This document shows positions 1-64,000 of a stretch of 64,000 nt of DNA, piece by piece. The DNA lies in contig NZ_CP011254.1 of the NCBI RefSeq assembly GCF_001006005.1, positions 1,984,001 through 2,048,000 on the forward strand, in the 5' to 3' direction. Positions within the stretch are counted from its first letter, which is position 1. Every line of letters starts with the position of its first letter. This stretch comes from Serratia fonticola (GTDB lineage: Bacteria > Pseudomonadota > Gammaproteobacteria > Enterobacterales > Enterobacteriaceae). The notes under the pieces were generated by a model. That model was given only the letters and a program-made list of their open reading frames with translations. It had not been told where the DNA came from and did not search any database. The translations under genes were made by a program, and so were the position numbers.

Positions 1-27
1 GGTGCGTTACCGAGCTTTCAGATCTAC

Positions 28-56
28 TCGATCGGTCCCCTCTCCCTGTGGGAGAG
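28..56. repeat. Left half of intergenic palindromic repeat, split by IS110
   Basis: A GATCGGTCCCCTCTCCCTGTGGGAGAG-type sequence. It matches the left part of intact copies elsewhere (for example 44496-44540). The expected right arm (GGTTAGGGTGAGGGG) is not adjacent but resumes at 1259. The repeat is therefore interrupted by the IS110-family element. Confidence 0.8.
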
Positions 57-71
57 ATACCGTCTTGTCGG

Positions 72-1031
72 CTATCCGGCAAGCGGTATTTCCGCATTAA
101 ATGTCTTTCCTGATTTCACCACACCATAGGCCAGTTGCAGCAGTTTTCGCATCGCCGCACACACTCTCTCTTTGCCCGATTTCCCACGCAACTTCAGCCT
201 TTCTGTTAAGTCTTTAACCACAACATTGTATTGGCTTGCCACCACCGCGGGCATGTATAACGCGCTTCGTAGCTCACCGTGTCCCACTTTCGATAACCGG
301 CTTTTCCCTTTAAACATCCCCGACTCACATCGCTGTGGATTCAGTCCTGCGTACGCTACCAGGGCCTTGCTGCTGGTGAACCGACGCAGGTTTCCTGCGA
401 AGGCCAGCAGGCTGGAGCTCAGCATCTCTCCCACTCCAGGGATACTTTTTAGCAACTCGCTGTCCCGTTTCAGGTCAGGGTTATCATCGATGTGCTGACT
501 GATTTTCTTCTTCGTTTCTCGTATCAGTTCATCCAACGTGGCGATGTGCTCATTGAGTGAAGGGACGATGACTGCTTCGGCCACCTCCAGGCGATTTTCT
601 TCCATCTGACGCATCTCTTCCAGGTTCTTAAGATGCCTGACCAACGCGGTCAACTGGCGTTCGCTCAACGGGGCTGGGAACCACGGGTCAGGCTGATGCA
701 GTGCGCAGTAGCGGGCTATCATCGCTGCATCGCTTTTGTCCGTTTTGTTCCGGGCCAGTTCTGTATTGCCGAAGGAATGGATACACGCCGGGTTCATCAG
801 ACTGACGTGGTAGTTGTTGTCTGCCAGATAAGTGGCCAGTTCCGTACTGTAGCTCCCGGTGGCTTCCATACAGACATGACAGTCGCCAAAGCGGCTCAAC
901 CAGGCTGCGAACTCGCGGCATCCAGAAGGGGTATTGGCAAACTTTTTGGTTTTATACTTCTGATTGTCCAGCAGTACGGCGACATCAAATTTGTGTTTGG
1001 CGATATCAACGCCGACAGGGGTTCTACGCAT
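72..1031 (-). CDS. IS110-family transposase/recombinase (DEDD type)
   Basis: The 319-residue protein has the two-part IS110 architecture. The N-terminal RuvC-like DEDD domain starts VGVDIAKHKFDVAVL, with likely acidic residues Asp9, Glu56 (CMEATGSY), Asp98 and Asp101 (NKTDKSDAAM). A coiled-coil stretch covers about 130-185. The C-terminal Transposase_20 domain contains the helix-hairpin-helix SIPGVGEMLSSSL and an AGLNPxxxxSG...SKxGxxxLR motif, with Ser237 the likely nucleophile. Members of this family recombine donor and target DNA under guidance of an RNA from the element's own non-coding end. The gene is full length and uncorrupted, so the element may be active. The 5' side carries a candidate bridge RNA (1076-1250). 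Confidence 0.93.
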   Translation of the reverse strand: MRRTPVGVDIAKHKFDVAVLLDNQKYKTKKFANTPSGCREFAAWLSRFGDCHVCMEATGSYSTELATYLADNNYHVSLMNPACIHSFGNTELARNKTDKSDAAMIARYCALHQPDPWFPAPLSERQLTALVRHLKNLEEMRQMEENRLEVAEAVIVPSLNEHIATLDELIRETKKKISQHIDDNPDLKRDSELLKSIPGVGEMLSSSLLAFAGNLRRFTSSKALVAYAGLNPQRCESGMFKGKSRLSKVGHGELRSALYMPAVVASQYNVVVKDLTERLKLRGKSGKERVCAAMRKLLQLAYGVVKSGKTFNAEIPLAG

Positions 1032-1075
1032 TATGGCACTCCATAACCATGTCTGAAATTTATCGCCGGACCATC

Positions 1076-1250
1076 CTTATATGTGGGTGCTCATAGGCAC
1101 AGGATACCGTTCGGTCTAGAAGGCGACAGGGAAATAGACAGCCGGGGCACAATCTCTCCCACGGGCTCATAGGCACTAGGGTTAGGGGGAGCTCACCGGC
1201 TATCTCCCGATGATCAGTCGGGGATCTTCTCCGCTAAGGCGGAGAAGATC
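1076..1250 (-). ncRNA. Candidate IS110 bridge RNA (left-end non-coding region)
   Basis: Read 5'->3' on the minus strand. First comes a perfect 12-bp hairpin (1250-1223, loop of 4). Next is a target-binding loop with CCCTAACCCT (1187-1178) and GTGGGAGAG (1162-1154). Then comes a donor-binding loop with ACGGTATCCT (1110-1101) and ATAAG (1080-1076). Both loops share GTGCCTATGAGC (1176-1165 and 1100-1089). The first guide equals the left target flank on the transposase strand. The second is the exact complement of the right target flank. Both include the CT core. The donor guide ACGGTAT equals the element's right end, and ATAAG complements its left end. The order hairpin, target loop, donor loop is as described for the IS621 bridge RNA. 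The transcript ends are not known. Confidence 0.78.
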
Positions 1251-1258
1251 AAGACATA

Positions 1259-1275
1259 AGGGTTAGGGTGAGGGG
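1259..1275. repeat. Right half of intergenic palindromic repeat, split by IS110
   Basis: AGGGTTAGGGTGAGGGG continues the repeat whose left half ends at 56. A partial look-alike at 1178-1191 belongs to the element's bridge RNA rather than to the target. Confidence 0.75.
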
Positions 1276-1281
1276 ACGGTA

Positions 1282-1755
1282 TTACGGCTTCTGCTTGCTG
1301 GCCTGAATGCTGCGCACCAGGTCATCGATACAGCGCTCAACAACCATATCCACCGCTTCGCTGCGGGTCGTTTCCGTCACTCTGGATAAGCGATCGATTT
1401 TGCGTAGCACCGACATTTTCAATGACAGCGACACGGCTTTCTTCTTCTCTTTATCCAGATAGACCCGGCTGACGGTTTCGCTGGTCTTCAGCTCCGAGTT
1501 AGCCGCCAGCGCATCTTGCATACGGCGAAACGTCTTCTTGTCTAAATGCCCAGATGCAGTCAACTGATAGGAGTGAGTGGCCTTGCGGTATTTGATCTCC
1601 GCCTCGTAGGATTCCCTCAATTCCTTAAGCACGCGTGTCAGGGTTGGCCCCGAGCAGTCTAACTCAGTGATGATCTTGTCTGCGGATACGGGTTTACCCG
1701 CACTGAGTAAAATGGCCAGCTTATAGATCCGTGCCTGTCGCGTATTGAGTTGCAT
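1282..1755 (-). CDS. terW: TerW, transcriptional regulator of the tellurite-resistance locus
   Basis: The 157-residue protein has an N-terminal winged helix (MQLNTRQARIYKLAILLSAG, then PTLTRVLKELRE as recognition helix). Its basic C-terminal part resembles a ribbon-helix-helix (about 105-150, KKAVSLSLKMSVLRKIDRLS followed by TRSEAVDMVVER). I recognise this as TerW, found beside terZABCDEF in Serratia, E. coli O157 and Klebsiella plasmids and described as a DNA-binding regulator of the ter genes. It is the last gene of the leftward operon, starting two bases after the stop of the CitE-like gene. It probably acts on the divergent promoter region at 6760-7084; that target is inferred. Confidence 0.85.
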   Translation of the reverse strand: MQLNTRQARIYKLAILLSAGKPVSADKIITELDCSGPTLTRVLKELRESYEAEIKYRKATHSYQLTASGHLDKKTFRRMQDALAANSELKTSETVSRVYLDKEKKKAVSLSLKMSVLRKIDRLSRVTETTRSEAVDMVVERCIDDLVRSIQASKQKP

Positions 1756-1757
1756 GA

Positions 1758-2714
1758 TTAATGACTGCCTGCGTTGATGCTAAACCGGTGGCTTTCCTGA
1801 GATGACTCGTTGGCAATTCCATATACCTGAGCGCGCGCCAGGATTTCTGACGCCCAGCGGCGATGGGTTGCGGGCTCGCACATGGTTCCCTGCGATTTAA
1901 ACACCGCCTGTGAGGAGTTAAGGATCCTCAGCGCATCGGTATGATCGTTGGCCTGCACCATCAACGCCTTTTCGATCTTGCCGATCTGATTCGGATGGAT
2001 CGCCGTCTTGCCGACCAGGCCATGGGCGATATCGAGCGCCAATTCCTTATCCATAATCTGATGATCGTCAATATGCTCGCAAACCGGTGCCGTCAGGGCG
2101 AAATCACGCGGGGAAAACACGGCGACCAGCATTTTGATCACATAGCCCATCGGGCCGTCATACAGCGTCAGGTTGCGCGGCCTTCTGAGTGCCACCACGT
2201 TCATCAGATCGTTGCCACCGATACGCAGGGCGATGATGCGCCGATAGCACGGATGGTGATGCAGGGTGTTGGCTAACTCACGCATTTGCACCACATCAAA
2301 CACTTCTTCTGTCTCGAGCGTGGGCATCATACACAGGTGCGAGTCCTGCATCATGTTCCACCAGTAAGGCAGCGAAGCCAGTGTGAATTTGGGCAGCACA
2401 AAGCCGTCCACCGCGCTGAAATCCATGCTCGCCAGCAGTTGTTTACCCATTTCTTTATGGCGAGGCCGTACGAACACCAGCGGCCAGTGGTCATTGCCCT
2501 CCGCGGCCTTGGCCTGGGCCAACGTCTGGGTGAGTTCGCGCAGGTTGTCCAGCGCCTGGGGAATATCTTCGTCGCTGACCGCGTCTTCCAGGCAGACGAT
2601 CAGCGAGCGTAAACCGGCGATCTTGTTATTGAGGATCGTATCGGCGATATCGGTTCTGGTGGCGGGCATATAGAGTGAAGCACCCAGCCGCCAAGGGGAA
2701 AGTCGTTGGTTCAT
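1758..2714 (-). CDS. HpcH/HpaI aldolase / CitE-like lyase of the Ter biosynthetic operon
   Basis: The 318-residue protein has the CitE TIM-barrel signature: LGASLYMPATR near the start, IVCLEDAVSDED (catalytic Glu and Asp, about 40-51), LVFVRPRHK, TLETEEVF and ALRIGGNDLM, then KTAIHPNQI near 240. Relatives cleave or form C-C bonds on acyl-CoA or keto acids with a divalent metal. In ter loci this gene belongs to a conserved set thought to make a nucleoside-like metabolite (comparative genomics of Ter-linked systems). The actual substrate is unknown. Its ATG overlaps the upstream stop as TAATG, which implies translational coupling. Confidence 0.85.
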   Translation of the reverse strand: MNQRLSPWRLGASLYMPATRTDIADTILNNKIAGLRSLIVCLEDAVSDEDIPQALDNLRELTQTLAQAKAAEGNDHWPLVFVRPRHKEMGKQLLASMDFSAVDGFVLPKFTLASLPYWWNMMQDSHLCMMPTLETEEVFDVVQMRELANTLHHHPCYRRIIALRIGGNDLMNVVALRRPRNLTLYDGPMGYVIKMLVAVFSPRDFALTAPVCEHIDDHQIMDKELALDIAHGLVGKTAIHPNQIGKIEKALMVQANDHTDALRILNSSQAVFKSQGTMCEPATHRRWASEILARAQVYGIANESSQESHRFSINAGSH

Positions 2715-3793
2715 TAGAGCACCTTCTTGATAATGGTTACCGCACGGTACTGCCCGATCTCATCACCGACTTCGGTAATGGTCAGCCCCTTTTCACGTGC
2801 CAGATAGACCAGCAGCGCGACGTCGGGATCGTCTACCGCACGGACCAAGACGTGATCCGGTACTCTGCGTAGCACAGCGCGCGTAGCCTCTGCGATCCCT
2901 GGTTTAATTCGGTTAATGCTGGCAACCTGATATTTTTCGGCGAGGTGGTTAACCACCTGCTCACTTTGTTGTTTCAGGTAAGCCTTTCTCTCTGCATCCT
3001 GTGTGCAGGGCTCAAGCGCCGCTGTGTCTAGCGTAGCGCGATACTGTGCCACGGTATCCACCAGCAGACGGCTGCATTCAAACTGGGCGAGATGATCGCA
3101 TTGTACACAGCCGTGCAGGCCTTCATTTGACCAGATGGAGCGTGAGATCATGCCGGAAACCGGCGCGCCCATAATGCCAAACGGGATCAGCCAGTCGTCG
3201 TCGCTGGCTGCCAGCCACGAACACCCACAGGGATCGGCAAGCACTACCAGGCGGGGCTGGGCAGGATAGCCAGGCCGGTTGTTGAGGGAGCGGATCAGTT
3301 CGCCGGTAATGGCTCCCTTGCCCGTCCAGCCATCGACAAAGACTATCCCTTCGGTACCGTGGCGCGCCTCGATCCAGTCGAGTGCCACCGAGTCGATGCC
3401 CCGGTCGCGGATGATACTGATGCCGTAGTGATACGACTCTTTACCCATGGCTCGCAGCGTTTGCTGGAGCATCACCCCTAGAGGAACACCGGCACGCACC
3501 AGGCTGGCCAGAACTATCGGCGTATCGCCGAACCGTTCAATCAGCGCAAGGGCCAGCATCGAGACTTCTTTTGCCAGGCGTCCTGCTCCCTGATCGAGTG
3601 CGCGGGCAAACAGGTCGAGGTGTGAAGGGGTCGGCTCCGGTTCCTGGCTCAACATCTCCGAGTAGTGACGGGCACCGGACTGGATCAGCTGTTCTTTCTG
3701 ATCGACCGGCGTCATTTCCATTTCTACCGGTTGCAGCAGAAAGTGAACGTCCTCGGGCAGGTATGAGCCGGAAAAGGGCACAAAATCAGACAT
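2714..3793 (-). CDS. StiP/PRTase_1-PELOTA protein of the Ter biosynthetic operon
   Basis: About 359 residues from ATG 3793, one base after the preceding HAD gene. An upstream in-frame extension to 3859 would run into that gene and is unlikely. The N-terminal PRTase_1 (also called StiP) region begins FVPFSGSYLPEDVHFLL. It contains YSEMLSQE, ALIERFGDTPIVLASLVRAG and GIVFVDGWTGKGAITGEL, the last resembling a phosphate-binding loop. A Cys-rich part (DPCGCSW, GCVQCDHL) follows. The C-terminal 90 residues (RIKPGIAEATRAVLRR to the end) fit the PELOTA-type RNA-binding domain. This fusion is a hallmark of ter biosynthetic operons. Its biochemical activity is not established; both phosphoribosyltransferase and cysteine-protease labels are used in databases. 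Confidence 0.82.
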   Translation of the reverse strand: MSDFVPFSGSYLPEDVHFLLQPVEMEMTPVDQKEQLIQSGARHYSEMLSQEPEPTPSHLDLFARALDQGAGRLAKEVSMLALALIERFGDTPIVLASLVRAGVPLGVMLQQTLRAMGKESYHYGISIIRDRGIDSVALDWIEARHGTEGIVFVDGWTGKGAITGELIRSLNNRPGYPAQPRLVVLADPCGCSWLAASDDDWLIPFGIMGAPVSGMISRSIWSNEGLHGCVQCDHLAQFECSRLLVDTVAQYRATLDTAALEPCTQDAERKAYLKQQSEQVVNHLAEKYQVASINRIKPGIAEATRAVLRRVPDHVLVRAVDDPDVALLVYLAREKGLTITEVGDEIGQYRAVTIIKKVL

Positions 3794-3794
3794 A

Positions 3795-4568
3795 TTACTG
3801 CTCTCCGAAAATATGGCGGGAGATCGCTTCGGCGAACTGGCTCTGGCGCGGCAGGCCAAACCAGGTGCAAAGCTTCATAAAACGATGATCGCTGAGGCTG
3901 TCGCCCAACCCGATAACCGGGAACACGCCGCGCTCAAGGCGCAGTTTTTCCAGCAGGAAGGTCACGGCCAGCCCCTTCTCTACCACGGTCGGCAACCAGG
4001 CAACGTTGTTGCTGTTACGGTGGACGTAATAGCCTTCAGTGGGGAATAGCTGCTCAATCTCATCGGCGATGGCGTAAAGCTCGTCCAGGCGGGTGCTATC
4101 GCGGTGTTTCATCACCAGATAGACCGGCGTGTCGCCGTATTCATAGTTGATACGCGCCCAGCCATTGATGTTGCGTTCGGCCATCAGCTCGGTGATCTTG
4201 CGTTGCATCGCCAGCAGGTTAGCAGCATAAGGTTGCAGTTTTTCCAGCATCAACGCTTGCCATGCCGCGTCCGCTTGTCCTTGTGGGTTGAGGATCACCG
4301 CACCGTGCGTGGTAACCGCCCATGACTTGAACGGGATACTCACCCGGGCAATCTCTTCGGTGCCACGTGCGGTTACCGGGATTAGCTCCGCATGCTCCAG
4401 CATCCAGTCCACCAGCATCGACTGCTCTTCGGTCATAAAGCTGCGTGGCTCAAGGCTACGATCCAAGGCGCCGGTGCGATACGGGGCCAGGTCGAGTTCA
4501 TCGACCATCTTGCGGCGTGTCTGGAACAGGGTGTCGTCCAGATCGGAGAAAATGACCGGCTTATTCAT
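3795..4568 (-). CDS. HAD-superfamily (type IIB-like) phosphatase of the Ter operon
   Basis: The 257-residue protein opens with HAD motif I (VIFSDLDDTLFQ, nucleophile Asp9 and acid/base Asp11). Motif II Thr is in LIPVTARGTEE. Motif IV is GLGDSLSDHRFM near residue 220. The insert between motifs II and III resembles the Cof/sucrose-phosphatase cap. It probably removes a phosphate from the intermediate made by the neighbouring phosphoribosyltransferase-like and ATP-grasp enzymes; the substrate is inferred. It overlaps the upstream gene by 8 bases, consistent with an operon. Confidence 0.85.
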   Translation of the reverse strand: MNKPVIFSDLDDTLFQTRRKMVDELDLAPYRTGALDRSLEPRSFMTEEQSMLVDWMLEHAELIPVTARGTEEIARVSIPFKSWAVTTHGAVILNPQGQADAAWQALMLEKLQPYAANLLAMQRKITELMAERNINGWARINYEYGDTPVYLVMKHRDSTRLDELYAIADEIEQLFPTEGYYVHRNSNNVAWLPTVVEKGLAVTFLLEKLRLERGVFPVIGLGDSLSDHRFMKLCTWFGLPRQSQFAEAISRHIFGEQ

Positions 4569-5691
4569 AGCTTACGACCTCAACGCTAGGGGCGACCTGT
4601 TTTAACGCCTCAATTAACGCGGGATCAACGCTTGCCGCGGGGGTTTCGATGCACAACAGGATCCGGTCAAACTGCTGGTGGGCCACGTTGTAGACAAAGT
4701 TGGGGATGCCCAGCCCATAGTTATCGCCAAAGGCGATGGCGGACTGGATAGCGAATCCGGTGGCAATCGGCGAACGGGTGGTGGAGCTGAATTTAACCTC
4801 GGCCCCCTGTTTTTCCAGGCGTTCAGCCAGCAGGAAGGGCTCCCAGACAAACTCGCTGCTGCCCAGCACCAGCAATTTCTCCCCTGGATGCGTCTGAATA
4901 TCGCGCCCCAGATCCGCACTTGGCGATGAGATGCCCAAACGGCCCCAGCTTTGTTTACCGGTGATCGGCACGCTGCCGGTAGCGGTAACGTTGACGGCTG
5001 GCATCACCGGCACCGGAGCATCGGGATTTTTTTCCCAGTGCCAGTCACCCTGAACCAGTGACACATACTGGATAGGGATTGGGCTGCGTTGGGCGAGGGC
5101 GTCGCCGCTCCAGTCGGTCAGCGTAACGGTGATGGCGCGGGCAATGTTGTGTAACCCGGCATCCTGCTGTAAAGCCTGGAGCAGGTTGATGAAGGTGTTG
5201 CCGGTGGTGGCCTCATCGTCGATCAGCACGACGGTTTTAGCTTCCAGTACGCGTCGGCGCAGCTCGGCATCCTGGGGCAGATAAAGCAGATGGTCCGTGG
5301 CGTGGCTGTGGTTTTCTTTGAATTCGCACAGCAGCTCGCCCCCTTCTACCGGGTGACGGGTGGAGGTGAGGTATACCGGGTCGCTAACGCTGCCCCGGAC
5401 TTCGTCAAACACGCCAGCACCGAAGCCGACGGCGGTTTCCGCCATGCCGATAAACAGCACCGGGCCTTGATCACAGGCCGGGAACAGCGCGGCCAATTGC
5501 TGATAGACGGCGCGCATGACGCTCGGCTTCACCGGAATATGGCGGCCCAGCACCTTGCTGACGAACAGAAACGCGCGTTTCGGGTTGCGCCTTTCGGCTA
5601 CGTCAAACAGATCATCCAGCGCGATCGTGCCGCCCGTTGGGGTTACTTTCAGCGTGCCGCAGGACAGCGTGCGGGAATAGGTATTTAGCAT
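4561..5691 (-). CDS. Phosphoribosyltransferase (PRTase_2) with TRSP domain, Ter operon
   Basis: The 376-residue protein carries a type I phosphoribosyltransferase PRPP loop, VVLIDDEATTGNTF (about 154-167), after GMAETAVGFGAGV. That order is typical of the PRTase_2 family found with ter genes. The C-terminal third (LGRDIQTHPGEKLLVLGSSEFVW onward, about 260-376) matches the TRSP domain that accompanies it. The likely reaction is transfer between a base-like substrate and PRPP; the base is unknown. The stop lies 3 bases upstream of the ATP-grasp stop-start junction (5692-5694), so the cluster is tightly packed. Confidence 0.83.
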   Translation of the reverse strand: MLNTYSRTLSCGTLKVTPTGGTIALDDLFDVAERRNPKRAFLFVSKVLGRHIPVKPSVMRAVYQQLAALFPACDQGPVLFIGMAETAVGFGAGVFDEVRGSVSDPVYLTSTRHPVEGGELLCEFKENHSHATDHLLYLPQDAELRRRVLEAKTVVLIDDEATTGNTFINLLQALQQDAGLHNIARAITVTLTDWSGDALAQRSPIPIQYVSLVQGDWHWEKNPDAPVPVMPAVNVTATGSVPITGKQSWGRLGISSPSADLGRDIQTHPGEKLLVLGSSEFVWEPFLLAERLEKQGAEVKFSSTTRSPIATGFAIQSAIAFGDNYGLGIPNFVYNVAHQQFDRILLCIETPAASVDPALIEALKQVAPSVEVVSYE

Positions 5692-5694
5692 GGG

Positions 5695-6759
5695 TTAGTC
5701 CTTCACCAGCAGGTTGTCGAGCTCGGGGTGATATCTGACGACATCGGTAATAGAACGGACGATCGCTGGGGAGAATGCAGATTTAGCCTCATCAATCACT
5801 TCCTGCTGGCTCATTACGCCAAGCTTATACAGGGCAAACAGGCCCGGCAGATTGACGCCGCTGAAACGGGTATAGCCGATACCGCCAGACGGGCGCAGGT
5901 TGATTTCCAGCAGCACCGGACGCCCGCTGGTGTCGTTGCGGGTTTGCACGTTGACCAGGCCATCGGCCTGCATCGCGGTGGCACAGGCAATAGCCAGTTC
6001 AAACGCCTCGCCGTGGTTTTCCAGATATTGCAGCGCCCCTTCTTTTTTACGTGCGACGGCAGCCAGCACGGTGCCCCGATCAACCAACATGTCGACGGAG
6101 TATTCAGGGCCAGGCAGGTAAGGCATCAGCACCAGTGGTTCAAACTCGCCAGCGTCCGCCAAAGCACTGAGGTAGCGCTGTGGATTCACTTTGCGGTTTT
6201 CCGGATGGGTAAAGGCGGCCATCGGGCCCACGCTTTCATCAAAACGCCAAAATCCCATGCCATAAATACCCTTCACCGGTTTGACGCACAGCTGCGCGCC
6301 AGAGAAAGGGGAACGGCTAATCAGATCGCGCAGCTCGGCCACCGACTCAATGCGCAGAGAGGGGACGACCGGCAACCCATGCCGCTCCATGGCCTGGGCA
6401 AATGCCACTTTGTCGTCGGCCAGCTCAAACATGGCCTGGCTGGTGGCACCGGTGGTCAGTGTGACACCGGCAGCCTCGATCTGTTGGCGATGAGCTTCGA
6501 ACCACTGCGTGTTACGGCCCGTATGGATGGCATTGATGCCGCACTTTTCCACCGTAGACAGAATAAAGGGTAGCCGCTGTTCGTCCTCTTTCGGTTCGAA
6601 CAAGGCGACGTCTGCCTGGGAGAGGATCTCGTTACGTTCATTACGGTGTGAGGCAACCACCGTCACGGCAGTTTGCTTGGCTTTCACCAATGAAACGATG
6701 CCCTGAATAATATCCCGCTGGGAAGATAAACCTTCCATAAGCCACATTTTGAGTGTCAT
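5695..6759 (-). CDS. ATP-grasp ligase, first gene of the Ter biosynthetic operon
   Basis: About 354 residues from ATG 6759 (MTLKMWLMEGL). ATG 6747 is an alternative, and an upstream GTG at 6819 has no family support. The ATP-grasp fold is visible as QLCVKPVKGIYGMGFWRF (nucleotide-binding Lys and Gly-rich loop), LVLMPYLPGPEYSVDML, and the metal-binding end RPVLLEINLRPSGGIGYTRFSG. Such enzymes form amide or similar bonds through acyl-phosphate intermediates. The gene leads a six-gene leftward operon ending in terW and faces terZ across about 325 bp, so both operons are probably co-regulated. Confidence 0.83.
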   Translation of the reverse strand: MTLKMWLMEGLSSQRDIIQGIVSLVKAKQTAVTVVASHRNERNEILSQADVALFEPKEDEQRLPFILSTVEKCGINAIHTGRNTQWFEAHRQQIEAAGVTLTTGATSQAMFELADDKVAFAQAMERHGLPVVPSLRIESVAELRDLISRSPFSGAQLCVKPVKGIYGMGFWRFDESVGPMAAFTHPENRKVNPQRYLSALADAGEFEPLVLMPYLPGPEYSVDMLVDRGTVLAAVARKKEGALQYLENHGEAFELAIACATAMQADGLVNVQTRNDTSGRPVLLEINLRPSGGIGYTRFSGVNLPGLFALYKLGVMSQQEVIDEAKSAFSPAIVRSITDVVRYHPELDNLLVKD

Positions 6760-6989
6760 TTTTTGATTTTTACCGTTCAAGGCTTGATGGTTAAAAGGAT
6801 CGCTGTGGGTTGAGGCCACCCGATGGCGATGTCAATCATAACATGATGTCAGTCTAGAAGTGAAAAGATACGTTGAAAAGTGGCGTAAAATGAATTTTGT
6901 AGCCAAAAAGTTACCCTGTGTGATAAAAAATAAATTCATTAAAAATATAGGCTTAACTAAAGTAAGCTCGATGATCAGCAAAAATGGGG

Positions 6990-7017
6990 TTGTGCGTGAA
7001 CACCATCATGATATGAT
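6990..7017 (+). promoter_or_regulatory. Candidate sigma70 promoter of terZABCDEF
   Basis: TTGTGC (6990-6995) and TATGAT (7012-7017) are separated by 16 bases. Transcription would start near 7024, leaving a leader of about 60 nt before terZ ATG 7085. Surrounding DNA is AT-rich. No matching promoter for the divergent operon is equally clear. Confidence 0.4.
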
Positions 7018-7084
7018 TTTCTACTCATGGAATTTGGTGTAAAAAAATCACTGTTTTCAATACCAACTTGAAGGAACTTAAACC

Positions 7085-7672
7085 ATGGTGTCATTAACCA
7101 AGAACCAGACCGTTTCGCTCAGCAAGCAGTCATCTGCCATCAACCAGCTGCACTTCGGCCTGGGGTGGGATCCGATCAAGAAGAAAGGCGGTCTGCTGAG
7201 CAAAATGTTCGGCGGCGGCAGTGATGCCATCGATCTCGATGCTGGCTGCGTATTGTTGGACAAAGATGGCAATACCCTCGACACCATCTGGTTCCGCCAG
7301 CTTAAGTCTCGCTGCGGCGCAGTGGTGCACAGCGGCGACAACCTGACCGGTGAAGGCGATGGCGATGACGAAGTCATCCTGGTCGAGCTGGCAAAACTGC
7401 CTGCTCAGGTGGAATACCTGGCCTTTACCGTCAACAGCTTCCGTGGGCAGTCGTTCAACGATGTGGAAAACGCGTTTTGCCGCGTGGTCGATCAGGCCAA
7501 AAAGGAACTGGCGCGTTATGAGCTGAAAGAGCAGGGCGCGCATACCGGCATCGTGATTGCTTCACTTCGTCGTAACAATGGCCAATGGGATTTTACCGCG
7601 CATGGCAAAGCCTGCAGCGGCAGAACCATTGATGACATGCATGCAGACATCGTCGCTACCGTGGTGCGCTAA
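7085..7672 (+). CDS. terZ: TerZ, TerD-family stress protein
   Basis: The 195-residue protein has the TerD fold: repeated SLTK/SLSK start, LHFGLGWDP, DLDAGCVLLDKDGN (calcium-site acidic cluster), and the signature [17 protein letters not shown] near 85-101. An insertion of Gly-rich residues after GWDPIKKKGG distinguishes TerZ from TerD and TerE. TerD-family proteins bind Ca2+ and are cytosolic or membrane-associated in tellurite, phage and colicin resistance. It is the first gene of terZABCDEF. Its stop overlaps terA as TAATG. A ribosome site (GAAGGAAC) lies just upstream of ATG 7085. Confidence 0.93.
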   Translation: MVSLTKNQTVSLSKQSSAINQLHFGLGWDPIKKKGGLLSKMFGGGSDAIDLDAGCVLLDKDGNTLDTIWFRQLKSRCGAVVHSGDNLTGEGDGDDEVILVELAKLPAQVEYLAFTVNSFRGQSFNDVENAFCRVVDQAKKELARYELKEQGAHTGIVIASLRRNNGQWDFTAHGKACSGRTIDDMHADIVATVVR

Positions 7673-8838
7673 TGAATATGACTCCGGGGGCCAATGCCCC
7701 AGTTCCATCTAAATTATTAACGGTGCGCGTGCTGTCCGGCGCATCGGTCGATGCCTCCGCTTTCCGTCTGTATGCCGATGGCAAAGTGAAGGGCGACGCG
7801 GACATGATCTTTTATGGTCAGCCCAAGAGCGATGACGCCACGGTTGCCCTGACCCAAGAAGGTCATAACTCCAACTTCGCGGTAGACGTCAGCCGCTTGC
7901 ACCCAGACGTGCAGAAAGTCGCCTTTACGGTGACCTGTGAAGGGGCTCAAACCGTCGCTGGCCTGCAACGTTTGCTGGTCCAGATTGAAGCGGATAACGA
8001 AGTGCTGCTGGTGGGTACCGTTGAGCTGAATGGCCGCCAGGAAGCCGCCTTGATCCTGGGTGAGCTCTATCGTCGCAACAGCGAATGGAAGTTCCGCTTT
8101 ATCGCTCAGGGCTTCAACGGCGGGCTGAAACCGCTGGCTGAGCATTTTGGTGTGGATGTGTCTGATGCTCCTGCCCCGGCAGCGGCTCCTGCGCCAACGT
8201 CTGCACCGGCCCCAACGCCGGAGCCAGCCAAAATCAGCCTGAGCAAAGTGTCGTTAACCAAAGAAAAACCGGCTATCAGCCTGACCAAGCGGGATAACTT
8301 TGGGGAAATCCGTATCAACCTGAACTGGCATCGCGGCAGCGGCCCGACGGGTTTACGGGCGATGTTCAGTTCGAACAAGGGCGTCGATCTCGATCTCGGG
8401 GCGTTTGTTGAAATGGCCAACGGGGAAAAAACGGTGATCCAGGCGCTCGGTAAGCGTTTTGGTGACTACAACCGCGAGCCGTTTGTCCAACTGCAAGGCG
8501 ATGACCGCACCGGTGATATCTCGGATGGCGAATGGCTGCATATCAACGGGCGCGAATGGAAACATATCCGCGAAGTGCTGGTTTATGCCTTTATCTACGA
8601 AGGGGTCGCGAGCTGGGATAAAACGGACGGCGTGGTGACGTTGCACGTGCCAGACCAGCCACCGATTGAAACCCGCATGTCGGAAGGCCAGAACAACCGC
8701 AACATGTGTGCCATTGCGCGCCTGGTTAACGAGAACGGTAGCATCAAGGTTGAGCGTGTTAACCGCTTCTTTAACGGTCACAGTGACATGGATCAGGCTT
8801 TCGGCTGGGGTTTCAGCTGGAGAGCAGGGTCAAAGTAA
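7672..8838 (+). CDS. terA: TerA, double TerD-domain protein
   Basis: The 388-residue protein contains two TerD-like domains. The first (about 10-165) includes RLYADGKVKGDADMIFY and ALILGELYRRNSEWKFRFIAQGFNGGL. A Pro/Ala-rich linker (about 163-185) follows. The second (about 195-388) includes INLNWHRGS and DLDLGAFVEMANG. Length matches TerA. The second domain keeps a calcium-site-like DDRTGDISDGEWLHING. It is translationally coupled to terZ and followed by terB after 23 bases. Confidence 0.92.
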   Translation: MNMTPGANAPVPSKLLTVRVLSGASVDASAFRLYADGKVKGDADMIFYGQPKSDDATVALTQEGHNSNFAVDVSRLHPDVQKVAFTVTCEGAQTVAGLQRLLVQIEADNEVLLVGTVELNGRQEAALILGELYRRNSEWKFRFIAQGFNGGLKPLAEHFGVDVSDAPAPAAAPAPTSAPAPTPEPAKISLSKVSLTKEKPAISLTKRDNFGEIRINLNWHRGSGPTGLRAMFSSNKGVDLDLGAFVEMANGEKTVIQALGKRFGDYNREPFVQLQGDDRTGDISDGEWLHINGREWKHIREVLVYAFIYEGVASWDKTDGVVTLHVPDQPPIETRMSEGQNNRNMCAIARLVNENGSIKVERVNRFFNGHSDMDQAFGWGFSWRAGSK

Positions 8839-8861
8839 TCAATTTCACAGAGGATTCCACC

Positions 8862-9317
8862 ATGAGTTTTTTCAACAAGGTTAAAGGGGCATTCAGTGCC
8901 AGCCGCGACGAACTGACCAAGCAGGTTAGCCGTTTCAAGAACAAAAAGTTCATGCAGGGTACCGTGGCTGTGTGCGCCCGTATCTCCGTGGCCAGCGGCG
9001 GTGTCAGCGCTGAAGAAAAACAGAAGATGATTGGGTTCCTCCAGGCATCTGATGAGCTGAAAGTGTTCGAGACTTCTGAAGTCATCGAATTCTTTAACAA
9101 ACTGATCGCCAGCTTTGAGTTCGATGTCGAAATCGGCAAAGGCGAAACCATGAAGTATATCCTGGCGCTGAAAGATCAGCCGGAAGCGGCCCAACTGGCC
9201 ATCCGTGTGGGTATCGCCGTAGCCAAAAGCGACGGTGACTTCGACCAGGATGAGCAAAAAGCGGTACGTGAAATCGTGGCTGCTCTGGGCTTTGATGCGG
9301 CCGAATTCGGTCTTTAA
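8862..9317 (+). CDS. terB: TerB, tellurite resistance protein
   Basis: The 151-residue all-helical protein has the TerB signature: AVCARISVASGGVSAEEKQKMIGFL and, in the second repeat, VGIAVAKSDGDFDQDEQKAVREI. The acidic metal-binding positions are conserved. TerB is thought to associate with the inner membrane and with TerC as part of a metal-sensing complex. A good ribosome site (AGAGGA) precedes ATG 8862. Confidence 0.94.
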   Translation: MSFFNKVKGAFSASRDELTKQVSRFKNKKFMQGTVAVCARISVASGGVSAEEKQKMIGFLQASDELKVFETSEVIEFFNKLIASFEFDVEIGKGETMKYILALKDQPEAAQLAIRVGIAVAKSDGDFDQDEQKAVREIVAALGFDAAEFGL

Positions 9318-9340
9318 TGTAATATCTTCAGAAGGTTAAT

Positions 9341-10384
9341 ATGGTATCCACGCACATCGGCTTCCCGACCGAAACCGTCATTGTTTTCATTGTATTGGCT
9401 GTCGGGGCCATTTTTATCGACTTGTTTATGCACCGCGATGACAAGCCTATTTCGCTGAAGAGCGCAGCCCTATGGTCTGTGTTCTGGGTTGCCATTGCGA
9501 TGGCCTTTGCCGGTTTCCTGTATATCCACCACGGCGCCGAAGTGGCCAGCCTGTTTGTCACCGGTTATGCCTTAGAGAAAGTGCTGTCGGTTGATAACCT
9601 GTTTGTCATGATGGCAATCTTCTCTTGGTTCGCCGTGCCGGATCGCTATCGTCACCGCGTGCTCTACTGGGGCATTATCGGGGCTATCGTGTTCCGCGGC
9701 ATCTTCGTTGCCATCGGTACCGGTTTGCTCAGCCTCGGGCCATACGTTGAAATTGTCTTTGCACTGATCGTGGCCTGGACGGCGGTGATGATGTTGCGCA
9801 GCGGCGATGACGGTGATGAGATCGAAGACTACTCGCAACACCTGGCGTACCGCATGGTTAAACGGTTCTTCCCGATTTGGCCAAAACTGCGGGGCCACGC
9901 TTTCCTGTTAAGCCAGAAAGAAGTTGATGAAGAGTTGGCTAAGCCGGAAAACAAGGATGTGACCATTGGCCGTGGTGCCAAAGCCTGGCGCTATGCGACA
10001 CCGCTGATGCTGTGTGTGGCCGTGGTTGAGCTGTCCGACGTGATGTTTGCGTTTGACTCCGTACCGGCCATCATCGCCGTGAGCCGTGAGCCGCTGATTG
10101 TTTACAGCGCCATGATGTTTGCCATCCTCGGCCTGCGTACGTTGTATTTTGTGCTGGAAGCCCTGAAGCAGTACCTGACGCATCTGGAAAAAGCCGTTAT
10201 TGTGTTGCTGTTCTTCATTGCGGTGAAACTGGGTCTTAATGCCACCGACCACATCTGGCATCATGGGTACAGCATTTCAGCAACGGCGAGCCTGTTTGTC
10301 GTGCTGGGCGTTCTTGCGGTGGGTATTATCGCGAGCGTTATGTTCCCAGGCAAACCCGACGCCGAGGAGAAAAAGGAGAGCTGA
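9341..10384 (+). CDS. terC: TerC, integral membrane protein (TerC/Alx family)
   Basis: The 347-residue polytopic membrane protein has about nine hydrophobic segments. The diagnostic acidic motifs within membrane helices are EKVLSVDNLFVM (Asp85) and VELSDVMFAFDSVPAI (Asp233, Asp239). The family includes the Mn2+ exporter Alx/MntX; in the ter locus TerC is the membrane anchor of the complex with TerB. A cytoplasmic loop of about 40 residues (155-195) is rich in Asp, Glu and Lys. Confidence 0.94.
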   Translation: MVSTHIGFPTETVIVFIVLAVGAIFIDLFMHRDDKPISLKSAALWSVFWVAIAMAFAGFLYIHHGAEVASLFVTGYALEKVLSVDNLFVMMAIFSWFAVPDRYRHRVLYWGIIGAIVFRGIFVAIGTGLLSLGPYVEIVFALIVAWTAVMMLRSGDDGDEIEDYSQHLAYRMVKRFFPIWPKLRGHAFLLSQKEVDEELAKPENKDVTIGRGAKAWRYATPLMLCVAVVELSDVMFAFDSVPAIIAVSREPLIVYSAMMFAILGLRTLYFVLEALKQYLTHLEKAVIVLLFFIAVKLGLNATDHIWHHGYSISATASLFVVLGVLAVGIIASVMFPGKPDAEEKKES

Positions 10385-10441
10385 TCTCCTATCCAGCTGA
10401 AATCAATTCGCATGAGTTTAATTTTTTGAGAGGTTAGAACA

Positions 10442-11020
10442 ATGAGTGTTTCTTTATCTAAAGGCGGTAATGTTTCCCTGAGTAAAGCAGCCCCAACCAT
10501 GAAGAATGTGTTGATTGGTCTGGGTTGGGACGCACGCTCCACCGATGGTCAAGACTTTGACCTGGATGCCTCTGCATTCCTGCTGGCCGCAAACGGGAAA
10601 GTGCGCGGTGATGCTGACTTCATTTTTTATAACAACCTGACTTCCTCTGACGGTTCCGTTACTCATACCGGTGACAACCGTACGGGTGAAGGCGACGGCG
10701 ATGACGAATCTCTGAAAATCAAACTGGATATGATCCCAGCTGATGTCGACAAAATCGTGTTTGTGGTCACTATCCACGATGCGCAGGCTCGTCGTCAGAG
10801 CTTTGGCCAGGTATCCGGTGCCTTTATCCGTTTGGTGAACGATGACAACCAGACTGAAGTGGCCCGTTACGACCTGACAGAAGATGCGTCCACCGAAACC
10901 GCTATGCTGTTTGGTGAGCTGTATCGTAACAACGCCGAGTGGAAATTCCGCGCGGTAGGTCAGGGTTATGCCGGTGGCTTGGCTTCCGTGTGTGCTCAGT
11001 ACGGCATCAACGCATCCTGA
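10442..11020 (+). CDS. terD: TerD, calcium-binding stress protein
   Basis: The 192-residue protein starts [15 protein letters not shown] and contains [22 protein letters not shown] and [16 protein letters not shown], the two Ca2+-binding stretches of TerD. It ends with [22 protein letters not shown]. It is very similar to TerE next door and to TerZ, reflecting tandem duplication. A hairpin separates it from terE, so the two levels may differ. Confidence 0.94.
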
Positions 11021-11040
11021 TCGACAAGCTAGTTAATATG

Positions 11041-11063
11041 ACGGGCAGTACACCACTGCCCGT
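11041..11063 (+). promoter_or_regulatory. Intra-operon hairpin between terD and terE
   Basis: ACGGGCAGT (11041-11049) and ACTGCCCGT (11055-11063) form a 9-bp stem with a 5-base loop. No U-run follows, so it is more likely an mRNA-stability or processing element than a full terminator. Confidence 0.5.
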
Positions 11064-11092
11064 ATCATCCCCTACAAAGCAGGAGCTTTAAA

Positions 11093-11668
11093 ATGGCAGT
11101 TTCTCTCGTAAAAGGCGGTAACGTATCCCTGACCAAAGAAGCACCAACCATGAACATTGCCATGGCTGGCTTAGGTTGGGATGCCCGTGTCACCGATGGC
11201 CAAGGGTTTGACCTGGACGCCTCCGTATTTATGGTTGGTGATGACGGTAAAGTGCTGGGCGACAGCAGCTTTATCTTCTTCAACAACAAGAAGAGTGCCT
11301 GTGGTTCCGTTGAGCACCAGGGCGACAACCGCACCGGTGAAGGCGATGGCGACGATGAGCAGGTCAAAATTGAGCTGAGCAAAGTGCCTGCTGAAGTCAA
11401 GAAACTGGTTTTCGCCGTCACCATCTATGATGCCGAAGCGCGTAAACAGAATTTCGGCATGGTCAGCAACAGCTACATGCGTATCTTCAACAACGATAAC
11501 GGCACCGAAATCGCCCGCTTTGACCTGTCTGAGGATGCTTCTACCGAAACCGCGATGGTATTCGGCGAGCTGTATCGCAACGGCGCTGAGTGGAAGTTCA
11601 AGGCAGTAGGTCAAGGCTTTGCCGGTGGCCTGTCCGCTCTGGCTTCACAGCATGGCGTGAATATCTAA
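11093..11668 (+). CDS. terE: TerE, TerD-family stress protein
   Basis: The 191-residue paralogue of TerD starts [32 protein letters not shown]. It has the [14 protein letters not shown] and [15 protein letters not shown] acidic clusters and closes with [22 protein letters not shown]. TerD and TerE are the most conserved ter products and essential for the resistance phenotype in other systems. The ribosome site AGGAGC lies about 9 bases before ATG 11093. Confidence 0.94.
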
Positions 11669-11774
11669 GACACTGAATTAGCTCCCTCTCCTGGCGCGTG
11701 CGTCACTTTGGATGAGGGGGCGCTCAAGTTTTGCTGAGATGATCTTTATTCTTCCAGCAGAGCAGGGGCTTTCA

Positions 11775-11812
11775 GCTCCCTCTCCCTTTGGGAGAGGGTT
11801 GGGGTGAGGGGC
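11775..11812. repeat. Intergenic palindromic repeat, intact copy
   Basis: GCTCCCTCTCCC, TTT, GGGAGAGGG, then GTTGGGGTGAGGGGC. The central CCCTCTCCC/GGGAGAGGG forms a hairpin. It lies between terE and terF. Other copies are at 13145, 13324 (partial), 13441 and 44496, and two are split by IS elements. Confidence 0.8.
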
Positions 11813-11853
11813 TCCCCGTTATGGAAAAGCTATTTTAACAGGAGGTTATCCTG

Positions 11854-13098
11854 ATGATTTTACAGTCCGGCCAGAATCTGGTGGTCAATGGCACCCAGCT
11901 CAACCTGACCCTGCAGTACCCCGCCAACCCTGGTTTTAAGAGTGAGCCTGACACCGCGGTATTCCTGCTGAATGCCGAGGGCAAAGTCCGTGGCGATGCC
12001 GATTTTATCTTCTTCAATCAAACCGCTACACCCAACCGCAGCGTCGTTTTACAAACCACCCACCAAAGCAGCTCTCTCTCGTTAGATCTCAGTAAAATTG
12101 ACTCCGATGTCAGCAAGATTGCCATCACTTTGGTGATTGATGGTTTGGACGCGATCTCTGGGCTGCAACACTTGAAAATGGATGCGCAGAACGTTGCCCA
12201 ATACAGCGTAGAAACCCCAGGTCGTCAGGAGAAGGCGCTGATTGTCGCCGAAATTTATCGCCATGCCGGTAATTGGAAGCTGCGCGCGTTGGGGCAAGGG
12301 TTTAACGGTGGCCTGGAGCCGCTGGCGTTAAACTATGGTGTTGATGTGGCTCAGCCAGCCGCGCCTGCTACTCTGCCGCCGACCGTCAGCCTGGAGAAAA
12401 AACTGCAGGACAAAGCACCGCATTTGGTGAGCCTGGCGAAGAACGTCACCGTCAGCCTGGCTAAATTCAATCTGCAGTCGGTAAAGGCCAAGGTTGCGTT
12501 CGTGCTGGATGCTTCAGGATCGATGACCGGGCAGTTCAAAAAGGGCAATGTGCAGGCGGTACTGGATCGCATCGCCGTGCTGGCCGTGCAGTTTGATGAT
12601 GACGGCTCGATGGACGTCTGGGGCTTTGCCGAAAAACACGCCAAATATCCCGATGTGACGCTGGATAATCTTGATGGCTATATCAAGGCGATCCAGGGCA
12701 GCGGCAAGCGCTCAATGTGGGAGATCCTGCCAAAGCTGGGCGGCACCAATAATGAGCCGCCGGTGATGGAGGAGCTGATCGATACGTTTAAGCATAGCGA
12801 TATGCCGGTATACGTGGTGTTTATTACCGACGGTGGCATCAGCAAAACGCGCCAGATCAAAGAGGCGATCAAGCGCTCGGCCAACTATCCGATTTTCTGG
12901 AAGTTTGTCGGCCTGGGTGGCTCGAACTACGGCGTGCTGGAAAAGCTGGATACCTTCACCGATCGCCGGGTGGATAACACCAACTTCTTTGCGATTGATG
13001 ATTTTGCCACGATGAAAGAAGACCGTTTGTACGATCTGCTGCTGGAAGAGTTTAAAGACTGGTATGACGCGGCCAAGGCGGACCGGATTATTGTTTAA
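11854..13098 (+). CDS. terF: TerF, TerD-like domain fused to a von Willebrand A domain
   Basis: The 414-residue protein is bipartite. Residues about 1-165 are a TerD-like domain ([46 protein letters not shown]). Residues about 210-414 form a vWA domain with the MIDAS motif [10 protein letters not shown] (Asp219, Ser221, Ser223) and [11 protein letters not shown]. Such vWA domains bind metal-dependent partners, so TerF may scaffold the Ter complex. It is the last gene of the row, 185 bp after terE and separated by a repeat, so it may also have its own promoter. Confidence 0.9.
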
Positions 13099-13144
13099 CT
13101 TGGTAATTCTAGTTAGTTAAGCAAAAGACTAGCGTACGGTGATG

Positions 13145-13190
13145 ACCCCTCACCCTAACCCTCTCCCACAGGGAGAGGGAACCGATCGAG
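13145..13190. repeat. Intergenic palindromic repeat, intact copy (inverted orientation)
   Basis: CCCCTCACCCTAACCC, TCTCCCACAGGGAGAGGG, then AACCGATCGAG. This is the reverse complement of the copy at 11775 with the ACCGATCGAG tail also found at 44496. It lies downstream of terF. Confidence 0.8.
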
Positions 13191-13323
13191 TTCGATTTCG
13201 GTTGCAGAAACCTACCTGACCACCGCACTGAATCAGCTCTCTTTTATCGATCACGTCACCGTACCAGCTATTTTTTTGCGTAGAGAGTAGGTCGATAACG
13301 GTACCTGACTGTTGCTCATAACC

Positions 13324-13350
13324 AGCTCCCTCTCCCAAGGGGACCGATCG
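13324..13350. repeat. Partial intergenic repeat
   Basis: AGCTCCCTCTCCCAAGGGG then ACCGATCGAG: the two outer parts of the repeat with the centre shortened. The 414-bp gap 13099-13512 holds three copies of this family and no gene I can support. Confidence 0.6.
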
Positions 13351-13440
13351 AGTTCGCTGATTTCTCTGTGTCATTCCTTGTCTTTCCTTTCCTACACCCA
13401 ATTTTACGAAGTAGCACAAGCCTACCAACGATGCAGGACA

Positions 13441-13478
13441 GCTCCCTCTCCCCGTGGGAGAGGGTTGGGGTGAGGGGC
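13441..13478. repeat. Intergenic palindromic repeat, intact copy
   Basis: GCTCCCTCTCCCCGTGGGAG followed by AGGGTTGGGGTGAGGGGC, same orientation as the copy at 11775. It lies just downstream of the HAD-IB gene. Confidence 0.8.
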
Positions 13479-13512
13479 AAATAGGGATCGCTGGAGCTGG
13501 GAATTCTTACGC

Positions 13513-14205
13513 TTACTGATCGGTCTTGCTGATAACGTTTGGCTCCGCCACGCGCAGCCTTTTGACCGCAGAGCGGCGCTTTGACCAGGCCGGATGGAAA
13601 TGCCGCCAGTGAGCATCCTGGGCCGCCGCCAACAGTTCGTAGTCCCCGCGGGTATCGCCCCAGGCTCTGAGATGATAGTTCCCCATCGGGCCATAAATAC
13701 TTTCCAGGCGTTCAACCTTCTGCCCACAGCGGCAGTTATGGCCGGTGATGCGCCCGGTGAGCTTCCCGTCGACCACTTCCAACTGAGTACCAATCAGCTT
13801 GATGCCCAAACGATCGGCAAACGGCTGTAGCACCAGGGCCGGTGAAGCGGAACAAATCGTCACTTCAGCGCCGGAGCTGACCTCCATGGCAACCGCAATC
13901 AGCCCGGAAGGGCGCATCAGCTTGGTCCAATAGGCCGAACAAAAAGCTTCCGCCTGCTGACGGAACCAGTGCTCATCTACCCCGGTCAGGAAAACCTTAA
14001 TCAGGGTTTCTTTTAGCTCGTCGCGGGTGAGTTTTTTGCGCATATGCTTAAACGCAGGCTGTGCCAGCTGCAACAAGCGCCGTGCAAAGACACGCCGCCC
14101 AAAAGCGAAACGCAGAAATGGGATAAAACTGTCGTGGTGAGTCAGCGTTCCGTCAAAATCAAAAACCGACAAAACTTGCGTTGTACGACTTGCCTCTGTA
14201 TCCAT
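13513..14205 (-). CDS. HAD-IB family hydrolase (SerB/CicA-like phosphatase)
   Basis: The 230-residue protein has HAD motif I VFDFDGTLTHHDSFIPFLRF (nucleophile in DFDGTLT, residues about 17-23). A helical cap follows, then motif II ICSASPALVLQPFA and motif IV WGDTRGDYELL. This matches the HAD-superfamily IB group of small-molecule or phospholipid phosphatases. The substrate cannot be told. It is a single gene, convergent to terF across a repeat-rich gap, and has a basic C-terminal tail (WSKRRSAVKRLR). Confidence 0.82.
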   Translation of the reverse strand: MDTEASRTTQVLSVFDFDGTLTHHDSFIPFLRFAFGRRVFARRLLQLAQPAFKHMRKKLTRDELKETLIKVFLTGVDEHWFRQQAEAFCSAYWTKLMRPSGLIAVAMEVSSGAEVTICSASPALVLQPFADRLGIKLIGTQLEVVDGKLTGRITGHNCRCGQKVERLESIYGPMGNYHLRAWGDTRGDYELLAAAQDAHWRHFHPAWSKRRSAVKRLRVAEPNVISKTDQ

Positions 14206-14320
14206 CTTTAAATCATACCTCTACTGTGCAATACCGGGCGTTTTCCCAATCTGGTGGATGATAGCAGAACTCCCACGCAGGTTGAATTTTTGCCAACCTG
14301 GCATGCCAATCCCCTATCCA

Positions 14321-15121
14321 TTATTGGTGATTAAGCCTTGCCCTGACGGTGGAAAGTTTAAACCGTACGGAACAGTTGAGATCGCCTGACCTATCGCTTT
14401 CACACAAATTAAACAGCGCTTCATCGGATAGCAGTTGGTTTACCACATAGATGAATTCACCCGGGCTGCAGGCCACATCTTGCGCGGTCAAATAATTAAT
14501 ATATTGGCTGTAGTTTTCCGTGGAGTCATTCTTGCTGACATAAACCGAGCACTGGTTTATGTCAGCAATTTTATTACGTGTCGAAACGTATTGGCTATTT
14601 TGCGAGCGGATAGTAAATAGCAATAACACGCAGGTGATAACGAACATGAGGAATTTGATTTTTTTCAGTTTATTGAGAAAGAGACTACTCGGTGTTGCCC
14701 TCGGGGGAGGTTCGCACTTGGTCACTATCTCCGTTGAGATCTCATTGGTGCTGGTCTCTTTAAGGACAATATCCTGCTCTTCTTCCTCAATCGCCTGCAC
14801 GATCCCGGTAAATCTTACGCCATATTTAGGAATGGTTTGGATCACTGGCGTTCTTATGCCCGCATTGCGTAGGCCTTTTCTCAGCAGGCTGATGTTCTGA
14901 TGGAAGGTATTGGCGGTAACGTATTGGCCATTGTTTTCCCATACCTCACTGAAAAATTCAGTTTTATTAATTTTGATGCCGGGTTGTTGCAGCATCAACA
15001 ACAGGCAACGGCTGGCGGGAACGTTTAACGCCGTTTCTTTTCCTCTGTTCCCCATCGGGATTAGCCGATGCTGCTCGGGATGGAACACCACCAAGTCATT
15101 GATGATAAATTTTTCTTTCAC
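14321..15121 (-). CDS. Membrane-anchored winged-helix regulator with four-Cys periplasmic domain (ToxR/CadC-like)
   Basis: The 266-residue protein has an OmpR-type winged helix at about 8-107 (LNVPASRCLLLMLQQPG, VWENNGQYVTANTFHQNISLLRKGL, IQTIPKYGVRF). A charged linker follows, then one membrane segment at about 156-171. The short periplasmic domain has four cysteines (Cys191, 218, 240, 250). The spacing C-x26-C-x21-C-x9-C is shared with the regulators at 36485 and 50772 (26-31, 21-28, 7-10). ToxR/CadC-type proteins bind DNA while anchored in the inner membrane and sense the periplasm. It is divergent from fimbrial cluster I, its probable target. Unlike the two relatives it has no small membrane partner next to it. 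Confidence 0.85.
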   Translation of the reverse strand: MKEKFIINDLVVFHPEQHRLIPMGNRGKETALNVPASRCLLLMLQQPGIKINKTEFFSEVWENNGQYVTANTFHQNISLLRKGLRNAGIRTPVIQTIPKYGVRFTGIVQAIEEEEQDIVLKETSTNEISTEIVTKCEPPPRATPSSLFLNKLKKIKFLMFVITCVLLLFTIRSQNSQYVSTRNKIADINQCSVYVSKNDSTENYSQYINYLTAQDVACSPGEFIYVVNQLLSDEALFNLCESDRSGDLNCSVRFKLSTVRARLNHQ

Positions 15122-15882
15122 TCTCAGTTACCTTTCTGCGCTCATCAAGCTCCATCTCGCGGTTCCCTAAACGTCGTTAACATCAAAATTTCACTCATCG
15201 CCATGATTTATGAATTTTCTTTTTTAATCAAGGAGATAGAAGGATTCCTTAACTGGCGTTGCTAGCTAAAAAAATCTTAATTCCGGGCTGTGAATTGATT
15301 ATTAATCATTAAAATCAATACATTACGTGAATTTATCAACTCGCTGTTTACCGTAGTGTCTAGCGGGCTCACAACTCACCCAGATAGCTTAATCACCCCC
15401 GATAACAGCAGGGATAACGCTGTATCTATCATAAAATCAATGAATAAAGCAAATTCACTCGGAATATTCCTGCCTTCACCCTATTATTTTCATCAACAGC
15501 GAGACGGGCAGCATGACTACAGCAGGACTGGGTGATGAATGTTGAAGTGGGTCTCCGCTAGGTTATAAAGGATAAATTTATGGTGATGGATGTAATTTAT
15601 GTTACTGATGGGAAACAACAAATTTAAACATGTAGTTATATTGTCTACTTATTGTTGGTTTTCAATATTATTAACTATGATTTGGCTTTCAGTGTAAATG
15701 CCTTGATGAGATTCTTCCTATATCTGCCAGGCCTCTGTGTGCTGGTGTTATTCACTGGGTTTTTGTTAAATCTAAGGATAAAAATCTGACTTGCTGAGGG
15801 TGTTCATCGAGTTGCATCAATTTCGCATGTATTGCCAACCGCTGTAGGGATCATTCTATAATGCGCAAATAAAGGAGGCTTG
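15122..15882. other. Long AT-rich regulatory gap before fimbrial cluster I
   Basis: About 760 bp without a supported gene, between two divergent winged-helix genes. It is AT-rich and contains no tRNA, repeat copy or clear terminator. A three-codon ATG-CGC-AAA-stop lies at 15861, immediately before the AGGAGG at 15873. It probably holds both regulator promoters and regulator-binding DNA. Confidence 0.5.
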
Positions 15883-15924
15883 GTGTTTTTTTGCTTAAGG
15901 CGAAACGAAAAATCCGAGACGCAT

Positions 15925-16305
15925 ATGGACAATAGACTTTTTGGTTTTTTACTCGATGATGATATTCAGCTCGATATTGCCAATAAAAGGCTGGTTTGTT
16001 ACCGGGCTGAGACCTCCGAAGACGCGATGTTCTTTAAAGTCGTCACGCTGAATGATGTGCAATTAAGGCTGTTACTGCTGTTGTTGGGCAGTGAGCCAGG
16101 TGCCGTCGTGTTAAAGAATGACATCTTGGATAACGTTTGGGAAAAGAGCGACACATTCCCATCGAACCAGAAATTATGGTATTTAATCAAGGTGTTGAGA
16201 AATAAATTGGCCTCGATAGGTATTTCGGAAAGTTTTATCTCTAACGCTCATGGTGTTGGATACTTTCTGGATGGTCATAATGTAGCCCCCATGTTTGTTG
16301 GCTAG
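15925..16305 (+). CDS. Soluble winged-helix (OmpR-type) regulator before fimbrial cluster I
   Basis: About 126 residues from ATG 15925 (MDNRLFGFLLDDDIQLDIANKR). GTG 15883, 4 bases after AGGAGG, would add 14 residues and has the stronger ribosome site, so the start is uncertain. The whole protein is one winged-helix domain: QLRLLLLLLGSEPG, NDILDNVWEKSDTFPSNQKLWYLIKVLRNKL and ISNAHGVGYFL. There is no membrane segment or receiver domain. The domain resembles the N-terminal halves of the membrane-bound regulators nearby. It sits about 250 bp upstream of the cluster I major pilin, same strand, so it is likely a dedicated regulator of that cluster. Confidence 0.75.
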   Translation: MDNRLFGFLLDDDIQLDIANKRLVCYRAETSEDAMFFKVVTLNDVQLRLLLLLLGSEPGAVVLKNDILDNVWEKSDTFPSNQKLWYLIKVLRNKLASIGISESFISNAHGVGYFLDGHNVAPMFVG

Positions 16306-16559
16306 ATAAACAGTAACAAATACCTCATCTCTTTATCAGCTTGGCTCTTAAGGAAGTGAGTGGGTATTACTGTGTGAAAATTTTAAGTTGGTTAATTAAA
16401 AGAACATCCTGTTGGTGAATGTAATTCACCAGCATGTTGATGGCAAGCTATTGGATGAGCGAATACTTCGGTCGCGCCAATAGTAATACATGGAACGATG
16501 CTTCGGCATCAAATTAAAGAACGATGCGGATTAACCGCATCCACAAGGAAATGTCTCAC

Positions 16560-17087
16560 ATGAAAAAGAATATTATCGCTGCAACTCTGGCCGCTGTTGC
16601 TCTGACCTCTGTTTCTGCTTTTGCTGCTGATGGCCAGGTTAAATTCACCGGTGAAATCACCGATGCAGCTTGCAAAGTAGCTAACACCGTGGCCAGCCCG
16701 CTGGACGTACAGTTGGGTAAAGTGGCTAAAAGCTCCTTTACTCAAGCTGGCGACAAGAGTGCCGCGACCAAGTTTACTCTGCAACTGAGCGACTGCCCGG
16801 ATACTGTCAGCACTGCTACCGTGAAGTTTGATGGTACTTCAGTCAACGGTGACAACAGCATTCTGGCGTTGACTCAGGGTGCTGGCGTGGCGACCGGCGT
16901 GGGTATCCAACTGTCTGACGACAGCAATACCGTACTGCCACTGTTCACCGAATCTAAATCCTATTCCCTGCAGGCAGGCAGCGTGACCAACAACCTGGAT
17001 TTCGTAGCGCGTTATATCTCTACCGCTGCTGCTGTAACCCCGGGCCCGGCCAACGCTACCGCCAACTTCAGCATTAACTACAACTAA
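16560..17087 (+). CDS. Major fimbrial subunit (type 1 pilin family), cluster I
   Basis: 175 residues from ATG 16560; AAGGAA ten bases upstream favours it over ATG 16551. The signal peptide MKKNIIAATLAAVALTSVSAFA is followed by ADGQVKFTGEITDAACKVAN, the N-terminal donor strand and first Cys of type 1 pilins. The second Cys is in LQLSDCPDTVSTATVKFDG. It ends with NATANFSINYN, the C-terminal beta-strand motif with penultimate Tyr recognised by the chaperone. It is the first structural gene of a chaperone-usher operon continuing to 22637. Confidence 0.9.
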   Translation: MKKNIIAATLAAVALTSVSAFAADGQVKFTGEITDAACKVANTVASPLDVQLGKVAKSSFTQAGDKSAATKFTLQLSDCPDTVSTATVKFDGTSVNGDNSILALTQGAGVATGVGIQLSDDSNTVLPLFTESKSYSLQAGSVTNNLDFVARYISTAAAVTPGPANATANFSINYN

Positions 17088-17183
17088 TCAACGTCTGCCG
17101 GCCCCTCAGCCTGGGGTCGGCAGGATGTGTGACCGGCCAGCAGAACCTTTGTTGGCCTATTTATCCCACGATGGAGTCAAGTT

Positions 17184-17861
17184 ATGAAATTTATTCCCAC
17201 AACACTATTGGTCGCTACGCTGGTCAGCGCCACTGCCGCCCAGGCAGGGGTTGTTGTTGGCGGCACGCGCCTGATTTACGACGGTGCGAAGAAGGAGTCT
17301 TCACTGAGCGTCAACAACCCGGACAAAGTGCCTTATCTCATCCAGACCTGGGTAGAGACCACCGGTGGTGGCGCTGAGAAAGCCCCCTTTATGGTGACAC
17401 CACCGCTGTTCCGTCTGGACGGTGGTCAGGAGAACGTACTGCGCGTGGTCCGTGCGGGCGGCAACCTGCCTGAGGATAAAGAATCGTTGTACTGGATGAA
17501 CATCAAATCCATCCCGTCGGCGCAGAAGGATGCCAATCAAAACACCCTGCAAATCGCGGTGAAGACGCGCATCAAGCTGATTTATCGCCCGCAGGGATTG
17601 AAAGGGGTACCGGAAGAGGTGACCGATAAGCTCACTTGGCAGCGCAGCGGCAATAGCCTGCAAGTCACCAACCCGACACCGTTTTACATGAACTTCCAGG
17701 AAGTGAAGGTGGCAGGTCAAGAAGTGAAAGATGCGACCTATGTAGCCCCTGGTGGTACGGCGAGCTTTACGCTGCCATCTGGTGTGAATGGCGGCAGTGT
17801 GAGCTGGAAGCTCATTAGTGATTACGGCGGGATAGGGCAAGCGCACACCGGAACACTGTAG
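17184..17861 (+). CDS. Periplasmic fimbrial chaperone, cluster I
   Basis: The 225-residue PapD/FimC-type chaperone has signal peptide MKFIPTTLLVATLVSATAAQA. The N-terminal Ig domain has GTRLIYDGAKKESSLSVNN, then PPLFRLDGGQENVLRVVR, YWMNIKSIPS and the family signature QIAVKTRIKLIYRPQGL. It donates a strand to pilins in the periplasm and delivers them to the usher. It lies between major pilin and usher. Confidence 0.93.
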   Translation: MKFIPTTLLVATLVSATAAQAGVVVGGTRLIYDGAKKESSLSVNNPDKVPYLIQTWVETTGGGAEKAPFMVTPPLFRLDGGQENVLRVVRAGGNLPEDKESLYWMNIKSIPSAQKDANQNTLQIAVKTRIKLIYRPQGLKGVPEEVTDKLTWQRSGNSLQVTNPTPFYMNFQEVKVAGQEVKDATYVAPGGTASFTLPSGVNGGSVSWKLISDYGGIGQAHTGTL

Positions 17862-17961
17862 AGATTACTGGCGATAAGACCAAAACATAAAAACAGCATT
17901 ATCAGTGTGAATAGGGATCCAGGGTTGTTGGGTCGCCCTGCAGTTACATGGAGCAATACGG

Positions 17962-20532
17962 ATGAAACAGAGAGTCCAGGCCAGGCAAAGGCCTTCGCCA
18001 CGCGTCAGTCGGTTGGCGTATTTTATTGCAGCACAGCTCACGCTGCTGGGCGGGGTATCTTTCAGCGCACAGGCTCGTGATTATTTTAATCCCGCATTGC
18101 TGGAACTGGATAACCCGCAGCAGGGCAAGACTGACCTGACGGTGTTTGAAGATGGCGCAACTCAGGCCCCGGGGACTTATCGAGTCGACATCTACGTTAA
18201 TAACCAACAGTTCGAAACTCATGATATCGAGTTTCGCATGCAGAAAGGGGAAGACGGGGCCGATAGCCTGCAACCCTGCCTGAGCGTCGCACAGCTCAAC
18301 GCGATGGGCGTCAAAACCGATTTATTCCCTGGGCTGGGAGATGACGAGGCTAAATGTGCCGACCTGAGCGCTATTCCTCAGGCCAGCACCGAATTCCGCT
18401 TCAGCGCACAGCAATTGCTGCTGAGCATTCCGCAGGCGGCGATGGTGCAACAGGCGCGCGGTTACGTACCGGAAAGCCAGTGGGATAACGGTATCCCGGC
18501 CTTGTTGCTGAACTACAGCCTGAGCGGCGCCAATACTTATGCGCGCAATGGGGATAGCAGCAATAGCAACAACCAATTCGCCAACCTGCGTCCAGGCATT
18601 AACGTTGGCCCTTGGCGGTTGCGCAACTACACCACCTGGAACCGTGACAGCCATGGGCAGGATAAGTGGAATACGATTTATACCTATTTGGCCCGTGATA
18701 TTACTTCACTTAAAAGCCAACTGGTACTGGGTGACAGCAGCTCACCCTCGGATGTGTTCGACAGCGTGCCGTTTCGTGGAGCCCAACTGGCTTCTGACGA
18801 CGACATGATCCCGGACAGTCTGAAAGGCTATGCACCGGTAGTACGCGGCATTGCACGAACCAATGCGCAGGTGACGATCCGTCAGAACGGCTACGTGATT
18901 TACCAGAGCTTTGTGGCTCCAGGGGCATTTGAAATCAACGATATGTACCCGACTGGGGGCAGCGGCGATTTACTGGTCACCATTAAAGAAGCTGACGGTA
19001 GTGAACAGCAACTGGTGGTGCCGTTTGCTTCATTGCCGGTATTACAACGCGAAGGTCGTTTGAAATACGCCGTCACCGGTGGGCAATACCGTTCTTATGA
19101 CAGCAGTGTCGACGCTACCACGTTCGGCCAGGGCAGCGCGATTTATGGCTTGCCTCACGGCTTTACGGCCTACGGTGGTAGCCAGTTTGCCAACCCATAC
19201 CGGTCTCTGGCGTTGGGGGTAGGTAAGAACCTCGGTGATTTTGGCGCGTTTTCCGCGGATGTGACCCAGGCGTGGTCCACCATGCAGGATCGGACAGAAC
19301 AGGATGGCCAATCGTGGCGTCTGCGCTACAGCAAGAACATTGTGCAGACCGGGACCAACTTTGCCATCGCCGGTTATCGCTACTCGACCGATGGTTACTA
19401 CAGCCTGCAGGAAGTGCTGGACACTTACCGTGACCAGAACAGTCAGACGCTGGTAGAACGCAGGCGTAACCGCTCTGAAGTGACTATGAGCCAGAACTTA
19501 TGGGAAGGCGCAGGTTCGCTGTCGCTGAGTTGGGTCAGTGAGGATTACTGGAATAGCGACCGTACCCTGCGTTCGATTGGGGCGGGTTACAACAATAGCT
19601 GGAATGGTATCAGCTACGGGCTGAATTACAGCTACAACGAAAACTCGACGGTCAACGGTGGTGCCAGCGGGCGGGTATACGACCGGGATCAGGTGTTGGC
19701 CTTCAACGTCAGCGTGCCGTTGAGCCGTTGGTTGGGTAACACCTATGCCAGCTACAACCTGAATACCAGCCAGAAAGGCGGTACGACCAATACCGTAGGG
19801 GTCAATGGCTCAGCGTTGGCGGGCAACAACCTGAACTGGAGTGCGCAGCAAGGCTATGGTAGCCAGGGTGTGGGCAACAGCGGCAACCTGAACGCCAATT
19901 ATCGCGGTACCTATGCGGAAGTCTCTAGTGGTTATGCCTACGATAGCAACAGCCAGCGCCTGAACTATGGGCTGCAAGGCGGGATTATCGCTCATGGTGA
20001 TGGAGTGACTTTCGGCCAGTCAATGGGAGAGACCATTGCATTGGTGCAAGCGCCAGGGGCCAATGGGGTAGGTGTTAGCGGCCAGACGGGGGTGAAGACC
20101 GACTGGCGGGGATATGCCATCGTGCCGTATGCCGCACCATACCGCAAAAGCCAGATACAGCTGAATACCGAGACCTTGCCGGACAATGTCGATCTGGCAT
20201 TGACCCACCAGACCGTTATCCCGACACGTGGTGCGGTGGTCAAGGCAAGTTACCAGACCAATGTGGGTCAACGTGTATTGATGACCCTGTTACGCCAGGG
20301 CGGTGCTCCAGTACCATTCGGTGCCACGGTGAGCGATCCGGCTCAGCAGACAGCACAAGGCTTTATCGTCGGCGACGGCGGTCAGGTTTATCTGACCGGG
20401 ATGGCGGAAAGCGGAACGCTCCAGGTGAAATGGGGCACGGGTGTTGACCAACAGTGTCAGGTGAGTTACTCCCTGACGAAACAGACAACAATTAACACTG
20501 GCATTCAGACTTTGAATGGGCAGTGCCTCTAG
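17962..20532 (+). CDS. Outer-membrane fimbrial usher, cluster I
   Basis: The 856-residue FimD-type usher has a signal region ending near FSAQARDYFNPALLELDN (start of the mature N-terminal domain). It shows IPALLLNYSLSGANTYAR, LGDSSSPSDVFDSVPFRGAQLASDDDMIPDSLKGYAPVVRG and the plug-region VTIRQNGYVIYQ. After the beta-barrel, the C-terminal domains include TRGAVVKASYQTNVGQRVLMTLLRQGGAPVPFGA and GQVYLTGM. It secretes and assembles subunits at the outer membrane. Its stop precedes the adhesin ATG by 11 bases. Confidence 0.94.
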   Translation: MKQRVQARQRPSPRVSRLAYFIAAQLTLLGGVSFSAQARDYFNPALLELDNPQQGKTDLTVFEDGATQAPGTYRVDIYVNNQQFETHDIEFRMQKGEDGADSLQPCLSVAQLNAMGVKTDLFPGLGDDEAKCADLSAIPQASTEFRFSAQQLLLSIPQAAMVQQARGYVPESQWDNGIPALLLNYSLSGANTYARNGDSSNSNNQFANLRPGINVGPWRLRNYTTWNRDSHGQDKWNTIYTYLARDITSLKSQLVLGDSSSPSDVFDSVPFRGAQLASDDDMIPDSLKGYAPVVRGIARTNAQVTIRQNGYVIYQSFVAPGAFEINDMYPTGGSGDLLVTIKEADGSEQQLVVPFASLPVLQREGRLKYAVTGGQYRSYDSSVDATTFGQGSAIYGLPHGFTAYGGSQFANPYRSLALGVGKNLGDFGAFSADVTQAWSTMQDRTEQDGQSWRLRYSKNIVQTGTNFAIAGYRYSTDGYYSLQEVLDTYRDQNSQTLVERRRNRSEVTMSQNLWEGAGSLSLSWVSEDYWNSDRTLRSIGAGYNNSWNGISYGLNYSYNENSTVNGGASGRVYDRDQVLAFNVSVPLSRWLGNTYASYNLNTSQKGGTTNTVGVNGSALAGNNLNWSAQQGYGSQGVGNSGNLNANYRGTYAEVSSGYAYDSNSQRLNYGLQGGIIAHGDGVTFGQSMGETIALVQAPGANGVGVSGQTGVKTDWRGYAIVPYAAPYRKSQIQLNTETLPDNVDLALTHQTVIPTRGAVVKASYQTNVGQRVLMTLLRQGGAPVPFGATVSDPAQQTAQGFIVGDGGQVYLTGMAESGTLQVKWGTGVDQQCQVSYSLTKQTTINTGIQTLNGQCL

Positions 20533-20543
20533 GAAAGCCAATA

Positions 20544-21482
20544 ATGAAAGTGTTTGCTGGAATGATTATGCTGTTATTTTTACAGGCGATCCCGTTATCT
20601 GTTTGGGCTGCCTGTACTAGCTATGAGTCTTCCCAGGTTAATTTATCCTTTAGTTTTAGTGATGTTATTGTGCAAAGAGATGCACCAATAGGTAGTAAAA
20701 TTGCTACTAGCATAATTAAAGTTCCCCACCATGCTTTATGTACCAATGGCCTTGGCCATATGAATTTCGCAATGGTTTACAATGGTGCTAATGCCACCAG
20801 TACGCCTGGCGTGTATCGTACCAATGTTCCTGGCGTAGGAATATCATTGGTAAATTATAATAACGATGGTGCTTTTTTTTTCAGCTCGCCAGCGTCTTTT
20901 AGGAGTGTTGATTATGCTGGTATTTTTGGTATAGGTGATAATACGCTCCACCTGGTTAAAACGGGAGATATAACACCAGGGGTCTTGGCGCCAGGGGTCG
21001 TTGGAAATATTTATGGTGATGATAAAGTCATAACAGTACAAAGCTCTATTTCGGCAGTTACTATTGTCAGTGCGGCGTGCTCAATTAGCACACCTAAAGT
21101 TAACGTACCTTTAGAAGATGTCTTGGCCGGCAGCTTAACCTCAATGGGTAGCACGGCCAAACCAAAAGCATTTAATGTCGGTTTGGATTGTAACGCAGGC
21201 GCCCGGGTTAATGCCATGCTGACTGGCGTCCAAAACACCGACAATAGTGCCGATGGGGTATTACAACTTACCAATGCGGGCTCTGAGGGGGTGGCAACGG
21301 GTGTCGGCATTCAAATTCTTTATAACAATGCACCAATGGCATTGAATAATAATATTGTCTTGAAAACCTCCGTAGGTGGGCAGGAAATGCTCCCATTTAC
21401 TGCACAGTATTATCAGACTAAGAACTCGGTGACCTCGGGGTCAGCTAATGCTACTGCAACGCTGAACTTAACTTATCAGTAA
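20544..21482 (+). CDS. Fimbrial tip adhesin, two-domain, cluster I
   Basis: 312 residues from ATG 20544 (AGGAAAG just upstream). After the signal peptide MKVFAGMIMLLFLQAIPLSVWA comes an N-terminal domain of about 160 residues starting ACTSYESSQVNLSFSFSDVIV with few cysteines. It is presumably the receptor-binding lectin. The C-terminal pilin domain starts near IVSAACSISTPKVNVPLEDV and ends ANATATLNLTYQ. The N-terminal half is more AT-rich than usher and chaperone, as is common for diversifying adhesins. The ligand is not predictable. Confidence 0.8.
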   Translation: MKVFAGMIMLLFLQAIPLSVWAACTSYESSQVNLSFSFSDVIVQRDAPIGSKIATSIIKVPHHALCTNGLGHMNFAMVYNGANATSTPGVYRTNVPGVGISLVNYNNDGAFFFSSPASFRSVDYAGIFGIGDNTLHLVKTGDITPGVLAPGVVGNIYGDDKVITVQSSISAVTIVSAACSISTPKVNVPLEDVLAGSLTSMGSTAKPKAFNVGLDCNAGARVNAMLTGVQNTDNSADGVLQLTNAGSEGVATGVGIQILYNNAPMALNNNIVLKTSVGGQEMLPFTAQYYQTKNSVTSGSANATATLNLTYQ

Positions 21483-21571
21483 GCAATGTACCTATTTTTT
21501 ATCAAAAGTAATTGCGCCCTCTGGAAAGAGATAGCGTGGTATTTATGCCGAAAGTAATAAAAGGAAATATC

Positions 21572-22096
21572 ATGAATAAGCATATTAAACGTGCCGTAAT
21601 GGCTTTGGTGATTATAGCTGCCGGTTACAACGTTGCCACAGCTGGCCCGGTCGACATTGTGATCGTCGGTAGAGTTGTCGCTTCACCCTGTATCATCAAT
21701 AATAATAACGGCGATCTTTCAGTCAATTTGGGGGAGGCGATCCAGGCTGCGACACTGCAAACCGCAGGGGCAGGAACCACGCCAAAGACGTTCAACCTGT
21801 CGTTGACTGGCTGTCCTGCGGGAACCAAAAATGTCAAAGTGACGTTTACCGGTACCGCCGCTGCGGCTCCCCAAGCCAACATGTACCTGAATTCCGGGAT
21901 AGCGACACCTCTGGCGATCGAACTTTCTCAGCAAGAGACTGGCACCATTCTGGGTAATGGCAGTTCTCTGACTCAGGTGGTTCAGGCAGACAGAACTGTG
22001 ACCTATGCGTTGAGTGTCCGTGCCGTTACCGCAACCGGTAACGTGACCCCGGGTCTCATTTACGCTGGGATACAGGCTGACTTTACCTATAACTAA
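21572..22096 (+). CDS. Minor fimbrial subunit, cluster I
   Basis: 174 residues from ATG 21572, preceded by AAGGAA. Signal MNKHIKRAVMALVIIAAGYNVATA, then pilin domain GPVDIVIVGRVVASPCIINNNNGDLSVNLGE, second Cys in LSLTGCPAGTKNVKVTFTG, and C-terminal strand AGIQADFTYN. It is placed after the adhesin and may serve as adaptor or terminator subunit. Confidence 0.85.
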   Translation: MNKHIKRAVMALVIIAAGYNVATAGPVDIVIVGRVVASPCIINNNNGDLSVNLGEAIQAATLQTAGAGTTPKTFNLSLTGCPAGTKNVKVTFTGTAAAAPQANMYLNSGIATPLAIELSQQETGTILGNGSSLTQVVQADRTVTYALSVRAVTATGNVTPGLIYAGIQADFTYN

Positions 22097-22124
22097 AGCC
22101 ATCGTTTTTAAAACAGAGGTCTGC

Positions 22125-22637
22125 GTGAACAAACTGATGAAACGTATAGTGTTGGCAGTGCTGGCAGGGATGATGACTACTGCCGTTCAGGCTGCCAATC
22201 TCAATATCAATGGTATCGTGGTAGCCAGCCCCTGCATCGTCGATACTGGCTCGGTGAGCCAAGAGGTAGATTTTCGCCAATTGCGCAACATCGATCTCAA
22301 AACGGCGGGTAGCAGCAGCGACTGGCAGCCTTTTAAGGTCAAGCTGAATAGTTGCCCGCAATCAACCAGCAAGGTGACGGTAACCTTATCGGGAAACCCG
22401 GTCAGCGGAGATGTAACGTTGTTTGCCAATGCGGGCACCGCGAAGAATGTGGCCGTGCAGATTGCGGAGGATGCCAACCGCAGCAATCTGTTGCCCAACG
22501 GTGGCGGCATGACGGTGAACGTCGACGCGCAGCGTAACGCGACCTATGCACTGGTTGGGCGGATGAATAGCCCTATGGGGAATGCAGGGCCAGGCACGAT
22601 CAACAGCATAGTACAGATGAACTTTACCTATCAGTAA
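22125..22637 (+). CDS. Minor fimbrial subunit, cluster I
   Basis: The 170-residue protein starts at GTG 22125; AGAGG lies 5 bases before. ATG 22137 is an alternative. Signal MNKLMKRIVLAVLAGMMTTAVQA, then ANLNINGIVVASPCIVDTGSVSQEVDF, second Cys in KLNSCPQSTSKVTVTLSG, ending NSIVQMNFTYQ. It is closely related in plan to the preceding subunit, suggesting local duplication. Confidence 0.85.
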   Translation: MNKLMKRIVLAVLAGMMTTAVQAANLNINGIVVASPCIVDTGSVSQEVDFRQLRNIDLKTAGSSSDWQPFKVKLNSCPQSTSKVTVTLSGNPVSGDVTLFANAGTAKNVAVQIAEDANRSNLLPNGGGMTVNVDAQRNATYALVGRMNSPMGNAGPGTINSIVQMNFTYQ

Positions 22638-22768
22638 TATTTCCCCTGTAAGAAGAAAGTAGCAGGTTATTTAGCAAAATAAACAACGGCTATTCTCTTT
22701 AAAGAATAAATATGAACTTTTTATATTAGCGTAGCCCATCTTAAGTCATTACCAATGGAAGACATATT

Positions 22769-23470
22769 ATGACGCTCTCAACAGAGGGAATAGAGCCGAT
22801 TTCAAATGCCGTACCCAAGGTGTGGCATATTGAAACGGTATTAATCATGGAAACCTGCCCGATGGTGCTGGCAGGGATCCGTCATTTGCTTGCTCAGCCC
22901 TATTTTCAGATTAAGCATTGGCTGGAAGTTTCTATGGTGGTTGATATTCCGCACATAATTAAGCGGCATGAGGCCGATCTGGTGATCATGGAGTTAAGCG
23001 GTGAAGGTGAGTCAATACTGGATGGTTTGAAAATCATTAATCAGTATTTGGCCAACTGGCCATCGGCCTCCCTGATCGTCTGCACCGCATTAACGGATGA
23101 TCGGCTGTTAAAACAGCTGGTAGCGATGGGGGTTCATGGCATTTATCTCAAGCAGGATCCGTTATCGACCTTGATCCAGTGTGTACGCAAGGTCATGGAT
23201 GATAAATACAGCTACAGCCCTCAGGCCGCGGTACTGGTCGATCGTGGTTTCAGTCGCTCACCGCCGCCTATGCTGACCTATCGCGAAATAGAGGTATTGA
23301 GGTGTTTGTTTACCGGCAAAAGTGTCACGACGACGGCGTTGGTGCTAGATCGTGACATCCGCACCGTCAGCTCCCATAAACGTAATGCCATGAGCAAATT
23401 AGGATTTGATAACGACAGCGAGCTGTATAGCTGGGGGATCGGGTTGTCCCAGAAAGGATTGTCGGCATAA
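22769..23470 (+). CDS. LuxR-family regulator with pseudo-receiver (Glu at phospho-site)
   Basis: 233 residues. Residues about 22-140 look like a degenerate receiver (VLIMETCPMVLAGIRHLL, LVIMELSGEGESILDGLKII, ASLIVCTALTD, GVHGIYLKQDPLSTL). The usual phospho-acceptor Asp is replaced by Glu75. The C-terminal LuxR HTH (about 165-225) reads PPMLTYREIEVLRCLFTGKSVTTTALVLDRDIRTVSSHKRNAMSKLG. It probably controls the fimbrial genes upstream without a sensor kinase. It is 131 bp after the last pilin gene and followed by a similar gene. Confidence 0.85.
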   Translation: MTLSTEGIEPISNAVPKVWHIETVLIMETCPMVLAGIRHLLAQPYFQIKHWLEVSMVVDIPHIIKRHEADLVIMELSGEGESILDGLKIINQYLANWPSASLIVCTALTDDRLLKQLVAMGVHGIYLKQDPLSTLIQCVRKVMDDKYSYSPQAAVLVDRGFSRSPPPMLTYREIEVLRCLFTGKSVTTTALVLDRDIRTVSSHKRNAMSKLGFDNDSELYSWGIGLSQKGLSA

Positions 23471-23485
23471 TGAGAGGCACTTAAC

Positions 23486-24160
23486 TTGAAAGATCAAACA
23501 GCAACGATAAACCTGGCTATTGTCGCCAGCAGCCCACTGATCCGTTTGGGGATCGCACAGTTTATTCAGGATTTGCAGCTCGGTTATCGTAGCGATCTGA
23601 TCGCCTCGTCCTTTTTCTCCCTGTATGAGAAAGCGGGCAGGGCTGCTATCAAGATGTTGGTGGCGGAACTCAGCGGCTCGCCAGACGAAATGGCCCAAAC
23701 GATCCGGCATCTTCAGATATTGGTGGAGCAGTCGCCAAGGCTAAAAATCGTGGTCTACAGCGCATGCCGTGACCTTGCCATTTTGGCTCCCTTACAGTCG
23801 CAAAAACAGTTCAGCCTGGTAGCGCAGTATGAGACTTCGACACAAATACGCCAGGATATAGTGATGGCGTTGGCCGGTGGCAGAGTGTGCAGCCCCAGTA
23901 TCAGGCACTATTTTGAGCGGATAAACCTGCCCGAGCCGTCGGGGGCTAAAGCCTTGACCAATACCGAGCGCAAGGTGTTGTCCCACCTGTTCGCCGGGTT
24001 AAGCATGGCCGATATTGCGGCGTTGTATCACCGCAGTATCAAAACCATCAGCGCGCATAAATGCAACAGCATGCGTAAGCTAGGGGTAGATAATGACGCC
24101 GATCTTTTTTTGCGTTTACGTCGTGATGTTGCGCTGGCGGATAATGCCTTCACGGATTGA
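23486..24160 (+). CDS. LuxR-family regulator with pseudo-receiver, paralogue of the preceding gene
   Basis: 224 residues from TTG 23486; a GAGAGG lies about 8 bases upstream and no nearer ATG fits the fold. Residues 1-130 form a receiver-like domain (INLAIVASSPLIRLGIAQFI, MLVAELSGSPDEMAQTIRHL) with Glu61 where Asp is expected. The HTH at about 155-215 reads AKALTNTERKVLSHLFAGLSMADIAALYHRSIKTISAHKCNSMRKLG. It is 15 bases after its paralogue, so the two are probably co-transcribed and may form heterodimers, as RcsB partners do; that is inference. Confidence 0.82.
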   Translation: MKDQTATINLAIVASSPLIRLGIAQFIQDLQLGYRSDLIASSFFSLYEKAGRAAIKMLVAELSGSPDEMAQTIRHLQILVEQSPRLKIVVYSACRDLAILAPLQSQKQFSLVAQYETSTQIRQDIVMALAGGRVCSPSIRHYFERINLPEPSGAKALTNTERKVLSHLFAGLSMADIAALYHRSIKTISAHKCNSMRKLGVDNDADLFLRLRRDVALADNAFTD

Positions 24161-24338
24161 ATTTCAGTAACGTGCTGGGTGCCGAGTGGGTATACCGCTT
24201 AAAAAACCGATCACGCCCGCAATATCCCTCCTGTTTGTATGACTTCTCCGTTTCTAGCGAGTAAAATGCCTGCGCCCTACTCAGGGCAAGTTGTTTACAA
24301 TCTGGATATGGCATAGCCATAAAAAGGAGTCTTCCCAA

Positions 24339-25373
24339 ATGACAGGTCTGTTTCTGGGGTTCCTTCTTGGATTTATCATGCAACGCGGGCGCTTTTGTAT
24401 GGCCGGCGGTCTGAGAGACCTCTATCTGTTCCGCGATGGGCGCATGACCCTCGCTATCCTCATTATCATCACCCTGCAAAGCATCGGTTTGTTCGCCTTC
24501 GTTGCCCTCGGCTGGGCCAAGCTCCCCGGTGGGGATTTCCGCTGGCTGGCGACGCTGGTCGGTGGCGTTACCTTCGGTATCGGCATGGGGCTGGCAGGTT
24601 CCTGCTCCACCGGTGCTTACTACCGAGCCGCCGAGGGGCTGGCTGGAAGTATGATTGCTGTTGTCGGTTTTGTTGTTGCCAGTTGGTATATTCGCCAGCC
24701 GGGCGGCAAACAGCTGTTTGCTCCCATCAGCGCCCCTGCCTTACCGGATGCTTCGCTGATGCAGACATTCGGCATGTCTCCCTGGCCTGCTGTAGCGCTG
24801 TTAACCGTGCTGACGGTCGTGCTGGTCTGGCGCTACCTGAAACGTAAATCCTTTCCCGTTCCGCAACCCAAACCGCGCAAACAGGGCATTGCCCACTGGC
24901 TGTTCGAAGCACGCTGGCACCCCTTCGTCAGCGCGGTGTTGATCGGCGTGATCGCGCTGCTGGCATGGCCTTCCAGCTTGGAATCGGGTCGGGTTGGCGG
25001 TTTAGGCATCAGCGGCCCCAGTGCGCAGCTGTTCTCGTTAATCACCGAGGGTAAAACCGGCTTCTTCGGCTGGGCGGGCTACTTGCTGATCGGGATTTTT
25101 GCCGGTGCGCTGGTGGCTGCCTGGGGTAGCCAGGAGTTGCGGCTGCGTTCGCCCGGCCTCCCGACCATGGTCAAAAGTCTGTTTGGGGGAGGGCTGATGG
25201 GGATCGGCAGCGGGCTGGCTGGCGGCTGTATGCTGGGCAATACCATCGTCAACACCGCCTGGTTCTCCTGGCAAGGCTGGCTGTTTATTCCGTGCATCCT
25301 GTTGGGCAGCTGGCTGGTCAGCTATTTCACCATTATTCTTCCGAATCAATCGATTAAAACAAAAGAGGCTTGA
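24339..25373 (+). CDS. tsuA: TsuA/YeeE-type thiosulfate transporter
   Basis: 344 residues from ATG 24339 with AAGGAG upstream. The polytopic YeeE/YedE protein keeps the three functional cysteine motifs of TsuA: MQRGRFCMAGG (Cys20), LAGSCSTGAYYRA (Cys89) and LAGGCMLGN (Cys297). The internal-repeat motif RWHPFVSAVLIGVIALLAWP is also present. TsuA passes thiosulfate across the inner membrane by hydrogen-bond relay among these cysteines. The next gene is a TusA-like protein, the same pairing as yeeE-yeeD of E. coli. Confidence 0.88.
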   Translation: MTGLFLGFLLGFIMQRGRFCMAGGLRDLYLFRDGRMTLAILIIITLQSIGLFAFVALGWAKLPGGDFRWLATLVGGVTFGIGMGLAGSCSTGAYYRAAEGLAGSMIAVVGFVVASWYIRQPGGKQLFAPISAPALPDASLMQTFGMSPWPAVALLTVLTVVLVWRYLKRKSFPVPQPKPRKQGIAHWLFEARWHPFVSAVLIGVIALLAWPSSLESGRVGGLGISGPSAQLFSLITEGKTGFFGWAGYLLIGIFAGALVAAWGSQELRLRSPGLPTMVKSLFGGGLMGIGSGLAGGCMLGNTIVNTAWFSWQGWLFIPCILLGSWLVSYFTIILPNQSIKTKEA

Positions 25374-25378
25374 GGACT

Positions 25379-25606
25379 ATGAAAACGATCACTCTGGATA
25401 CCACCGGTAAACTTTGCCCGTTCCCGCTGATGGAAGCCAAAAAGCACATTGAGCAATTGGGTTCTGGCGACCTGCTGGTGATTGAATATGACTGCGCCCA
25501 GGCCACGGAAAACCTGCCGCGCTGGGCGGTTGAAGCAGGGCACAGCGTGACGGATTTCCAGCAGACCGGTGATGCCCGCTGGCAGATCAGCATTCAGAAG
25601 GGGTAA
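25379..25606 (+). CDS. tsuB: TsuB/YeeD, TusA-like sulfur-transfer protein
   Basis: 75 residues from ATG 25379, five bases after the tsuA stop. The TusA/SirA fold has the CPxP motif GKLCPFPLMEAKKHIEQL (Cys13), then ATENLPRWAVEAGHSVTDFQQ as in YeeD. It works with the adjacent transporter in using thiosulfate as sulfur source. Confidence 0.88.
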   Translation: MKTITLDTTGKLCPFPLMEAKKHIEQLGSGDLLVIEYDCAQATENLPRWAVEAGHSVTDFQQTGDARWQISIQKG

Positions 25607-25625
25607 GCCTCCGATGTAATAAGCG

Positions 25626-25644
25626 CCCGGGGTTGATTCCCGGG
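25626..25644. terminator. Hairpin between convergent tsuB and LuxR-type gene
   Basis: CCCGGG (25626-25631) and CCCGGG (25639-25644) form a 6-bp stem with a 7-base loop in a short convergent gap. No strong U-run follows on either side. Confidence 0.4.
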
Positions 25645-25649
25645 TTACT

Positions 25650-26339
25650 TCACACCCCGCTAGATTTATAAGATACGCTCAGGGTATGCCGGGTATTCAT
25701 GTTCAACCACTGGCCGACCAGGTTGCAATCATGCTCGTTAAGTAGCAGAGGCTGTAATGAGTTGACCCCAAGCTTCACCAATGCGGAGCGCTTATGATGG
25801 CTGACCGTTTTGTAGTTCAGCCCTAGCCGTAATGCGATGCGGGTTATCGATTTTCCTTTCAACAAGAAACGCAGCACACTTAACTCGCGCTGTGAAAGTC
25901 GAGGCATCTTTAGACCTGGCGTAGGCCTATCCTGAGGTTGGTCGCTAAATATCAACGATAGGCGGTCTGTTATGGTACTCAGCGACTCCTTGGGCTCCAG
26001 CACTACCTGAATATGCTGCAATTCGTGCATATGATTGACTAGCAGTATCGAATTCTTGGTGTCCATAATGAAAATTATCTGGCAATCAGGATTATTGAGG
26101 CGTAGCTGCCTTACAACCCAGTTTAGCAACTCTCTCTGCAGATGATTACCACTCAGTAGATTGATGACTGCAATATCTACCCGATGTCGTTTACGCAAAT
26201 GTCGATAATAATCGTCAAGATGGCTAAGGTGATTAAAAACACGCGAAAGATTATTGGGTAGGTGTTTTGCCAGTATTTTTTCCATCCCTAAGCGCGTAAA
26301 ATAACAAGGGTGTTGAATAATAATGTTTTTGCGGCCCAT
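25650..26339 (-). CDS. LuxR-family regulator with degenerate receiver
   Basis: 229 residues. The N-terminal 130 residues resemble a receiver in outline (NIIIQHPCYFTRLGMEKIL, VDIAVINLLSGNHLQRELL, CQIIFIMDTKNS). The phospho-acceptor position seems to be Asn60. The C-terminal HTH reads MPRLSQRELSVLRFLLKGKSITRIALRLGLNYKTVSHHKRSALVKLG. It is the third member of the family seen beside cluster I, here between tsuAB and the oligosaccharyltransferase, near the end of cluster II. A role in fimbrial control is inferred from location only. Confidence 0.8.
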   Translation of the reverse strand: MGRKNIIIQHPCYFTRLGMEKILAKHLPNNLSRVFNHLSHLDDYYRHLRKRHRVDIAVINLLSGNHLQRELLNWVVRQLRLNNPDCQIIFIMDTKNSILLVNHMHELQHIQVVLEPKESLSTITDRLSLIFSDQPQDRPTPGLKMPRLSQRELSVLRFLLKGKSITRIALRLGLNYKTVSHHKRSALVKLGVNSLQPLLLNEHDCNLVGQWLNMNTRHTLSVSYKSSGV

Positions 26340-26443
26340 TATTGATTCCTCTTTTGGTGTTAAAAATGGAATGCAAAATAAACGATAATATTATTGGCTA
26401 CGAAGATAGGCATGGCAGAATTCTTACCAAATTAACTCGTTGT

Positions 26444-28087
26444 TTATAATCGTTTCTCTTGCGGATAGAGGCGGCGGGCCTCAGCATGCAGTTGTTCTGC
26501 TCGGATGGTATTACCCAAAAGCTGGTTAACGACGCTTAGATTGATATAAACGTTCACATCTGGCGTATGGCAGAGATAGCTTTCGCCCCAAACAAGATAA
26601 TCGTGCAGTACCTGCACTTGCTGGCTCTGAGCGTAATTCATCAAACCAGCCAGTTTTTCATCATATCTTTGCCGTTGTTGCCATGGGTGAGGGTGAATAA
26701 GACGTTGGTAGCGGGCGATATTTTTTAGCCCCTCACGCTCTACGGCGGTAATCACCTGGCTGACATACAGCCCATTGAGCAGATAGATCAGGCAAAACAG
26801 CGCCACGCTCACCAGCCCCCAGCGCAAACCTTGAACGGCGTGTCTTGGGGTAAGCGCTGAACGCCGTACGTCGCATACCCTCAGGATCAATAACAGCATG
26901 ATGCCGTGCAGGGCCGACTGATAAAGTGGCAACTCGACTTGCGTATGCAGCACAATCGGGACCATTAATAGCCAAGGGGACCGACTTAACCGCCCCAGCC
27001 AGCCATGTCTGAACCGGGTCCGCCTGACGTATAACCGAATCACGCCAACCACGATTAACCCCACCGCCGCCAGCCCAACCAGCCCACCTTCAACTCCCCA
27101 GAAGAGTAATTCGTTATGTGGGTGTGCCATCTGAAAGCTTTCCTGCGTAGCTGGCAGTATACGGTGGGCGTAGTGGATAAACTCCGCTGAAAACAAGCCA
27201 TAACCCCAGCCAAGCCAAGGCTTATCCGCGATCATCGCCAGGCAGATTTGCCAAACCTGTAAACGGTAACTGAGGGTAGAGCCCTGCGTCACATCGCGTG
27301 CTGCGCCATCATGCCACTGGCTGAGCAAGGCAAATATCACCCCCAAACCGATCAGACCGATTGCCAAAACGCACCGATGGCGATCTAGCCGCCATAGGAC
27401 CCACAGTTGTAACGGCGTGACCAACAGTGCGGCTAGTAGCCCAATGCGCGATCCGATCAGCACCAATAGCAGCGGTGCCATCACCAGCATCATTGCCGCG
27501 GCCCATTGCACCCAATGCGATCGTCGCATGCCAATTTTTGGCATCCATAGATAGAGTGCCAGCGCGAGTCCGGTCGCCATAAAGCTGGCCATGACGTTCC
27601 ACTGCTGAAAAATGCCATAAGGGCGGTTCAGCAGCGTGTTGTAGCCCATAAAGTTATCCGCGATGAACAGGTAATACTGAGCAATACCCAATCCGGCCTG
27701 AGCCACCGTGAGTAATAAACAGCCCTGCATAACCCATGTGCGCATTGCCCGGGTAAAGCGGTATTGTAATAGGGCAAAATAGAATGCCAGCCCCAGGCCT
27801 AATCCCATCATCCGAGAGGCAATGACGTTGAACTCGCCCGTACCGCTGTTCAACCAGGGCAATCCCGTTAATATCACGCCGCCTGCCAGCAGCCATCGCG
27901 AGCAAGATGAGTACATTAACGCCGAACGGCATTGAACCAAACTGGCTATCACCATCAGGCTCATCCATGCGGCAATGACCATATTAACAGGCAGAAAAAA
28001 TCCGCTGCCCCCCCGGTTTGGCCAATAGCACACCGAGGCAAGCAAAAGCGTTGCCAGAGCTAGATGGCGAAATTTGAAAAGCATCAT
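26444..28087 (-). CDS. PglL/WaaL-like O-oligosaccharyltransferase or O-antigen ligase
   Basis: The 547-residue membrane protein has about twelve hydrophobic segments. The central Wzy_C region contains LIGSRIGLLAALLVTPLQLWVLW. A long periplasmic loop has WLGWGYGLFSAEFIHYA and AHPHNELLFWGVEGGLVG, the His-rich motif of O-antigen ligases and PglL enzymes. The C-terminal periplasmic part (about 425-547: IARYQRLIHPHPWQQRQRYDEKLA, TPDVNVYINLSVVNQLLGN) matches the Wzy_C_2/PglL type, favouring protein O-glycosylation over LPS ligation. No sugar-synthesis genes surround it. It sits between two fimbrial clusters, so pilins or adhesins are possible acceptors (inference). Confidence 0.75.
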   Translation of the reverse strand: MMLFKFRHLALATLLLASVCYWPNRGGSGFFLPVNMVIAAWMSLMVIASLVQCRSALMYSSCSRWLLAGGVILTGLPWLNSGTGEFNVIASRMMGLGLGLAFYFALLQYRFTRAMRTWVMQGCLLLTVAQAGLGIAQYYLFIADNFMGYNTLLNRPYGIFQQWNVMASFMATGLALALYLWMPKIGMRRSHWVQWAAAMMLVMAPLLLVLIGSRIGLLAALLVTPLQLWVLWRLDRHRCVLAIGLIGLGVIFALLSQWHDGAARDVTQGSTLSYRLQVWQICLAMIADKPWLGWGYGLFSAEFIHYAHRILPATQESFQMAHPHNELLFWGVEGGLVGLAAVGLIVVGVIRLYVRRTRFRHGWLGRLSRSPWLLMVPIVLHTQVELPLYQSALHGIMLLLILRVCDVRRSALTPRHAVQGLRWGLVSVALFCLIYLLNGLYVSQVITAVEREGLKNIARYQRLIHPHPWQQRQRYDEKLAGLMNYAQSQQVQVLHDYLVWGESYLCHTPDVNVYINLSVVNQLLGNTIRAEQLHAEARRLYPQEKRL

Positions 28088-28169
28088 TTAAAAATCAACT
28101 ATTACCGTGAGTACGGGTGTTATTCATATTTATACAGCCTATTTAAGTCAGGGGTTTATTATCAATGCC

Positions 28170-28970
28170 TTAAAAAGGTTCAATAACCAGTATGCTTGAG
28201 CCATAATAGACGCCACCCAACGTCAAATTAGAGAGCTTATCTTTAACGGCTAACGTTGAGCTACCCCCAGGCAAAGCAAACAGTGAACCTGGTGCTTTTC
28301 CATCAATAGTTAAATAGGATTTCCCCTCTGGTGTTAAGGGAATGTAGTCCAGATCGCCAATTAATTTAAGGCGCATTGTGGTACCACTGGAGCATTGAAC
28401 GTTAAGCGAGTCTTCGGCCGAATGGCCCTCGGCCTCCTTAAGGCTAATGGTACCGTGGTCAAGGACCAGCGTAGGGGAGATCAGTTTGCACCAATTGTTA
28501 GCCGGGGGTACATAAACACAACTTCCTGCCGGATAGACTGCTGATGCCCATGAGCTCCAGTAGGGTTTTGGCTGATTACTGTCTGCTGCGAAATAACCAA
28601 TACATTCCGTTACATTGAGTCGCCCTTGGTGGAACTCACTGGTTTTACTACCTGCGACTCCTGCGTGTAAACGGCGTGCTGCTTGCCCTATTGTTTCGTT
28701 CTTCCTTATCGGGGCACTTACCCCGGCACAACCTGCATAATCATTGCCATCCAGGTCGGCATGGCGATGCCCAAAGCAAATATATTTTCGATTGGGTAAA
28801 GTGTCGGCGCTGGGACCTATCTCGACAAGCATTTGGCTGAAGTTATATTTTGCTTGGTTATCATTAACAACCTCCACACTAATATCGGTAACCATAGGAT
28901 ACTGGCTAGCATAGAGTGGATGGACGTTAATGCCCCCTAAAAAAAACAACCACATTATTTTTTTTGACAT
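28170..28970 (-). CDS. MrpH-like zinc-binding tip adhesin, cluster II
   Basis: 266 residues with a signal region ending near LYASQYPMV. The N-terminal domain has an H-x-H motif in YICFGHRHADLDGNDYAGC (His68, His70) and a third His in SKTSEFHQGRLNVTECIGYF (His114). This matches in spacing the three zinc-ligating histidines reported for the MrpH tip adhesin of Proteus MR/P fimbriae. The C-terminal pilin domain starts near WCKLISPTLVLDHGTISL and ends YYGSSILVIEPF. It is the last gene of the minus-strand operon, as mrpH is among the structural genes. Zinc-dependent binding is therefore predicted. Confidence 0.8.
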   Translation of the reverse strand: MSKKIMWLFFLGGINVHPLYASQYPMVTDISVEVVNDNQAKYNFSQMLVEIGPSADTLPNRKYICFGHRHADLDGNDYAGCAGVSAPIRKNETIGQAARRLHAGVAGSKTSEFHQGRLNVTECIGYFAADSNQPKPYWSSWASAVYPAGSCVYVPPANNWCKLISPTLVLDHGTISLKEAEGHSAEDSLNVQCSSGTTMRLKLIGDLDYIPLTPEGKSYLTIDGKAPGSLFALPGGSSTLAVKDKLSNLTLGGVYYGSSILVIEPF

Positions 28971-29099
28971 TTTTACTTTCCCAATACAGCGTAATACGTC
29001 AATGATATCGTCATTAGCAGCGGTGATTTTTAATCATCCGGCCGCTACCCTATGCATATTGATAGTGACAAACAGTGAAGTTATTCACGGGGATTTATT

Positions 29100-29657
29100 T
29101 CACTGATATTCCAGATTGAATGTAGCTACTGCACTAAACGGCCCGCGCTCAATGCTCTCGTTAGCGATAGCTTCTGGCTCACCCTGCAAATAAGCATGGA
29201 CGGTAATGGCATTGCTTCCCGGCACTAGCGGGTAGGCTTTTCCACTTTTATTGAGCGGTAAAAACTTACCCTCTGGTGTTTCCATACCGATGGCAACGCC
29301 GGAAGCCTGGCTACCGGCTGCCAATGCCAACATCCCGGTTAGATGCGGGTTTTCTATCCCACTAAAGGCGAAAGTCACCACATTACCCAGGCTGAGATCG
29401 CACTGAGTCAGATTAATAACAAACGCCTTGCCGGTGGTACGTTGGTTCAGATACAGGTATTTATCGATCACCGTACCAAAATCCAACGCCACGTTTTCCT
29501 CTCCCGGTGGGATCACGCAGGGTTCGGCTACTAGTGCACCGTGAAAACGCATGTTGACCTCACTGTGTGCCTGATGGCTCAACAATAGGCACGACATCAA
29601 CAGGCCCACATAGCGTAAGGGGAGATGACAACGACGGGTTTTTGGTTTGGTCATCAT
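29100..29657 (-). CDS. Minor fimbrial subunit (MrpG-like), cluster II
   Basis: 185 residues (ATG 29654 also possible). Signal about LRYVGLLMSCLLLSHQAHS, pilin start EVNMRFHGALVAEPCVIPPGEENVALDFGTVIDKYLYLNQRT, second Cys in INLTQCDLSLGN, ending VATFNLEYQ. It is nearly the same in layout as the protein at 58373 (shared FGTVIDKYLYLN). It overlaps the preceding gene by 4 bases. Confidence 0.85.
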   Translation of the reverse strand: MMTKPKTRRCHLPLRYVGLLMSCLLLSHQAHSEVNMRFHGALVAEPCVIPPGEENVALDFGTVIDKYLYLNQRTTGKAFVINLTQCDLSLGNVVTFAFSGIENPHLTGMLALAAGSQASGVAIGMETPEGKFLPLNKSGKAYPLVPGSNAITVHAYLQGEPEAIANESIERGPFSAVATFNLEYQ

Positions 29658-30142
29658 TGATACTCCGCCCGTAGTGTTGCTGTGGCCTCAAATGCGCCCT
29701 CCGTCAACGTGCTACCGGGAGCTTTCACCGGAACCGCCTCCAACACTGGCAGGTTATTCGGGTCAACCGGCAGCGCCTTGTTTAAAATAAACGGCTGGCC
29801 GTTTTGGTACAGACGGATGCCTAAATCAACCTTCTCTTGAGTCTGTACCGCGGCATCATCAAACCCGGTAGGTGTACCTGTTAACAGCAAGGTCATATCC
29901 CATTTCCCTGCACCGTCTTCACAGTGAATAGGATAATCTACCGTTTGCCGGTAGTTGATGCCGTCCACTTTGTTGACGCCAATGCGTTCACCAAAATCCA
30001 CATCAATTTTGATACCGTTGTTAATGGTGCAGGGCGGTGGAGCGATCAGGGTGCCATGAAAATTCATATTATCAGCAGCTTGCGCTAACGTACTGGCCCC
30101 GACGCCAGCCAAAAATAGCATCACAGTTCCATATACATTCAT
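29654..30142 (-). CDS. Minor fimbrial subunit (MrpF-like, second copy), cluster II
   Basis: 162 residues from ATG 30142 (AGGAG seven bases upstream; GTG 30160 is the other option). Signal MNVYGTVMLFLAGVGASTLAQA, then DNMNFHGTLIAPPPCTINNGIKIDVDFGERIGVNKVDG. The V(N/T)KVDGxxY element recurs in the neighbour at 30157 and in 57834, marking the MrpF-type adaptor family. It ends EATATLRAEYQ. Confidence 0.85.
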   Translation of the reverse strand: MNVYGTVMLFLAGVGASTLAQAADNMNFHGTLIAPPPCTINNGIKIDVDFGERIGVNKVDGINYRQTVDYPIHCEDGAGKWDMTLLLTGTPTGFDDAAVQTQEKVDLGIRLYQNGQPFILNKALPVDPNNLPVLEAVPVKAPGSTLTEGAFEATATLRAEYQ

Positions 30143-30156
30143 CCGCGTTCTCCTCT

Positions 30157-30663
30157 TCACTGCACATCAATCTTCAGGGTGGCTACTGCGGAAAACTTGC
30201 CCGCCGCTAATGTGGTTCCTGTCTTTTTCACGGGAACAGCCTGCACTACCGGGGCGGATGGATAGGTGAAGTTAAGCCAGCTATTCACCGGAAAACGAGC
30301 GTTATTCGCCCAAAGTTCAATGCCCAAATCGCTCTGCTGCGCGGTAGCCAGTGCCGCAGGATTAAATCCTGTCGGTTCGCCCTGTATCTGTAGCCGCAAC
30401 GCGTTAGTATTGCCCCCAGTGCATTGCAGTGAGTATTTCACTGGCTGCATGTAGTTCTTACCGTCGACTTTATTGGTCATGACCTCATCGCCAAAATTGA
30501 CCTCAATGGGCTGATTGCCGTTAATGACACAGCTTGGCGGGTTGAGCACCGTTGCTTTTACCGTCACGGTAGTAAAGGCAATAGCCAGGGGGCCTGTCAG
30601 CAGCAGCGTTGCCCCCAGAAGTACCGTCAGTAAATAGCGCTGCACTTTATCCCCCCTAGTCAT
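30157..30663 (-). CDS. Minor fimbrial subunit (MrpF-like), cluster II
   Basis: 168 residues. Signal VQRYLLTVLLGATLLLTGPLAIA, then FTTVTVKATVLNPPSCVINGNQPIEVNFGDEVMTNKVDGKNY, ending VATLKIDVQ. Its start overlaps the end of the MrpE-like gene by 8 bases. It is the closest relative of the next gene downstream, so the pair probably arose by tandem duplication. Confidence 0.85.
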   Translation of the reverse strand: MTRGDKVQRYLLTVLLGATLLLTGPLAIAFTTVTVKATVLNPPSCVINGNQPIEVNFGDEVMTNKVDGKNYMQPVKYSLQCTGGNTNALRLQIQGEPTGFNPAALATAQQSDLGIELWANNARFPVNSWLNFTYPSAPVVQAVPVKKTGTTLAAGKFSAVATLKIDVQ

Positions 30664-31294
30664 AATGAAGCCTAAAGTTCACCTGAGCCCAGAAAGCCCC
30701 GGCCACTAAGGGGGCGGATGTTCGCTCAGGGGTCACGGTGTAGGTCAGTATGTTTTGCCCCGGTGTTAACCATAGTGGAGCGCCACGGCTACCCAAACGC
30801 ACATCCCGCCCCAGCGAGTCCGTCAGGCGCAGCGCTAATCCTTCAGCACCTTGCACCTTTACCAACTGCGGATTATCCGCATCTGCTGGCGCAACAAAGC
30901 TTACCGAGACTGCGGGTTGATTGGGGCTCCACAGCCGGTTACCGGTTCGATGGTCACGGTTATCGGCCGGGCCAGGCAGACAGTCTTGCAGTTTCAGATG
31001 TACAGCAATCGGTGTGCCGCGTGCGCCCAGATGGCGTAGCCGCCCGGTCCCTATCTCTCCTAACGCAATCTCCTGCCAAGCGGAAACCATCTCCAGACGG
31101 CAGGCGCTTTCGGTCAGGGAACCCTGAACACGCAGCACACCATTGGCCCCCTCAACCTCCCAGTGGTCCGCCGCTTGTAGCGTATTGCCGAATACCAATG
31201 GCAACATGATAAGTGCAGCAAATCGGATTAGCAGAGATTGCCGGGGACGGTATAAAGACCAGGAATAGCCAGTAATCCATTGTTTTATTTGCAT
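30656..31294 (-). CDS. Fimbrial subunit (MrpE-like), cluster II
   Basis: 212 residues. Signal region IRFAALIMLPLVFGNTLQA, then ADHWEVEGANGVLRVQGSLTESACRLEMVSAWQEIALGEIGTGRL, second Cys in LQDCLPGPADNRD, and C-terminal AGAFWAQVNFRLHYD. Length and the WEVEGANG(V/T)L start are shared with the cluster III protein at 56584. GGAGCG precedes the ATG. Confidence 0.85.
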   Translation of the reverse strand: MQIKQWITGYSWSLYRPRQSLLIRFAALIMLPLVFGNTLQAADHWEVEGANGVLRVQGSLTESACRLEMVSAWQEIALGEIGTGRLRHLGARGTPIAVHLKLQDCLPGPADNRDHRTGNRLWSPNQPAVSVSFVAPADADNPQLVKVQGAEGLALRLTDSLGRDVRLGSRGAPLWLTPGQNILTYTVTPERTSAPLVAGAFWAQVNFRLHYD

Positions 31295-31328
31295 GTGTCG
31301 CTCCTTTGCACAGGATCCCGCTCGGCTA

Positions 31329-32075
31329 TCACTCTTTCACTGGCGTGGCTTGGCAACTGCCGTTGCTGCAGCTGAATTTGAGCTGCGGACGGCCACCATA
31401 GTCATTGATGTAAGTGAGTACCGGGCTATTTCCCAAGCCGCTGGCTTTGAGTAGCGCTGACCCTTTGGGTTCGACCATCAGCGGTTCAAACCCTGCTGCC
31501 GATTGACCTTTCACGCTATTGCTAGCGTCGACAATGGTCACAAAATACGGCGTTGGGTTTTTCACCTGATACTGAGCCCCCTGTTTGCTCAGGGTGATTT
31601 TCTCCTGATACGGGGAGGCCATCTCGGTGGTGGTCTGCATTAAGGTCTTTGGCCGATAAAACAGTTTGATACGCGTTTGCAGCGCGATTTGCAGCGTGTT
31701 CGGTTTATCGCTACGCGGTGGGATTTCACGCAGGTTAAAATAAAACAGCGATTCACGATCCTGAGGGAGCGCGTTGGCTGCTGGCAGTCCTTGTACTTTC
31801 ACCTGGCTTTTAGCGCCTGGCTCAATACGTTGTACGGGTGGCAATACGGTTAACGGACTAGTGATTTTGTTGCCCTTGGCATCTTCAATCCAACCCTGCG
31901 CCAAATACGGTAGCTGCTTATTTTCATTGCTGATGTTCAGGCTTACTGACTTCTGGCTACCGTCATAAATGACCCGGGTACGATCAAGGGCGATCGCGGC
32001 CTGCGCCGCAGGCACAGCCAAAATGCACAATAGAGCGCTGACGATCGGTACTGTTTTTAGGGTTAGTTTGGTCAT
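31329..32075 (-). CDS. Periplasmic fimbrial chaperone (MrpD-like), cluster II
   Basis: 248 residues from ATG 32075; an upstream in-frame ATG at 32102 is less likely. Signal MTKLTLKTVPIVSALLCILAVPAAQA, mature AIALDRTRVIYDGSQKSVSLNISN, and chaperone signature QIALQTRIKLFYRPKTL. It ends with a Cys pair (FSCSNGSCQ). Very similar to the cluster III chaperone, so cross-assembly is conceivable. Confidence 0.92.
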   Translation of the reverse strand: MTKLTLKTVPIVSALLCILAVPAAQAAIALDRTRVIYDGSQKSVSLNISNENKQLPYLAQGWIEDAKGNKITSPLTVLPPVQRIEPGAKSQVKVQGLPAANALPQDRESLFYFNLREIPPRSDKPNTLQIALQTRIKLFYRPKTLMQTTTEMASPYQEKITLSKQGAQYQVKNPTPYFVTIVDASNSVKGQSAAGFEPLMVEPKGSALLKASGLGNSPVLTYINDYGGRPQLKFSCSNGSCQATPVKE

Positions 32076-32105
32076 ATCTATCTCGTTAAAATTTAATGGC
32101 AAAAG

Positions 32106-34649
32106 TTATCGCTCCGGTTCGTTGCCTGCATTGGTCGGTTGACGACACAGCAGCAACAGATCCGGCAAATTACTCACGGCACGTTTAGGCAGCGCAGGCG
32201 GCAGGTCAATGACGCATTTGGTCGCGCCCGCCCAGTGCACCCTCATTTTTTCACCGGCATTAATGCCGCTCAGATAAACACTCCCGCCGTCGTTAACAAT
32301 GCCCACTTCCTGTTGCTTGCGGTTGAGAATGGAAGCTCCAAACGGTGGGTGAGAGCCGTCCGCCAGGCGGATCACCGCCATCGCTTTTTCCCCCGCCACT
32401 ACATCAAAGCGCCGATAGCCAATTGCCCCTTCGGTTAACGTAGCCTGCACAACAGAGCGAGTGGCTTCGGCGTTATCCGGCAACCTATCCAAATCAATGC
32501 TGACCTTATTGCGGTAATAGCTATTGACGTCTGACACCACGGCATTACCAAAGCGGTTAGTGCGAGCTGTGGAGCCATAACCCCGGATCGGGATACCCGC
32601 CACGCCGTCGGTATCCACTAAAATACGCGTACCGCCCAGAGTGCCCGAGCGGTGTAATGCCGCGCCTTTCGCCGTGGCGGTTGCCCCACCTTGTAGTGAT
32701 AGCCCCAGCGAGGTATAACGCCCCTCCTGGTAACCGGCATTAGCCCCTATTTGCGCCGCATCCCCTTGATGGCTGTAGTAGCCACTGGCCATCACCCCGT
32801 TGCGGGAAGTCCCCGAGTTGATCTGATAGAAGTCATGGTCATTAATATTGTCGTAATAACTCAACTGATGGGTATTATCATTACTGCTCAGTGAGCTGTA
32901 ATAACTTAGCGATCCGCTATGGCCAAATGGCATGGTCAGGGAGATATACATACCGTCATCATTGCTATTGTTATTCTTGTTGCGGTAACCGGTCAGCGAC
33001 AGGCTCATATTCTTAAACTGGCCCAGATCAAAATAGCGGGATAACGTCAGGCTGTAGTTATCGCTAGCTGGCCGATCCCAATAGGTCTGGTGGTTGTAGT
33101 TCAGGTAAGCGCTCAGCCCCAGATCGCGTAACTGCTGGTTAAAGGTTATGGTGTACATCTCTTTACTACTGTGTGAACGGACGCCGTAAGTTCGCGCATC
33201 CAGATATTCACTCATGGTCATATAATTGCGCTCAGAGAAGCGATAGCCGGCAAAGGTCACCTGGCTGTCATAATCATCAAAGCGCTTGGAATAGCTCAGA
33301 CGGTAGGAACTGCCGCTCAGTGTCGCTTTTTCGTGCGGTAAACTGGCTCGTGATTGCGTCATATCAAACGACAGTGCACCCAGCAGCATTAAGTCACGAC
33401 CGATCCCGACTGCGAGGGCGTTATAATCTCCCCCTACCACGCCGCCACCATACATTGACCAGCCATTACTGACCCCCCAGGAGAATTCTCCGGTGGTAAA
33501 TAATGGGCCGTTAATATGATGTTGGAAGTCAGATGGCCGCCCCGCGGCGACTTTATAACGCACTGATCCTGGCCGGGTCAGATACGGAATACTGGCTGTC
33601 TCCATTTGGAATTCCCGAACGCTGCCGTCCTGTTCCTCAATACGGATATCCAAACGCCCGGATACCGCATCGTTGATATCCTGGATACGGAAGGGTCCGG
33701 TAGCCACATAGGTTTCCTGCAACACGCGCCCTTGTTGGCTAATGACAACTTTGGCATTGGTGCGTGCTACCCCGTTGATCTCAGGAGCGTAACCCCGCAG
33801 GTTGGGGGGTAACATATTGTCATCACTCACCAGGCTGAGCCCGGCGAAGCGGAAGCTGTCAAAAATGTCGGAGGTCAGGTAATCCTCCCCCATTGTCAGC
33901 TTGGCTCTCAAGCGCGGAATCGCCCGATAGGCGTAATAACGGCTCCAGTCCCAGTTAGTCCGCGTTGGGCTTTTACCTTGATGGGCATACTGGGTTTGCC
34001 AGTCGGCCCGTAAGCGCCAAGCACCCAGATTAGCGCCGAGGGTACCATTACCATTCACGCTGTAGCCTTGGTTGTGATCCTTCAACTGGCGTTGCGTTTG
34101 TGCATTGACGTTGTAATCCACCAGTAACCCTGGGATACCTTCTTCCCAGCGTGATGGCGGATCCCAGTCCGCCGAGGTATATTCCAGATACACCTGCGGC
34201 AGGTTGATAGACATCGTCGATGTGCCAAGATCGCCCTGAGCCGTCATTCCCGGCAGGCTGCTGAGTACCAGGCATTGTCCCTGATCCCACCAGGTGAGGT
34301 CGGCCTGGGCTGTCGGTTTTAATCCGAACTGTTCAACCAACTCGGGGCTAATACAAACCTCACTGCCGTTTGGGTCGTTATCCGGAGGCGTAAACCTGAC
34401 CGTCTGCTCCGGTAGTTCCTGCATATTGATCTTGACTAACATGGTGTAATTCCCCGGCATAATAAAACCACTGCGGGAAAATCGCCCCAAATCAATATTT
34501 TCGCGCTCTTTCACATCTAATATGTCGGTATTGAACTGGATATCATCTGCATGCGCACGGATAATACCACCACTTAAAATGAAGGTAATCAAGACGCCTA
34601 GCACACTCGGGCGTGAAGGTAATAATCTCAAATAAGACAAAGTCATCAT
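32106..34649 (-). CDS. Outer-membrane fimbrial usher (MrpC-like), cluster II
   Basis: 847 residues. After the signal comes DDIQFNTDILDVKERENIDLGRFSRSGFIMPGNYTM (N-terminal domain). Then VYLEYTSADWDPPSRWEEGIPGLLVDYNVNAQ, LTMGEDYLTSDIFDSFRFAGLSLVSDDNMLPPNLRGYAPEING and the plug VVISQQGRVLQETYVATGPF. C-terminal domains include VRYKVAAG and AVIRLADGSHPPFGASILNRKQQEVGIVNDGGSVYLSG. Strongly similar to the usher at 53112 along its length. The ATG may be 34649 or 34646. Confidence 0.93.
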   Translation of the reverse strand: MMTLSYLRLLPSRPSVLGVLITFILSGGIIRAHADDIQFNTDILDVKERENIDLGRFSRSGFIMPGNYTMLVKINMQELPEQTVRFTPPDNDPNGSEVCISPELVEQFGLKPTAQADLTWWDQGQCLVLSSLPGMTAQGDLGTSTMSINLPQVYLEYTSADWDPPSRWEEGIPGLLVDYNVNAQTQRQLKDHNQGYSVNGNGTLGANLGAWRLRADWQTQYAHQGKSPTRTNWDWSRYYAYRAIPRLRAKLTMGEDYLTSDIFDSFRFAGLSLVSDDNMLPPNLRGYAPEINGVARTNAKVVISQQGRVLQETYVATGPFRIQDINDAVSGRLDIRIEEQDGSVREFQMETASIPYLTRPGSVRYKVAAGRPSDFQHHINGPLFTTGEFSWGVSNGWSMYGGGVVGGDYNALAVGIGRDLMLLGALSFDMTQSRASLPHEKATLSGSSYRLSYSKRFDDYDSQVTFAGYRFSERNYMTMSEYLDARTYGVRSHSSKEMYTITFNQQLRDLGLSAYLNYNHQTYWDRPASDNYSLTLSRYFDLGQFKNMSLSLTGYRNKNNNSNDDGMYISLTMPFGHSGSLSYYSSLSSNDNTHQLSYYDNINDHDFYQINSGTSRNGVMASGYYSHQGDAAQIGANAGYQEGRYTSLGLSLQGGATATAKGAALHRSGTLGGTRILVDTDGVAGIPIRGYGSTARTNRFGNAVVSDVNSYYRNKVSIDLDRLPDNAEATRSVVQATLTEGAIGYRRFDVVAGEKAMAVIRLADGSHPPFGASILNRKQQEVGIVNDGGSVYLSGINAGEKMRVHWAGATKCVIDLPPALPKRAVSNLPDLLLLCRQPTNAGNEPER

Positions 34650-34757
34650 CCTTGGACCTTTTAATTACCACCCATACTTGGCTTTGTGGTTTTAAATTTT
34701 GTTCTTAGCCAAAAATAAATGGAGAGCGATTGATTACCGGCTTATCACATACTGGCT

Positions 34758-35297
34758 TCAGTAATAATCCATTTTAAAACGTAATGCAGACGTATAATTT
34801 CCTGGGTGTAAAACCTGTTGATTGCTGACCAACCGTAATGAATAGTTCAGCCGCATATCTCCAGCCAGGATCCTGCTGGCCGGGAGTGGGCTGCCGGGTA
34901 AGGCAACATTGCCTTTATCGTCGATAATTTCAAGTGCCACTCCTTTAGCTTGTCCATCAACGGCAAATAAACCTGCATCATTCCTGCCGTCAAAAGTAAT
35001 TTTGAAATGTCGCCAGTTACTCAATGACGCGTTATGGCGTATTAGCGAGCAACGGACTAATTGAACAGCAAACAGTTGAGGTAAACCGCGACCATCACGA
35101 GCTATTTGGTTGAGCGGTAATGTTCCCATCTCAATGGTTTGATCGCGACTCAATGTATCAATAGCGCAAGCCGTTTCTATAATGGCTCCGTGCATATTTA
35201 CCCGTCCCCATGCCTCTACTGGAGCTGAATAGGCTAACGGACAGGCGGCTGAGAACAATAAGCAGCAGGCCAGAGTCTTATAGGCATTAACATTCAT
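34758..35297 (-). CDS. Fimbrial subunit (MrpB-like), cluster II
   Basis: 179 residues. Signal MNVNAYKTLACCLLFSAACPLAYS, mature start APVEAWGRVNMHGAIIETACAIDTLSRDQTIEMG, second Cys VQLVRCSLIRHN, ending TSALRFKMDYY. The WGRVNM(H/Q)GAII(E/D)TACAI start recurs in the cluster III protein at 52516. MrpB-type subunits are thought to terminate or anchor the fimbria. Confidence 0.88.
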   Translation of the reverse strand: MNVNAYKTLACCLLFSAACPLAYSAPVEAWGRVNMHGAIIETACAIDTLSRDQTIEMGTLPLNQIARDGRGLPQLFAVQLVRCSLIRHNASLSNWRHFKITFDGRNDAGLFAVDGQAKGVALEIIDDKGNVALPGSPLPASRILAGDMRLNYSLRLVSNQQVLHPGNYTSALRFKMDYY

Positions 35298-35368
35298 GGT
35301 TAGACTCCAGTATCACCGTGGAAAATAATGCATGCGGTTGCCCGCATGCATTGATCGCAAGCCGTATG

Positions 35369-35899
35369 TTACTGGTAGGCGAGGGTGAAATCGGCTACGC
35401 TGCTGAAGTCGCCAGGGACGATGGTTGCGGAAGCGCCGTCACCCTGCAGATAGGCAGAGAATACCAAGGTGTTAGAACCATCTTGGATACCCTGAGGTTT
35501 AGAAGCTTGACCCAGTTCAATCAGTTTGCCGGTACCGTCGGTAATCGCAATGCTGGCACCTTTCGCCGTACCGGTAATCCCCAACAGACCGTTGGCACCT
35601 TCTGCGCCGCTAAACGTGGTCAACACGGTTTTGGCCGTTGACAGGTTGCAACCTTCCAGGCGGATCTGGAAGTTCTTAGGAATAGAAGTGCCGGTGTTAT
35701 TATCAGCCTGCAATGCTACGTTCGATACCTGGCCTAAGTTAACCGTTTGGTCGATGGTTTCAGGGTCGATTGAGCATGGTGCATCAATGATTGAACCTTT
35801 GAAGGTGACAGAACCGTGACCTTGATCGGCTGCATTTGCACCGCCAGCAACCATTACTACGCCTAAACCTAATGCCATAACCAGTTGATTCAGTTTCAT
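35369..35899 (-). CDS. Major fimbrial subunit (MrpA-like), cluster II
   Basis: 176 residues from ATG 35899 with AAGGATAT upstream. Signal MKLNQLVMALGLGVVMVAGGANA, then ADQGHGSVTFKGSIIDAPCSIDPETIDQTVNLGQVSNVAL, second Cys RLEGCNLSTAK, ending SVADFTLAYQ. It is highly similar to the cluster III major pilin at 51891. First structural gene of the nine-gene operon; its promoter should lie in the gap shared with the divergent regulator. Confidence 0.92.
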   Translation of the reverse strand: MKLNQLVMALGLGVVMVAGGANAADQGHGSVTFKGSIIDAPCSIDPETIDQTVNLGQVSNVALQADNNTGTSIPKNFQIRLEGCNLSTAKTVLTTFSGAEGANGLLGITGTAKGASIAITDGTGKLIELGQASKPQGIQDGSNTLVFSAYLQGDGASATIVPGDFSSVADFTLAYQ

Positions 35900-36484
35900 A
35901 TAGATATCCTTAGTTTCCAATTTTCCTTTTCGCATTCCCACTATAAAGAAGCGAAGTTTTTTGTATTCCATTCTCCCGAATGCATAACAGAAACACTTTA
36001 ATCAGAGCCTCTGGCTGTGCTTTGAATATTGCTCAAGCATTTCTAAGGGCTATTTTAGGTAAAAATCGCCAAAGTGGTATAATATAGTTATAAATTCTAA
36101 TCTATAGATTTTTAGTCTGCCGGGTATTGTTTTTATAGATTTTTTATCCACACCAATAGCATTAATTGTCTCAAAAAATAAACATTAATATAACAATATA
36201 TACTCTGATTTAGTGGTAGAGCCTTAAATGGTTATTTTAAAGATGCTGGTTGTTAACAATTGAAGGTGACTGTCTAAGCTACGATTTTGGTTTCTTTACA
36301 GAAAAACGTATTGACCTGATGTTTAATTGACAATAGTATTGAAATTAAAATTTCCATTATGAAGCACATGATTTTGTTGTGATTTTTTATTAAAATAAAT
36401 GCTAAGTGTTTAATTTTATAGGATTGTTCCTATTGTGGTTGTTTGCATTCTCAACATTTTGTGGTACGAAAGGGATTGAATATC
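35900..36484. promoter_or_regulatory. Divergent control region between cluster II pilin and its regulator
   Basis: About 585 bp, very AT-rich, no gene. It contains a perfect 12-bp palindrome AATCTATAGATT (36099-36110). It also contains CGGCAGACT on the pilin-coding strand (36122-36114), which recurs in the same orientation at 51750-51758 before cluster III. Two TATAGATTTTT copies follow, the second running into TATCCACA as at 51741. These are candidate regulator sites. Confidence 0.45.
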
Positions 36485-37381
36485 ATGATCTATGTCATTA
36501 ATAATAGAATTTATTTTAACTATACTGAAAATAGGGTATGGAGTGATGAGGTTAATCAGATTATTATCCCTCGATTCTCCAGTGAGATCCTGGCGCTCTT
36601 TCTTGCCAATAATGATAAAGCACTTTCGCGCGACTTCATGCTCACAGAGGTGTGGGAAGCGCGTGCGTTGAATGGCTCCAATAATAATCTCAACAACTAT
36701 GTCTCTATACTACGCAGGAAACTATCCCTGCTCGGTGGAGATAACCTGATCATTACCATACCCAAATACGGCTTCAGCTTTACCGCTGACTCTATCGAAA
36801 AAATCGCCTGTGAAACTCTGCAATCTGATGATGCTGTTAAACAGTATGAAACAGGAAGTAACGAAGATGTGACGACTAATCATGAGGACGTTCATTTACC
36901 GAATGATGAAGTCAGTGACCCAGAAAAGGCGAAAGAATCAACAGTGGTTGCAGAGCATTCTGCCTCCGTTCGCTACAGCATTTTTCACCCTGTTTTGCTA
37001 AAAATAACGCTTATCAAGATGCTGATTGTCATCTTCATCGCTATCATTATTTCTTTGATACTGTTTCGCGTTTTTTGCATTGGTTTTCATTTAACATCGA
37101 ATGATTTCGCGGTTACCAAGATAAAGGATTTTGGGTTGTGTCAGGCTTTTGTGATTAATGAGAACACATTGGCGACTCGCAGAGAGGATTTGATCGCAGC
37201 CGCTGAGCGAATAATTACTGAAAATAATATAAATTGCTCCCAATATGCGAAGATCTATTATTCTAAAACGAGGAAGAGAGATATAGCCGGAGGACGGGTA
37301 AGGCAAGATACACTGTCTTATTGCCCGGATGCACCACACTATTATTGCGAGAACTTTTATTATTCGGAACATAAGATATGA
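36485..37381 (+). CDS. Membrane-anchored winged-helix regulator with four-Cys periplasmic domain, cluster II
   Basis: 298 residues from ATG 36485 (AAGGGA upstream). The OmpR-type winged helix at about 20-100 has FSSEILALFLANND, EVWEARALNGSNNNLNNYVSILRRKL and IITIPKYGFSF. A long acidic linker (about 105-165) and one membrane helix (about 173-198) follow. The periplasmic tail of about 100 residues has Cys219, 251, 280 and 288, ending near YYCENFYYSEHKI. The cysteine pattern matches the regulators at 14321 and 50772. It is divergent from the cluster II pilin genes and overlaps by ATGA with a small membrane protein gene, a ToxR/ToxS-like pair in plan but not in evident homology. Confidence 0.85.
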   Translation: MIYVINNRIYFNYTENRVWSDEVNQIIIPRFSSEILALFLANNDKALSRDFMLTEVWEARALNGSNNNLNNYVSILRRKLSLLGGDNLIITIPKYGFSFTADSIEKIACETLQSDDAVKQYETGSNEDVTTNHEDVHLPNDEVSDPEKAKESTVVAEHSASVRYSIFHPVLLKITLIKMLIVIFIAIIISLILFRVFCIGFHLTSNDFAVTKIKDFGLCQAFVINENTLATRREDLIAAAERIITENNINCSQYAKIYYSKTRKRDIAGGRVRQDTLSYCPDAPHYYCENFYYSEHKI

Positions 37382-37821
37382 AAAAGAAAATTCTCTTAAC
37401 GATTTTTTTACTGGTCTTTGTACCCGTTTTGGCAATGATTTATTTTTTTATGAGTCATACAGATAAGCAATTTTCATGCGTCGCAAAATTAAATACCGAC
37501 ATTACGGAAAGCAATCAATCGACAAAAGCACTTTACGATATATTCTTTTTGTTTGATGGTAATAATACCGGGTATGTTGTTGTTGAAGGAACCTATATCA
37601 GTAATGGTGTCTATGAAAAAATAAATACGGCTTTTGACTTTTCATATGAAAAGCAGAATAACTTCTATTCAATAAAAAAGTTCGGGGGTAAGGCACCAGA
37701 TTTTTTGCCATTCTTTCTGCAATGGGAAACTGCCAAGTTTAAATTTAGTCAATTAAATAAAGATGACTTTGTTATCTCTGGGCCGATAAATCCTATCCTT
37801 CTAGTTTGTACTAAAGCTTAG
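37378..37821 (+). CDS. Small single-pass membrane partner of the cluster II regulator
   Basis: 147 residues, overlapping the regulator stop by 4 bases (ATGA). One N-terminal membrane helix (about 5-25, ILLTIFLLVFVPVLAMIYFFM) and a periplasmic domain with just two cysteines outside the helix, Cys34 and Cys144, the latter four residues from the end (CTKA). The protein at 50303 has the same plan (Cys35 and Cys152 of 155) and a similar FFxxDxNxxG stretch, so they are homologous despite low identity. I do not recognise the family. By position it should modulate the regulator, as ToxS or TcpH do; that is inference. Confidence 0.75.
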   Translation: MKKKILLTIFLLVFVPVLAMIYFFMSHTDKQFSCVAKLNTDITESNQSTKALYDIFFLFDGNNTGYVVVEGTYISNGVYEKINTAFDFSYEKQNNFYSIKKFGGKAPDFLPFFLQWETAKFKFSQLNKDDFVISGPINPILLVCTKA

Positions 37822-38011
37822 CTACGTTAAATAATGCAGCGTAATACTGAACCGCTAAAGCCTGATCCCATCGATAGCTCCCTTAAACGTAAGAACAACA
37901 ATCCATCATATCTTCTTACCTTTTGTCATCTTTGGCCAGTATACTTAATTCCAGCTTGAGGGCGCTTTGCCGCTCAGGAACGGTCAACCTTAACAAATGA
38001 AGGGATACACC

Positions 38012-38248
38012 ATGAAAAATATTTTCTTTTTTGATGCGATGCTAACGCCGAAAATCATTACCGGCGTTTATTGGCTTTGCCTGCTGGGCATCCTGGTCGG
38101 TGGGATCGGGTCGATGTTCTATGGCGAGTTTTTCCGTGGTTTGCTGGGTATCATCATTGGCGGTGTCTTTACCCGTGTCGGTTTTGAAATGGTGATCATC
38201 GCCTTCAAAAATAACGAGTATCTGCGCAAGATTGCTGAAAAGCCGTAA
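38012..38248 (+). CDS. DUF4282-type small membrane protein
   Basis: 78 residues from ATG 38012 (AAGGGA upstream). Two hydrophobic segments (about 13-32 and 40-60) flank GEFFRGLLG; the sequence FDAMLTPKIITGVYWL at the start fits DUF4282. Function unknown. It stands alone between cluster II and the epimerase gene. Confidence 0.7.
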   Translation: MKNIFFFDAMLTPKIITGVYWLCLLGILVGGIGSMFYGEFFRGLLGIIIGGVFTRVGFEMVIIAFKNNEYLRKIAEKP

Positions 38249-38285
38249 TGTGGTGAACGGCAGACCTTCCCTCACGGGGCTGGTA

Positions 38286-38312
38286 GCGTAGGGGCGCAGC
38301 GTGCTGCGCCCG
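38286..38312. repeat. GGGGCGC-type palindrome
   Basis: GGGCGCAGC, GT, GCTGCGCCC: a perfect 9-bp stem flanked by GTAG and G. A second palindrome of this type is at 63536-63565. It could serve as terminator between convergent genes. Confidence 0.6.
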
Positions 38313-38313
38313 C

Positions 38314-39063
38314 TCAGCTAAACCCGAGCAGGGTAAACGCATCGTCCTCGGGGTAGTAATCCAGCAGTCGCGTGGTCTCCTCTAACGACAGTCGCTTATA
38401 GCGGTTGTTAGAGATGCCATGCACCACCGCATGCTGCACGTGGGTAACGCGGATGCAGCGATCGAGCAGATCGGCGGCATCCCGGTGGCTCAGGAAGGCG
38501 CTCATATCCCGCGCGCTGATCTGCTGGCCCGCTTCCAACGTCGTGAAGTTGGCAATCCGTACCGACAGTGCAGAAAGCCCCTCCTGATGGGCAAAATAGG
38601 CGGCGATCCCTTCGCCAAATGCCTTGCTGGCCCCGTACATATTCTTTGGCTTCGGCGCATCGTCCGAGCGCACCTGGTAATCCAACGGATAACCTTCTAC
38701 CGCTTGTGCACTGCTGGCAAACACCACGCGTTGGCAGCCTGCGTCTTTCGCCGCGCGGAAGATGTTGAATGTACCAAGGATGTTGTTGTTCATCAGTGAA
38801 GAACAAAAATCGGCATCAGCAGAAGGATCGGCGGCCAAATGCAGCACGGTATCGATGTTGGCGCAGGCTGCCCGGCAAGCCTCGATATCGGTGATATCGA
38901 ATGTCAGTACCTCGTCATTGGGCCGCAAATGAGAGATCAGGCCAGCTTCTTTTTCCGCCAGACGAAAATCGTAACGGTGGCCAGAAAACTGCCTGAACGC
39001 GGTCGCCACTCGGCCACCGGCACCGGTAATTAACACCCGCCCAAGTTCTGTACGTAATGCCAT
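38314..39063 (-). CDS. NAD-dependent epimerase/dehydratase family protein (uronate-dehydrogenase-like)
   Basis: The 249-residue extended short-chain dehydrogenase has the Rossmann motif VLITGAGGRVATAF (about 10-23), DITDIEAC, VLHLAADPSAD, VVFASSAQAVEGY and the catalytic YGASKAFGE (Tyr-x3-Lys). The C-terminal SNNRYKRLSLEETTRLLDYYPEDD resembles uronate dehydrogenases. A sugar or sugar-acid substrate is likely; the exact one is not clear. Single gene, leftward. Confidence 0.75.
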   Translation of the reverse strand: MALRTELGRVLITGAGGRVATAFRQFSGHRYDFRLAEKEAGLISHLRPNDEVLTFDITDIEACRAACANIDTVLHLAADPSADADFCSSLMNNNILGTFNIFRAAKDAGCQRVVFASSAQAVEGYPLDYQVRSDDAPKPKNMYGASKAFGEGIAAYFAHQEGLSALSVRIANFTTLEAGQQISARDMSAFLSHRDAADLLDRCIRVTHVQHAVVHGISNNRYKRLSLEETTRLLDYYPEDDAFTLLGFS

Positions 39064-39356
39064 GGCTACTGCTTTCCCTAAAACAAATTTTCTGGAGACT
39101 AGTAATAATACTCTGAACTATTTTTGTCCATCTTTTAGTTAATTTTCCTGATGTATTTTTTGGCTAAGCTAAGATTATGCTTGGCATTTTGCGGGGTTTT
39201 AAGGAGGGTTTTTCACTACTCAAAAAGGAGTGCAATCATAAATTCAGTGAAATAAACAGGTCGAAATAAAATCGTAATTCAATGTTATTTAATGATTTTA
39301 GTCTTGATTGGTTATGTTTGTTTGCGTATCAGAACATACCTTTACTGTAAATTACA

Positions 39357-39383
39357 TTACAGAAATAGGTAAATATTTATAAT
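39357..39383 (+). promoter_or_regulatory. Candidate promoter of the bgl operon
   Basis: TTACAG (39357-39362) and TATAAT (39378-39383) with a 15-base spacer, shorter than optimal. It would give a leader of about 140 nt to the RAT site. The gap 39064-39526 otherwise shows AT-rich DNA and no gene. Confidence 0.3.
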
Positions 39384-39526
39384 GTTTTTTGGGGCTTGTT
39401 ACCAACACAAAAACGTTGGAGCGCGGCAGGGAATTTTGTCTACTGGATCACACTTCGGCAACTTTGTGGCGGAAAGCCTTGCCGCACTGAAAAACAGAAT
39501 GTTACCGTCATAGCTCAACCGATTTA

Positions 39527-39550
39527 GGGTTGTCACTGCTTTGGCAGGCA

Positions 39551-39556
<6 letters not shown>
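39527..39556 (+). promoter_or_regulatory. RAT site for a BglG/LicT-type antiterminator
   Basis: The stretch GGGTTGTCACTGCTTTGGCA followed by GGCAAAACCT closely resembles the ribonucleic antiterminator of E. coli bgl (GGATTGTTACTGC...GCAGGCAAAACCT). It overlaps the 5' arm of the terminator at 39551-39618, the arrangement needed for antitermination. No bglG-like gene is next to it in this window. Confidence 0.85.
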
Positions 39557-42995
<3,439 letters not shown>

Positions 42996-43011
42996 TTACT
43001 CAGGGAAATAG

Positions 43012-43034
43012 GCCCCTCACCCCAACCCTCTCCC
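43012..43034. repeat. Left half of intergenic palindromic repeat, split by IS481
   Basis: CCCCTCACCCCAACCCTCTCCC ends at the left edge of the IS481-family element; the repeat resumes with CACAGGGAGAGGGAGCTG to the right. CTCCC (43030-43034) is the left copy of the target duplication. Confidence 0.85.
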
Positions 43035-44319
43035 TGTACAGACCGGGGACATGGTGAACAGGTGTTCAAGGACATGGTGAACACTTTTTAACATCCTTTA
43101 CCCATGATGATCGACCTATTTCTCAGGTCGATCGTCCCCACTTTCGTGCTGTACCACCATACCTCGTAGTACCCCTCCCTCTCACTTTCCTTCAGTCCGA
43201 CATATTCACCGATAAAGGCCTTGCCCACTTTCAGGCTCATCCCTTTCAGACTCAGTTTTCCACTGACATCCACTTTCCTGACCAAGACCCCCTCGTCATA
43301 CTCGGCTGCCGCTGGATTACCATTGTACTGTCGCGATGAAGGCTGATAACGGGACGCCGGTACCGCCATTGACAGGGCTTCATGTGGACGTTCTAGGTTG
43401 TAGATTTCTCGCCAGGCGTCGAACACCTCCTGCAACTGCGTGGCATGGGTAAACCACCGCCCCTGCAGGAGCTCTGCCTTCAGGCTGCGGTGGAAGCGCT
43501 CCAGCTTACCCTGAGTCTGAGGATGATAAGGCCGCGAGTGACCCACCCGGATACCCTGACGCATCAGCCACAGTTCCAGTGCGGTCCAACTGCCCGTCGT
43601 GTCGCCCCAGGGCGCACCGTTATCCATGGTCATTCTCTCCGGCAAGCCATAACGTTCGAACACCGCTACCAACTGAGACTGCACGGTGACGCGTCGTTCG
43701 TCTGGGCAGTGCGCCAGACAGAGCGAGAAGCGTGAATGGTCATCCAGCAGGGTCAGCGGATGGCAACGCCCTTCGGCGAAGGGGAAGTGGCCTTTAAAGT
43801 CCATCTGCCAGAGCTGGTTCGGTGCATCATGTTCAAAGCGTCCAACAGTGGGCGCTGGTGATGGGCCACCCGGTAGCAGGTCATGGCGGCGCATCAGGTT
43901 ATGCACGGTGCTGGCGGCAGGTAACGTATGCCCCTGCATCTCAAGCCACCGCTTGAGCTTGCGCGCCCCCCACATCGGATGGGCCAGATGCGCAGCGCGG
44001 AGGTGTTGGACAACGATATCGGGTGTTCTGGAAGGGGAATGGTGTGGCACTCGAGAACGTTCGTTCAGACCGGCCCGCCCATCAGACTGCCAGCGATGTA
44101 ACCACTTGTATGCGGTAGCAGGCGCTATGCCGAACTGACGGCATAGCGCACGGATATTAGCGCCTTCTTGCGAGGCGAAAAGCACAAACTCGGTACGTAA
44201 TGACATGGCAGATCTCTCATTCCACGGCATAAGCAGCTCCACTCAGAAGTACTCATACCTATGTTGTAAGTGTCTACCATGTCCCCGAACAAGTGTTCAT
44301 GATGTCCCCGGTCTGTACA
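43035..44319 (-). mobile_element. IS481-family insertion sequence, complete
   Basis: 1285 bp. Both ends start TGTACAGACCGGGGACAT, and homology continues imperfectly (GAACA, GTTC, GGACATGG, ACAC) for about 50 bp. CTCCC flanks both sides (43030-43034 and 44320-44324), a 5-bp target duplication. Removing the element and one CTCCC restores an intact intergenic repeat. Confidence 0.93.
43088..44242 (-). CDS. IS481-family transposase
   Basis: 384 residues; ATG 44206 (MSLRTEFVLFASQEG) is an alternative start. An N-terminal helix-turn-helix covers about 14-60 (NIRALCRQFGIAPATAYKWLHRW), then a second HTH-like region and an integrase core with DDE residues in LWQMDFKGHF, MTMDNGAPWG and GKLERFHRSLKAEL. 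A C-terminal beta-rich part follows. The single unbroken frame suggests a functional enzyme. Confidence 0.93.
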   Translation of the reverse strand: MELLMPWNERSAMSLRTEFVLFASQEGANIRALCRQFGIAPATAYKWLHRWQSDGRAGLNERSRVPHHSPSRTPDIVVQHLRAAHLAHPMWGARKLKRWLEMQGHTLPAASTVHNLMRRHDLLPGGPSPAPTVGRFEHDAPNQLWQMDFKGHFPFAEGRCHPLTLLDDHSRFSLCLAHCPDERRVTVQSQLVAVFERYGLPERMTMDNGAPWGDTTGSWTALELWLMRQGIRVGHSRPYHPQTQGKLERFHRSLKAELLQGRWFTHATQLQEVFDAWREIYNLERPHEALSMAVPASRYQPSSRQYNGNPAAAEYDEGVLVRKVDVSGKLSLKGMSLKVGKAFIGEYVGLKESEREGYYEVWWYSTKVGTIDLRNRSIIMGKGC

Positions 44320-44342
44320 CTCCCACAGGGAGAGGGAGCTGC
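44320..44342. repeat. Right half of intergenic palindromic repeat, split by IS481
   Basis: CTCCCACAGGGAGAGGGAGCT completes the repeat interrupted at 43034; the first five bases are the duplicated target. Confidence 0.85.
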
Positions 44343-44451
44343 CACGGTGTTGCGGTCGGGTACTGCGATCGCTTTGTCCTGCCTAAAAGGGAGCTGCCCC
44401 GGTGTTGCGGTCGGGTGCTGTGGTCGCTTTGTCCTGCCTAAAAGGGAGCTG
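44334..44451. repeat. Tandem 55-bp direct repeat (2.1 copies)
   Basis: Unit one 44334-44388 and unit two 44389-44443 each run from GGGAGCTGCC to TGCCTAAAA, with few differences. A third partial copy GGGAGCTG starts at 44444. No coding frame is evident. It lies between two intergenic palindromic repeats. Confidence 0.8.
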
Positions 44452-44495
44452 ATTGGGTGCAATGGCCAGGTAATTTCTGTAACTGATAGCTAGCT

Positions 44496-44540
44496 CGATC
44501 GGTCCCCTCTCCCTGTGGGAGAGGGCTAGGGTGAGGGGCC
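44496..44540. repeat. Intergenic palindromic repeat, intact copy
   Basis: CGATCGGTCCCCTCTCCC, TGTGGGAGAGGG, CTAGGGTGAGGGGCC. It shows what the IS110-interrupted copy at 28-56/1259-1275 looked like before insertion. Confidence 0.82.
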
Positions 44541-44574
44541 ATCACAGTGCTTATGTCTCCCTCCTATCTCAAGC

Positions 44575-45174
44575 TTACGCCACCTCGTTTGCCTGATATC
44601 GCTGCCGGGCATGGTCAAACCAACGGGCAGGGACGTTATGCGGTGGCAGCTGCAGCGCCTGTAAACCTTGTTCGATGATATAGCTAGCCTGCTTCCACAG
44701 CTGTGGATCGCCTTCGGTCAGCACTTCCAGCAGGCGCTGTTTTTCCACCAGGTAGGTTTTGGCGAAGTGGCTATCGTATTGCAGCAGGGAACGGGTGTTG
44801 TCGATCAAATCGGCCAGCTTGATGGTTTTGGCCTGTGGGGAGGCATTGGCGCTGTGGCGACGATCGCGGTTCTTGCGTTGATAGCGATTTTCCGCGCTGC
44901 CGATGCTGACGTTGGTCAGCATAGCGACCAGGCTGGCAACCTGTGGGCCAAAATGGCTTTCGATATCGGCCAGCGTAGAGGGGGTATCTTCCACGGTGTC
45001 ATGCAGCCAGGCCGCAGCCAGCATCTCTTCGCTGTGCGGCACGCTGCTGACAATCTCCATTACTGCCTGTGGATGCACAATATACGGGTCGTTCGTATAT
45101 TTGCGGCGCTGATCGATCGCTCCATGCGCTTTGGTGGCATAGCGGCGGGCGCGTTCGGCCAATGTGTCAGTCAT
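44575..45174 (-). CDS. HD-domain hydrolase, small-alarmone-hydrolase-like
   Basis: 199 residues from ATG 45174. HD metal-site residues are visible as His34 (YIVHP), His58-Asp59 (AAAWLHDTVEDTP), with Glu62-Asp63, and a later Asp in TIKLADLIDNTRSL. This HDTVEDT arrangement is that of SpoT hydrolase domains and MESH1-type small alarmone hydrolases. No synthetase domain is present. The role may be ppGpp or NADPH dephosphorylation; experimental proof is lacking, and other nucleotide substrates are possible. Confidence 0.72.
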   Translation of the reverse strand: MTDTLAERARRYATKAHGAIDQRRKYTNDPYIVHPQAVMEIVSSVPHSEEMLAAAWLHDTVEDTPSTLADIESHFGPQVASLVAMLTNVSIGSAENRYQRKNRDRRHSANASPQAKTIKLADLIDNTRSLLQYDSHFAKTYLVEKQRLLEVLTEGDPQLWKQASYIIEQGLQALQLPPHNVPARWFDHARQRYQANEVA

Positions 45175-45304
45175 GCTTTGATTTCCCTGCGGCATCCGAT
45201 AGATAGAACTTAGCATACCGTGCTTAACGTCAGTTGTGCGAGCCTGGGCTCCGCGCAGAATGGTCTACACTGGATCGGGTCACCAACCCGAAAAGGAACG
45301 ATCT

Positions 45305-45730
45305 ATGTCTATTGAGAAAGTGGTTTATCGCGCCCATGCCAAGGCAACCGGTGGCCGAGACGGCCGTGCAACCTCATCCGACGGCGTGTTGGACGTGAAA
45401 TTAGGCGTGCCGAAAGAGATGGGCGGAGCCGGTGGGGAGGTTACCAACCCTGAGCAACTGTTTGCCGCGGGCTATTCGGCCTGTTTCCTTGGGGCACTGA
45501 AGTTTGTCGCTTCGAAAGAAAAAGTGAAAATCCCTGCTGAAGCCTCCATCGAGGGCACCGTCGGTATCGGTGAGATCCCCAACGGTTTTGGCATTGAGGT
45601 TCAGCTGGATATCAGCCTGCCGGGCGTTGAGCGTAGCGTCGCGGAAGACTTGGTGAAGAAAGCCCATGTGGTCTGCCCCTATTCCAATGCCACGCGCGGC
45701 AATATCGATGTAACCCTTAATATTAAATAA
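45305..45730 (+). CDS. ohr: Organic hydroperoxide resistance protein
   Basis: 141 residues from ATG 45305 (AAAGGAACG upstream). The OsmC/Ohr fold has reactive Cys60 in [10 protein letters not shown] and resolving Cys124 in [13 protein letters not shown], plus Arg18 and Glu50 of the active site, all in Ohr-typical spacing. It reduces organic peroxides with lipoylated partners. No adjacent ohrR is seen. Confidence 0.92.
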
Positions 45731-45757
45731 TGTTTCCTGCTAAAAACCGGTGAAAGA

Positions 45758-45775
45758 GGGGGACAATGCTCCCCC
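45758..45775 (+). terminator. Hairpin after ohr
   Basis: GGGGGA (45758-45763) and TCCCCC (45770-45775) with a 6-base loop, 28 bases after the ohr stop. There is no long U-run, so termination strength is uncertain. Confidence 0.45.
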
Positions 45776-45952
45776 ATTCACAAGTCTTGTCTCCCCGCTA
45801 TTTTTCTCACAAAATTGGCAAAAAATGCTCGTTTGGTGCGATTTTTCTTGATTCTGTTCTGCAGAATGATGCTTATTGCCCATCGGCTGAACCTGAGGGC
45901 ATATCGACTGTCTGATGGTTTCAGAACTTGAAGCCCGGAGCCACTGCGTTAC

Positions 45953-47647
45953 ATGAACAAAGTTAAATCGCTATCACAGCAGAATTTATCGTTATTGTTA
46001 GCGATCTATATCGGCATCTTTTTAAACCTTTCCGTTTTCTATCGTCGTTTTGATTCCTTTGCGCACGGCATTCAGGGGATCAAGGTGGTTTCTGCGCTGA
46101 CGGAAGTCATCGCCATTGTCCTGTTCACCTTCTTTATCATGCGGTTGGTATCCCTGGGAGGACGGCTGTTTTACCGCATCGTCGCCTCTTTGCTGGTATT
46201 GATCTCCGTCGCTGCCAGTTACTACATGACGTTCTTCAACGTGGTGATTGGCTATGGGATTATCGTTTCGGTGATGACCACCGATATCGATCTCTCCAAA
46301 GAGGTGGTCGGGCTGAATTTTGTGCTGTGGATGATTGTAGTCAGCGCTTTACCGCTGCTGTGCATCTGGAGCAATAACCTGCGCGACACCCTGATCGAAC
46401 AAATGAAAACGCCAGGGCAGCGGATTAAGCCACTGCTGATCATGTTGGCGGTGGTTGCGCTGGTGTGGCTGCCGTTGCGTACCCTGGATAAAGAGCAAAG
46501 CGCCCAGGAAAAGATCACCAATATCGATCTGCCGAGCTATGGTGGGGTGGTTGCGCACTCTTATCTGCCTTCCAACTGGCTTTCGGCGCTGGGGCTGTTT
46601 GCCTACACCCGTTATGATGAAAGCTCGGACGCAGCCAACATGTTCGATCCCAGCAAGAACTTTACCTATGTTGCCCCAGAGGGCATCGATGACACCTACG
46701 TGGTGTTTATCATCGGTGAAACCACCCGCTGGGATCATATGGGCATTCTGGGCTATGAGCGTGATACCACGCCTAAGCTGTCGCAGGAGAAAAACCTGGT
46801 GGCGTTCCGGGGTGAATCTTGTGATACCTCCACCAAGCTTTCGTTACGCTGTATGTTTGTGCGTGAGCATGGCACCTCGGATAACCCGCAGCGAACCCTG
46901 AAAGAGCAGAATATCTTTGCCGTTCTGAAAGAGCTGGGCTTCAGTTCCGAGCTGTTCGCGATGCAGAGCGAGGTGTGGTTCTACAATAATACCGATGTGG
47001 ATAACTACTCATTCCGTGAAATGATCGCCTCAGAGAAGCGTAACGACGGTAAATCGGTGGACGATATGCTGTTAGTGGATGAGATGAAAGAGTCGCTGGC
47101 TCGCCATCCCGACGGCAAGCATCTGGTGATCCTGCATACCAAAGGGTCGCATTACCTCTATTCACAGCGCTACCCGCGCAGCTTTGCTCGTTATCAGCCG
47201 GAATGCATGGGCGTGGATGAGTTCTGCTCCAAAGAGCGCTTGATTAACGCCTATGACAACTCGGTGCTGTACACCGATACCTTTATCGACAGCGTGATCG
47301 ACCAGGTGCGCGATAAGAAGGCTATCGTGTTTTACGCGGCCGACCATGGCGAATCCATTGGTGAAAACTCGCATCTGCATGGTACGCCGCGTGAAATGGC
47401 CCCGCCGGAGCAGTTCCGTGTGCCGATGATCGTCTGGGCTTCCGATAAATACCTCGAAGACCCGCAGCATAAGAGTGCGTTTGAGCAGTTACAGACCCAA
47501 CAGCGGGTTGGCCAGCCGCACCGTCACGTAGAGCTGTTTGACTCTATCCTCGGCTGCCTGGGTTATACCTCGCCGGATGGCGGTATTGTTGAGAGCAATA
47601 ACTGGTGTCACCTTCCGCAGAGTAAAGCGGACGCCAAGGCGCTGTAA
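45953..47647 (+). CDS. eptB: Kdo2-lipid A phosphoethanolamine 7''-transferase
   Basis: 564 residues. Five N-terminal membrane helices (to about residue 185) are followed by a periplasmic alkaline-phosphatase-like domain. The catalytic Thr257 is in FIIGETTRWDHMGILGY, the metal site in VFYAADHGESIGENSHLHGTP. The multi-Cys periplasmic pattern (SCDTSTKLSLRCMF, ECMGVDEFCS, CLGY, NNWCH) is typical of EptA/EptB. The size and the flanking tRNA-Pro match eptB. It adds phosphoethanolamine to the outer Kdo of LPS and lowers cationic peptide binding. Confidence 0.9.
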   Translation: MNKVKSLSQQNLSLLLAIYIGIFLNLSVFYRRFDSFAHGIQGIKVVSALTEVIAIVLFTFFIMRLVSLGGRLFYRIVASLLVLISVAASYYMTFFNVVIGYGIIVSVMTTDIDLSKEVVGLNFVLWMIVVSALPLLCIWSNNLRDTLIEQMKTPGQRIKPLLIMLAVVALVWLPLRTLDKEQSAQEKITNIDLPSYGGVVAHSYLPSNWLSALGLFAYTRYDESSDAANMFDPSKNFTYVAPEGIDDTYVVFIIGETTRWDHMGILGYERDTTPKLSQEKNLVAFRGESCDTSTKLSLRCMFVREHGTSDNPQRTLKEQNIFAVLKELGFSSELFAMQSEVWFYNNTDVDNYSFREMIASEKRNDGKSVDDMLLVDEMKESLARHPDGKHLVILHTKGSHYLYSQRYPRSFARYQPECMGVDEFCSKERLINAYDNSVLYTDTFIDSVIDQVRDKKAIVFYAADHGESIGENSHLHGTPREMAPPEQFRVPMIVWASDKYLEDPQHKSAFEQLQTQQRVGQPHRHVELFDSILGCLGYTSPDGGIVESNNWCHLPQSKADAKAL

Positions 47648-47660
47648 ACCGAGCCAGAAA

Positions 47661-47688
47661 GGCCGTATCCGCTCAGATACTGGCCTGT
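47661..47688 (+). terminator. Likely terminator of eptB
   Basis: AGGCCGTATC and GATACTGGCCT form an imperfect stem shortly after the eptB stop; a T-run appears about ten bases later. Confidence 0.45.
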
Positions 47689-47772
47689 TTGGCGCTTTTA
47701 GCGCCACTTGGTCTGCGGGGGTGAAAAAGAGATTGACGCGTATACGGCCCAGCAGTAAGATGCGCCCCGCAT

Positions 47773-47849
47773 CGGCGAGTAGCGCAGCTTGGTAGCGCAA
47801 CTGGTTTGGGACCAGTGGGTCGGAGGTTCGAATCCTCTCTCGCCGACCA
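47773..47849 (+). tRNA. tRNA-Pro (anticodon UGG)
   Basis: 77 nt with encoded CCA. The acceptor stem CGGCGAG pairs with CTCGCCG. The anticodon stem-loop CTGG-TTTGGGA-CCAG places TGG as anticodon, and the T-loop is GTTCGAATCC. The sequence is that of enterobacterial proM-type tRNA. It is followed by a terminator at 47859 and a repeat of its 3' end at 48005. Confidence 0.95.
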
Positions 47850-47858
47850 ATTTCAAAG

Positions 47859-47886
47859 AAACCTGCTTTTTTAAGCAGGTTTTTTT
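47859..47886 (+). terminator. Terminator of tRNA-Pro
   Basis: AAACCTGCTT (47859-47868), TTTT, AAGCAGGTTT (47873-47882), then TTTT. Confidence 0.9.
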
Positions 47887-47899
47887 ACGTCTGAAGTTT

Positions 47900-48024
47900 A
47901 TGAGGATGAGAACCTCCGAAGGAGGTCGACAAATCTGTCGGGAACAGATTTGCATATCGCGTCAGCGATACCCCGTAGGGGCGAGTATCATGGACGATAC
48001 GAGTGAATCCTCTCTCGCCGACCA
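47900..48024 (+). ncRNA. rtT-like structured repeat downstream of tRNA-Pro
   Basis: Five consecutive hairpins: ACCTCC/GGAGGT (47912-47926), CAAATCTG/CAGATTTG (47930-47952), TATCGC/GCGATA (47955-47970), CCCC/GGGG (47971-47981), GTATC/GATAC (47985-48000). They are followed by an exact 20-bp copy of the tRNA 3' end, GAATCCTCTCTCGCCGACCA, at 48005-48024. The spacing from the tRNA copy (47830) is 175 bp, close to the 178-bp rtT repeat of E. coli tyrT, which also repeats the tRNA 3' end. The name rests on this organisation. Confidence 0.55.
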
Positions 48025-48034
48025 CATTCAAGAA

Positions 48035-48061
48035 AACCCGCTTTTTTAAGCGGGCTTTTTT
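48035..48061 (+). terminator. Second terminator, copy of the tRNA-Pro terminator
   Basis: CCCGCTT, TTTT, AAGCGGG then CTTTTTT. Both the terminator and the flanking TACGTCTG and TTTATGAGGATGAGA are repeated from 47859-47911, so the duplication extends past the tRNA 3' end. Confidence 0.85.
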
Positions 48062-48133
48062 ACGTCTGGTGTTTATGAGGATGAGAGCGGGCGCAGCATG
48101 TGAACTGACCCCAAGAAGTTGGACGGTTTAAAA

Positions 48134-48964
48134 TTAAGCAACCATCAAGGCCTGCGTTCTGTACTCCACAGGGCTCAGGCCTTTGAGCTTCTGCTTGATA
48201 CGTCGGTTATTGTAGTAATCTATGTACATGTCTATCTCTTCAGACAGCTGTTCCACACTCTCAAAGCGTTGTAAATAATACAGTTCAGCTTTCAGATGGC
48301 CAAAGAAGTTTTCCATTACCGCATTATCCAGGCAGTTACCCTTGCGAGACATGCTCTGTTCTATCCCATTTTCCTGCAACTGATGCTGATAAGCCGCCAT
48401 CTGATAGTGCCAACCTTGGTCACTGTGCAGCAACGGCTTTTCTTCCGTTTTTAGCGTACTCAGCGCCTTATCCAGCATCGTTTTTACCAGGCTGAACACC
48501 GGTTTACGGGACATCTCATAGGCGATGATTTCACCGTTAAACAAGTCGAGTACCGACGATAAATACAGCTTTTTATCCGCCACCCGGAACTCCGTGATAT
48601 CGGTCACCCACTTTTGGTTAGGCTCCAGAGCGGTAAAATCGCGCTGCAAGGTATTCGGGGCCACTTTACCGACATGTCCCTTGTACGAACGGTACTTTTT
48701 ACGGCGAACGGGCGATTTCAATTGCAGCTCAACCATCAGTTTTTGCACGGTTTTATGATTTAGGACAGCCCCCATCTTTCGAAGAACACTGGTCACCCGG
48801 CGATAGCCGTAACGGCCTTTATGCTCGTTAAAAACAGCCATTATTTGCTGCTTGGTTTCACCATACTTATCCGGTGCTTGATGGCTTTTACAACAATAGT
48901 AATACGTACTGCGCGGCAGTTTTCCGGCCCACAGCAAAGCATCCAAACGGTGTTCTGACCTCAA
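48134..48964 (-). CDS. IS3-family transposase OrfB (catalytic)
   Basis: 276 residues, read from TTG 48964 if independent but normally made as OrfAB by -1 frameshift. The HTH_21/integrase core has DDE residues in WVTDITEFRV, LLHSDQGWHY and ENFFGHLKAELYY, with PVRRKKYRSYKGHVGK before the core. The frame lies -1 relative to orfA, and a run of five A bases at the orfA end offers a slippage site. Confidence 0.92.
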   Translation of the reverse strand: MRSEHRLDALLWAGKLPRSTYYYCCKSHQAPDKYGETKQQIMAVFNEHKGRYGYRRVTSVLRKMGAVLNHKTVQKLMVELQLKSPVRRKKYRSYKGHVGKVAPNTLQRDFTALEPNQKWVTDITEFRVADKKLYLSSVLDLFNGEIIAYEMSRKPVFSLVKTMLDKALSTLKTEEKPLLHSDQGWHYQMAAYQHQLQENGIEQSMSRKGNCLDNAVMENFFGHLKAELYYLQRFESVEQLSEEIDMYIDYYNNRRIKQKLKGLSPVEYRTQALMVA

Positions 48965-48972
48965 TGCACTGA

Positions 48973-49491
48973 TTATTTTTGCCCTTTTCGACGAGTCTGG
49001 GCTTCTTTCTGTTGCATCAAGGCTCTCAACTTTTTTATGTAAGCATTCTGTGCACGTAAAAACTCGATTTCCTCCCGCATCTCTTCGGGTGTCAACTCAT
49101 CAGGCGATTTATCGGCATGGGGGGTTTTGGGGTGCTGACGCATTTGGCGACTTCGCTTATTCAGGTTGAGGGCTTCAGCCCCATTCTCCCGATAGAGTTT
49201 AATCCAACGCTCCACAGTAAGGTAACAGGGAATATCGAATTTGGCGGCGACCGTCGCTGAAGAGAGTGGATTTGAAAGCGCGAATTCAACGACAGAGAGC
49301 CTGAAGTCAGGCGTGTAATGTGGCTTGCGTCCTACCCGCAGCCCTTGTTCCCCATGATGCTGATAAGCGGCAATCCATCTGCGAAGTTGAACATGGGCAA
49401 TAGAGAACGTCTTGGCGGTCTGTTTTTGACTGCCGAGTCCGGCAAGATAGTGCCGGACCGCGTCAAGTTTGAACTGAAGTGAATACTTCAT
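48973..49491 (-). CDS. IS3-family transposase OrfA (DNA-binding)
   Basis: 172 residues from ATG 49491. Two helix-turn-helix repeats (QKQTAKTFSIAHVQLRRWIAAY and SSATVAAKFDIPCYLTVERWIKLY) are followed by a leucine-zipper-like region (EEMREEIEFLRAQNAYIKKLRAL). It ends KGQK then stop at the A-run. Confidence 0.9.
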   Translation of the reverse strand: MKYSLQFKLDAVRHYLAGLGSQKQTAKTFSIAHVQLRRWIAAYQHHGEQGLRVGRKPHYTPDFRLSVVEFALSNPLSSATVAAKFDIPCYLTVERWIKLYRENGAEALNLNKRSRQMRQHPKTPHADKSPDELTPEEMREEIEFLRAQNAYIKKLRALMQQKEAQTRRKGQK

Positions 49492-49594
49492 CAGAACTGC
49501 ACCTCCAAATGTCAGATGTTTGTCCAACATTTGGGGTTCAGTTCACATGCAGCGCCCCTACATGGGGAGGCGGTGGAGATTTGTCAGTAGTTTT

Positions 49595-49942
49595 TTAGGC
49601 TGCCTTGCCAATGACAAAATCGAAATGGATTTGGTCGTAGGGGAATATCACCCCGGCTGTACCCTTATCAACGATGCCGCAAGCCAACAACGCCTGAAGA
49701 TCCGTATGCACAGCTTTAACATCCCGCTCAACGCGACGAGCGACCTCTCTGATTGAGAGTTCTCCGGCCCCGGTCATGCAGTGCAAGATATGCATTTTTT
49801 TGGGCGAGAGTGTCTTCCATAACGAATCCCAATCCAGAAAAGTAATGTAACTCCCCTGGTACTGTTTATCGCCTTCCAAGGCGGCTTCCATAGAGCGTTG
49901 CGCTTCCTCAAGAGAAGCGACTCGGATGGTGACTGTATTCAA
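49595..49942 (-). CDS. TumA-like antitoxin (HVO_A0114-family DNA-binding protein)
   Basis: 115 residues from TTG 49942 with GGAG seven bases upstream. The winged helix reads LWKTLSPKKMHILHCMTGAGELSIREVARRVERDVKAVHTDLQALLACGIVDK. This matches the HVO_A0114/TumA antitoxin family normally encoded right after a TumE (DUF6516) toxin. Here only a decayed toxin gene precedes it. It probably still binds the palindrome at 50096-50123. Confidence 0.72.
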   Translation of the reverse strand: MNTVTIRVASLEEAQRSMEAALEGDKQYQGSYITFLDWDSLWKTLSPKKMHILHCMTGAGELSIREVARRVERDVKAVHTDLQALLACGIVDKGTAGVIFPYDQIHFDFVIGKAA

Positions 49943-49944
49943 CT

Positions 49945-50063
49945 TTAGTCTCCTCTTAGCTGCGCAATCTCATCGAAGAAACTGCGCCAATAACCATCTG
50001 TACAAACTCGGTTTCCGTCAGCGCGATCCTGTCTTGAAAGATGAGTTGAGAAGGCAATTTCAT
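49945..50063 (-). pseudogene. Remnant of a TumE-like toxin gene, internally deleted
   Basis: From ATG 50063 (preceded by AGGAGGGAG) the frame reads MKLPSQLIFQDRIALTETEF, like the TumE N-terminus, and stops after 35 codons. In another frame the same DNA ends with YWRSFFDEIAQLRGD and a stop at 49945, which looks like a toxin C-terminus directly before the antitoxin. A normal TumE is about 100-120 residues, so some 240 bp seem to be lost with a frameshift. The call rests on my recollection of the family. Confidence 0.55.
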
Positions 50064-50095
50064 CTCCCTCCTGTTGTTCAAAATAACAACACACT

Positions 50096-50123
50096 CAAGT
50101 GTTGTCAACGATGACAACACTTG
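50096..50123. promoter_or_regulatory. Palindromic operator of the toxin-antitoxin locus
   Basis: CAAGTGTTGTCA, ACGA, TGACAACACTTG: a perfect 12-bp inverted repeat 33 bases upstream of the tumE remnant start. It probably binds the TumA-like protein for autoregulation. Confidence 0.65.
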
Positions 50124-50263
50124 GGAATATGACAAAGATGTTGTCCATATCTAGCTAGGTATCAATAGTGTTAGGGCCAGCAGAGCCTGGCAAGAGGGCT
50201 AGTTTGATGGTGCGAGTTCTCTCGCAAAGTCGGGGCTAGCAACGAGAGAATGTAGTGAATAGT

Positions 50264-50298
50264 TCCCCGCCACCTAGGGCTTTGGAGGGCGGCGGGGA
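50264..50298 (-). terminator. Hairpin downstream of the cluster III regulator operon
   Basis: TCCCCGCC (50264-50271) pairs with GGCGGGGA (50291-50298). It lies 5 bases after the minus-strand partner gene. No U-run follows on the minus strand. Confidence 0.4.
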
Positions 50299-50302
50299 TA
50301 AA

Positions 50303-50770
50303 TTAGTTATTGGTGCAAAGAAACATTGGGAATCCGCGCCCTCTGATTAGAAAAACATCGTCATCGAGCTTATAGAAAGTCATGTAATAGACAGACGTTC
50401 TATTCCGAAGGTCACCCCATGAGTTATCCGGCGTGTTGTCATCGTATCTTTTTACTGTTTTATTATACTCGACCGTATAGGTTCCATTTTTGTCGGTTTC
50501 ATTATAAATGAAAAAGTTATCATTATCGATGGTGTGTTTTTTCCCCTCTATCTCCATTTTTCCAAAAGCGCTTTGAAATCCTGAGTTATCATCATAAAAG
50601 AAAACGTTAACCTTTTGAGATATATTGGTGTTTACTGATCTTAAATGTAATTGCATGCTGTAATTACACGTGAATAATAATTCTCTAGACTTTGTTTTTT
50701 TCGCATAGCTATAAATAGAAATTGCTAGAGTTAATATTATTGTGACTATTAATAGGATGTTTTTTTTCAT
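50303..50770 (-). CDS. Small single-pass membrane partner of the cluster III regulator
   Basis: 155 residues from ATG 50770; AGG lies ten bases upstream. ATG 50779 overlaps the regulator stop and is also possible. One N-terminal membrane helix (about 4-22, NILLIVTIILTLAISIYSY), then a periplasmic domain with Cys35 (LLFTCNYS) and Cys152 (FLCTNN) as the only cysteines, and VFFYDDNSGFQ matching FLFDGNNTGY of the cluster II partner. No family recognised. It is co-transcribed with the winged-helix regulator and presumably protects or signals to its periplasmic domain. Confidence 0.75.
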   Translation of the reverse strand: MKKNILLIVTIILTLAISIYSYAKKTKSRELLFTCNYSMQLHLRSVNTNISQKVNVFFYDDNSGFQSAFGKMEIEGKKHTIDNDNFFIYNETDKNGTYTVEYNKTVKRYDDNTPDNSWGDLRNRTSVYYMTFYKLDDDVFLIRGRGFPMFLCTNN

Positions 50771-50771
50771 G

Positions 50772-51509
50772 TTAATCATACCTGATGTTGAAGCATTTTG
50801 TATTTTTGTTATTCGGGGATCTAAGACATGCGCCAATAAAAACATAATCATCTATTGATTTTAAATCGCTATAATATATATTGTAGCCCTTCGTTTTACA
50901 CTCTTCCTTGAAGTTTGCTCGCTCAAGGATATTATGCAATATCTTATCTCTAATATGTAGTAATGGATTATCCAATGAGTAAATATGGCATTTCTCAAAA
51001 ACCTCCACTAAAGAAGGCGTGGATTTTTTAATTTCTATCTCCTTCAACTCTACAATTGAATAATAAAGAATTACAAATGCAGTCATGCAGAATGCAAAAA
51101 ACAAATTGACCAATTTATTGTCTTTGAATGATGTCTTTTTTATTTCCTCGCTTTCCTTTTTTGTTGCATTTGTTACTGTGGGTAAAAAATCAATACTGCA
51201 ATTAAATTTGAACCCTACCTTTGGGATGGTGATGATAAATTTCTCTGTGATGCCAAGGCTGGATATGGCTTTCCTTAACTCACTCACCGCGCTATAAAGG
51301 TTGTTGTTTGATGGTGTGAGTCCAAAATCCTCCCAAGTATGTTTCAGCAAGTAATCACGGGTTAAGTCATTACCTGCGTTTTTTATCAGTTCCATTAATA
51401 ACCGTGAGGCTTGATTAGACAAAACCAATGAGTTTTGCTCCTCTTGAACCAGTGATAGCTCTTTTAATTTTGGTGAATATAGAATCACCCCATTGATGAT
51501 GTAAAGCAT
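50772..51509 (-). CDS. Membrane-anchored winged-helix regulator with four-Cys periplasmic domain, cluster III
   Basis: 245 residues. Winged helix at about 30-103 (LSNQASRLLMELIKNAG, HTWEDFGLTPSNNNLYSAVSELRKAI, IITIPKVGFKF). The membrane helix is about 133-153, and a periplasmic tail of about 90 residues has Cys174, 204, 228 and 239. NIYYSDLKS after the second Cys parallels KIYYSKTRK in the cluster II regulator. It is divergent from cluster III pilin genes at 51891, mirroring cluster II. The gene is AT-rich compared with the pilin operon. Confidence 0.85.
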   Translation of the reverse strand: MLYIINGVILYSPKLKELSLVQEEQNSLVLSNQASRLLMELIKNAGNDLTRDYLLKHTWEDFGLTPSNNNLYSAVSELRKAISSLGITEKFIITIPKVGFKFNCSIDFLPTVTNATKKESEEIKKTSFKDNKLVNLFFAFCMTAFVILYYSIVELKEIEIKKSTPSLVEVFEKCHIYSLDNPLLHIRDKILHNILERANFKEECKTKGYNIYYSDLKSIDDYVFIGACLRSPNNKNTKCFNIRYD

Positions 51510-51890
51510 AAGAAATACTCATTAAGTGTGTGAGAAAGGTTTTTTTATAGGTAATTCCCACGTCAGTCAAACTATTAAGAATACTCCATATTTATAGAGG
51601 GGATACTTAATTCTGGTAATGTTTATTAACCCTTGTTTTTTTGATAATTAAGCTTGAATAAATCCCGTTGACTGGAATAAAAATCTAAATAATTACAATT
51701 TTTTAATACAAATACCTAATTTTTGTTTTGATGATAGATTTATCCACATCGGCAGACTTGAGGCTGCTTGTGTTTTACTGGCCTTGCCAAAGACACGAAG
51801 GAAGCTGTTCAGGGGGCTGACGATAAAGCACGTGGATCACGCATCCATCGAAATTGAGACTTACGGAATTTTTATCTTAAGGATTTTTGC
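51510..51890. promoter_or_regulatory. Divergent control region between cluster III pilin and its regulator
   Basis: 381 bp, AT-rich in its left two thirds, no gene. It carries GATAGATTTATCCACA (51733-51748) followed by CGGCAGACT (51750-51758), 133 bp before the pilin ATG. Both elements recur in the equivalent region of cluster II (36114-36154). Candidate regulator-binding or promoter elements. Confidence 0.45.
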
Positions 51891-52427
51891 ATGAAACTGA
51901 ACAAAATCATGATGGCAGCGGTAATCGCTTTGGGCGTATCTTCCGTGGCACACGCCGCGGTGAAAGACCAGGGACACGGTAAAGTGACCTTTACCGGTTC
52001 TATCATTGATGCACCTTGTTCTATCACGCCTGATAGCATCGATCAGACGATTGAACTGGGCCAAATTTCTAAAGTAGCGCTGAAAGATGGCGGTAAATCT
52101 ACCCCACGTAATTTTTCCATCGATTTGGAAAACTGCGAAGTGGGTAAGGATAACAATAATAAAGTTACCGTGACCTTCACCGGTATGGAATCTATGGCTA
52201 CCAATGGCCTGCTGGGGATTACCGGTACGGCAAAAGGCGCCAGCGTCGCGATCACCGATGGTACCGGTAAAGTGATTGAACTGGGTAAGGCAACCAAGGC
52301 GCAACTGCTACAAAATGGTAATAACACCCTGAGCTTTGCCGCTTATATGCAGGGTGATGGTGCCTCTGCCGCCGTGACCGAAGGTGAATTCCAGACGGTT
52401 GCCGATTTCACGCTGGCCTACCAGTAA
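51891..52427 (+). CDS. Major fimbrial subunit (MrpA-like), cluster III
   Basis: 178 residues. Signal MKLNKIMMAAVIALGVSSVAHA, then AVKDQGHGKVTFTGSIIDAPCSITPDSIDQTIELGQISKVAL, second Cys IDLENCEVGKDNNN, ending TVADFTLAYQ. Close to the cluster II major pilin but different in surface loops. TTAAGGA lies upstream of ATG 51891. Confidence 0.92.
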   Translation: MKLNKIMMAAVIALGVSSVAHAAVKDQGHGKVTFTGSIIDAPCSITPDSIDQTIELGQISKVALKDGGKSTPRNFSIDLENCEVGKDNNNKVTVTFTGMESMATNGLLGITGTAKGASVAITDGTGKVIELGKATKAQLLQNGNNTLSFAAYMQGDGASAAVTEGEFQTVADFTLAYQ

Positions 52428-52515
52428 GTATTACTCCCTTGTTTGAGTAACGCGTTTTGCATGCGGAGAAATCCGCATGCTTTTCCTAGGAGATAAGTGG
52501 AATAAGGATTGGGCC

Positions 52516-53058
52516 ATGCAGGGCATAAAAAATATCACGGTAGTGTTTTCTTTCATATTTCTCATTACTCCCTTTACTTCTCAGTCGGTAAATATTGCGC
52601 AGGGGTGGGGACGGGTCAATATGCAAGGAGCCATTATTGATACTGCCTGTGCGATTGCCGTAGAGAGTCGCGATCAGACTATTGATCTGGGGATTGTGCC
52701 TGTTGCAGATATTATTCGTGACGGCCATGGTCGCAGTAAACCCTTCACCATTGAACTGGTGAATTGTGATTTAGAACGTAATGGTAATAAATTCCCTAGC
52801 TGGAAGAATTTTCAGGTGATTTTTGATGGTGATGCCGAAGGGGCATTATTTGGTGTGCAAGGGGACGTATCAGGCGTAGCGCTACAAATTAATGAGTCTG
52901 GCGGCCACGTAGCCATCCCTGGAAGTCCTTTGTCATTAAGTAATATAACGCCTGGCGCTATGCAGCTTAACTACACCATGAAACTGGTGGCGAATAACCA
53001 TGCATTGAAAGCAGGGAGTTATTTTTCATCTGTCCGTTTTAAATTGGATTACTTCTAA
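52516..53058 (+). CDS. Fimbrial subunit (MrpB-like), cluster III
   Basis: 180 residues from ATG 52516 (AAGGA seven bases upstream). Signal MQGIKNITVVFSFIFLITPF, then NIAQGWGRVNMQGAIIDTACAIAVESRDQTIDLG, second Cys VNCDLERNGN, ending SVRFKLDYF. Counterpart of the cluster II gene at 34758. Confidence 0.88.
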   Translation: MQGIKNITVVFSFIFLITPFTSQSVNIAQGWGRVNMQGAIIDTACAIAVESRDQTIDLGIVPVADIIRDGHGRSKPFTIELVNCDLERNGNKFPSWKNFQVIFDGDAEGALFGVQGDVSGVALQINESGGHVAIPGSPLSLSNITPGAMQLNYTMKLVANNHALKAGSYFSSVRFKLDYF

Positions 53059-53111
53059 GCGCTGTAAATACATCGCCATAATCAGAAAGCATTAATAAAA
53101 AGGTTAGGGAT

Positions 53112-55724
53112 ATGGAGTTATCACCTGCAGGGAAGTTGGCCCGTCTGCAAGTCTTGGGGCTGTGTATTTCCCTTGCGCTGGGCACACCATCAATGGTGGT
53201 GTTTGCTGCCGAGGAAATTCAATTTAACACCGACGTGCTGGATGTGAACGATCGGCAGAATATCGATTTGAGCCAGTTCTCCCGTGGTGGCTATATCATG
53301 CCAGGCACTTACGGCATGGTGGTGCATATCAACAAGAATGACCTGCCAGAACAGCAGATCCCGTTTTATGTGCCGGAAGACGCACCGAACGACAGTCGTG
53401 CCTGTGTGAGCAGAGCTGTGGTAGCGCAGTTGGGGTTGAAAGAGGGGATTATGCAGGATCTCCGCTGGTGGCATCAGGGCGAGTGCTTGGATGAAAACAG
53501 CCTGAAGGGGATGGAAGTGCGCGGAGATTTATCCTCCTCGGCGCTGTACCTGAATATTCCCCAGGCCTATCTTGAGTACACAGCGGACAACTGGGATCCT
53601 CCGTCGCGCTGGGATGACGGGATCCCCGGGCTGTTACTGGATTATAACCTCAATACGCGGACGCAAAAGCAGTTGAAGCAGGGGGCGAGCAGCTACAACC
53701 TCAGTGGCAACGGCACCGCTGGAGCCAATCTGGGGTCCTGGCGTCTGCGGGCAGACTGGCAGGCCAATATCAACCATCAGACCGGGTCGGGGCGACCAAC
53801 GGACAAGCAGTTGGAGTGGAGCCGTTATTACGCCTACCGCGCCATTCCGGCATTACGCTCGAAGCTGACGATGGGGGAGAACTACCTGGACTCCGGCATG
53901 TTCGACAGCTTCCGTTTTAGCGGGGTGAGCCTGGTGTCGGATGACAATATGCTGCCGCCGAATCTGCGCGGCTACGCCCCGGAAGTGGTCGGCGTAGCGA
54001 AGACCAACGCCAAGGTGGTGATCAGTCAACAGGGGCGGGTACTGCATGAGACGACGGTCGCTTCAGGGCCATTCCGTATTCAGGACATCAACGATGCGGT
54101 CAGCGGCGAGCTGGAGGTGCGGGTAGAAGAACAAGATGGCAGCGTACAGACGTTCACGGTGAACACCGCCAGCATCCCGTATCTGACACGCCCAGGGTCG
54201 GTGCGCTTTAAATTGGCAGTGGGTAAACCCTCGGACTGGCAACACCATTCGCGTGGCCCGCTATTTGGTACCGGGGAGTTCTCCTGGGGGGTGAGCAACG
54301 GCTGGTCGCTGTATGGCGGCGCACTGGCAGGCGGGGATTATAACGCGCTGTCGATTGGCCTTGGACGTGATCTGATGGTGCTAGGGGCGCTGTCCTTTGA
54401 CGCTACCGAGTCACGGGCGCGATTGCCACAGGGAAGTGGCACGTTTAGCGGCGGCTCATACCGCCTGAGCTATTCGAAGAACTTCGATGAGTACGACAGC
54501 CAGGTGACCTTTGCCGGCTACCGCTTCTCTGAGCGGAACTTTATGAGCATGAGCGAGTACCTGGATGCGCGCTATTACGGCACCCGGACCGGTAATGGTA
54601 AGGAGATGTACACCATCACCTTTAATAAACATTTCCGCGATTGGGGGCTGAGCAGTTATGTCAACTACAGCCATGAGACCTACTGGGATCGCCCGGCCAA
54701 TGACCGTTATAACCTGACGCTGTCGCGCTATTTCGACGTGGGGCGGTTGCGTAACCTGAGCCTGTCGCTGTCGGCGTACCGCAACCAATATAACGGCACC
54801 AAAGATGATGGTGCTTACCTGTCGCTGTCGCTGCCGTGGGGCAATAAGTCAACGGTCAGCTATGACACTACGGTGAACCGCAAAGACACCACCCACCGGG
54901 TGGGGTACTTCGCCCGGGTAGATGAACACAATAACTATCAGCTCAATGTCGGGAGCTCGCGCAGCGGGGTCAACCTGAGTGGCTATTACAACCATGAGGG
55001 GGATATTGCCCGCATGAGTGCCAACGCAAGTTATCAGCAGAATAACTACAGCGCTTTCGGCATGTCGCTGCAGGGCGGGATGACTATGACCGCTGAGGGC
55101 GGTGCTGCGCACCGCAATGGGATGCCGGGCGGTACCCGGATGCTGATTGACACCAAAGGGGTGCCAGATGTGCCGGTGCGCGGCTATGGCAGCACTAGCC
55201 GAACCAACGTCTGGGGCAAGGCGGTGATTAGCGATGTAAACAGCTACTACCGCAACAATGCGAGCATCGACCTGAATCAACTAGGGGATAGCGCGGAAGC
55301 CACCAAATCGGTGGTGCAGGCCACGCTGACGGAAGGGGCCATTGGCTATCGCCAGTTTGATGTGATTGCCGGTGAGAAGGCGATGGCGGTGATTAAGCTG
55401 GCCGATGGCAGTGAACCACCGTTTGGCGCCACGGTACTCAATGCCCGCAAACAGGAAACCGGCATTGTCAATGATGGTGGCAGCGTCTATCTGAGCGGCA
55501 TTAAAGCGGATGCAACCATGACGGTGCAGTGGAACGGCAGCGCCCAGTGCGAAGTGCGCATGCCGACGCCACTGCCGGCGGACATGCTAATGAATACCTT
55601 GCTGCTGCCGTGCCATCCGGTGAGCGTGCAAGCGTCTGCCGGTGATAAACCGACGGCGGCGTCATCCGACGACCTGGCGGCAAAGCCTTCGCCGCAGAAT
55701 GACGAGAAAGGCATACGGTTTTAA
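53112..55724 (+). CDS. Outer-membrane fimbrial usher (MrpC-like), cluster III
   Basis: 870 residues. Mature start EEIQFNTDVLDVNDRQNIDLSQFSRGGYIMPGTYGM, then AYLEYTADNWDPPSRWDDGIPGLLLDYNLN, LTMGENYLDSGMFDSFRFSGVSLVSDDNMLPPNLRGYAPEVVG, and C-terminal AVIKLADGSEPPFGATVLNARKQETGIVNDGGSVYLSG. An extra 30-residue tail after the last Cys (SVQASAGDKPTAASSDDLAA to the end) is longer than in cluster II. Confidence 0.93.
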   Translation: MELSPAGKLARLQVLGLCISLALGTPSMVVFAAEEIQFNTDVLDVNDRQNIDLSQFSRGGYIMPGTYGMVVHINKNDLPEQQIPFYVPEDAPNDSRACVSRAVVAQLGLKEGIMQDLRWWHQGECLDENSLKGMEVRGDLSSSALYLNIPQAYLEYTADNWDPPSRWDDGIPGLLLDYNLNTRTQKQLKQGASSYNLSGNGTAGANLGSWRLRADWQANINHQTGSGRPTDKQLEWSRYYAYRAIPALRSKLTMGENYLDSGMFDSFRFSGVSLVSDDNMLPPNLRGYAPEVVGVAKTNAKVVISQQGRVLHETTVASGPFRIQDINDAVSGELEVRVEEQDGSVQTFTVNTASIPYLTRPGSVRFKLAVGKPSDWQHHSRGPLFGTGEFSWGVSNGWSLYGGALAGGDYNALSIGLGRDLMVLGALSFDATESRARLPQGSGTFSGGSYRLSYSKNFDEYDSQVTFAGYRFSERNFMSMSEYLDARYYGTRTGNGKEMYTITFNKHFRDWGLSSYVNYSHETYWDRPANDRYNLTLSRYFDVGRLRNLSLSLSAYRNQYNGTKDDGAYLSLSLPWGNKSTVSYDTTVNRKDTTHRVGYFARVDEHNNYQLNVGSSRSGVNLSGYYNHEGDIARMSANASYQQNNYSAFGMSLQGGMTMTAEGGAAHRNGMPGGTRMLIDTKGVPDVPVRGYGSTSRTNVWGKAVISDVNSYYRNNASIDLNQLGDSAEATKSVVQATLTEGAIGYRQFDVIAGEKAMAVIKLADGSEPPFGATVLNARKQETGIVNDGGSVYLSGIKADATMTVQWNGSAQCEVRMPTPLPADMLMNTLLLPCHPVSVQASAGDKPTAASSDDLAAKPSPQNDEKGIRF

Positions 55725-55760
55725 TCAACCACATTCAGAGGCCCAAAGGCCGGGAAAGAA

Positions 55761-56546
55761 ATGATGCAGAACACTATGTTGAAAACGAACAACCCTTTAC
55801 CGCCTGGCACACGAGTGCCAACGTTACTGACGGTCGCTCTGTTGAGCGCAATGGCTGCTCAGCAGGTGCAGGCCGCGATTGCTCTGGACCGCACGCGGGT
55901 GATTTTTGACGGCAGCCAGAAGTCGGTGAGCTTGAGCGTCAGCAACCAGAACAAGCAACTGCCGTATCTGGCGCAGGGCTGGATTGAGGATGAGCAGGGC
56001 AACAAAATCCAGAGCCCACTCACCGTACTGCCGCCGGTGCAGCGCATCGAGCCGGGCAAGCCGAGCCAGGTAAAAATCCAGGCGCTGCCGGCGGCGAAAC
56101 TGCTCAAGCAGGATCGTGAGACTGTGTACTACTTCAACCTACGGGAAATCCCGCCGAAGAGCACCAAGGCGAACACACTGCAAATCGCGTTACAGACGCG
56201 CATCAAGCTGTTCTATCGCCCGGCGGGCATAGCGATGGATAAAAATGCCACGCCGCCGCAGGAGCAGATGACGTTGAGCAAGCAGGGTGACAAGTACTTG
56301 GTCAACAACCCGACGCCGTATTACGTGACCATTGTGGATGTCAGCAGCAAAAAAGACGGGGCCGGGGTAAAAGGTTTTGAACCGATGATGGTGCCACCGA
56401 AAGGCAGCCTGCCGCTGACGGTGAGCGCGGCCAGCGTGGGCGGTAACCCGGTGCTGACTTATATCAACGACTACGGTGGCCGGCCGCAGCTGAGTTTCAG
56501 TTGCAACGGCAGCACCTGCACTGTGATGCCGGAAAAGAAAGCATAA
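55761..56546 (+). CDS. Periplasmic fimbrial chaperone (MrpD-like), cluster III
   Basis: 261 residues (ATG 55764 equally possible). Signal ends near MAAQQVQA, mature AIALDRTRVIFDGSQKSVSLSVSNQNKQLPYLAQGW, with QIALQTRIKLFYRPAGI and ending FSCNGSTCTVM. It closely matches the cluster II chaperone. Confidence 0.92.
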   Translation: MMQNTMLKTNNPLPPGTRVPTLLTVALLSAMAAQQVQAAIALDRTRVIFDGSQKSVSLSVSNQNKQLPYLAQGWIEDEQGNKIQSPLTVLPPVQRIEPGKPSQVKIQALPAAKLLKQDRETVYYFNLREIPPKSTKANTLQIALQTRIKLFYRPAGIAMDKNATPPQEQMTLSKQGDKYLVNNPTPYYVTIVDVSSKKDGAGVKGFEPMMVPPKGSLPLTVSAASVGGNPVLTYINDYGGRPQLSFSCNGSTCTVMPEKKA

Positions 56547-56583
56547 CAGAGCAACCGGTGAGGCCGGGCAAGGTAGAGAAGGC

Positions 56584-57249
56584 ATGGGAATGATGAACGA
56601 GATGGGCAACACGCCGCAATGCGGGGGCAGGCCGGTTGGATTGAAATATTACGCCGCACTGGGCAGGCAGGTCCTTGTAGTGCCATTAACATTGGGCGCT
56701 ATGTTATGGCTGCTGCCGTCAGCGCAGGCGGCGGTGGACAATTGGGATGTCGAAGGCGCTAACGGCACATTGTATGTGCATGGCGCGTTGACTGAAAGCG
56801 CCTGCCGGCTGGAAATGACCAGCGCTTACCAGGATATCGCGCTGGGTGAAACCGGTACGGGACGTCTGCAGGCGATTGGCACCCGTGGTGAACCGGTACG
56901 GTTCGAACTGCGCCTAGTGGATTGCCTGCGCAGTTCGGCGGGCAGCCGGGACATGCGTACTGGCGACCTGACCTGGGCGGACAATCAACCGGCGGTGACG
57001 GTGAGTTTTACTGCGCCGCGTGATGCGGATAACCCGCAATTGGTGCAGGTACAGGGCGTTTCTGGCCTTGGGTTGCGGCTGGAAAACGGCCAGGGTCAGG
57101 ATGTGCGGTTGGGCAGCCGGGGCAAGCCGCTGCTGCTGACGCCGGGACAGGACAGTCTGAGCTATACCGTTGCCCCTGAACGTACGCCAGCCGCTCTGGT
57201 GGCAGGCAGTTACCGGGCGGTGGTGGATTTTCAGCTAAGTTATGACTGA
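56584..57249 (+). CDS. Fimbrial subunit (MrpE-like), cluster III
   Basis: 221 residues. Signal region VLVVPLTLGAMLWLLPSAQA, then AVDNWDVEGANGTLYVHGALTESACRLEMTSAYQDIALGETGTGRL, second Cys LVDCLRSSAGSRD, ending VVDFQLSYD. Counterpart of 30656. Confidence 0.85.
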   Translation: MGMMNEMGNTPQCGGRPVGLKYYAALGRQVLVVPLTLGAMLWLLPSAQAAVDNWDVEGANGTLYVHGALTESACRLEMTSAYQDIALGETGTGRLQAIGTRGEPVRFELRLVDCLRSSAGSRDMRTGDLTWADNQPAVTVSFTAPRDADNPQLVQVQGVSGLGLRLENGQGQDVRLGSRGKPLLLTPGQDSLSYTVAPERTPAALVAGSYRAVVDFQLSYD

Positions 57250-57258
57250 GGTTGAGCT

Positions 57259-57822
57259 ATGGCTGACACAGAACAGAAAGTTGCAAAAAATTCGTCTCAG
57301 GACAGTATCCGACGAGCGGTGGGAAGTTGCTTGGCACGGATGCTGGTGGGTTCACTGTTACTGAACGCCTCGCTCACCCGAGCAGCAACAGGGGAGGTCA
57401 GTAATGTGAAAGTCAACATCACCGGCACTATCGTGGCCAATGCCCGTTGCAATTTCGGGCAGAACAGTCCGATTACTATGGAGTACGGTGATGTATATAT
57501 CAGTGATATTGCAGGAGATGCGTACAAAAAGAGGATGCACTACAGCGTTTTTTGCAGCGGCGATGCAAGCGGAAAAACTATTCAACTGCAGTTTTCGGGT
57601 TCCGGTGCAGGGTTTGACGGTACCTTGCTAAGAACGGATGCCCAGGGATTAGGGATTAAAATCTTGCGAAATAACAGTCAGATGATATTGGGCCAGTGGT
57701 ATGACCTTAATCCCTCAAGTCCTCCGACCCTGGAAGGGGTATTGGTGAAACAGAATGGTGCTAGTTTTACCAATGGTCAGGAATTTAACGCCTCGGCCAC
57801 CCTGAAAGTGGCGTACAACTGA
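57259..57822 (+). CDS. Minor fimbrial subunit (MrpF-like), cluster III
   Basis: 187 residues, starting 9 bases after the previous stop. The signal is unusual, with a long hydrophilic lead (about 25 residues) before CLARMLVGSLLLNASLTRA. Then EVSNVKVNITGTIVANARCNFGQNSPITMEYGDVYISDI, ending NASATLKVAYN. An in-frame ATG at 57340 (MLVGSLLLNASLTRA) would leave a short signal. Confidence 0.82.
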   Translation: MADTEQKVAKNSSQDSIRRAVGSCLARMLVGSLLLNASLTRAATGEVSNVKVNITGTIVANARCNFGQNSPITMEYGDVYISDIAGDAYKKRMHYSVFCSGDASGKTIQLQFSGSGAGFDGTLLRTDAQGLGIKILRNNSQMILGQWYDLNPSSPPTLEGVLVKQNGASFTNGQEFNASATLKVAYN

Positions 57823-57833
57823 GGATAAGCTGA

Positions 57834-58361
57834 ATGGAACGACATACATACAGGCGATCTGCCCAGGCGGGGATAGTTGCGCTGCTATGTGCCCTGATGG
57901 TGATAGGGTTGTCAATAGAAGTGGCCCAGGCGGATCAGGTTGGAGGCAGTGTCACCGTGAAATTTCACGGTACGCTGAAGAGGAAGCCCTGCCATATCGA
58001 CAATGATGGGGACATCTATGTGCACTTTGGCAATGTAGGGATTAACAAGGTGGACGGACAGCACTATATACAGCCGATACCTTACACCCTGACCTGTGAG
58101 GAGCCGGACCCGTCCTTGACGTTGCTGCTGTACGTAATGGGGACCCAGAGCAGCTTTGATTCGTCGGCCCTGAAGACCAACGCGAACGGATTGGGGATAC
58201 AAATCCTGCAAAACGGCACACCGCTCGACATCAACAAGGCACTAACCATCAACTACAGCAACCCGCCAACCCTGCAGGCAGTGCCAGTGAAGCAGGGTGG
58301 AGTAAAACTGCCGAAGCAGAACTTCAGTGTTACAGCGACGCTATTGGCGGAATATCAGTGA
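57834..58361 (+). CDS. Minor fimbrial subunit (MrpF-like, second copy), cluster III
   Basis: 175 residues, AGGATAAG upstream. Signal GIVALLCALMVIGLSIEVAQA, then GSVTVKFHGTLKRKPCHIDNDGDIYVHFGNVGINKVDGQHYIQPIPY, ending VTATLLAEYQ. Shares GINKVDG with the cluster II copies. Confidence 0.85.
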   Translation: MERHTYRRSAQAGIVALLCALMVIGLSIEVAQADQVGGSVTVKFHGTLKRKPCHIDNDGDIYVHFGNVGINKVDGQHYIQPIPYTLTCEEPDPSLTLLLYVMGTQSSFDSSALKTNANGLGIQILQNGTPLDINKALTINYSNPPTLQAVPVKQGGVKLPKQNFSVTATLLAEYQ

Positions 58362-58372
58362 GGACACGTGCG

Positions 58373-58966
58373 ATGAGAGTACACCCGGTGCAACGAGAAA
58401 GAGAACGGCAACGGTGTCATGTTCTGGGTCGACGCCGACGGCTGGTACTGAGTAGCGTAGCCATGGCGGTGTCGCTGATGGTCAGTATGGGCGAACTGCA
58501 AGCGAAGAACAACAACTTGCACTTTGATGGCACTCTGGTCGCCGAACCATGCGAGCTGGATCCGAACACGACGGACATTACTCTGGACTTTGGGACGGTG
58601 ATTGACAAGTACCTGTACTTGAACACCCGTACCCACAGCCAGCCGTTCGCTATCAACCTGATTGAGTGTGACATCTCACTGGGAAAGGAGGTGGTGATGA
58701 CTTTTAAAGGAGCAGAGAGTCGCGAACTCCCAGGACTGCTCGCCATGAGTGCTGGCCTTGCATCCGGAATAGCTATTGGGATGGAGTTGCCGGACGGTAC
58801 GCCTTTACCATTGAACCGGGCGACTCCAAAGCAGTCGTTGAATGCGGGTACCACGAGTCTGACATTCCAGGGATATGTGCAAGGAGAGCCGACGGCGATA
58901 CAGAATCACAGTATCGGCCGGGGCAACTTCACTGCGGTGGCGACGTTCGAAATGGATTATCCGTAA
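58373..58966 (+). CDS. Minor fimbrial subunit (MrpG-like), cluster III
   Basis: 197 residues from ATG 58373 (GAGG nine bases upstream; GTG 58358 overlapping the previous stop is the alternative). A basic lead is followed by hydrophobic LVLSSVAMAVSLMVSMGELQA. The mature part reads KNNNLHFDGTLVAEPCELDPNTTDITLDFGTVIDKYLYLNTRT, ending VATFEMDYP. Counterpart of 29100. Confidence 0.85.
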   Translation: MRVHPVQRERERQRCHVLGRRRRLVLSSVAMAVSLMVSMGELQAKNNNLHFDGTLVAEPCELDPNTTDITLDFGTVIDKYLYLNTRTHSQPFAINLIECDISLGKEVVMTFKGAESRELPGLLAMSAGLASGIAIGMELPDGTPLPLNRATPKQSLNAGTTSLTFQGYVQGEPTAIQNHSIGRGNFTAVATFEMDYP

Positions 58967-59400
58967 GAAGAAAGTCTAACAAAGCGGGGAAACGGAGGAT
59001 GATGGCGGCCATCTGGCGGACAATAAAACTTGGATCATGGTCCATCTGATACGGCCCGGCTTCACTATCGTGTAGAACAATACTCAACTGGGAACTGGCT
59101 GGCATCCGTTTATCTTGCTGGGATACTGGTGTAGCAACGGACCTGGATCACGTCTGTACAGAAAATCGGAGCCGTCGGTGCCTCAACGTTGAACAGCAGC
59201 ACTCACTGTACCTACAGTGACAGGGCACTGAGCACGCAAGATAGGGCTCAAAAAACGAATCAGAATTTCAGAAATAGCGGGCAGGTAGGCTTTTATACGG
59301 GCAAGCCGTCAGCTTTTTTTAACAAAAAAATTTGTACAAATATAACTGCTCGGGCCTGCGGATTTTTTGAGAGATTGCAGCAGTGTGGGCATGGAGACGT
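58967..59400. other. Intergenic gap before the cluster III adhesin
   Basis: 434 bp. A frame at 59189-59404 (about 71 codons) has no signal peptide or pilin motif and no convincing ribosome site, so I do not call it. Since cluster II has an MrpH-type adhesin here, this may be scar DNA left by adhesin replacement. Near 59319 there is a T-run followed by an A-run without a stem. Confidence 0.4.
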
Positions 59401-60309
59401 ATGATAATGTTAAAGAATATAATACCACGTATTTTCCAGCACCTGGCTCCCTATGTCGTGTGTATGTCAGCATTACTATCACTTCAAATACATAATGCTA
59501 TTGGCTTTCAAATCAACTTCTCGTCGGATACGGGGAGTATGGCATTAGGTTCAACCGTGAATGTATCTTGGGATCTAACCGGAAGCACAACGTTACCGTC
59601 CGACATCGGGGTGATAGCAATAACGGCGGTGTGCGGCGATAGAGTGTTCCAGTCGCCAACGCCTTATTCGATGTATAATGGCCCGCTACCAGTAGCTACA
59701 CCAGCTCGTCCGGGGGTATACGACTCCTCCACCGCTAGATTTATTCATAAAGGTCAAGCTACAGGCTCGGCTTCGTGGCGTATAACGAGCTATGGTTGTA
59801 ATTTCCCTGTAAAGTACTGCTTAATCGGAGGGCTTAAGGTGTTTCATGCCATGAGGGCCGGGAGGATCTTAGACACATGCAGCTCATCTATACCCACAAC
59901 ACCAACACCATCTACATGCACTATCAACGGAGGGCAGGACATTAACGTTAATTTTGGTAACGTTGATAGAAATGATATTGGGACCGGCCCCGAGGGGAGT
60001 TTGGTACAAACTAAAAACCTGACGATCTCCTGTCAGGGTAATGGCGTTCAAAATTTCTCTATACGTATGCAGTCGACACCTGCAAGCTGGAATAACAACG
60101 CAATTCAGTCGAGTAATAAGAATGTTGGGATCGCTACCACTTTTAACGGGCGAGCCATCACAAACGGTACAACGATGAATATGGCGGTGAATGGGAGTTC
60201 AAGTGCTAACCTGACGTTCACACCTGTGCGCGGGGCAGGCTCAGACCCTTCGAATATCGCGACCGGTGCTTTTACCGCGTCCACCACACTTATTGTGACG
60301 CAGCAATAA
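59401..60309 (+). CDS. Two-domain fimbrial tip adhesin of unknown specificity, cluster III
   Basis: 302 residues from ATG 59401 (GGAG four bases upstream; ATG 59407 possible). Signal region IFQHLAPYVVCMSALLSLQIHNAIG. The N-terminal domain of about 140 residues begins FQINFSSDTGSMALGSTVNVSWDL, holds several Cys (VCGDRVF, YGCNFPVKYC, DTCSS) and no H-x-H motif. A Pro/Thr linker SSIPTTPTPSTC leads to a pilin domain (TINGGQDINVNFGNVDRNDI) ending ASTTLIVTQQ. It differs from the MrpH-type adhesin in cluster II, so the tip specificity should differ. Confidence 0.8.
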   Translation: MIMLKNIIPRIFQHLAPYVVCMSALLSLQIHNAIGFQINFSSDTGSMALGSTVNVSWDLTGSTTLPSDIGVIAITAVCGDRVFQSPTPYSMYNGPLPVATPARPGVYDSSTARFIHKGQATGSASWRITSYGCNFPVKYCLIGGLKVFHAMRAGRILDTCSSSIPTTPTPSTCTINGGQDINVNFGNVDRNDIGTGPEGSLVQTKNLTISCQGNGVQNFSIRMQSTPASWNNNAIQSSNKNVGIATTFNGRAITNGTTMNMAVNGSSSANLTFTPVRGAGSDPSNIATGAFTASTTLIVTQQ

Positions 60310-60392
60310 TGGCGTATCGGTCACACGACAGGTCATTATTACCTGTACATGAACGTTTCGCTTTCTGACATTTCTCTACTGAACTACAGGAA

Positions 60393-60635
60393 ATGACCGA
60401 CACGATGCGTTGGCCTGCCATGCGGTGCCGCTGCATGTCTTTAACCTCAGTATTATTAGTATCTGCGGGAATTTGTGTGGTTAATATGTTTACGCTCAGC
60501 GGTTCACGTAGTTTTGGATTATCTATTAATACAGCTGTTATTGTCTCTGCCGCTTTATTCCTATTGCTGGTTTGGTTGAGGTTTTATCGTGCCGAGGCGT
60601 CATTATTACCGCTGCTTGACGTTTATTGCTGTTAG
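60393..60635 (+). CDS. Possible small membrane protein, hypothetical
   Basis: An 80-codon frame with two hydrophobic stretches (about 15-35 and 45-62) between adhesin and LuxR-type gene. AGGAA abuts the first ATG; ATG 60405 has slightly better spacing. No family recognised. It may be a real small gene or chance. Confidence 0.35.
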   Translation: MTDTMRWPAMRCRCMSLTSVLLVSAGICVVNMFTLSGSRSFGLSINTAVIVSAALFLLLVWLRFYRAEASLLPLLDVYCC

Positions 60636-60718
60636 GTGTTGGGGAGTATTAATCCGGCGCAGCCTAACCCGACACCTGAAATAACACCTGTTTCTGGTTC
60701 AAATTATAAGGAAGTAAA

Positions 60719-61321
60719 ATGAAGCCACGTATTGTTATCGCTATCCAGGATAGCAACCGTTATTTTGCACAGGGTATCCAGCATATTTTGCAGGACTATT
60801 TGCAAGCCAAAGGCTATACGTGGCGTTTTGTCTCGGTGACGTCTGAGATAGCGATCGACCTGATGGTTTGTGTCAAACCCTTTGGCTGGTCGACGCGGCT
60901 CAATTCTCAACGGGAAAACCCGGGGGACCAGCGGCTAGGGACGATAGTCATATGGGATACGATTCTTGAAAATATCCGGCACCAGCATGGGCCTGCGGTA
61001 TTAAGCCGCAAGGCACGGCCCGATGCCGTGTTGCATATGGTCGAGGAAATGTTTGACCAGGCAAGCCAGTCGTCTTTGGCAGCCAAAACGGAAAGAGCAT
61101 ATCGCAGTTTGAAGCTGACTCCGCGCGAGCGCGAGGTTCTGCAAGGGATCTCATGGGAATTAACGCCCAACAAGATCGCGAACAAACTGTCACTTAGCGT
61201 CAAGACCGTCAGCACCCATAAACTCACGGCGATGCGCAAGCTGGGTTTCAGACGTAACAGTGAATTGTATCACTGGCTACGCAATGGCGGCCTGGAATTT
61301 AACCCGCGGACTCTCTTTTGA
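60719..61321 (+). CDS. LuxR-family regulator, end of cluster III
   Basis: 200 residues; AAGGAAG before the ATG. The N-terminal 110 residues are short and receiver-like in outline (PRIVIAIQDSNRYFAQGIQHIL, GTIVIWDTILENIR) but lack the full set of receiver acidic residues. The HTH reads LKLTPREREVLQGISWELTPNKIANKLSLSVKTVSTHKLTAMRKLG. It occupies the place that mrpJ has in Proteus MR/P (regulator after the adhesin) but is of another family. Similar in kind to the three regulators at 22769-26339. Confidence 0.8.
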   Translation: MKPRIVIAIQDSNRYFAQGIQHILQDYLQAKGYTWRFVSVTSEIAIDLMVCVKPFGWSTRLNSQRENPGDQRLGTIVIWDTILENIRHQHGPAVLSRKARPDAVLHMVEEMFDQASQSSLAAKTERAYRSLKLTPREREVLQGISWELTPNKIANKLSLSVKTVSTHKLTAMRKLGFRRNSELYHWLRNGGLEFNPRTLF

Positions 61322-61353
61322 CGATAACTCAAACCGGTAACAGTGGCGTTTGA

Positions 61354-61380
61354 GGGGGATAACCTGCTGGTCAATCCCCC
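61354..61380 (+). terminator. Hairpin after the cluster III regulator
   Basis: GGGGGAT (61354-61360) and ATCCCCC (61374-61380), 13-base loop, 33 bases after the stop. No U-run. Confidence 0.4.
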
Positions 61381-61851
61381 ACGTACAACCCCTCCACCCA
61401 GCTCACTCTTTCGGGTAGTGCCCCAGCATTTCCTCCTGTCTTTTACCGGGATCACAAAAATAACCGCTCAGATATTCATCATTCAGCAATAATCTTTTTT
61501 GGTTTTTTATTGGAGGTTAATGCTGGCTAGGTCGTTAACGCTGGTTCATGACGCCAAGATTTAACCCGTAGCACAAGTTTTAATGCTGTAAATGTTGCTG
61601 AAAGGTTTTTTTTATGTTTGCTTGCTGTTTCTCACAGTCTATGTAAATCCCTACTGGTTATATTGACGGCACCCCAAACAGTTGGCAATTTGGTACCCTC
61701 AGGGATAAGAGTGAGAGGTGTATGAGTGGAATTCACTCGCTCAAACGCCCTGCCGTGATGCGTTCCATCCGGCATTCTCGCGCTTTTATTCCTCCTGCCT
61801 TCGGGCACTGACCGCACAGGCCGCGTAACAAAAAATATTAGGCTCTGGCGG
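61381..61851. other. dppA upstream region
   Basis: Part of a 568-bp gap. Nothing coding is supported. It should contain the dppA promoter and leader; the junction between the accessory segment and the conserved dpp backbone lies somewhere here, but no att-like repeat of the tRNA end is visible. Confidence 0.4.
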
Positions 61852-61879
61852 TAATACACACACACCACATCACATACGG
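61852..61879 (+). promoter_or_regulatory. CA-rich GcvB-type site over the dppA leader
   Basis: TAATACACACACACCACATC then ACATACGG just before the GAGC ribosome site of dppA. In enterobacteria the sRNA GcvB uses its G/U-rich R1 region to bind such C/A-rich sites and represses dppA. The sRNA itself is not in this window. Confidence 0.6.
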
Positions 61880-61889
61880 AGCACTAGCG

Positions 61890-63497
61890 ATGACAAGTTC
61901 CTTGGGCAAATCAGGGATTCTGAAATTCGGTATCGGCCTGATTGCGCTGACCGTTGCGGCCAGCGTGCAGGCAAAGACGCTGGTTTACTGTTCTGAAGGT
62001 TCTCCTGAAGGGTTCAACCCGCAGTTGTTCACCTCCGGCACCACCTATGATGCCAGCTCAGTGCCAATCTATAACCGTCTGGTTGAGTTCAAACTGGGTA
62101 CCACCGAACTGGAACCCGGCCTGGCAGAGAAGTGGGACGTCAGCGAAGACGGTAAAACCTATACCTTCCACCTGCGCAAAGGCGTGAAGTGGCAGGACAG
62201 CAAAAATTTCAAACCTACCCGTGATTTCAATGCCGACGACGTGGTGTACTCCTTCATGCGTCAGCTCGATGCAAACCACCCTTACCACAAGGTTTCTGGC
62301 GGCAGCTATGAATACTTCCAGGGTATGGGCATGCAGGACCTGATCAGCAAAGTCGAGAAAGTGGACGACAACACCGTACGCTTCACGCTGACCCGTCCAG
62401 AAGCGCCATTCCTGGCTGACCTGGGCATGGACTTCGCTTCCATCCTGTCTGCAGAATATGCCGACAAGATGATGAAAGCCGGTACGCCAGAGAAAGTGGA
62501 CCTGAACCCAGTGGGTACCGGGCCGTTCCAACTGTTGCAGTACCAGAAAGACTCCAAAATCCTCTACAAGGCCTTTGACGGCTTCTGGGGTACCAAGCCG
62601 AAGATCGATCGCCTGGTGTTCTCCATCACGCCAGACGCCTCTGTGCGTTACGCCAAACTGCAGAAAAACGAGTGCCAGGTCATGCCGTACCCGAACCCGG
62701 CAGACATCGCTCGTATGAAGCAGGACAAAACCATCAACCTGATGGAACAGCCTGGCCTGAACGTCGGCTACCTGTCGTTCAACACCGAGAAGAAGCCGCT
62801 GGATAACGTGAAGGTGCGTCAGGCACTGACCATGGCGGTGAACAAGCAGGCCATCGTGGATGCGGTGTATCAGGGGGCGGGTCAACCTGCCAAGAACCTG
62901 ATCCCACCAACCATGTGGGGCTATAACGACGAGATCAAAGATTACGCTTACGATCCGGTCAAGGCCAAAGAGCTGCTGAAAGAAGCGGGCATGCCAGATG
63001 GCTTCTCCATCGATCTGTGGGCGATGCCGGTACAGCGTCCGTATAACCCGAACGCACGTCGTATGGCTGAGATGATCCAGTCCGACTGGGCGAAAATTGG
63101 CGTCAATGCCAAGATCGTTACCTACGAGTGGGGCGAGTACCTCAAGCGTGCCAAAGACGGTGAGCATCAGACGGTGATGATGGGTTGGACCGGTGACAAT
63201 GGGGATCCAGACAACTTCTTCGCCACGCTGTTTAGCTGTGCGGCCGCCAAAGATGGTTCCAACTATTCCCGTTGGTGCTACAAGCCGTTTGAGGATCTGA
63301 TCCAACCGGCCCGTTCTGAAGCGAACCACGACAAACGCGTAGAACTCTACAAGCAGGCTCAGGTAGTGATGCACGATCAGGCTCCGGCATTGATTGTTGC
63401 CCACTCCACCGTTTATGAGCCAGTGCGTAAAGAAGTGAAGGGCTATGTGGTCGATCCGCTTGGTAAACATCACTTTGAGAACGTTTCTCTGGACTAA
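61890..63497 (+). CDS. dppA: Dipeptide ABC transporter periplasmic binding protein
   Basis: 535 residues. Signal peptide [18 protein letters not shown], mature [32 protein letters not shown]_bac_5 family features include [28 protein letters not shown] and [12 protein letters not shown]. Near the C-terminus, [21 protein letters not shown] matches DppA. It captures dipeptides and, in relatives, haem for the DppBCDF importer. dppB follows after 162 bp. Confidence 0.95.
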
Positions 63498-63535
63498 GCC
63501 TACCAAGGCGGGTTGAAGGACAGGGATACTTAATC

Positions 63536-63565
63536 TGCAGGGGCGCAATACGTTGCGCCCCTGCA
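63536..63565 (+). repeat. Strong hairpin between dppA and dppB (GGGGCGC-type palindrome)
   Basis: TGCAGGGGCGCAA (63536-63548), TACG, TTGCGCCCCTGCA (63553-63565): a perfect 13-bp stem 38 bases after the dppA stop. It probably stabilises dppA mRNA and lowers downstream expression, explaining excess binding protein over permease. Confidence 0.75.
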
Positions 63566-63659
63566 TTCCCGTCCCCAGAAGAATGTCGTGAAGCGTGTGA
63601 GTTTTAATAAGCCTGGCGGACGATGAGCTGCCGGGCACTTTATACAGAGAGTTCGGGAT

Positions 63660-64000
63660 ATGTTGCAGTTCATACTCCGACGTTTGGGGTTAGTTATCCC
63701 AACGTTTATCGGCATAACGTTGCTGACTTTTGCATTCGTCCATATGATCCCCGGCGATCCGGTGACCATTATGGCCGGGGAACGCGGGATCTCCGCAGAG
63801 CGCCATGCCCAACTCATGGCAGAGATGGGGCTGGATAAACCGCTCTATCAACAATACTTCAATTACGTCACCAACGTGCTGCATGGCGATTTGGGGACGT
63901 CCCTCAAGAGCCGTATCTCCGTGTGGGAAGAGTTTGTGCCGCGCTTTAAGGCCACCCTGGAACTGGGCCTGTGCGCGATGCTCTTCGCGGTGATTGTCGG
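63660..64000 (+). CDS. dppB: Dipeptide ABC transporter permease DppB, 3' truncated by window end
   Basis: 113 codons visible from ATG 63660: MLQFILRRLGLVIPTFIGIT, then LLTFAFVHMIPGDPVTIMAGERG and QYFNYVTNVLHGDLGTSLKSRISVWEEFVPRFKATLELGL. This is the first membrane helix and the conserved periplasmic start of DppB/OppB-type permeases. The frame is open at the window edge. Confidence 0.93.
   Translation, partial: MLQFILRRLGLVIPTFIGITLLTFAFVHMIPGDPVTIMAGERGISAERHAQLMAEMGLDKPLYQQYFNYVTNVLHGDLGTSLKSRISVWEEFVPRFKATLELGLCAMLFAVIV

Follow-up and report, generated by a model that had tools for sequence, protein, structure and literature searches.

The 64,000-nucleotide stretch of Serratia fonticola DNA analysed here (the window) carries an intact insertion element of the IS110 group, and we put at about 97% the probability that this is an autonomous IS621-type element, in which an RNA from the left non-coding end (LE) and the recombinase pair target and donor and strands are exchanged at CT. 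The LE would be the gene of a bridge RNA with two 5′ stem-loops, a target-binding loop (TBL) and a donor-binding loop (DBL). In a REP-like repeat of the host, CCTAACC-CT-CTCCC would pair with the target loop; in the excised circle, the two element ends, joined as ACGGTAT-CT-TATGT, would pair with the donor loop. Recombinase and RNA together would then exchange strands at the CT common to both. What the element itself shows is its sequence, a predicted fold, covariation, the use of one target by six copies and the conservation of the catalytic residues; that it is transcribed, that its RNA is bound, that a circle forms and that catalysis occurs we infer from published work on IS621. An earlier note on this DNA had proposed the IS621-type bridge RNA plan, and the covariance model, the guide/flank covariation (31 elements) and the donor covariation (28 elements) described below all agree with it. 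The features, in window coordinates, are as follows.

57..1258, minus: intact IS110-group insertion element, 1202 bp between two CT cores; span common to six near-identical copies
72..1031, minus: gene of a 319-aa IS110 recombinase (DEDD RuvC and Transposase_20), stop codon included; profile and structure matches
1032..1258, minus: LE, 227 nt, predicted to encode the bridge RNA; fold compared with shuffles
1259..1268, minus: left target flank CCCTAACC plus CT core (core at 1259-1260); sequence of six copies
48..56, minus: CT core (55-56) plus right target flank; sequence of six copies
1059..1214, minus: match to a covariance model built on bridge RNAs of other genomes; 100.5 bits, E 4.3e-25
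1223..1250, minus: predicted 5′ stem-loop 1, 12 bp; fold and comparison of relatives
1206..1222, minus: predicted 5′ stem-loop 2, CCCGA/UCGGG; fold and comparison of relatives
1136..1205, minus: predicted TBL; fold, relatives and covariance model
1178..1186, minus: left target guide CCUAACC-CU, 9 nt; equals the left flank
1165..1176, minus: GTGCCTATGAGC in the apical hairpin of the TBL; 12-nt identity with the DBL one
1154..1160, minus: GGGAGAG (7 nt) as probable right target guide, after a GU that is probably linker; complementary to CTCTCCC in 6/6 right flanks
1152..1153, minus: putative TBL handshake guide AU; fits donor positions A6 and T7 by inspection
1061..1128, minus: predicted DBL; fold, relatives and covariance model
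1103..1110, minus: left donor guide ACGGUAUC; equals right end ACGGTAT plus core C
1089..1100, minus: the same 12-mer in the apical hairpin of the DBL
1076..1084, minus: right donor guide AC[AU]AUAAG, discontiguous; 7/7 pairs with CT-TATGT, 6/7 without the skip
13147..13167, plus: complete target repeat, intact and unoccupied; pattern search and pseudo-site test

The element belongs to the IS110 group and is IS621-like. Its LE is long and its right end (RE) short, at 15 nt, and the covariance-model match lies inside the LE. All four guides can be made out, two in a first loop for the target and two in a second for the donor, and each takes in bases of the core. Membership of the IS1111 group, whose criterion is a non-coding region downstream of the gene and thus a long RE, was considered and rejected, as here that region lies upstream. 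The recombinase scored 225.9 bits (cut-off 140) against NF033542 (IS110 RNA-guided transposase), 96.8 bits against PF01548 and 81 bits against PF02371. The solved structures closest to it are those of ISCro4 (PDB 9t56) and IS621 (8wt6), with matches over residues 6-314; ISCro4 is the best-scoring of the solved recombinases (257.9 bits), a likeness of the protein alone. The catalytic residues D11, E60, D102, D105 and S241 listed for IS621 (PMC11208158) align with D9, E56, D98, D101 and S237 of our recombinase, positions that were counted by hand.

The LE folds at −87.1 kcal/mol (z −4.67), with none of 200 shuffles as stable, into two 5′ hairpins followed by the target and donor loops; the 12-bp hairpin that the earlier note had placed before the loops is present at 1250-1223 on the minus strand. 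Leaving out the first nine bases of the LE gave a z of −3.28 (1/200 shuffles as stable), and a 171-nt slice, cut at both ends so that the first hairpin and the terminal part of the donor stem are affected, folded no better than its shuffles (z −0.72, 47/200). Nine relatives from other genomes have the same RNA plan, and 30 of the 52 consensus pairs show two-sided compensatory change. We built a covariance model from eight of these relatives, to which the genome of the window contributed none. Searching with such a model was a check suggested in the note, and it finds the RNA of the window as the sole match in the 64 kb at E values up to 1. Given 25 loci, the model matched 24 with E values of 4.5e-6 or better, namely the six copies of this genome (L001 being that of the window) and 18 of the 19 others; the RNA of a divergent element, L044, was missed. 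In the alignment to the model, non-standard pairs are marked in the target loop of the window element. A search of positions 1-2000 against Rfam 15 with E values up to 5 gave no match. The best sigma-70-like promoter over the circle junction is weak (TTGCCG-17-TATCTT, eight of 12 consensus matches, scored without a shuffle control), and a promoter and terminator scan of positions 1-1400 returned one site of each kind, no more than in shuffled sequence.

On the target side, CCCTAACCCT occurs twice on the minus strand, at 1187-1178 within the LE and at 1268-1259 as the flank, and GTGGGAGAG, at 1162-1154 on the same strand, faces the right flank CTCTCCCAC at 56-48. We compared these matches with 125,362 pseudo-insertion sites taken from both strands of window positions 1301-64000. 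The left 10-mer was found anywhere in the 227-nt LE for 26 of them and the complementary right 9-mer for 97, and both sides matched for a single pseudo-site, which is the empty target repeat at window position 13147. All the strings named in the earlier note thus lie on the minus strand where it had put them, and its identity between first guide and left flank goes beyond chance. The complementarity that it described between second guide and right flank also stands; its length of 9 nt does not, and the right target guide is probably the 7-nt GGGAGAG, because GU occupies the place of the IS621 linker (G72-U73; PMC11208158), G or GT recurs in the relatives and CTCTCCC alone is invariant among the six copies. 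Among 31 elements having an assigned right guide, this stretch opens with G in 30 and with GT in 22. All nine right bases are matched by three of the six copies and by the relative L040, and a guide of 9 nt may therefore be considered as well. The AU just beyond the right guide is read as a handshake guide by the rule given in PMC11208158.

The 6.0-Mb genome holds six full copies of the element, a number that comes from a first search in which 40 of 190 first-look candidates were scored and also from a recombinase search with all 14 of 14 scored. Their loops are unchanged, and 6/6 are inserted at the same core position of a REP-like repeat, the sites reading CCTCACCC[T/C]AACC-CT-CTCCC with T at the variable base in four and C in two. 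Comparing further copies had been proposed in the note, and the outcome is in its favour: same target, same loops, and flanks that match the guides, with CTCTCCC as the constant part of the right match. The six lie in one target and not in unrelated sequence, so the contrary pattern that the note had named, unchanged loops in unrelated sites, is not what we observed. The core dinucleotide CT is the point of insertion, there is no other target duplication, and when the flanks of each of the six copies are joined over a single CT, the repeat results. Copy L005 adjoins a second repeated sequence whose empty counterpart, at window position 43014, is a paralogous empty site for that copy: the joined flanks match 135 of its 136 bases, with a single CT. 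Besides the occupied sites, the genome has 239 further exact CCYAACCCTCTCCC sites (the 14-bp target), 124 forward and 115 reverse, against none for the reversed control. Since 113 of these 239 carry T at the variable base, no preference for T can be demonstrated from four T and two C insertions. The guide base at this position is U, so that C sites would need a U-G pair. The window itself has five more copies of the REP-like repeat, at 11790, 13147, 13456, 43014 and 44517, four exact and one with a mismatch; at 13147 and 13456 the T and C variants face opposite ways. When we looked for a possible RAYT-type source of the repeat, three Y1 transposases came up, and four short repeat patterns were absent within about 1.5 kb of them. 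Near-identity searches for the element in plasmids and in E. coli genomes gave no match.

Since the six copies have one guide set, they cannot by themselves separate a guide from a protein that recognises the target. The guide/flank matches could be a by-product, REP sequence having recombined into the LE of an element whose recombinase protein recognises the target, and recombination could indeed put repeat-like sequence into an element that lives in repeats. Related elements bear on this explanation. The recombinase was located in 65 loci (L031-L095), of which 33 were kept for flank comparison and 32 dropped as further copies, as truncated, as lying at contig ends or as having no recognisable left end. 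In the 33 elements, that of the window included, the recombinases are 32-100% identical to that of the window. When each left flank is compared with the LE of its element, the best match averages 8.24 of 9 and reaches at least 8 in 26 of the 33, compared with a mean of 6.18 and 4.2% reaching 8 in 1,046 mismatched flank/LE pairs. At the homologous position of the loop, in 31 elements (L087 and L089, whose guide is as in L084, are left out), left guide and flank agree at a mean of 6.13 of 7 positions, at all seven in 17 and at six or seven in 24. Shuffling gives a mean of 2.48 and at best 3.55, so that none of 20,000 shuffles was as good. The signal is kept within the 11 closer relatives (mean 5.82, 0/20,000 shuffles). 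For the right guide, the mean matching run in 24 of the 31 elements, the others having no right flank or assigned guide, is 3.42 versus 1.36 when shuffled, again with 0/20,000 as good.

These figures are to be read with the following points in mind. Guide positions were mostly first located by best flank match and later found to be homologous, those of L033, L047, L049 and L044 being located by homology; hand assignment was used for the whole row of L044 and for the right guide in L033 and in L056; and related elements are non-independent, with shared guides in L053/L090 and L072/L075. Seven of the 31 elements match at five or fewer of the seven left-flank positions (L033, L047, L049, L078, L083, L092 and L044); L033 also has a mismatch at the right-flank base adjoining the core. 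The 'flank' of L089 is the end of a self-duplicated piece; its outer flank matches too. A scan of genome contigs for the element returned one locus, a remnant in Serratia silvae (L031, 1840-2110) in which the target loop is preserved and both the donor loop and the beginning of the gene are missing. At one guide position it has T for the C of the window, and the same T is in its flank, a single case with the right flank lost; T stands at that position in only one of 31 intact sites of the pattern in genome G002, which is placed in the same genus as the host.

Related recombinases thus sit in different sites, most of which fit the guide that their element carries at the homologous position of the loop; the right guide is complementary to its flank and no copy of it; and the donor loop relates in the same way to the two ends of the element. 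All three points argue against the by-product explanation, which we regard as very improbable. Least probable of all is homology-dependent insertion, in which host recombination would be driven by the 10-bp identity between LE and repeat: left flank and guide do form a 10-bp direct repeat, and three relative loci show tandem duplication of about the flank-to-guide stretch, but in 6/6 copies the junctions coincide with the CT core at either end of the element and do not fall inside the internal guide.

In the donor loop, ACGGTATC lies at 1110-1103 and ATAAG at 1080-1076 on the minus strand. The former had been read in the earlier note as equal to the right end of the element, and the left donor guide is indeed identical at 8/8 positions. 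The complementarity of ATAAG to the left end was likewise borne out, as part of a longer guide than the 5 nt proposed: the 3′ guide of the loop is ACATATAAG, 7 nt in two pieces with two nucleotides skipped, and here the skip adds one pair only (7 vs 6). Of the 33 loci, 28 could be scored on the donor side, the five others being L031, L080, L083, L092 and L044. With the skip, the right donor guide pairs at 7/7 positions in 18 elements, at six in nine and at five in one, compared with 4 to 6 without it. The pair between RD13 and the guide is A:U in 26 elements and G:C in two, of which the window element is one, and that of RD11 is G:C in 19, A:U in eight and G:U in one. Across 23 elements, the left donor guide matches the right end at 8/8 positions in 21 and at seven in two. 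Both donor guides were found by motif, so that part of each donor match exists by construction. The donor-side co-change from A:U to G:C lends support to the discontiguous pairing already in print.

The apical hairpins of the two loops share all 12 nt in the window element, compared with seven or fewer in the 28 other elements scored (29 of 32 in all; L031, L080 and L092 were unscorable and L044 was not among the 32), and none of 20,000 shuffles of both hairpin segments reached 12. The earlier note had correctly reported the same string in the second loop; it is, in the comparison of 29, peculiar to this element and not part of the general bridge RNA plan. The 12-mer is also present in the target loop of the Serratia silvae remnant. 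The simplest explanation would be that one loop was copied onto the other. It is conceivable, though we hold it doubtful, that in this lineage the apical hairpin of the donor loop was copied to rebuild the target loop, and that such exchange between loops is a natural way for IS110 elements to change target.

The same genome has a second IS110 element, L044 (C1, about 968739-969650), 33% identical to that of the window and located in the same kind of repeat. Its target loop contains GTGGGAGAG, the same right-guide string, and its right flank CTCTCCCTG contains CTCTCCC, as read by eye only. Its right end ACAGCTG matches its own donor loop, and its left guide matches at only 6/9 positions with the core. 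Judging from sequence, two divergent IS110 elements in one genome appear to be aimed at the same repeat.

Several relatives show further peculiarities. A tandem duplication of the initial 72-88 nt of the LE, with its junction at the left target guide or close to it, is present in L045, L063 (G191) and L089 (Pantoea plasmid); flank and guide form a direct repeat by design, so slippage or self-targeting could yield such duplications. At L067, L058 and L109 around 3526 (G191), right-end-like sequences (ACGGTATC or close) lie within other genes and are joined near the core to the left end of the element or to its usual right flank, junctions that are possibly rearrangements through the donor guide or microhomology. 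The plasmid-borne relatives L084, L086, L087, L088, L089 and L091 are inserted at GACATC-CT, and annotated antirestriction genes are close to five of the six (not L087). Cargo in the Fukatsuia-like copies was considered and dropped, their shared right flank ending at differing points; a search for their empty site with one short pattern found two places, both unrelated.

Bridge RNAs, their loops, the discontiguous donor guide, handshake bases, REP targeting and natural guide variation are already described in print (PMC11208160, PMC11208158, PMC11187229, PMC1525189). As described for Escherichia coli, IS621 (PMC11208160, PMC11208158) shares with the window element the non-coding region upstream of the recombinase, the target loop before the donor loop, the CT core, a 9-nt left target guide, an 8-nt left donor guide, the discontiguous right donor guide, the handshake position, the catalytic D, E, D, D and S, a REP-repeat target and a tolerated mismatch in the left guide (PMC11208160). 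The two differ in that the recombinases are about 45% identical (L073) and a different repeat is targeted; and, by the same descriptions, in the two predicted 5′ stem-loops here versus one in IS621, in a right target guide that is probably 7 nt here and 4 in IS621, and in the seven right-donor pairs, which are all canonical here whereas IS621 has a non-canonical one. Longer right target guides in some orthologues are already noted in PMC11208160. ISEc21 and its seekRNA (PMC11187229) are alike by description, with an upstream non-coding region and a bottom-strand match before the top-strand match. That RNA is described as 74 nt, and is set beside the RNA of the window by description only; natural redirection among relatives is described in the same paper. 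ISPsy8, ISPpu9 and ISPa11, other elements from other hosts, are likewise described as inserting specifically into repetitive extragenic palindromes in a paper of 2006, before the RNA mechanism was known (PMC1525189). In the library of papers searched, no publication joins IS110, Serratia and bridge RNA.

The mechanism was published in 2024, and the element is a clear further example of it and no new kind of system; modestly new are the putative copy from loop to loop and the second IS110 element that appears to be aimed at the same repeat. If loop copying did take place, it may have accompanied re-aiming at the host REP. The element is an unusually legible natural bridge RNA, with guides, target, donor ends and six insertions from one genome and 239 unused sites as background, and its right target guide is a long one that occurs in nature. 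It is a useful ortholog for work on bridge recombination, and it leaves the picture of 2024 unchanged.
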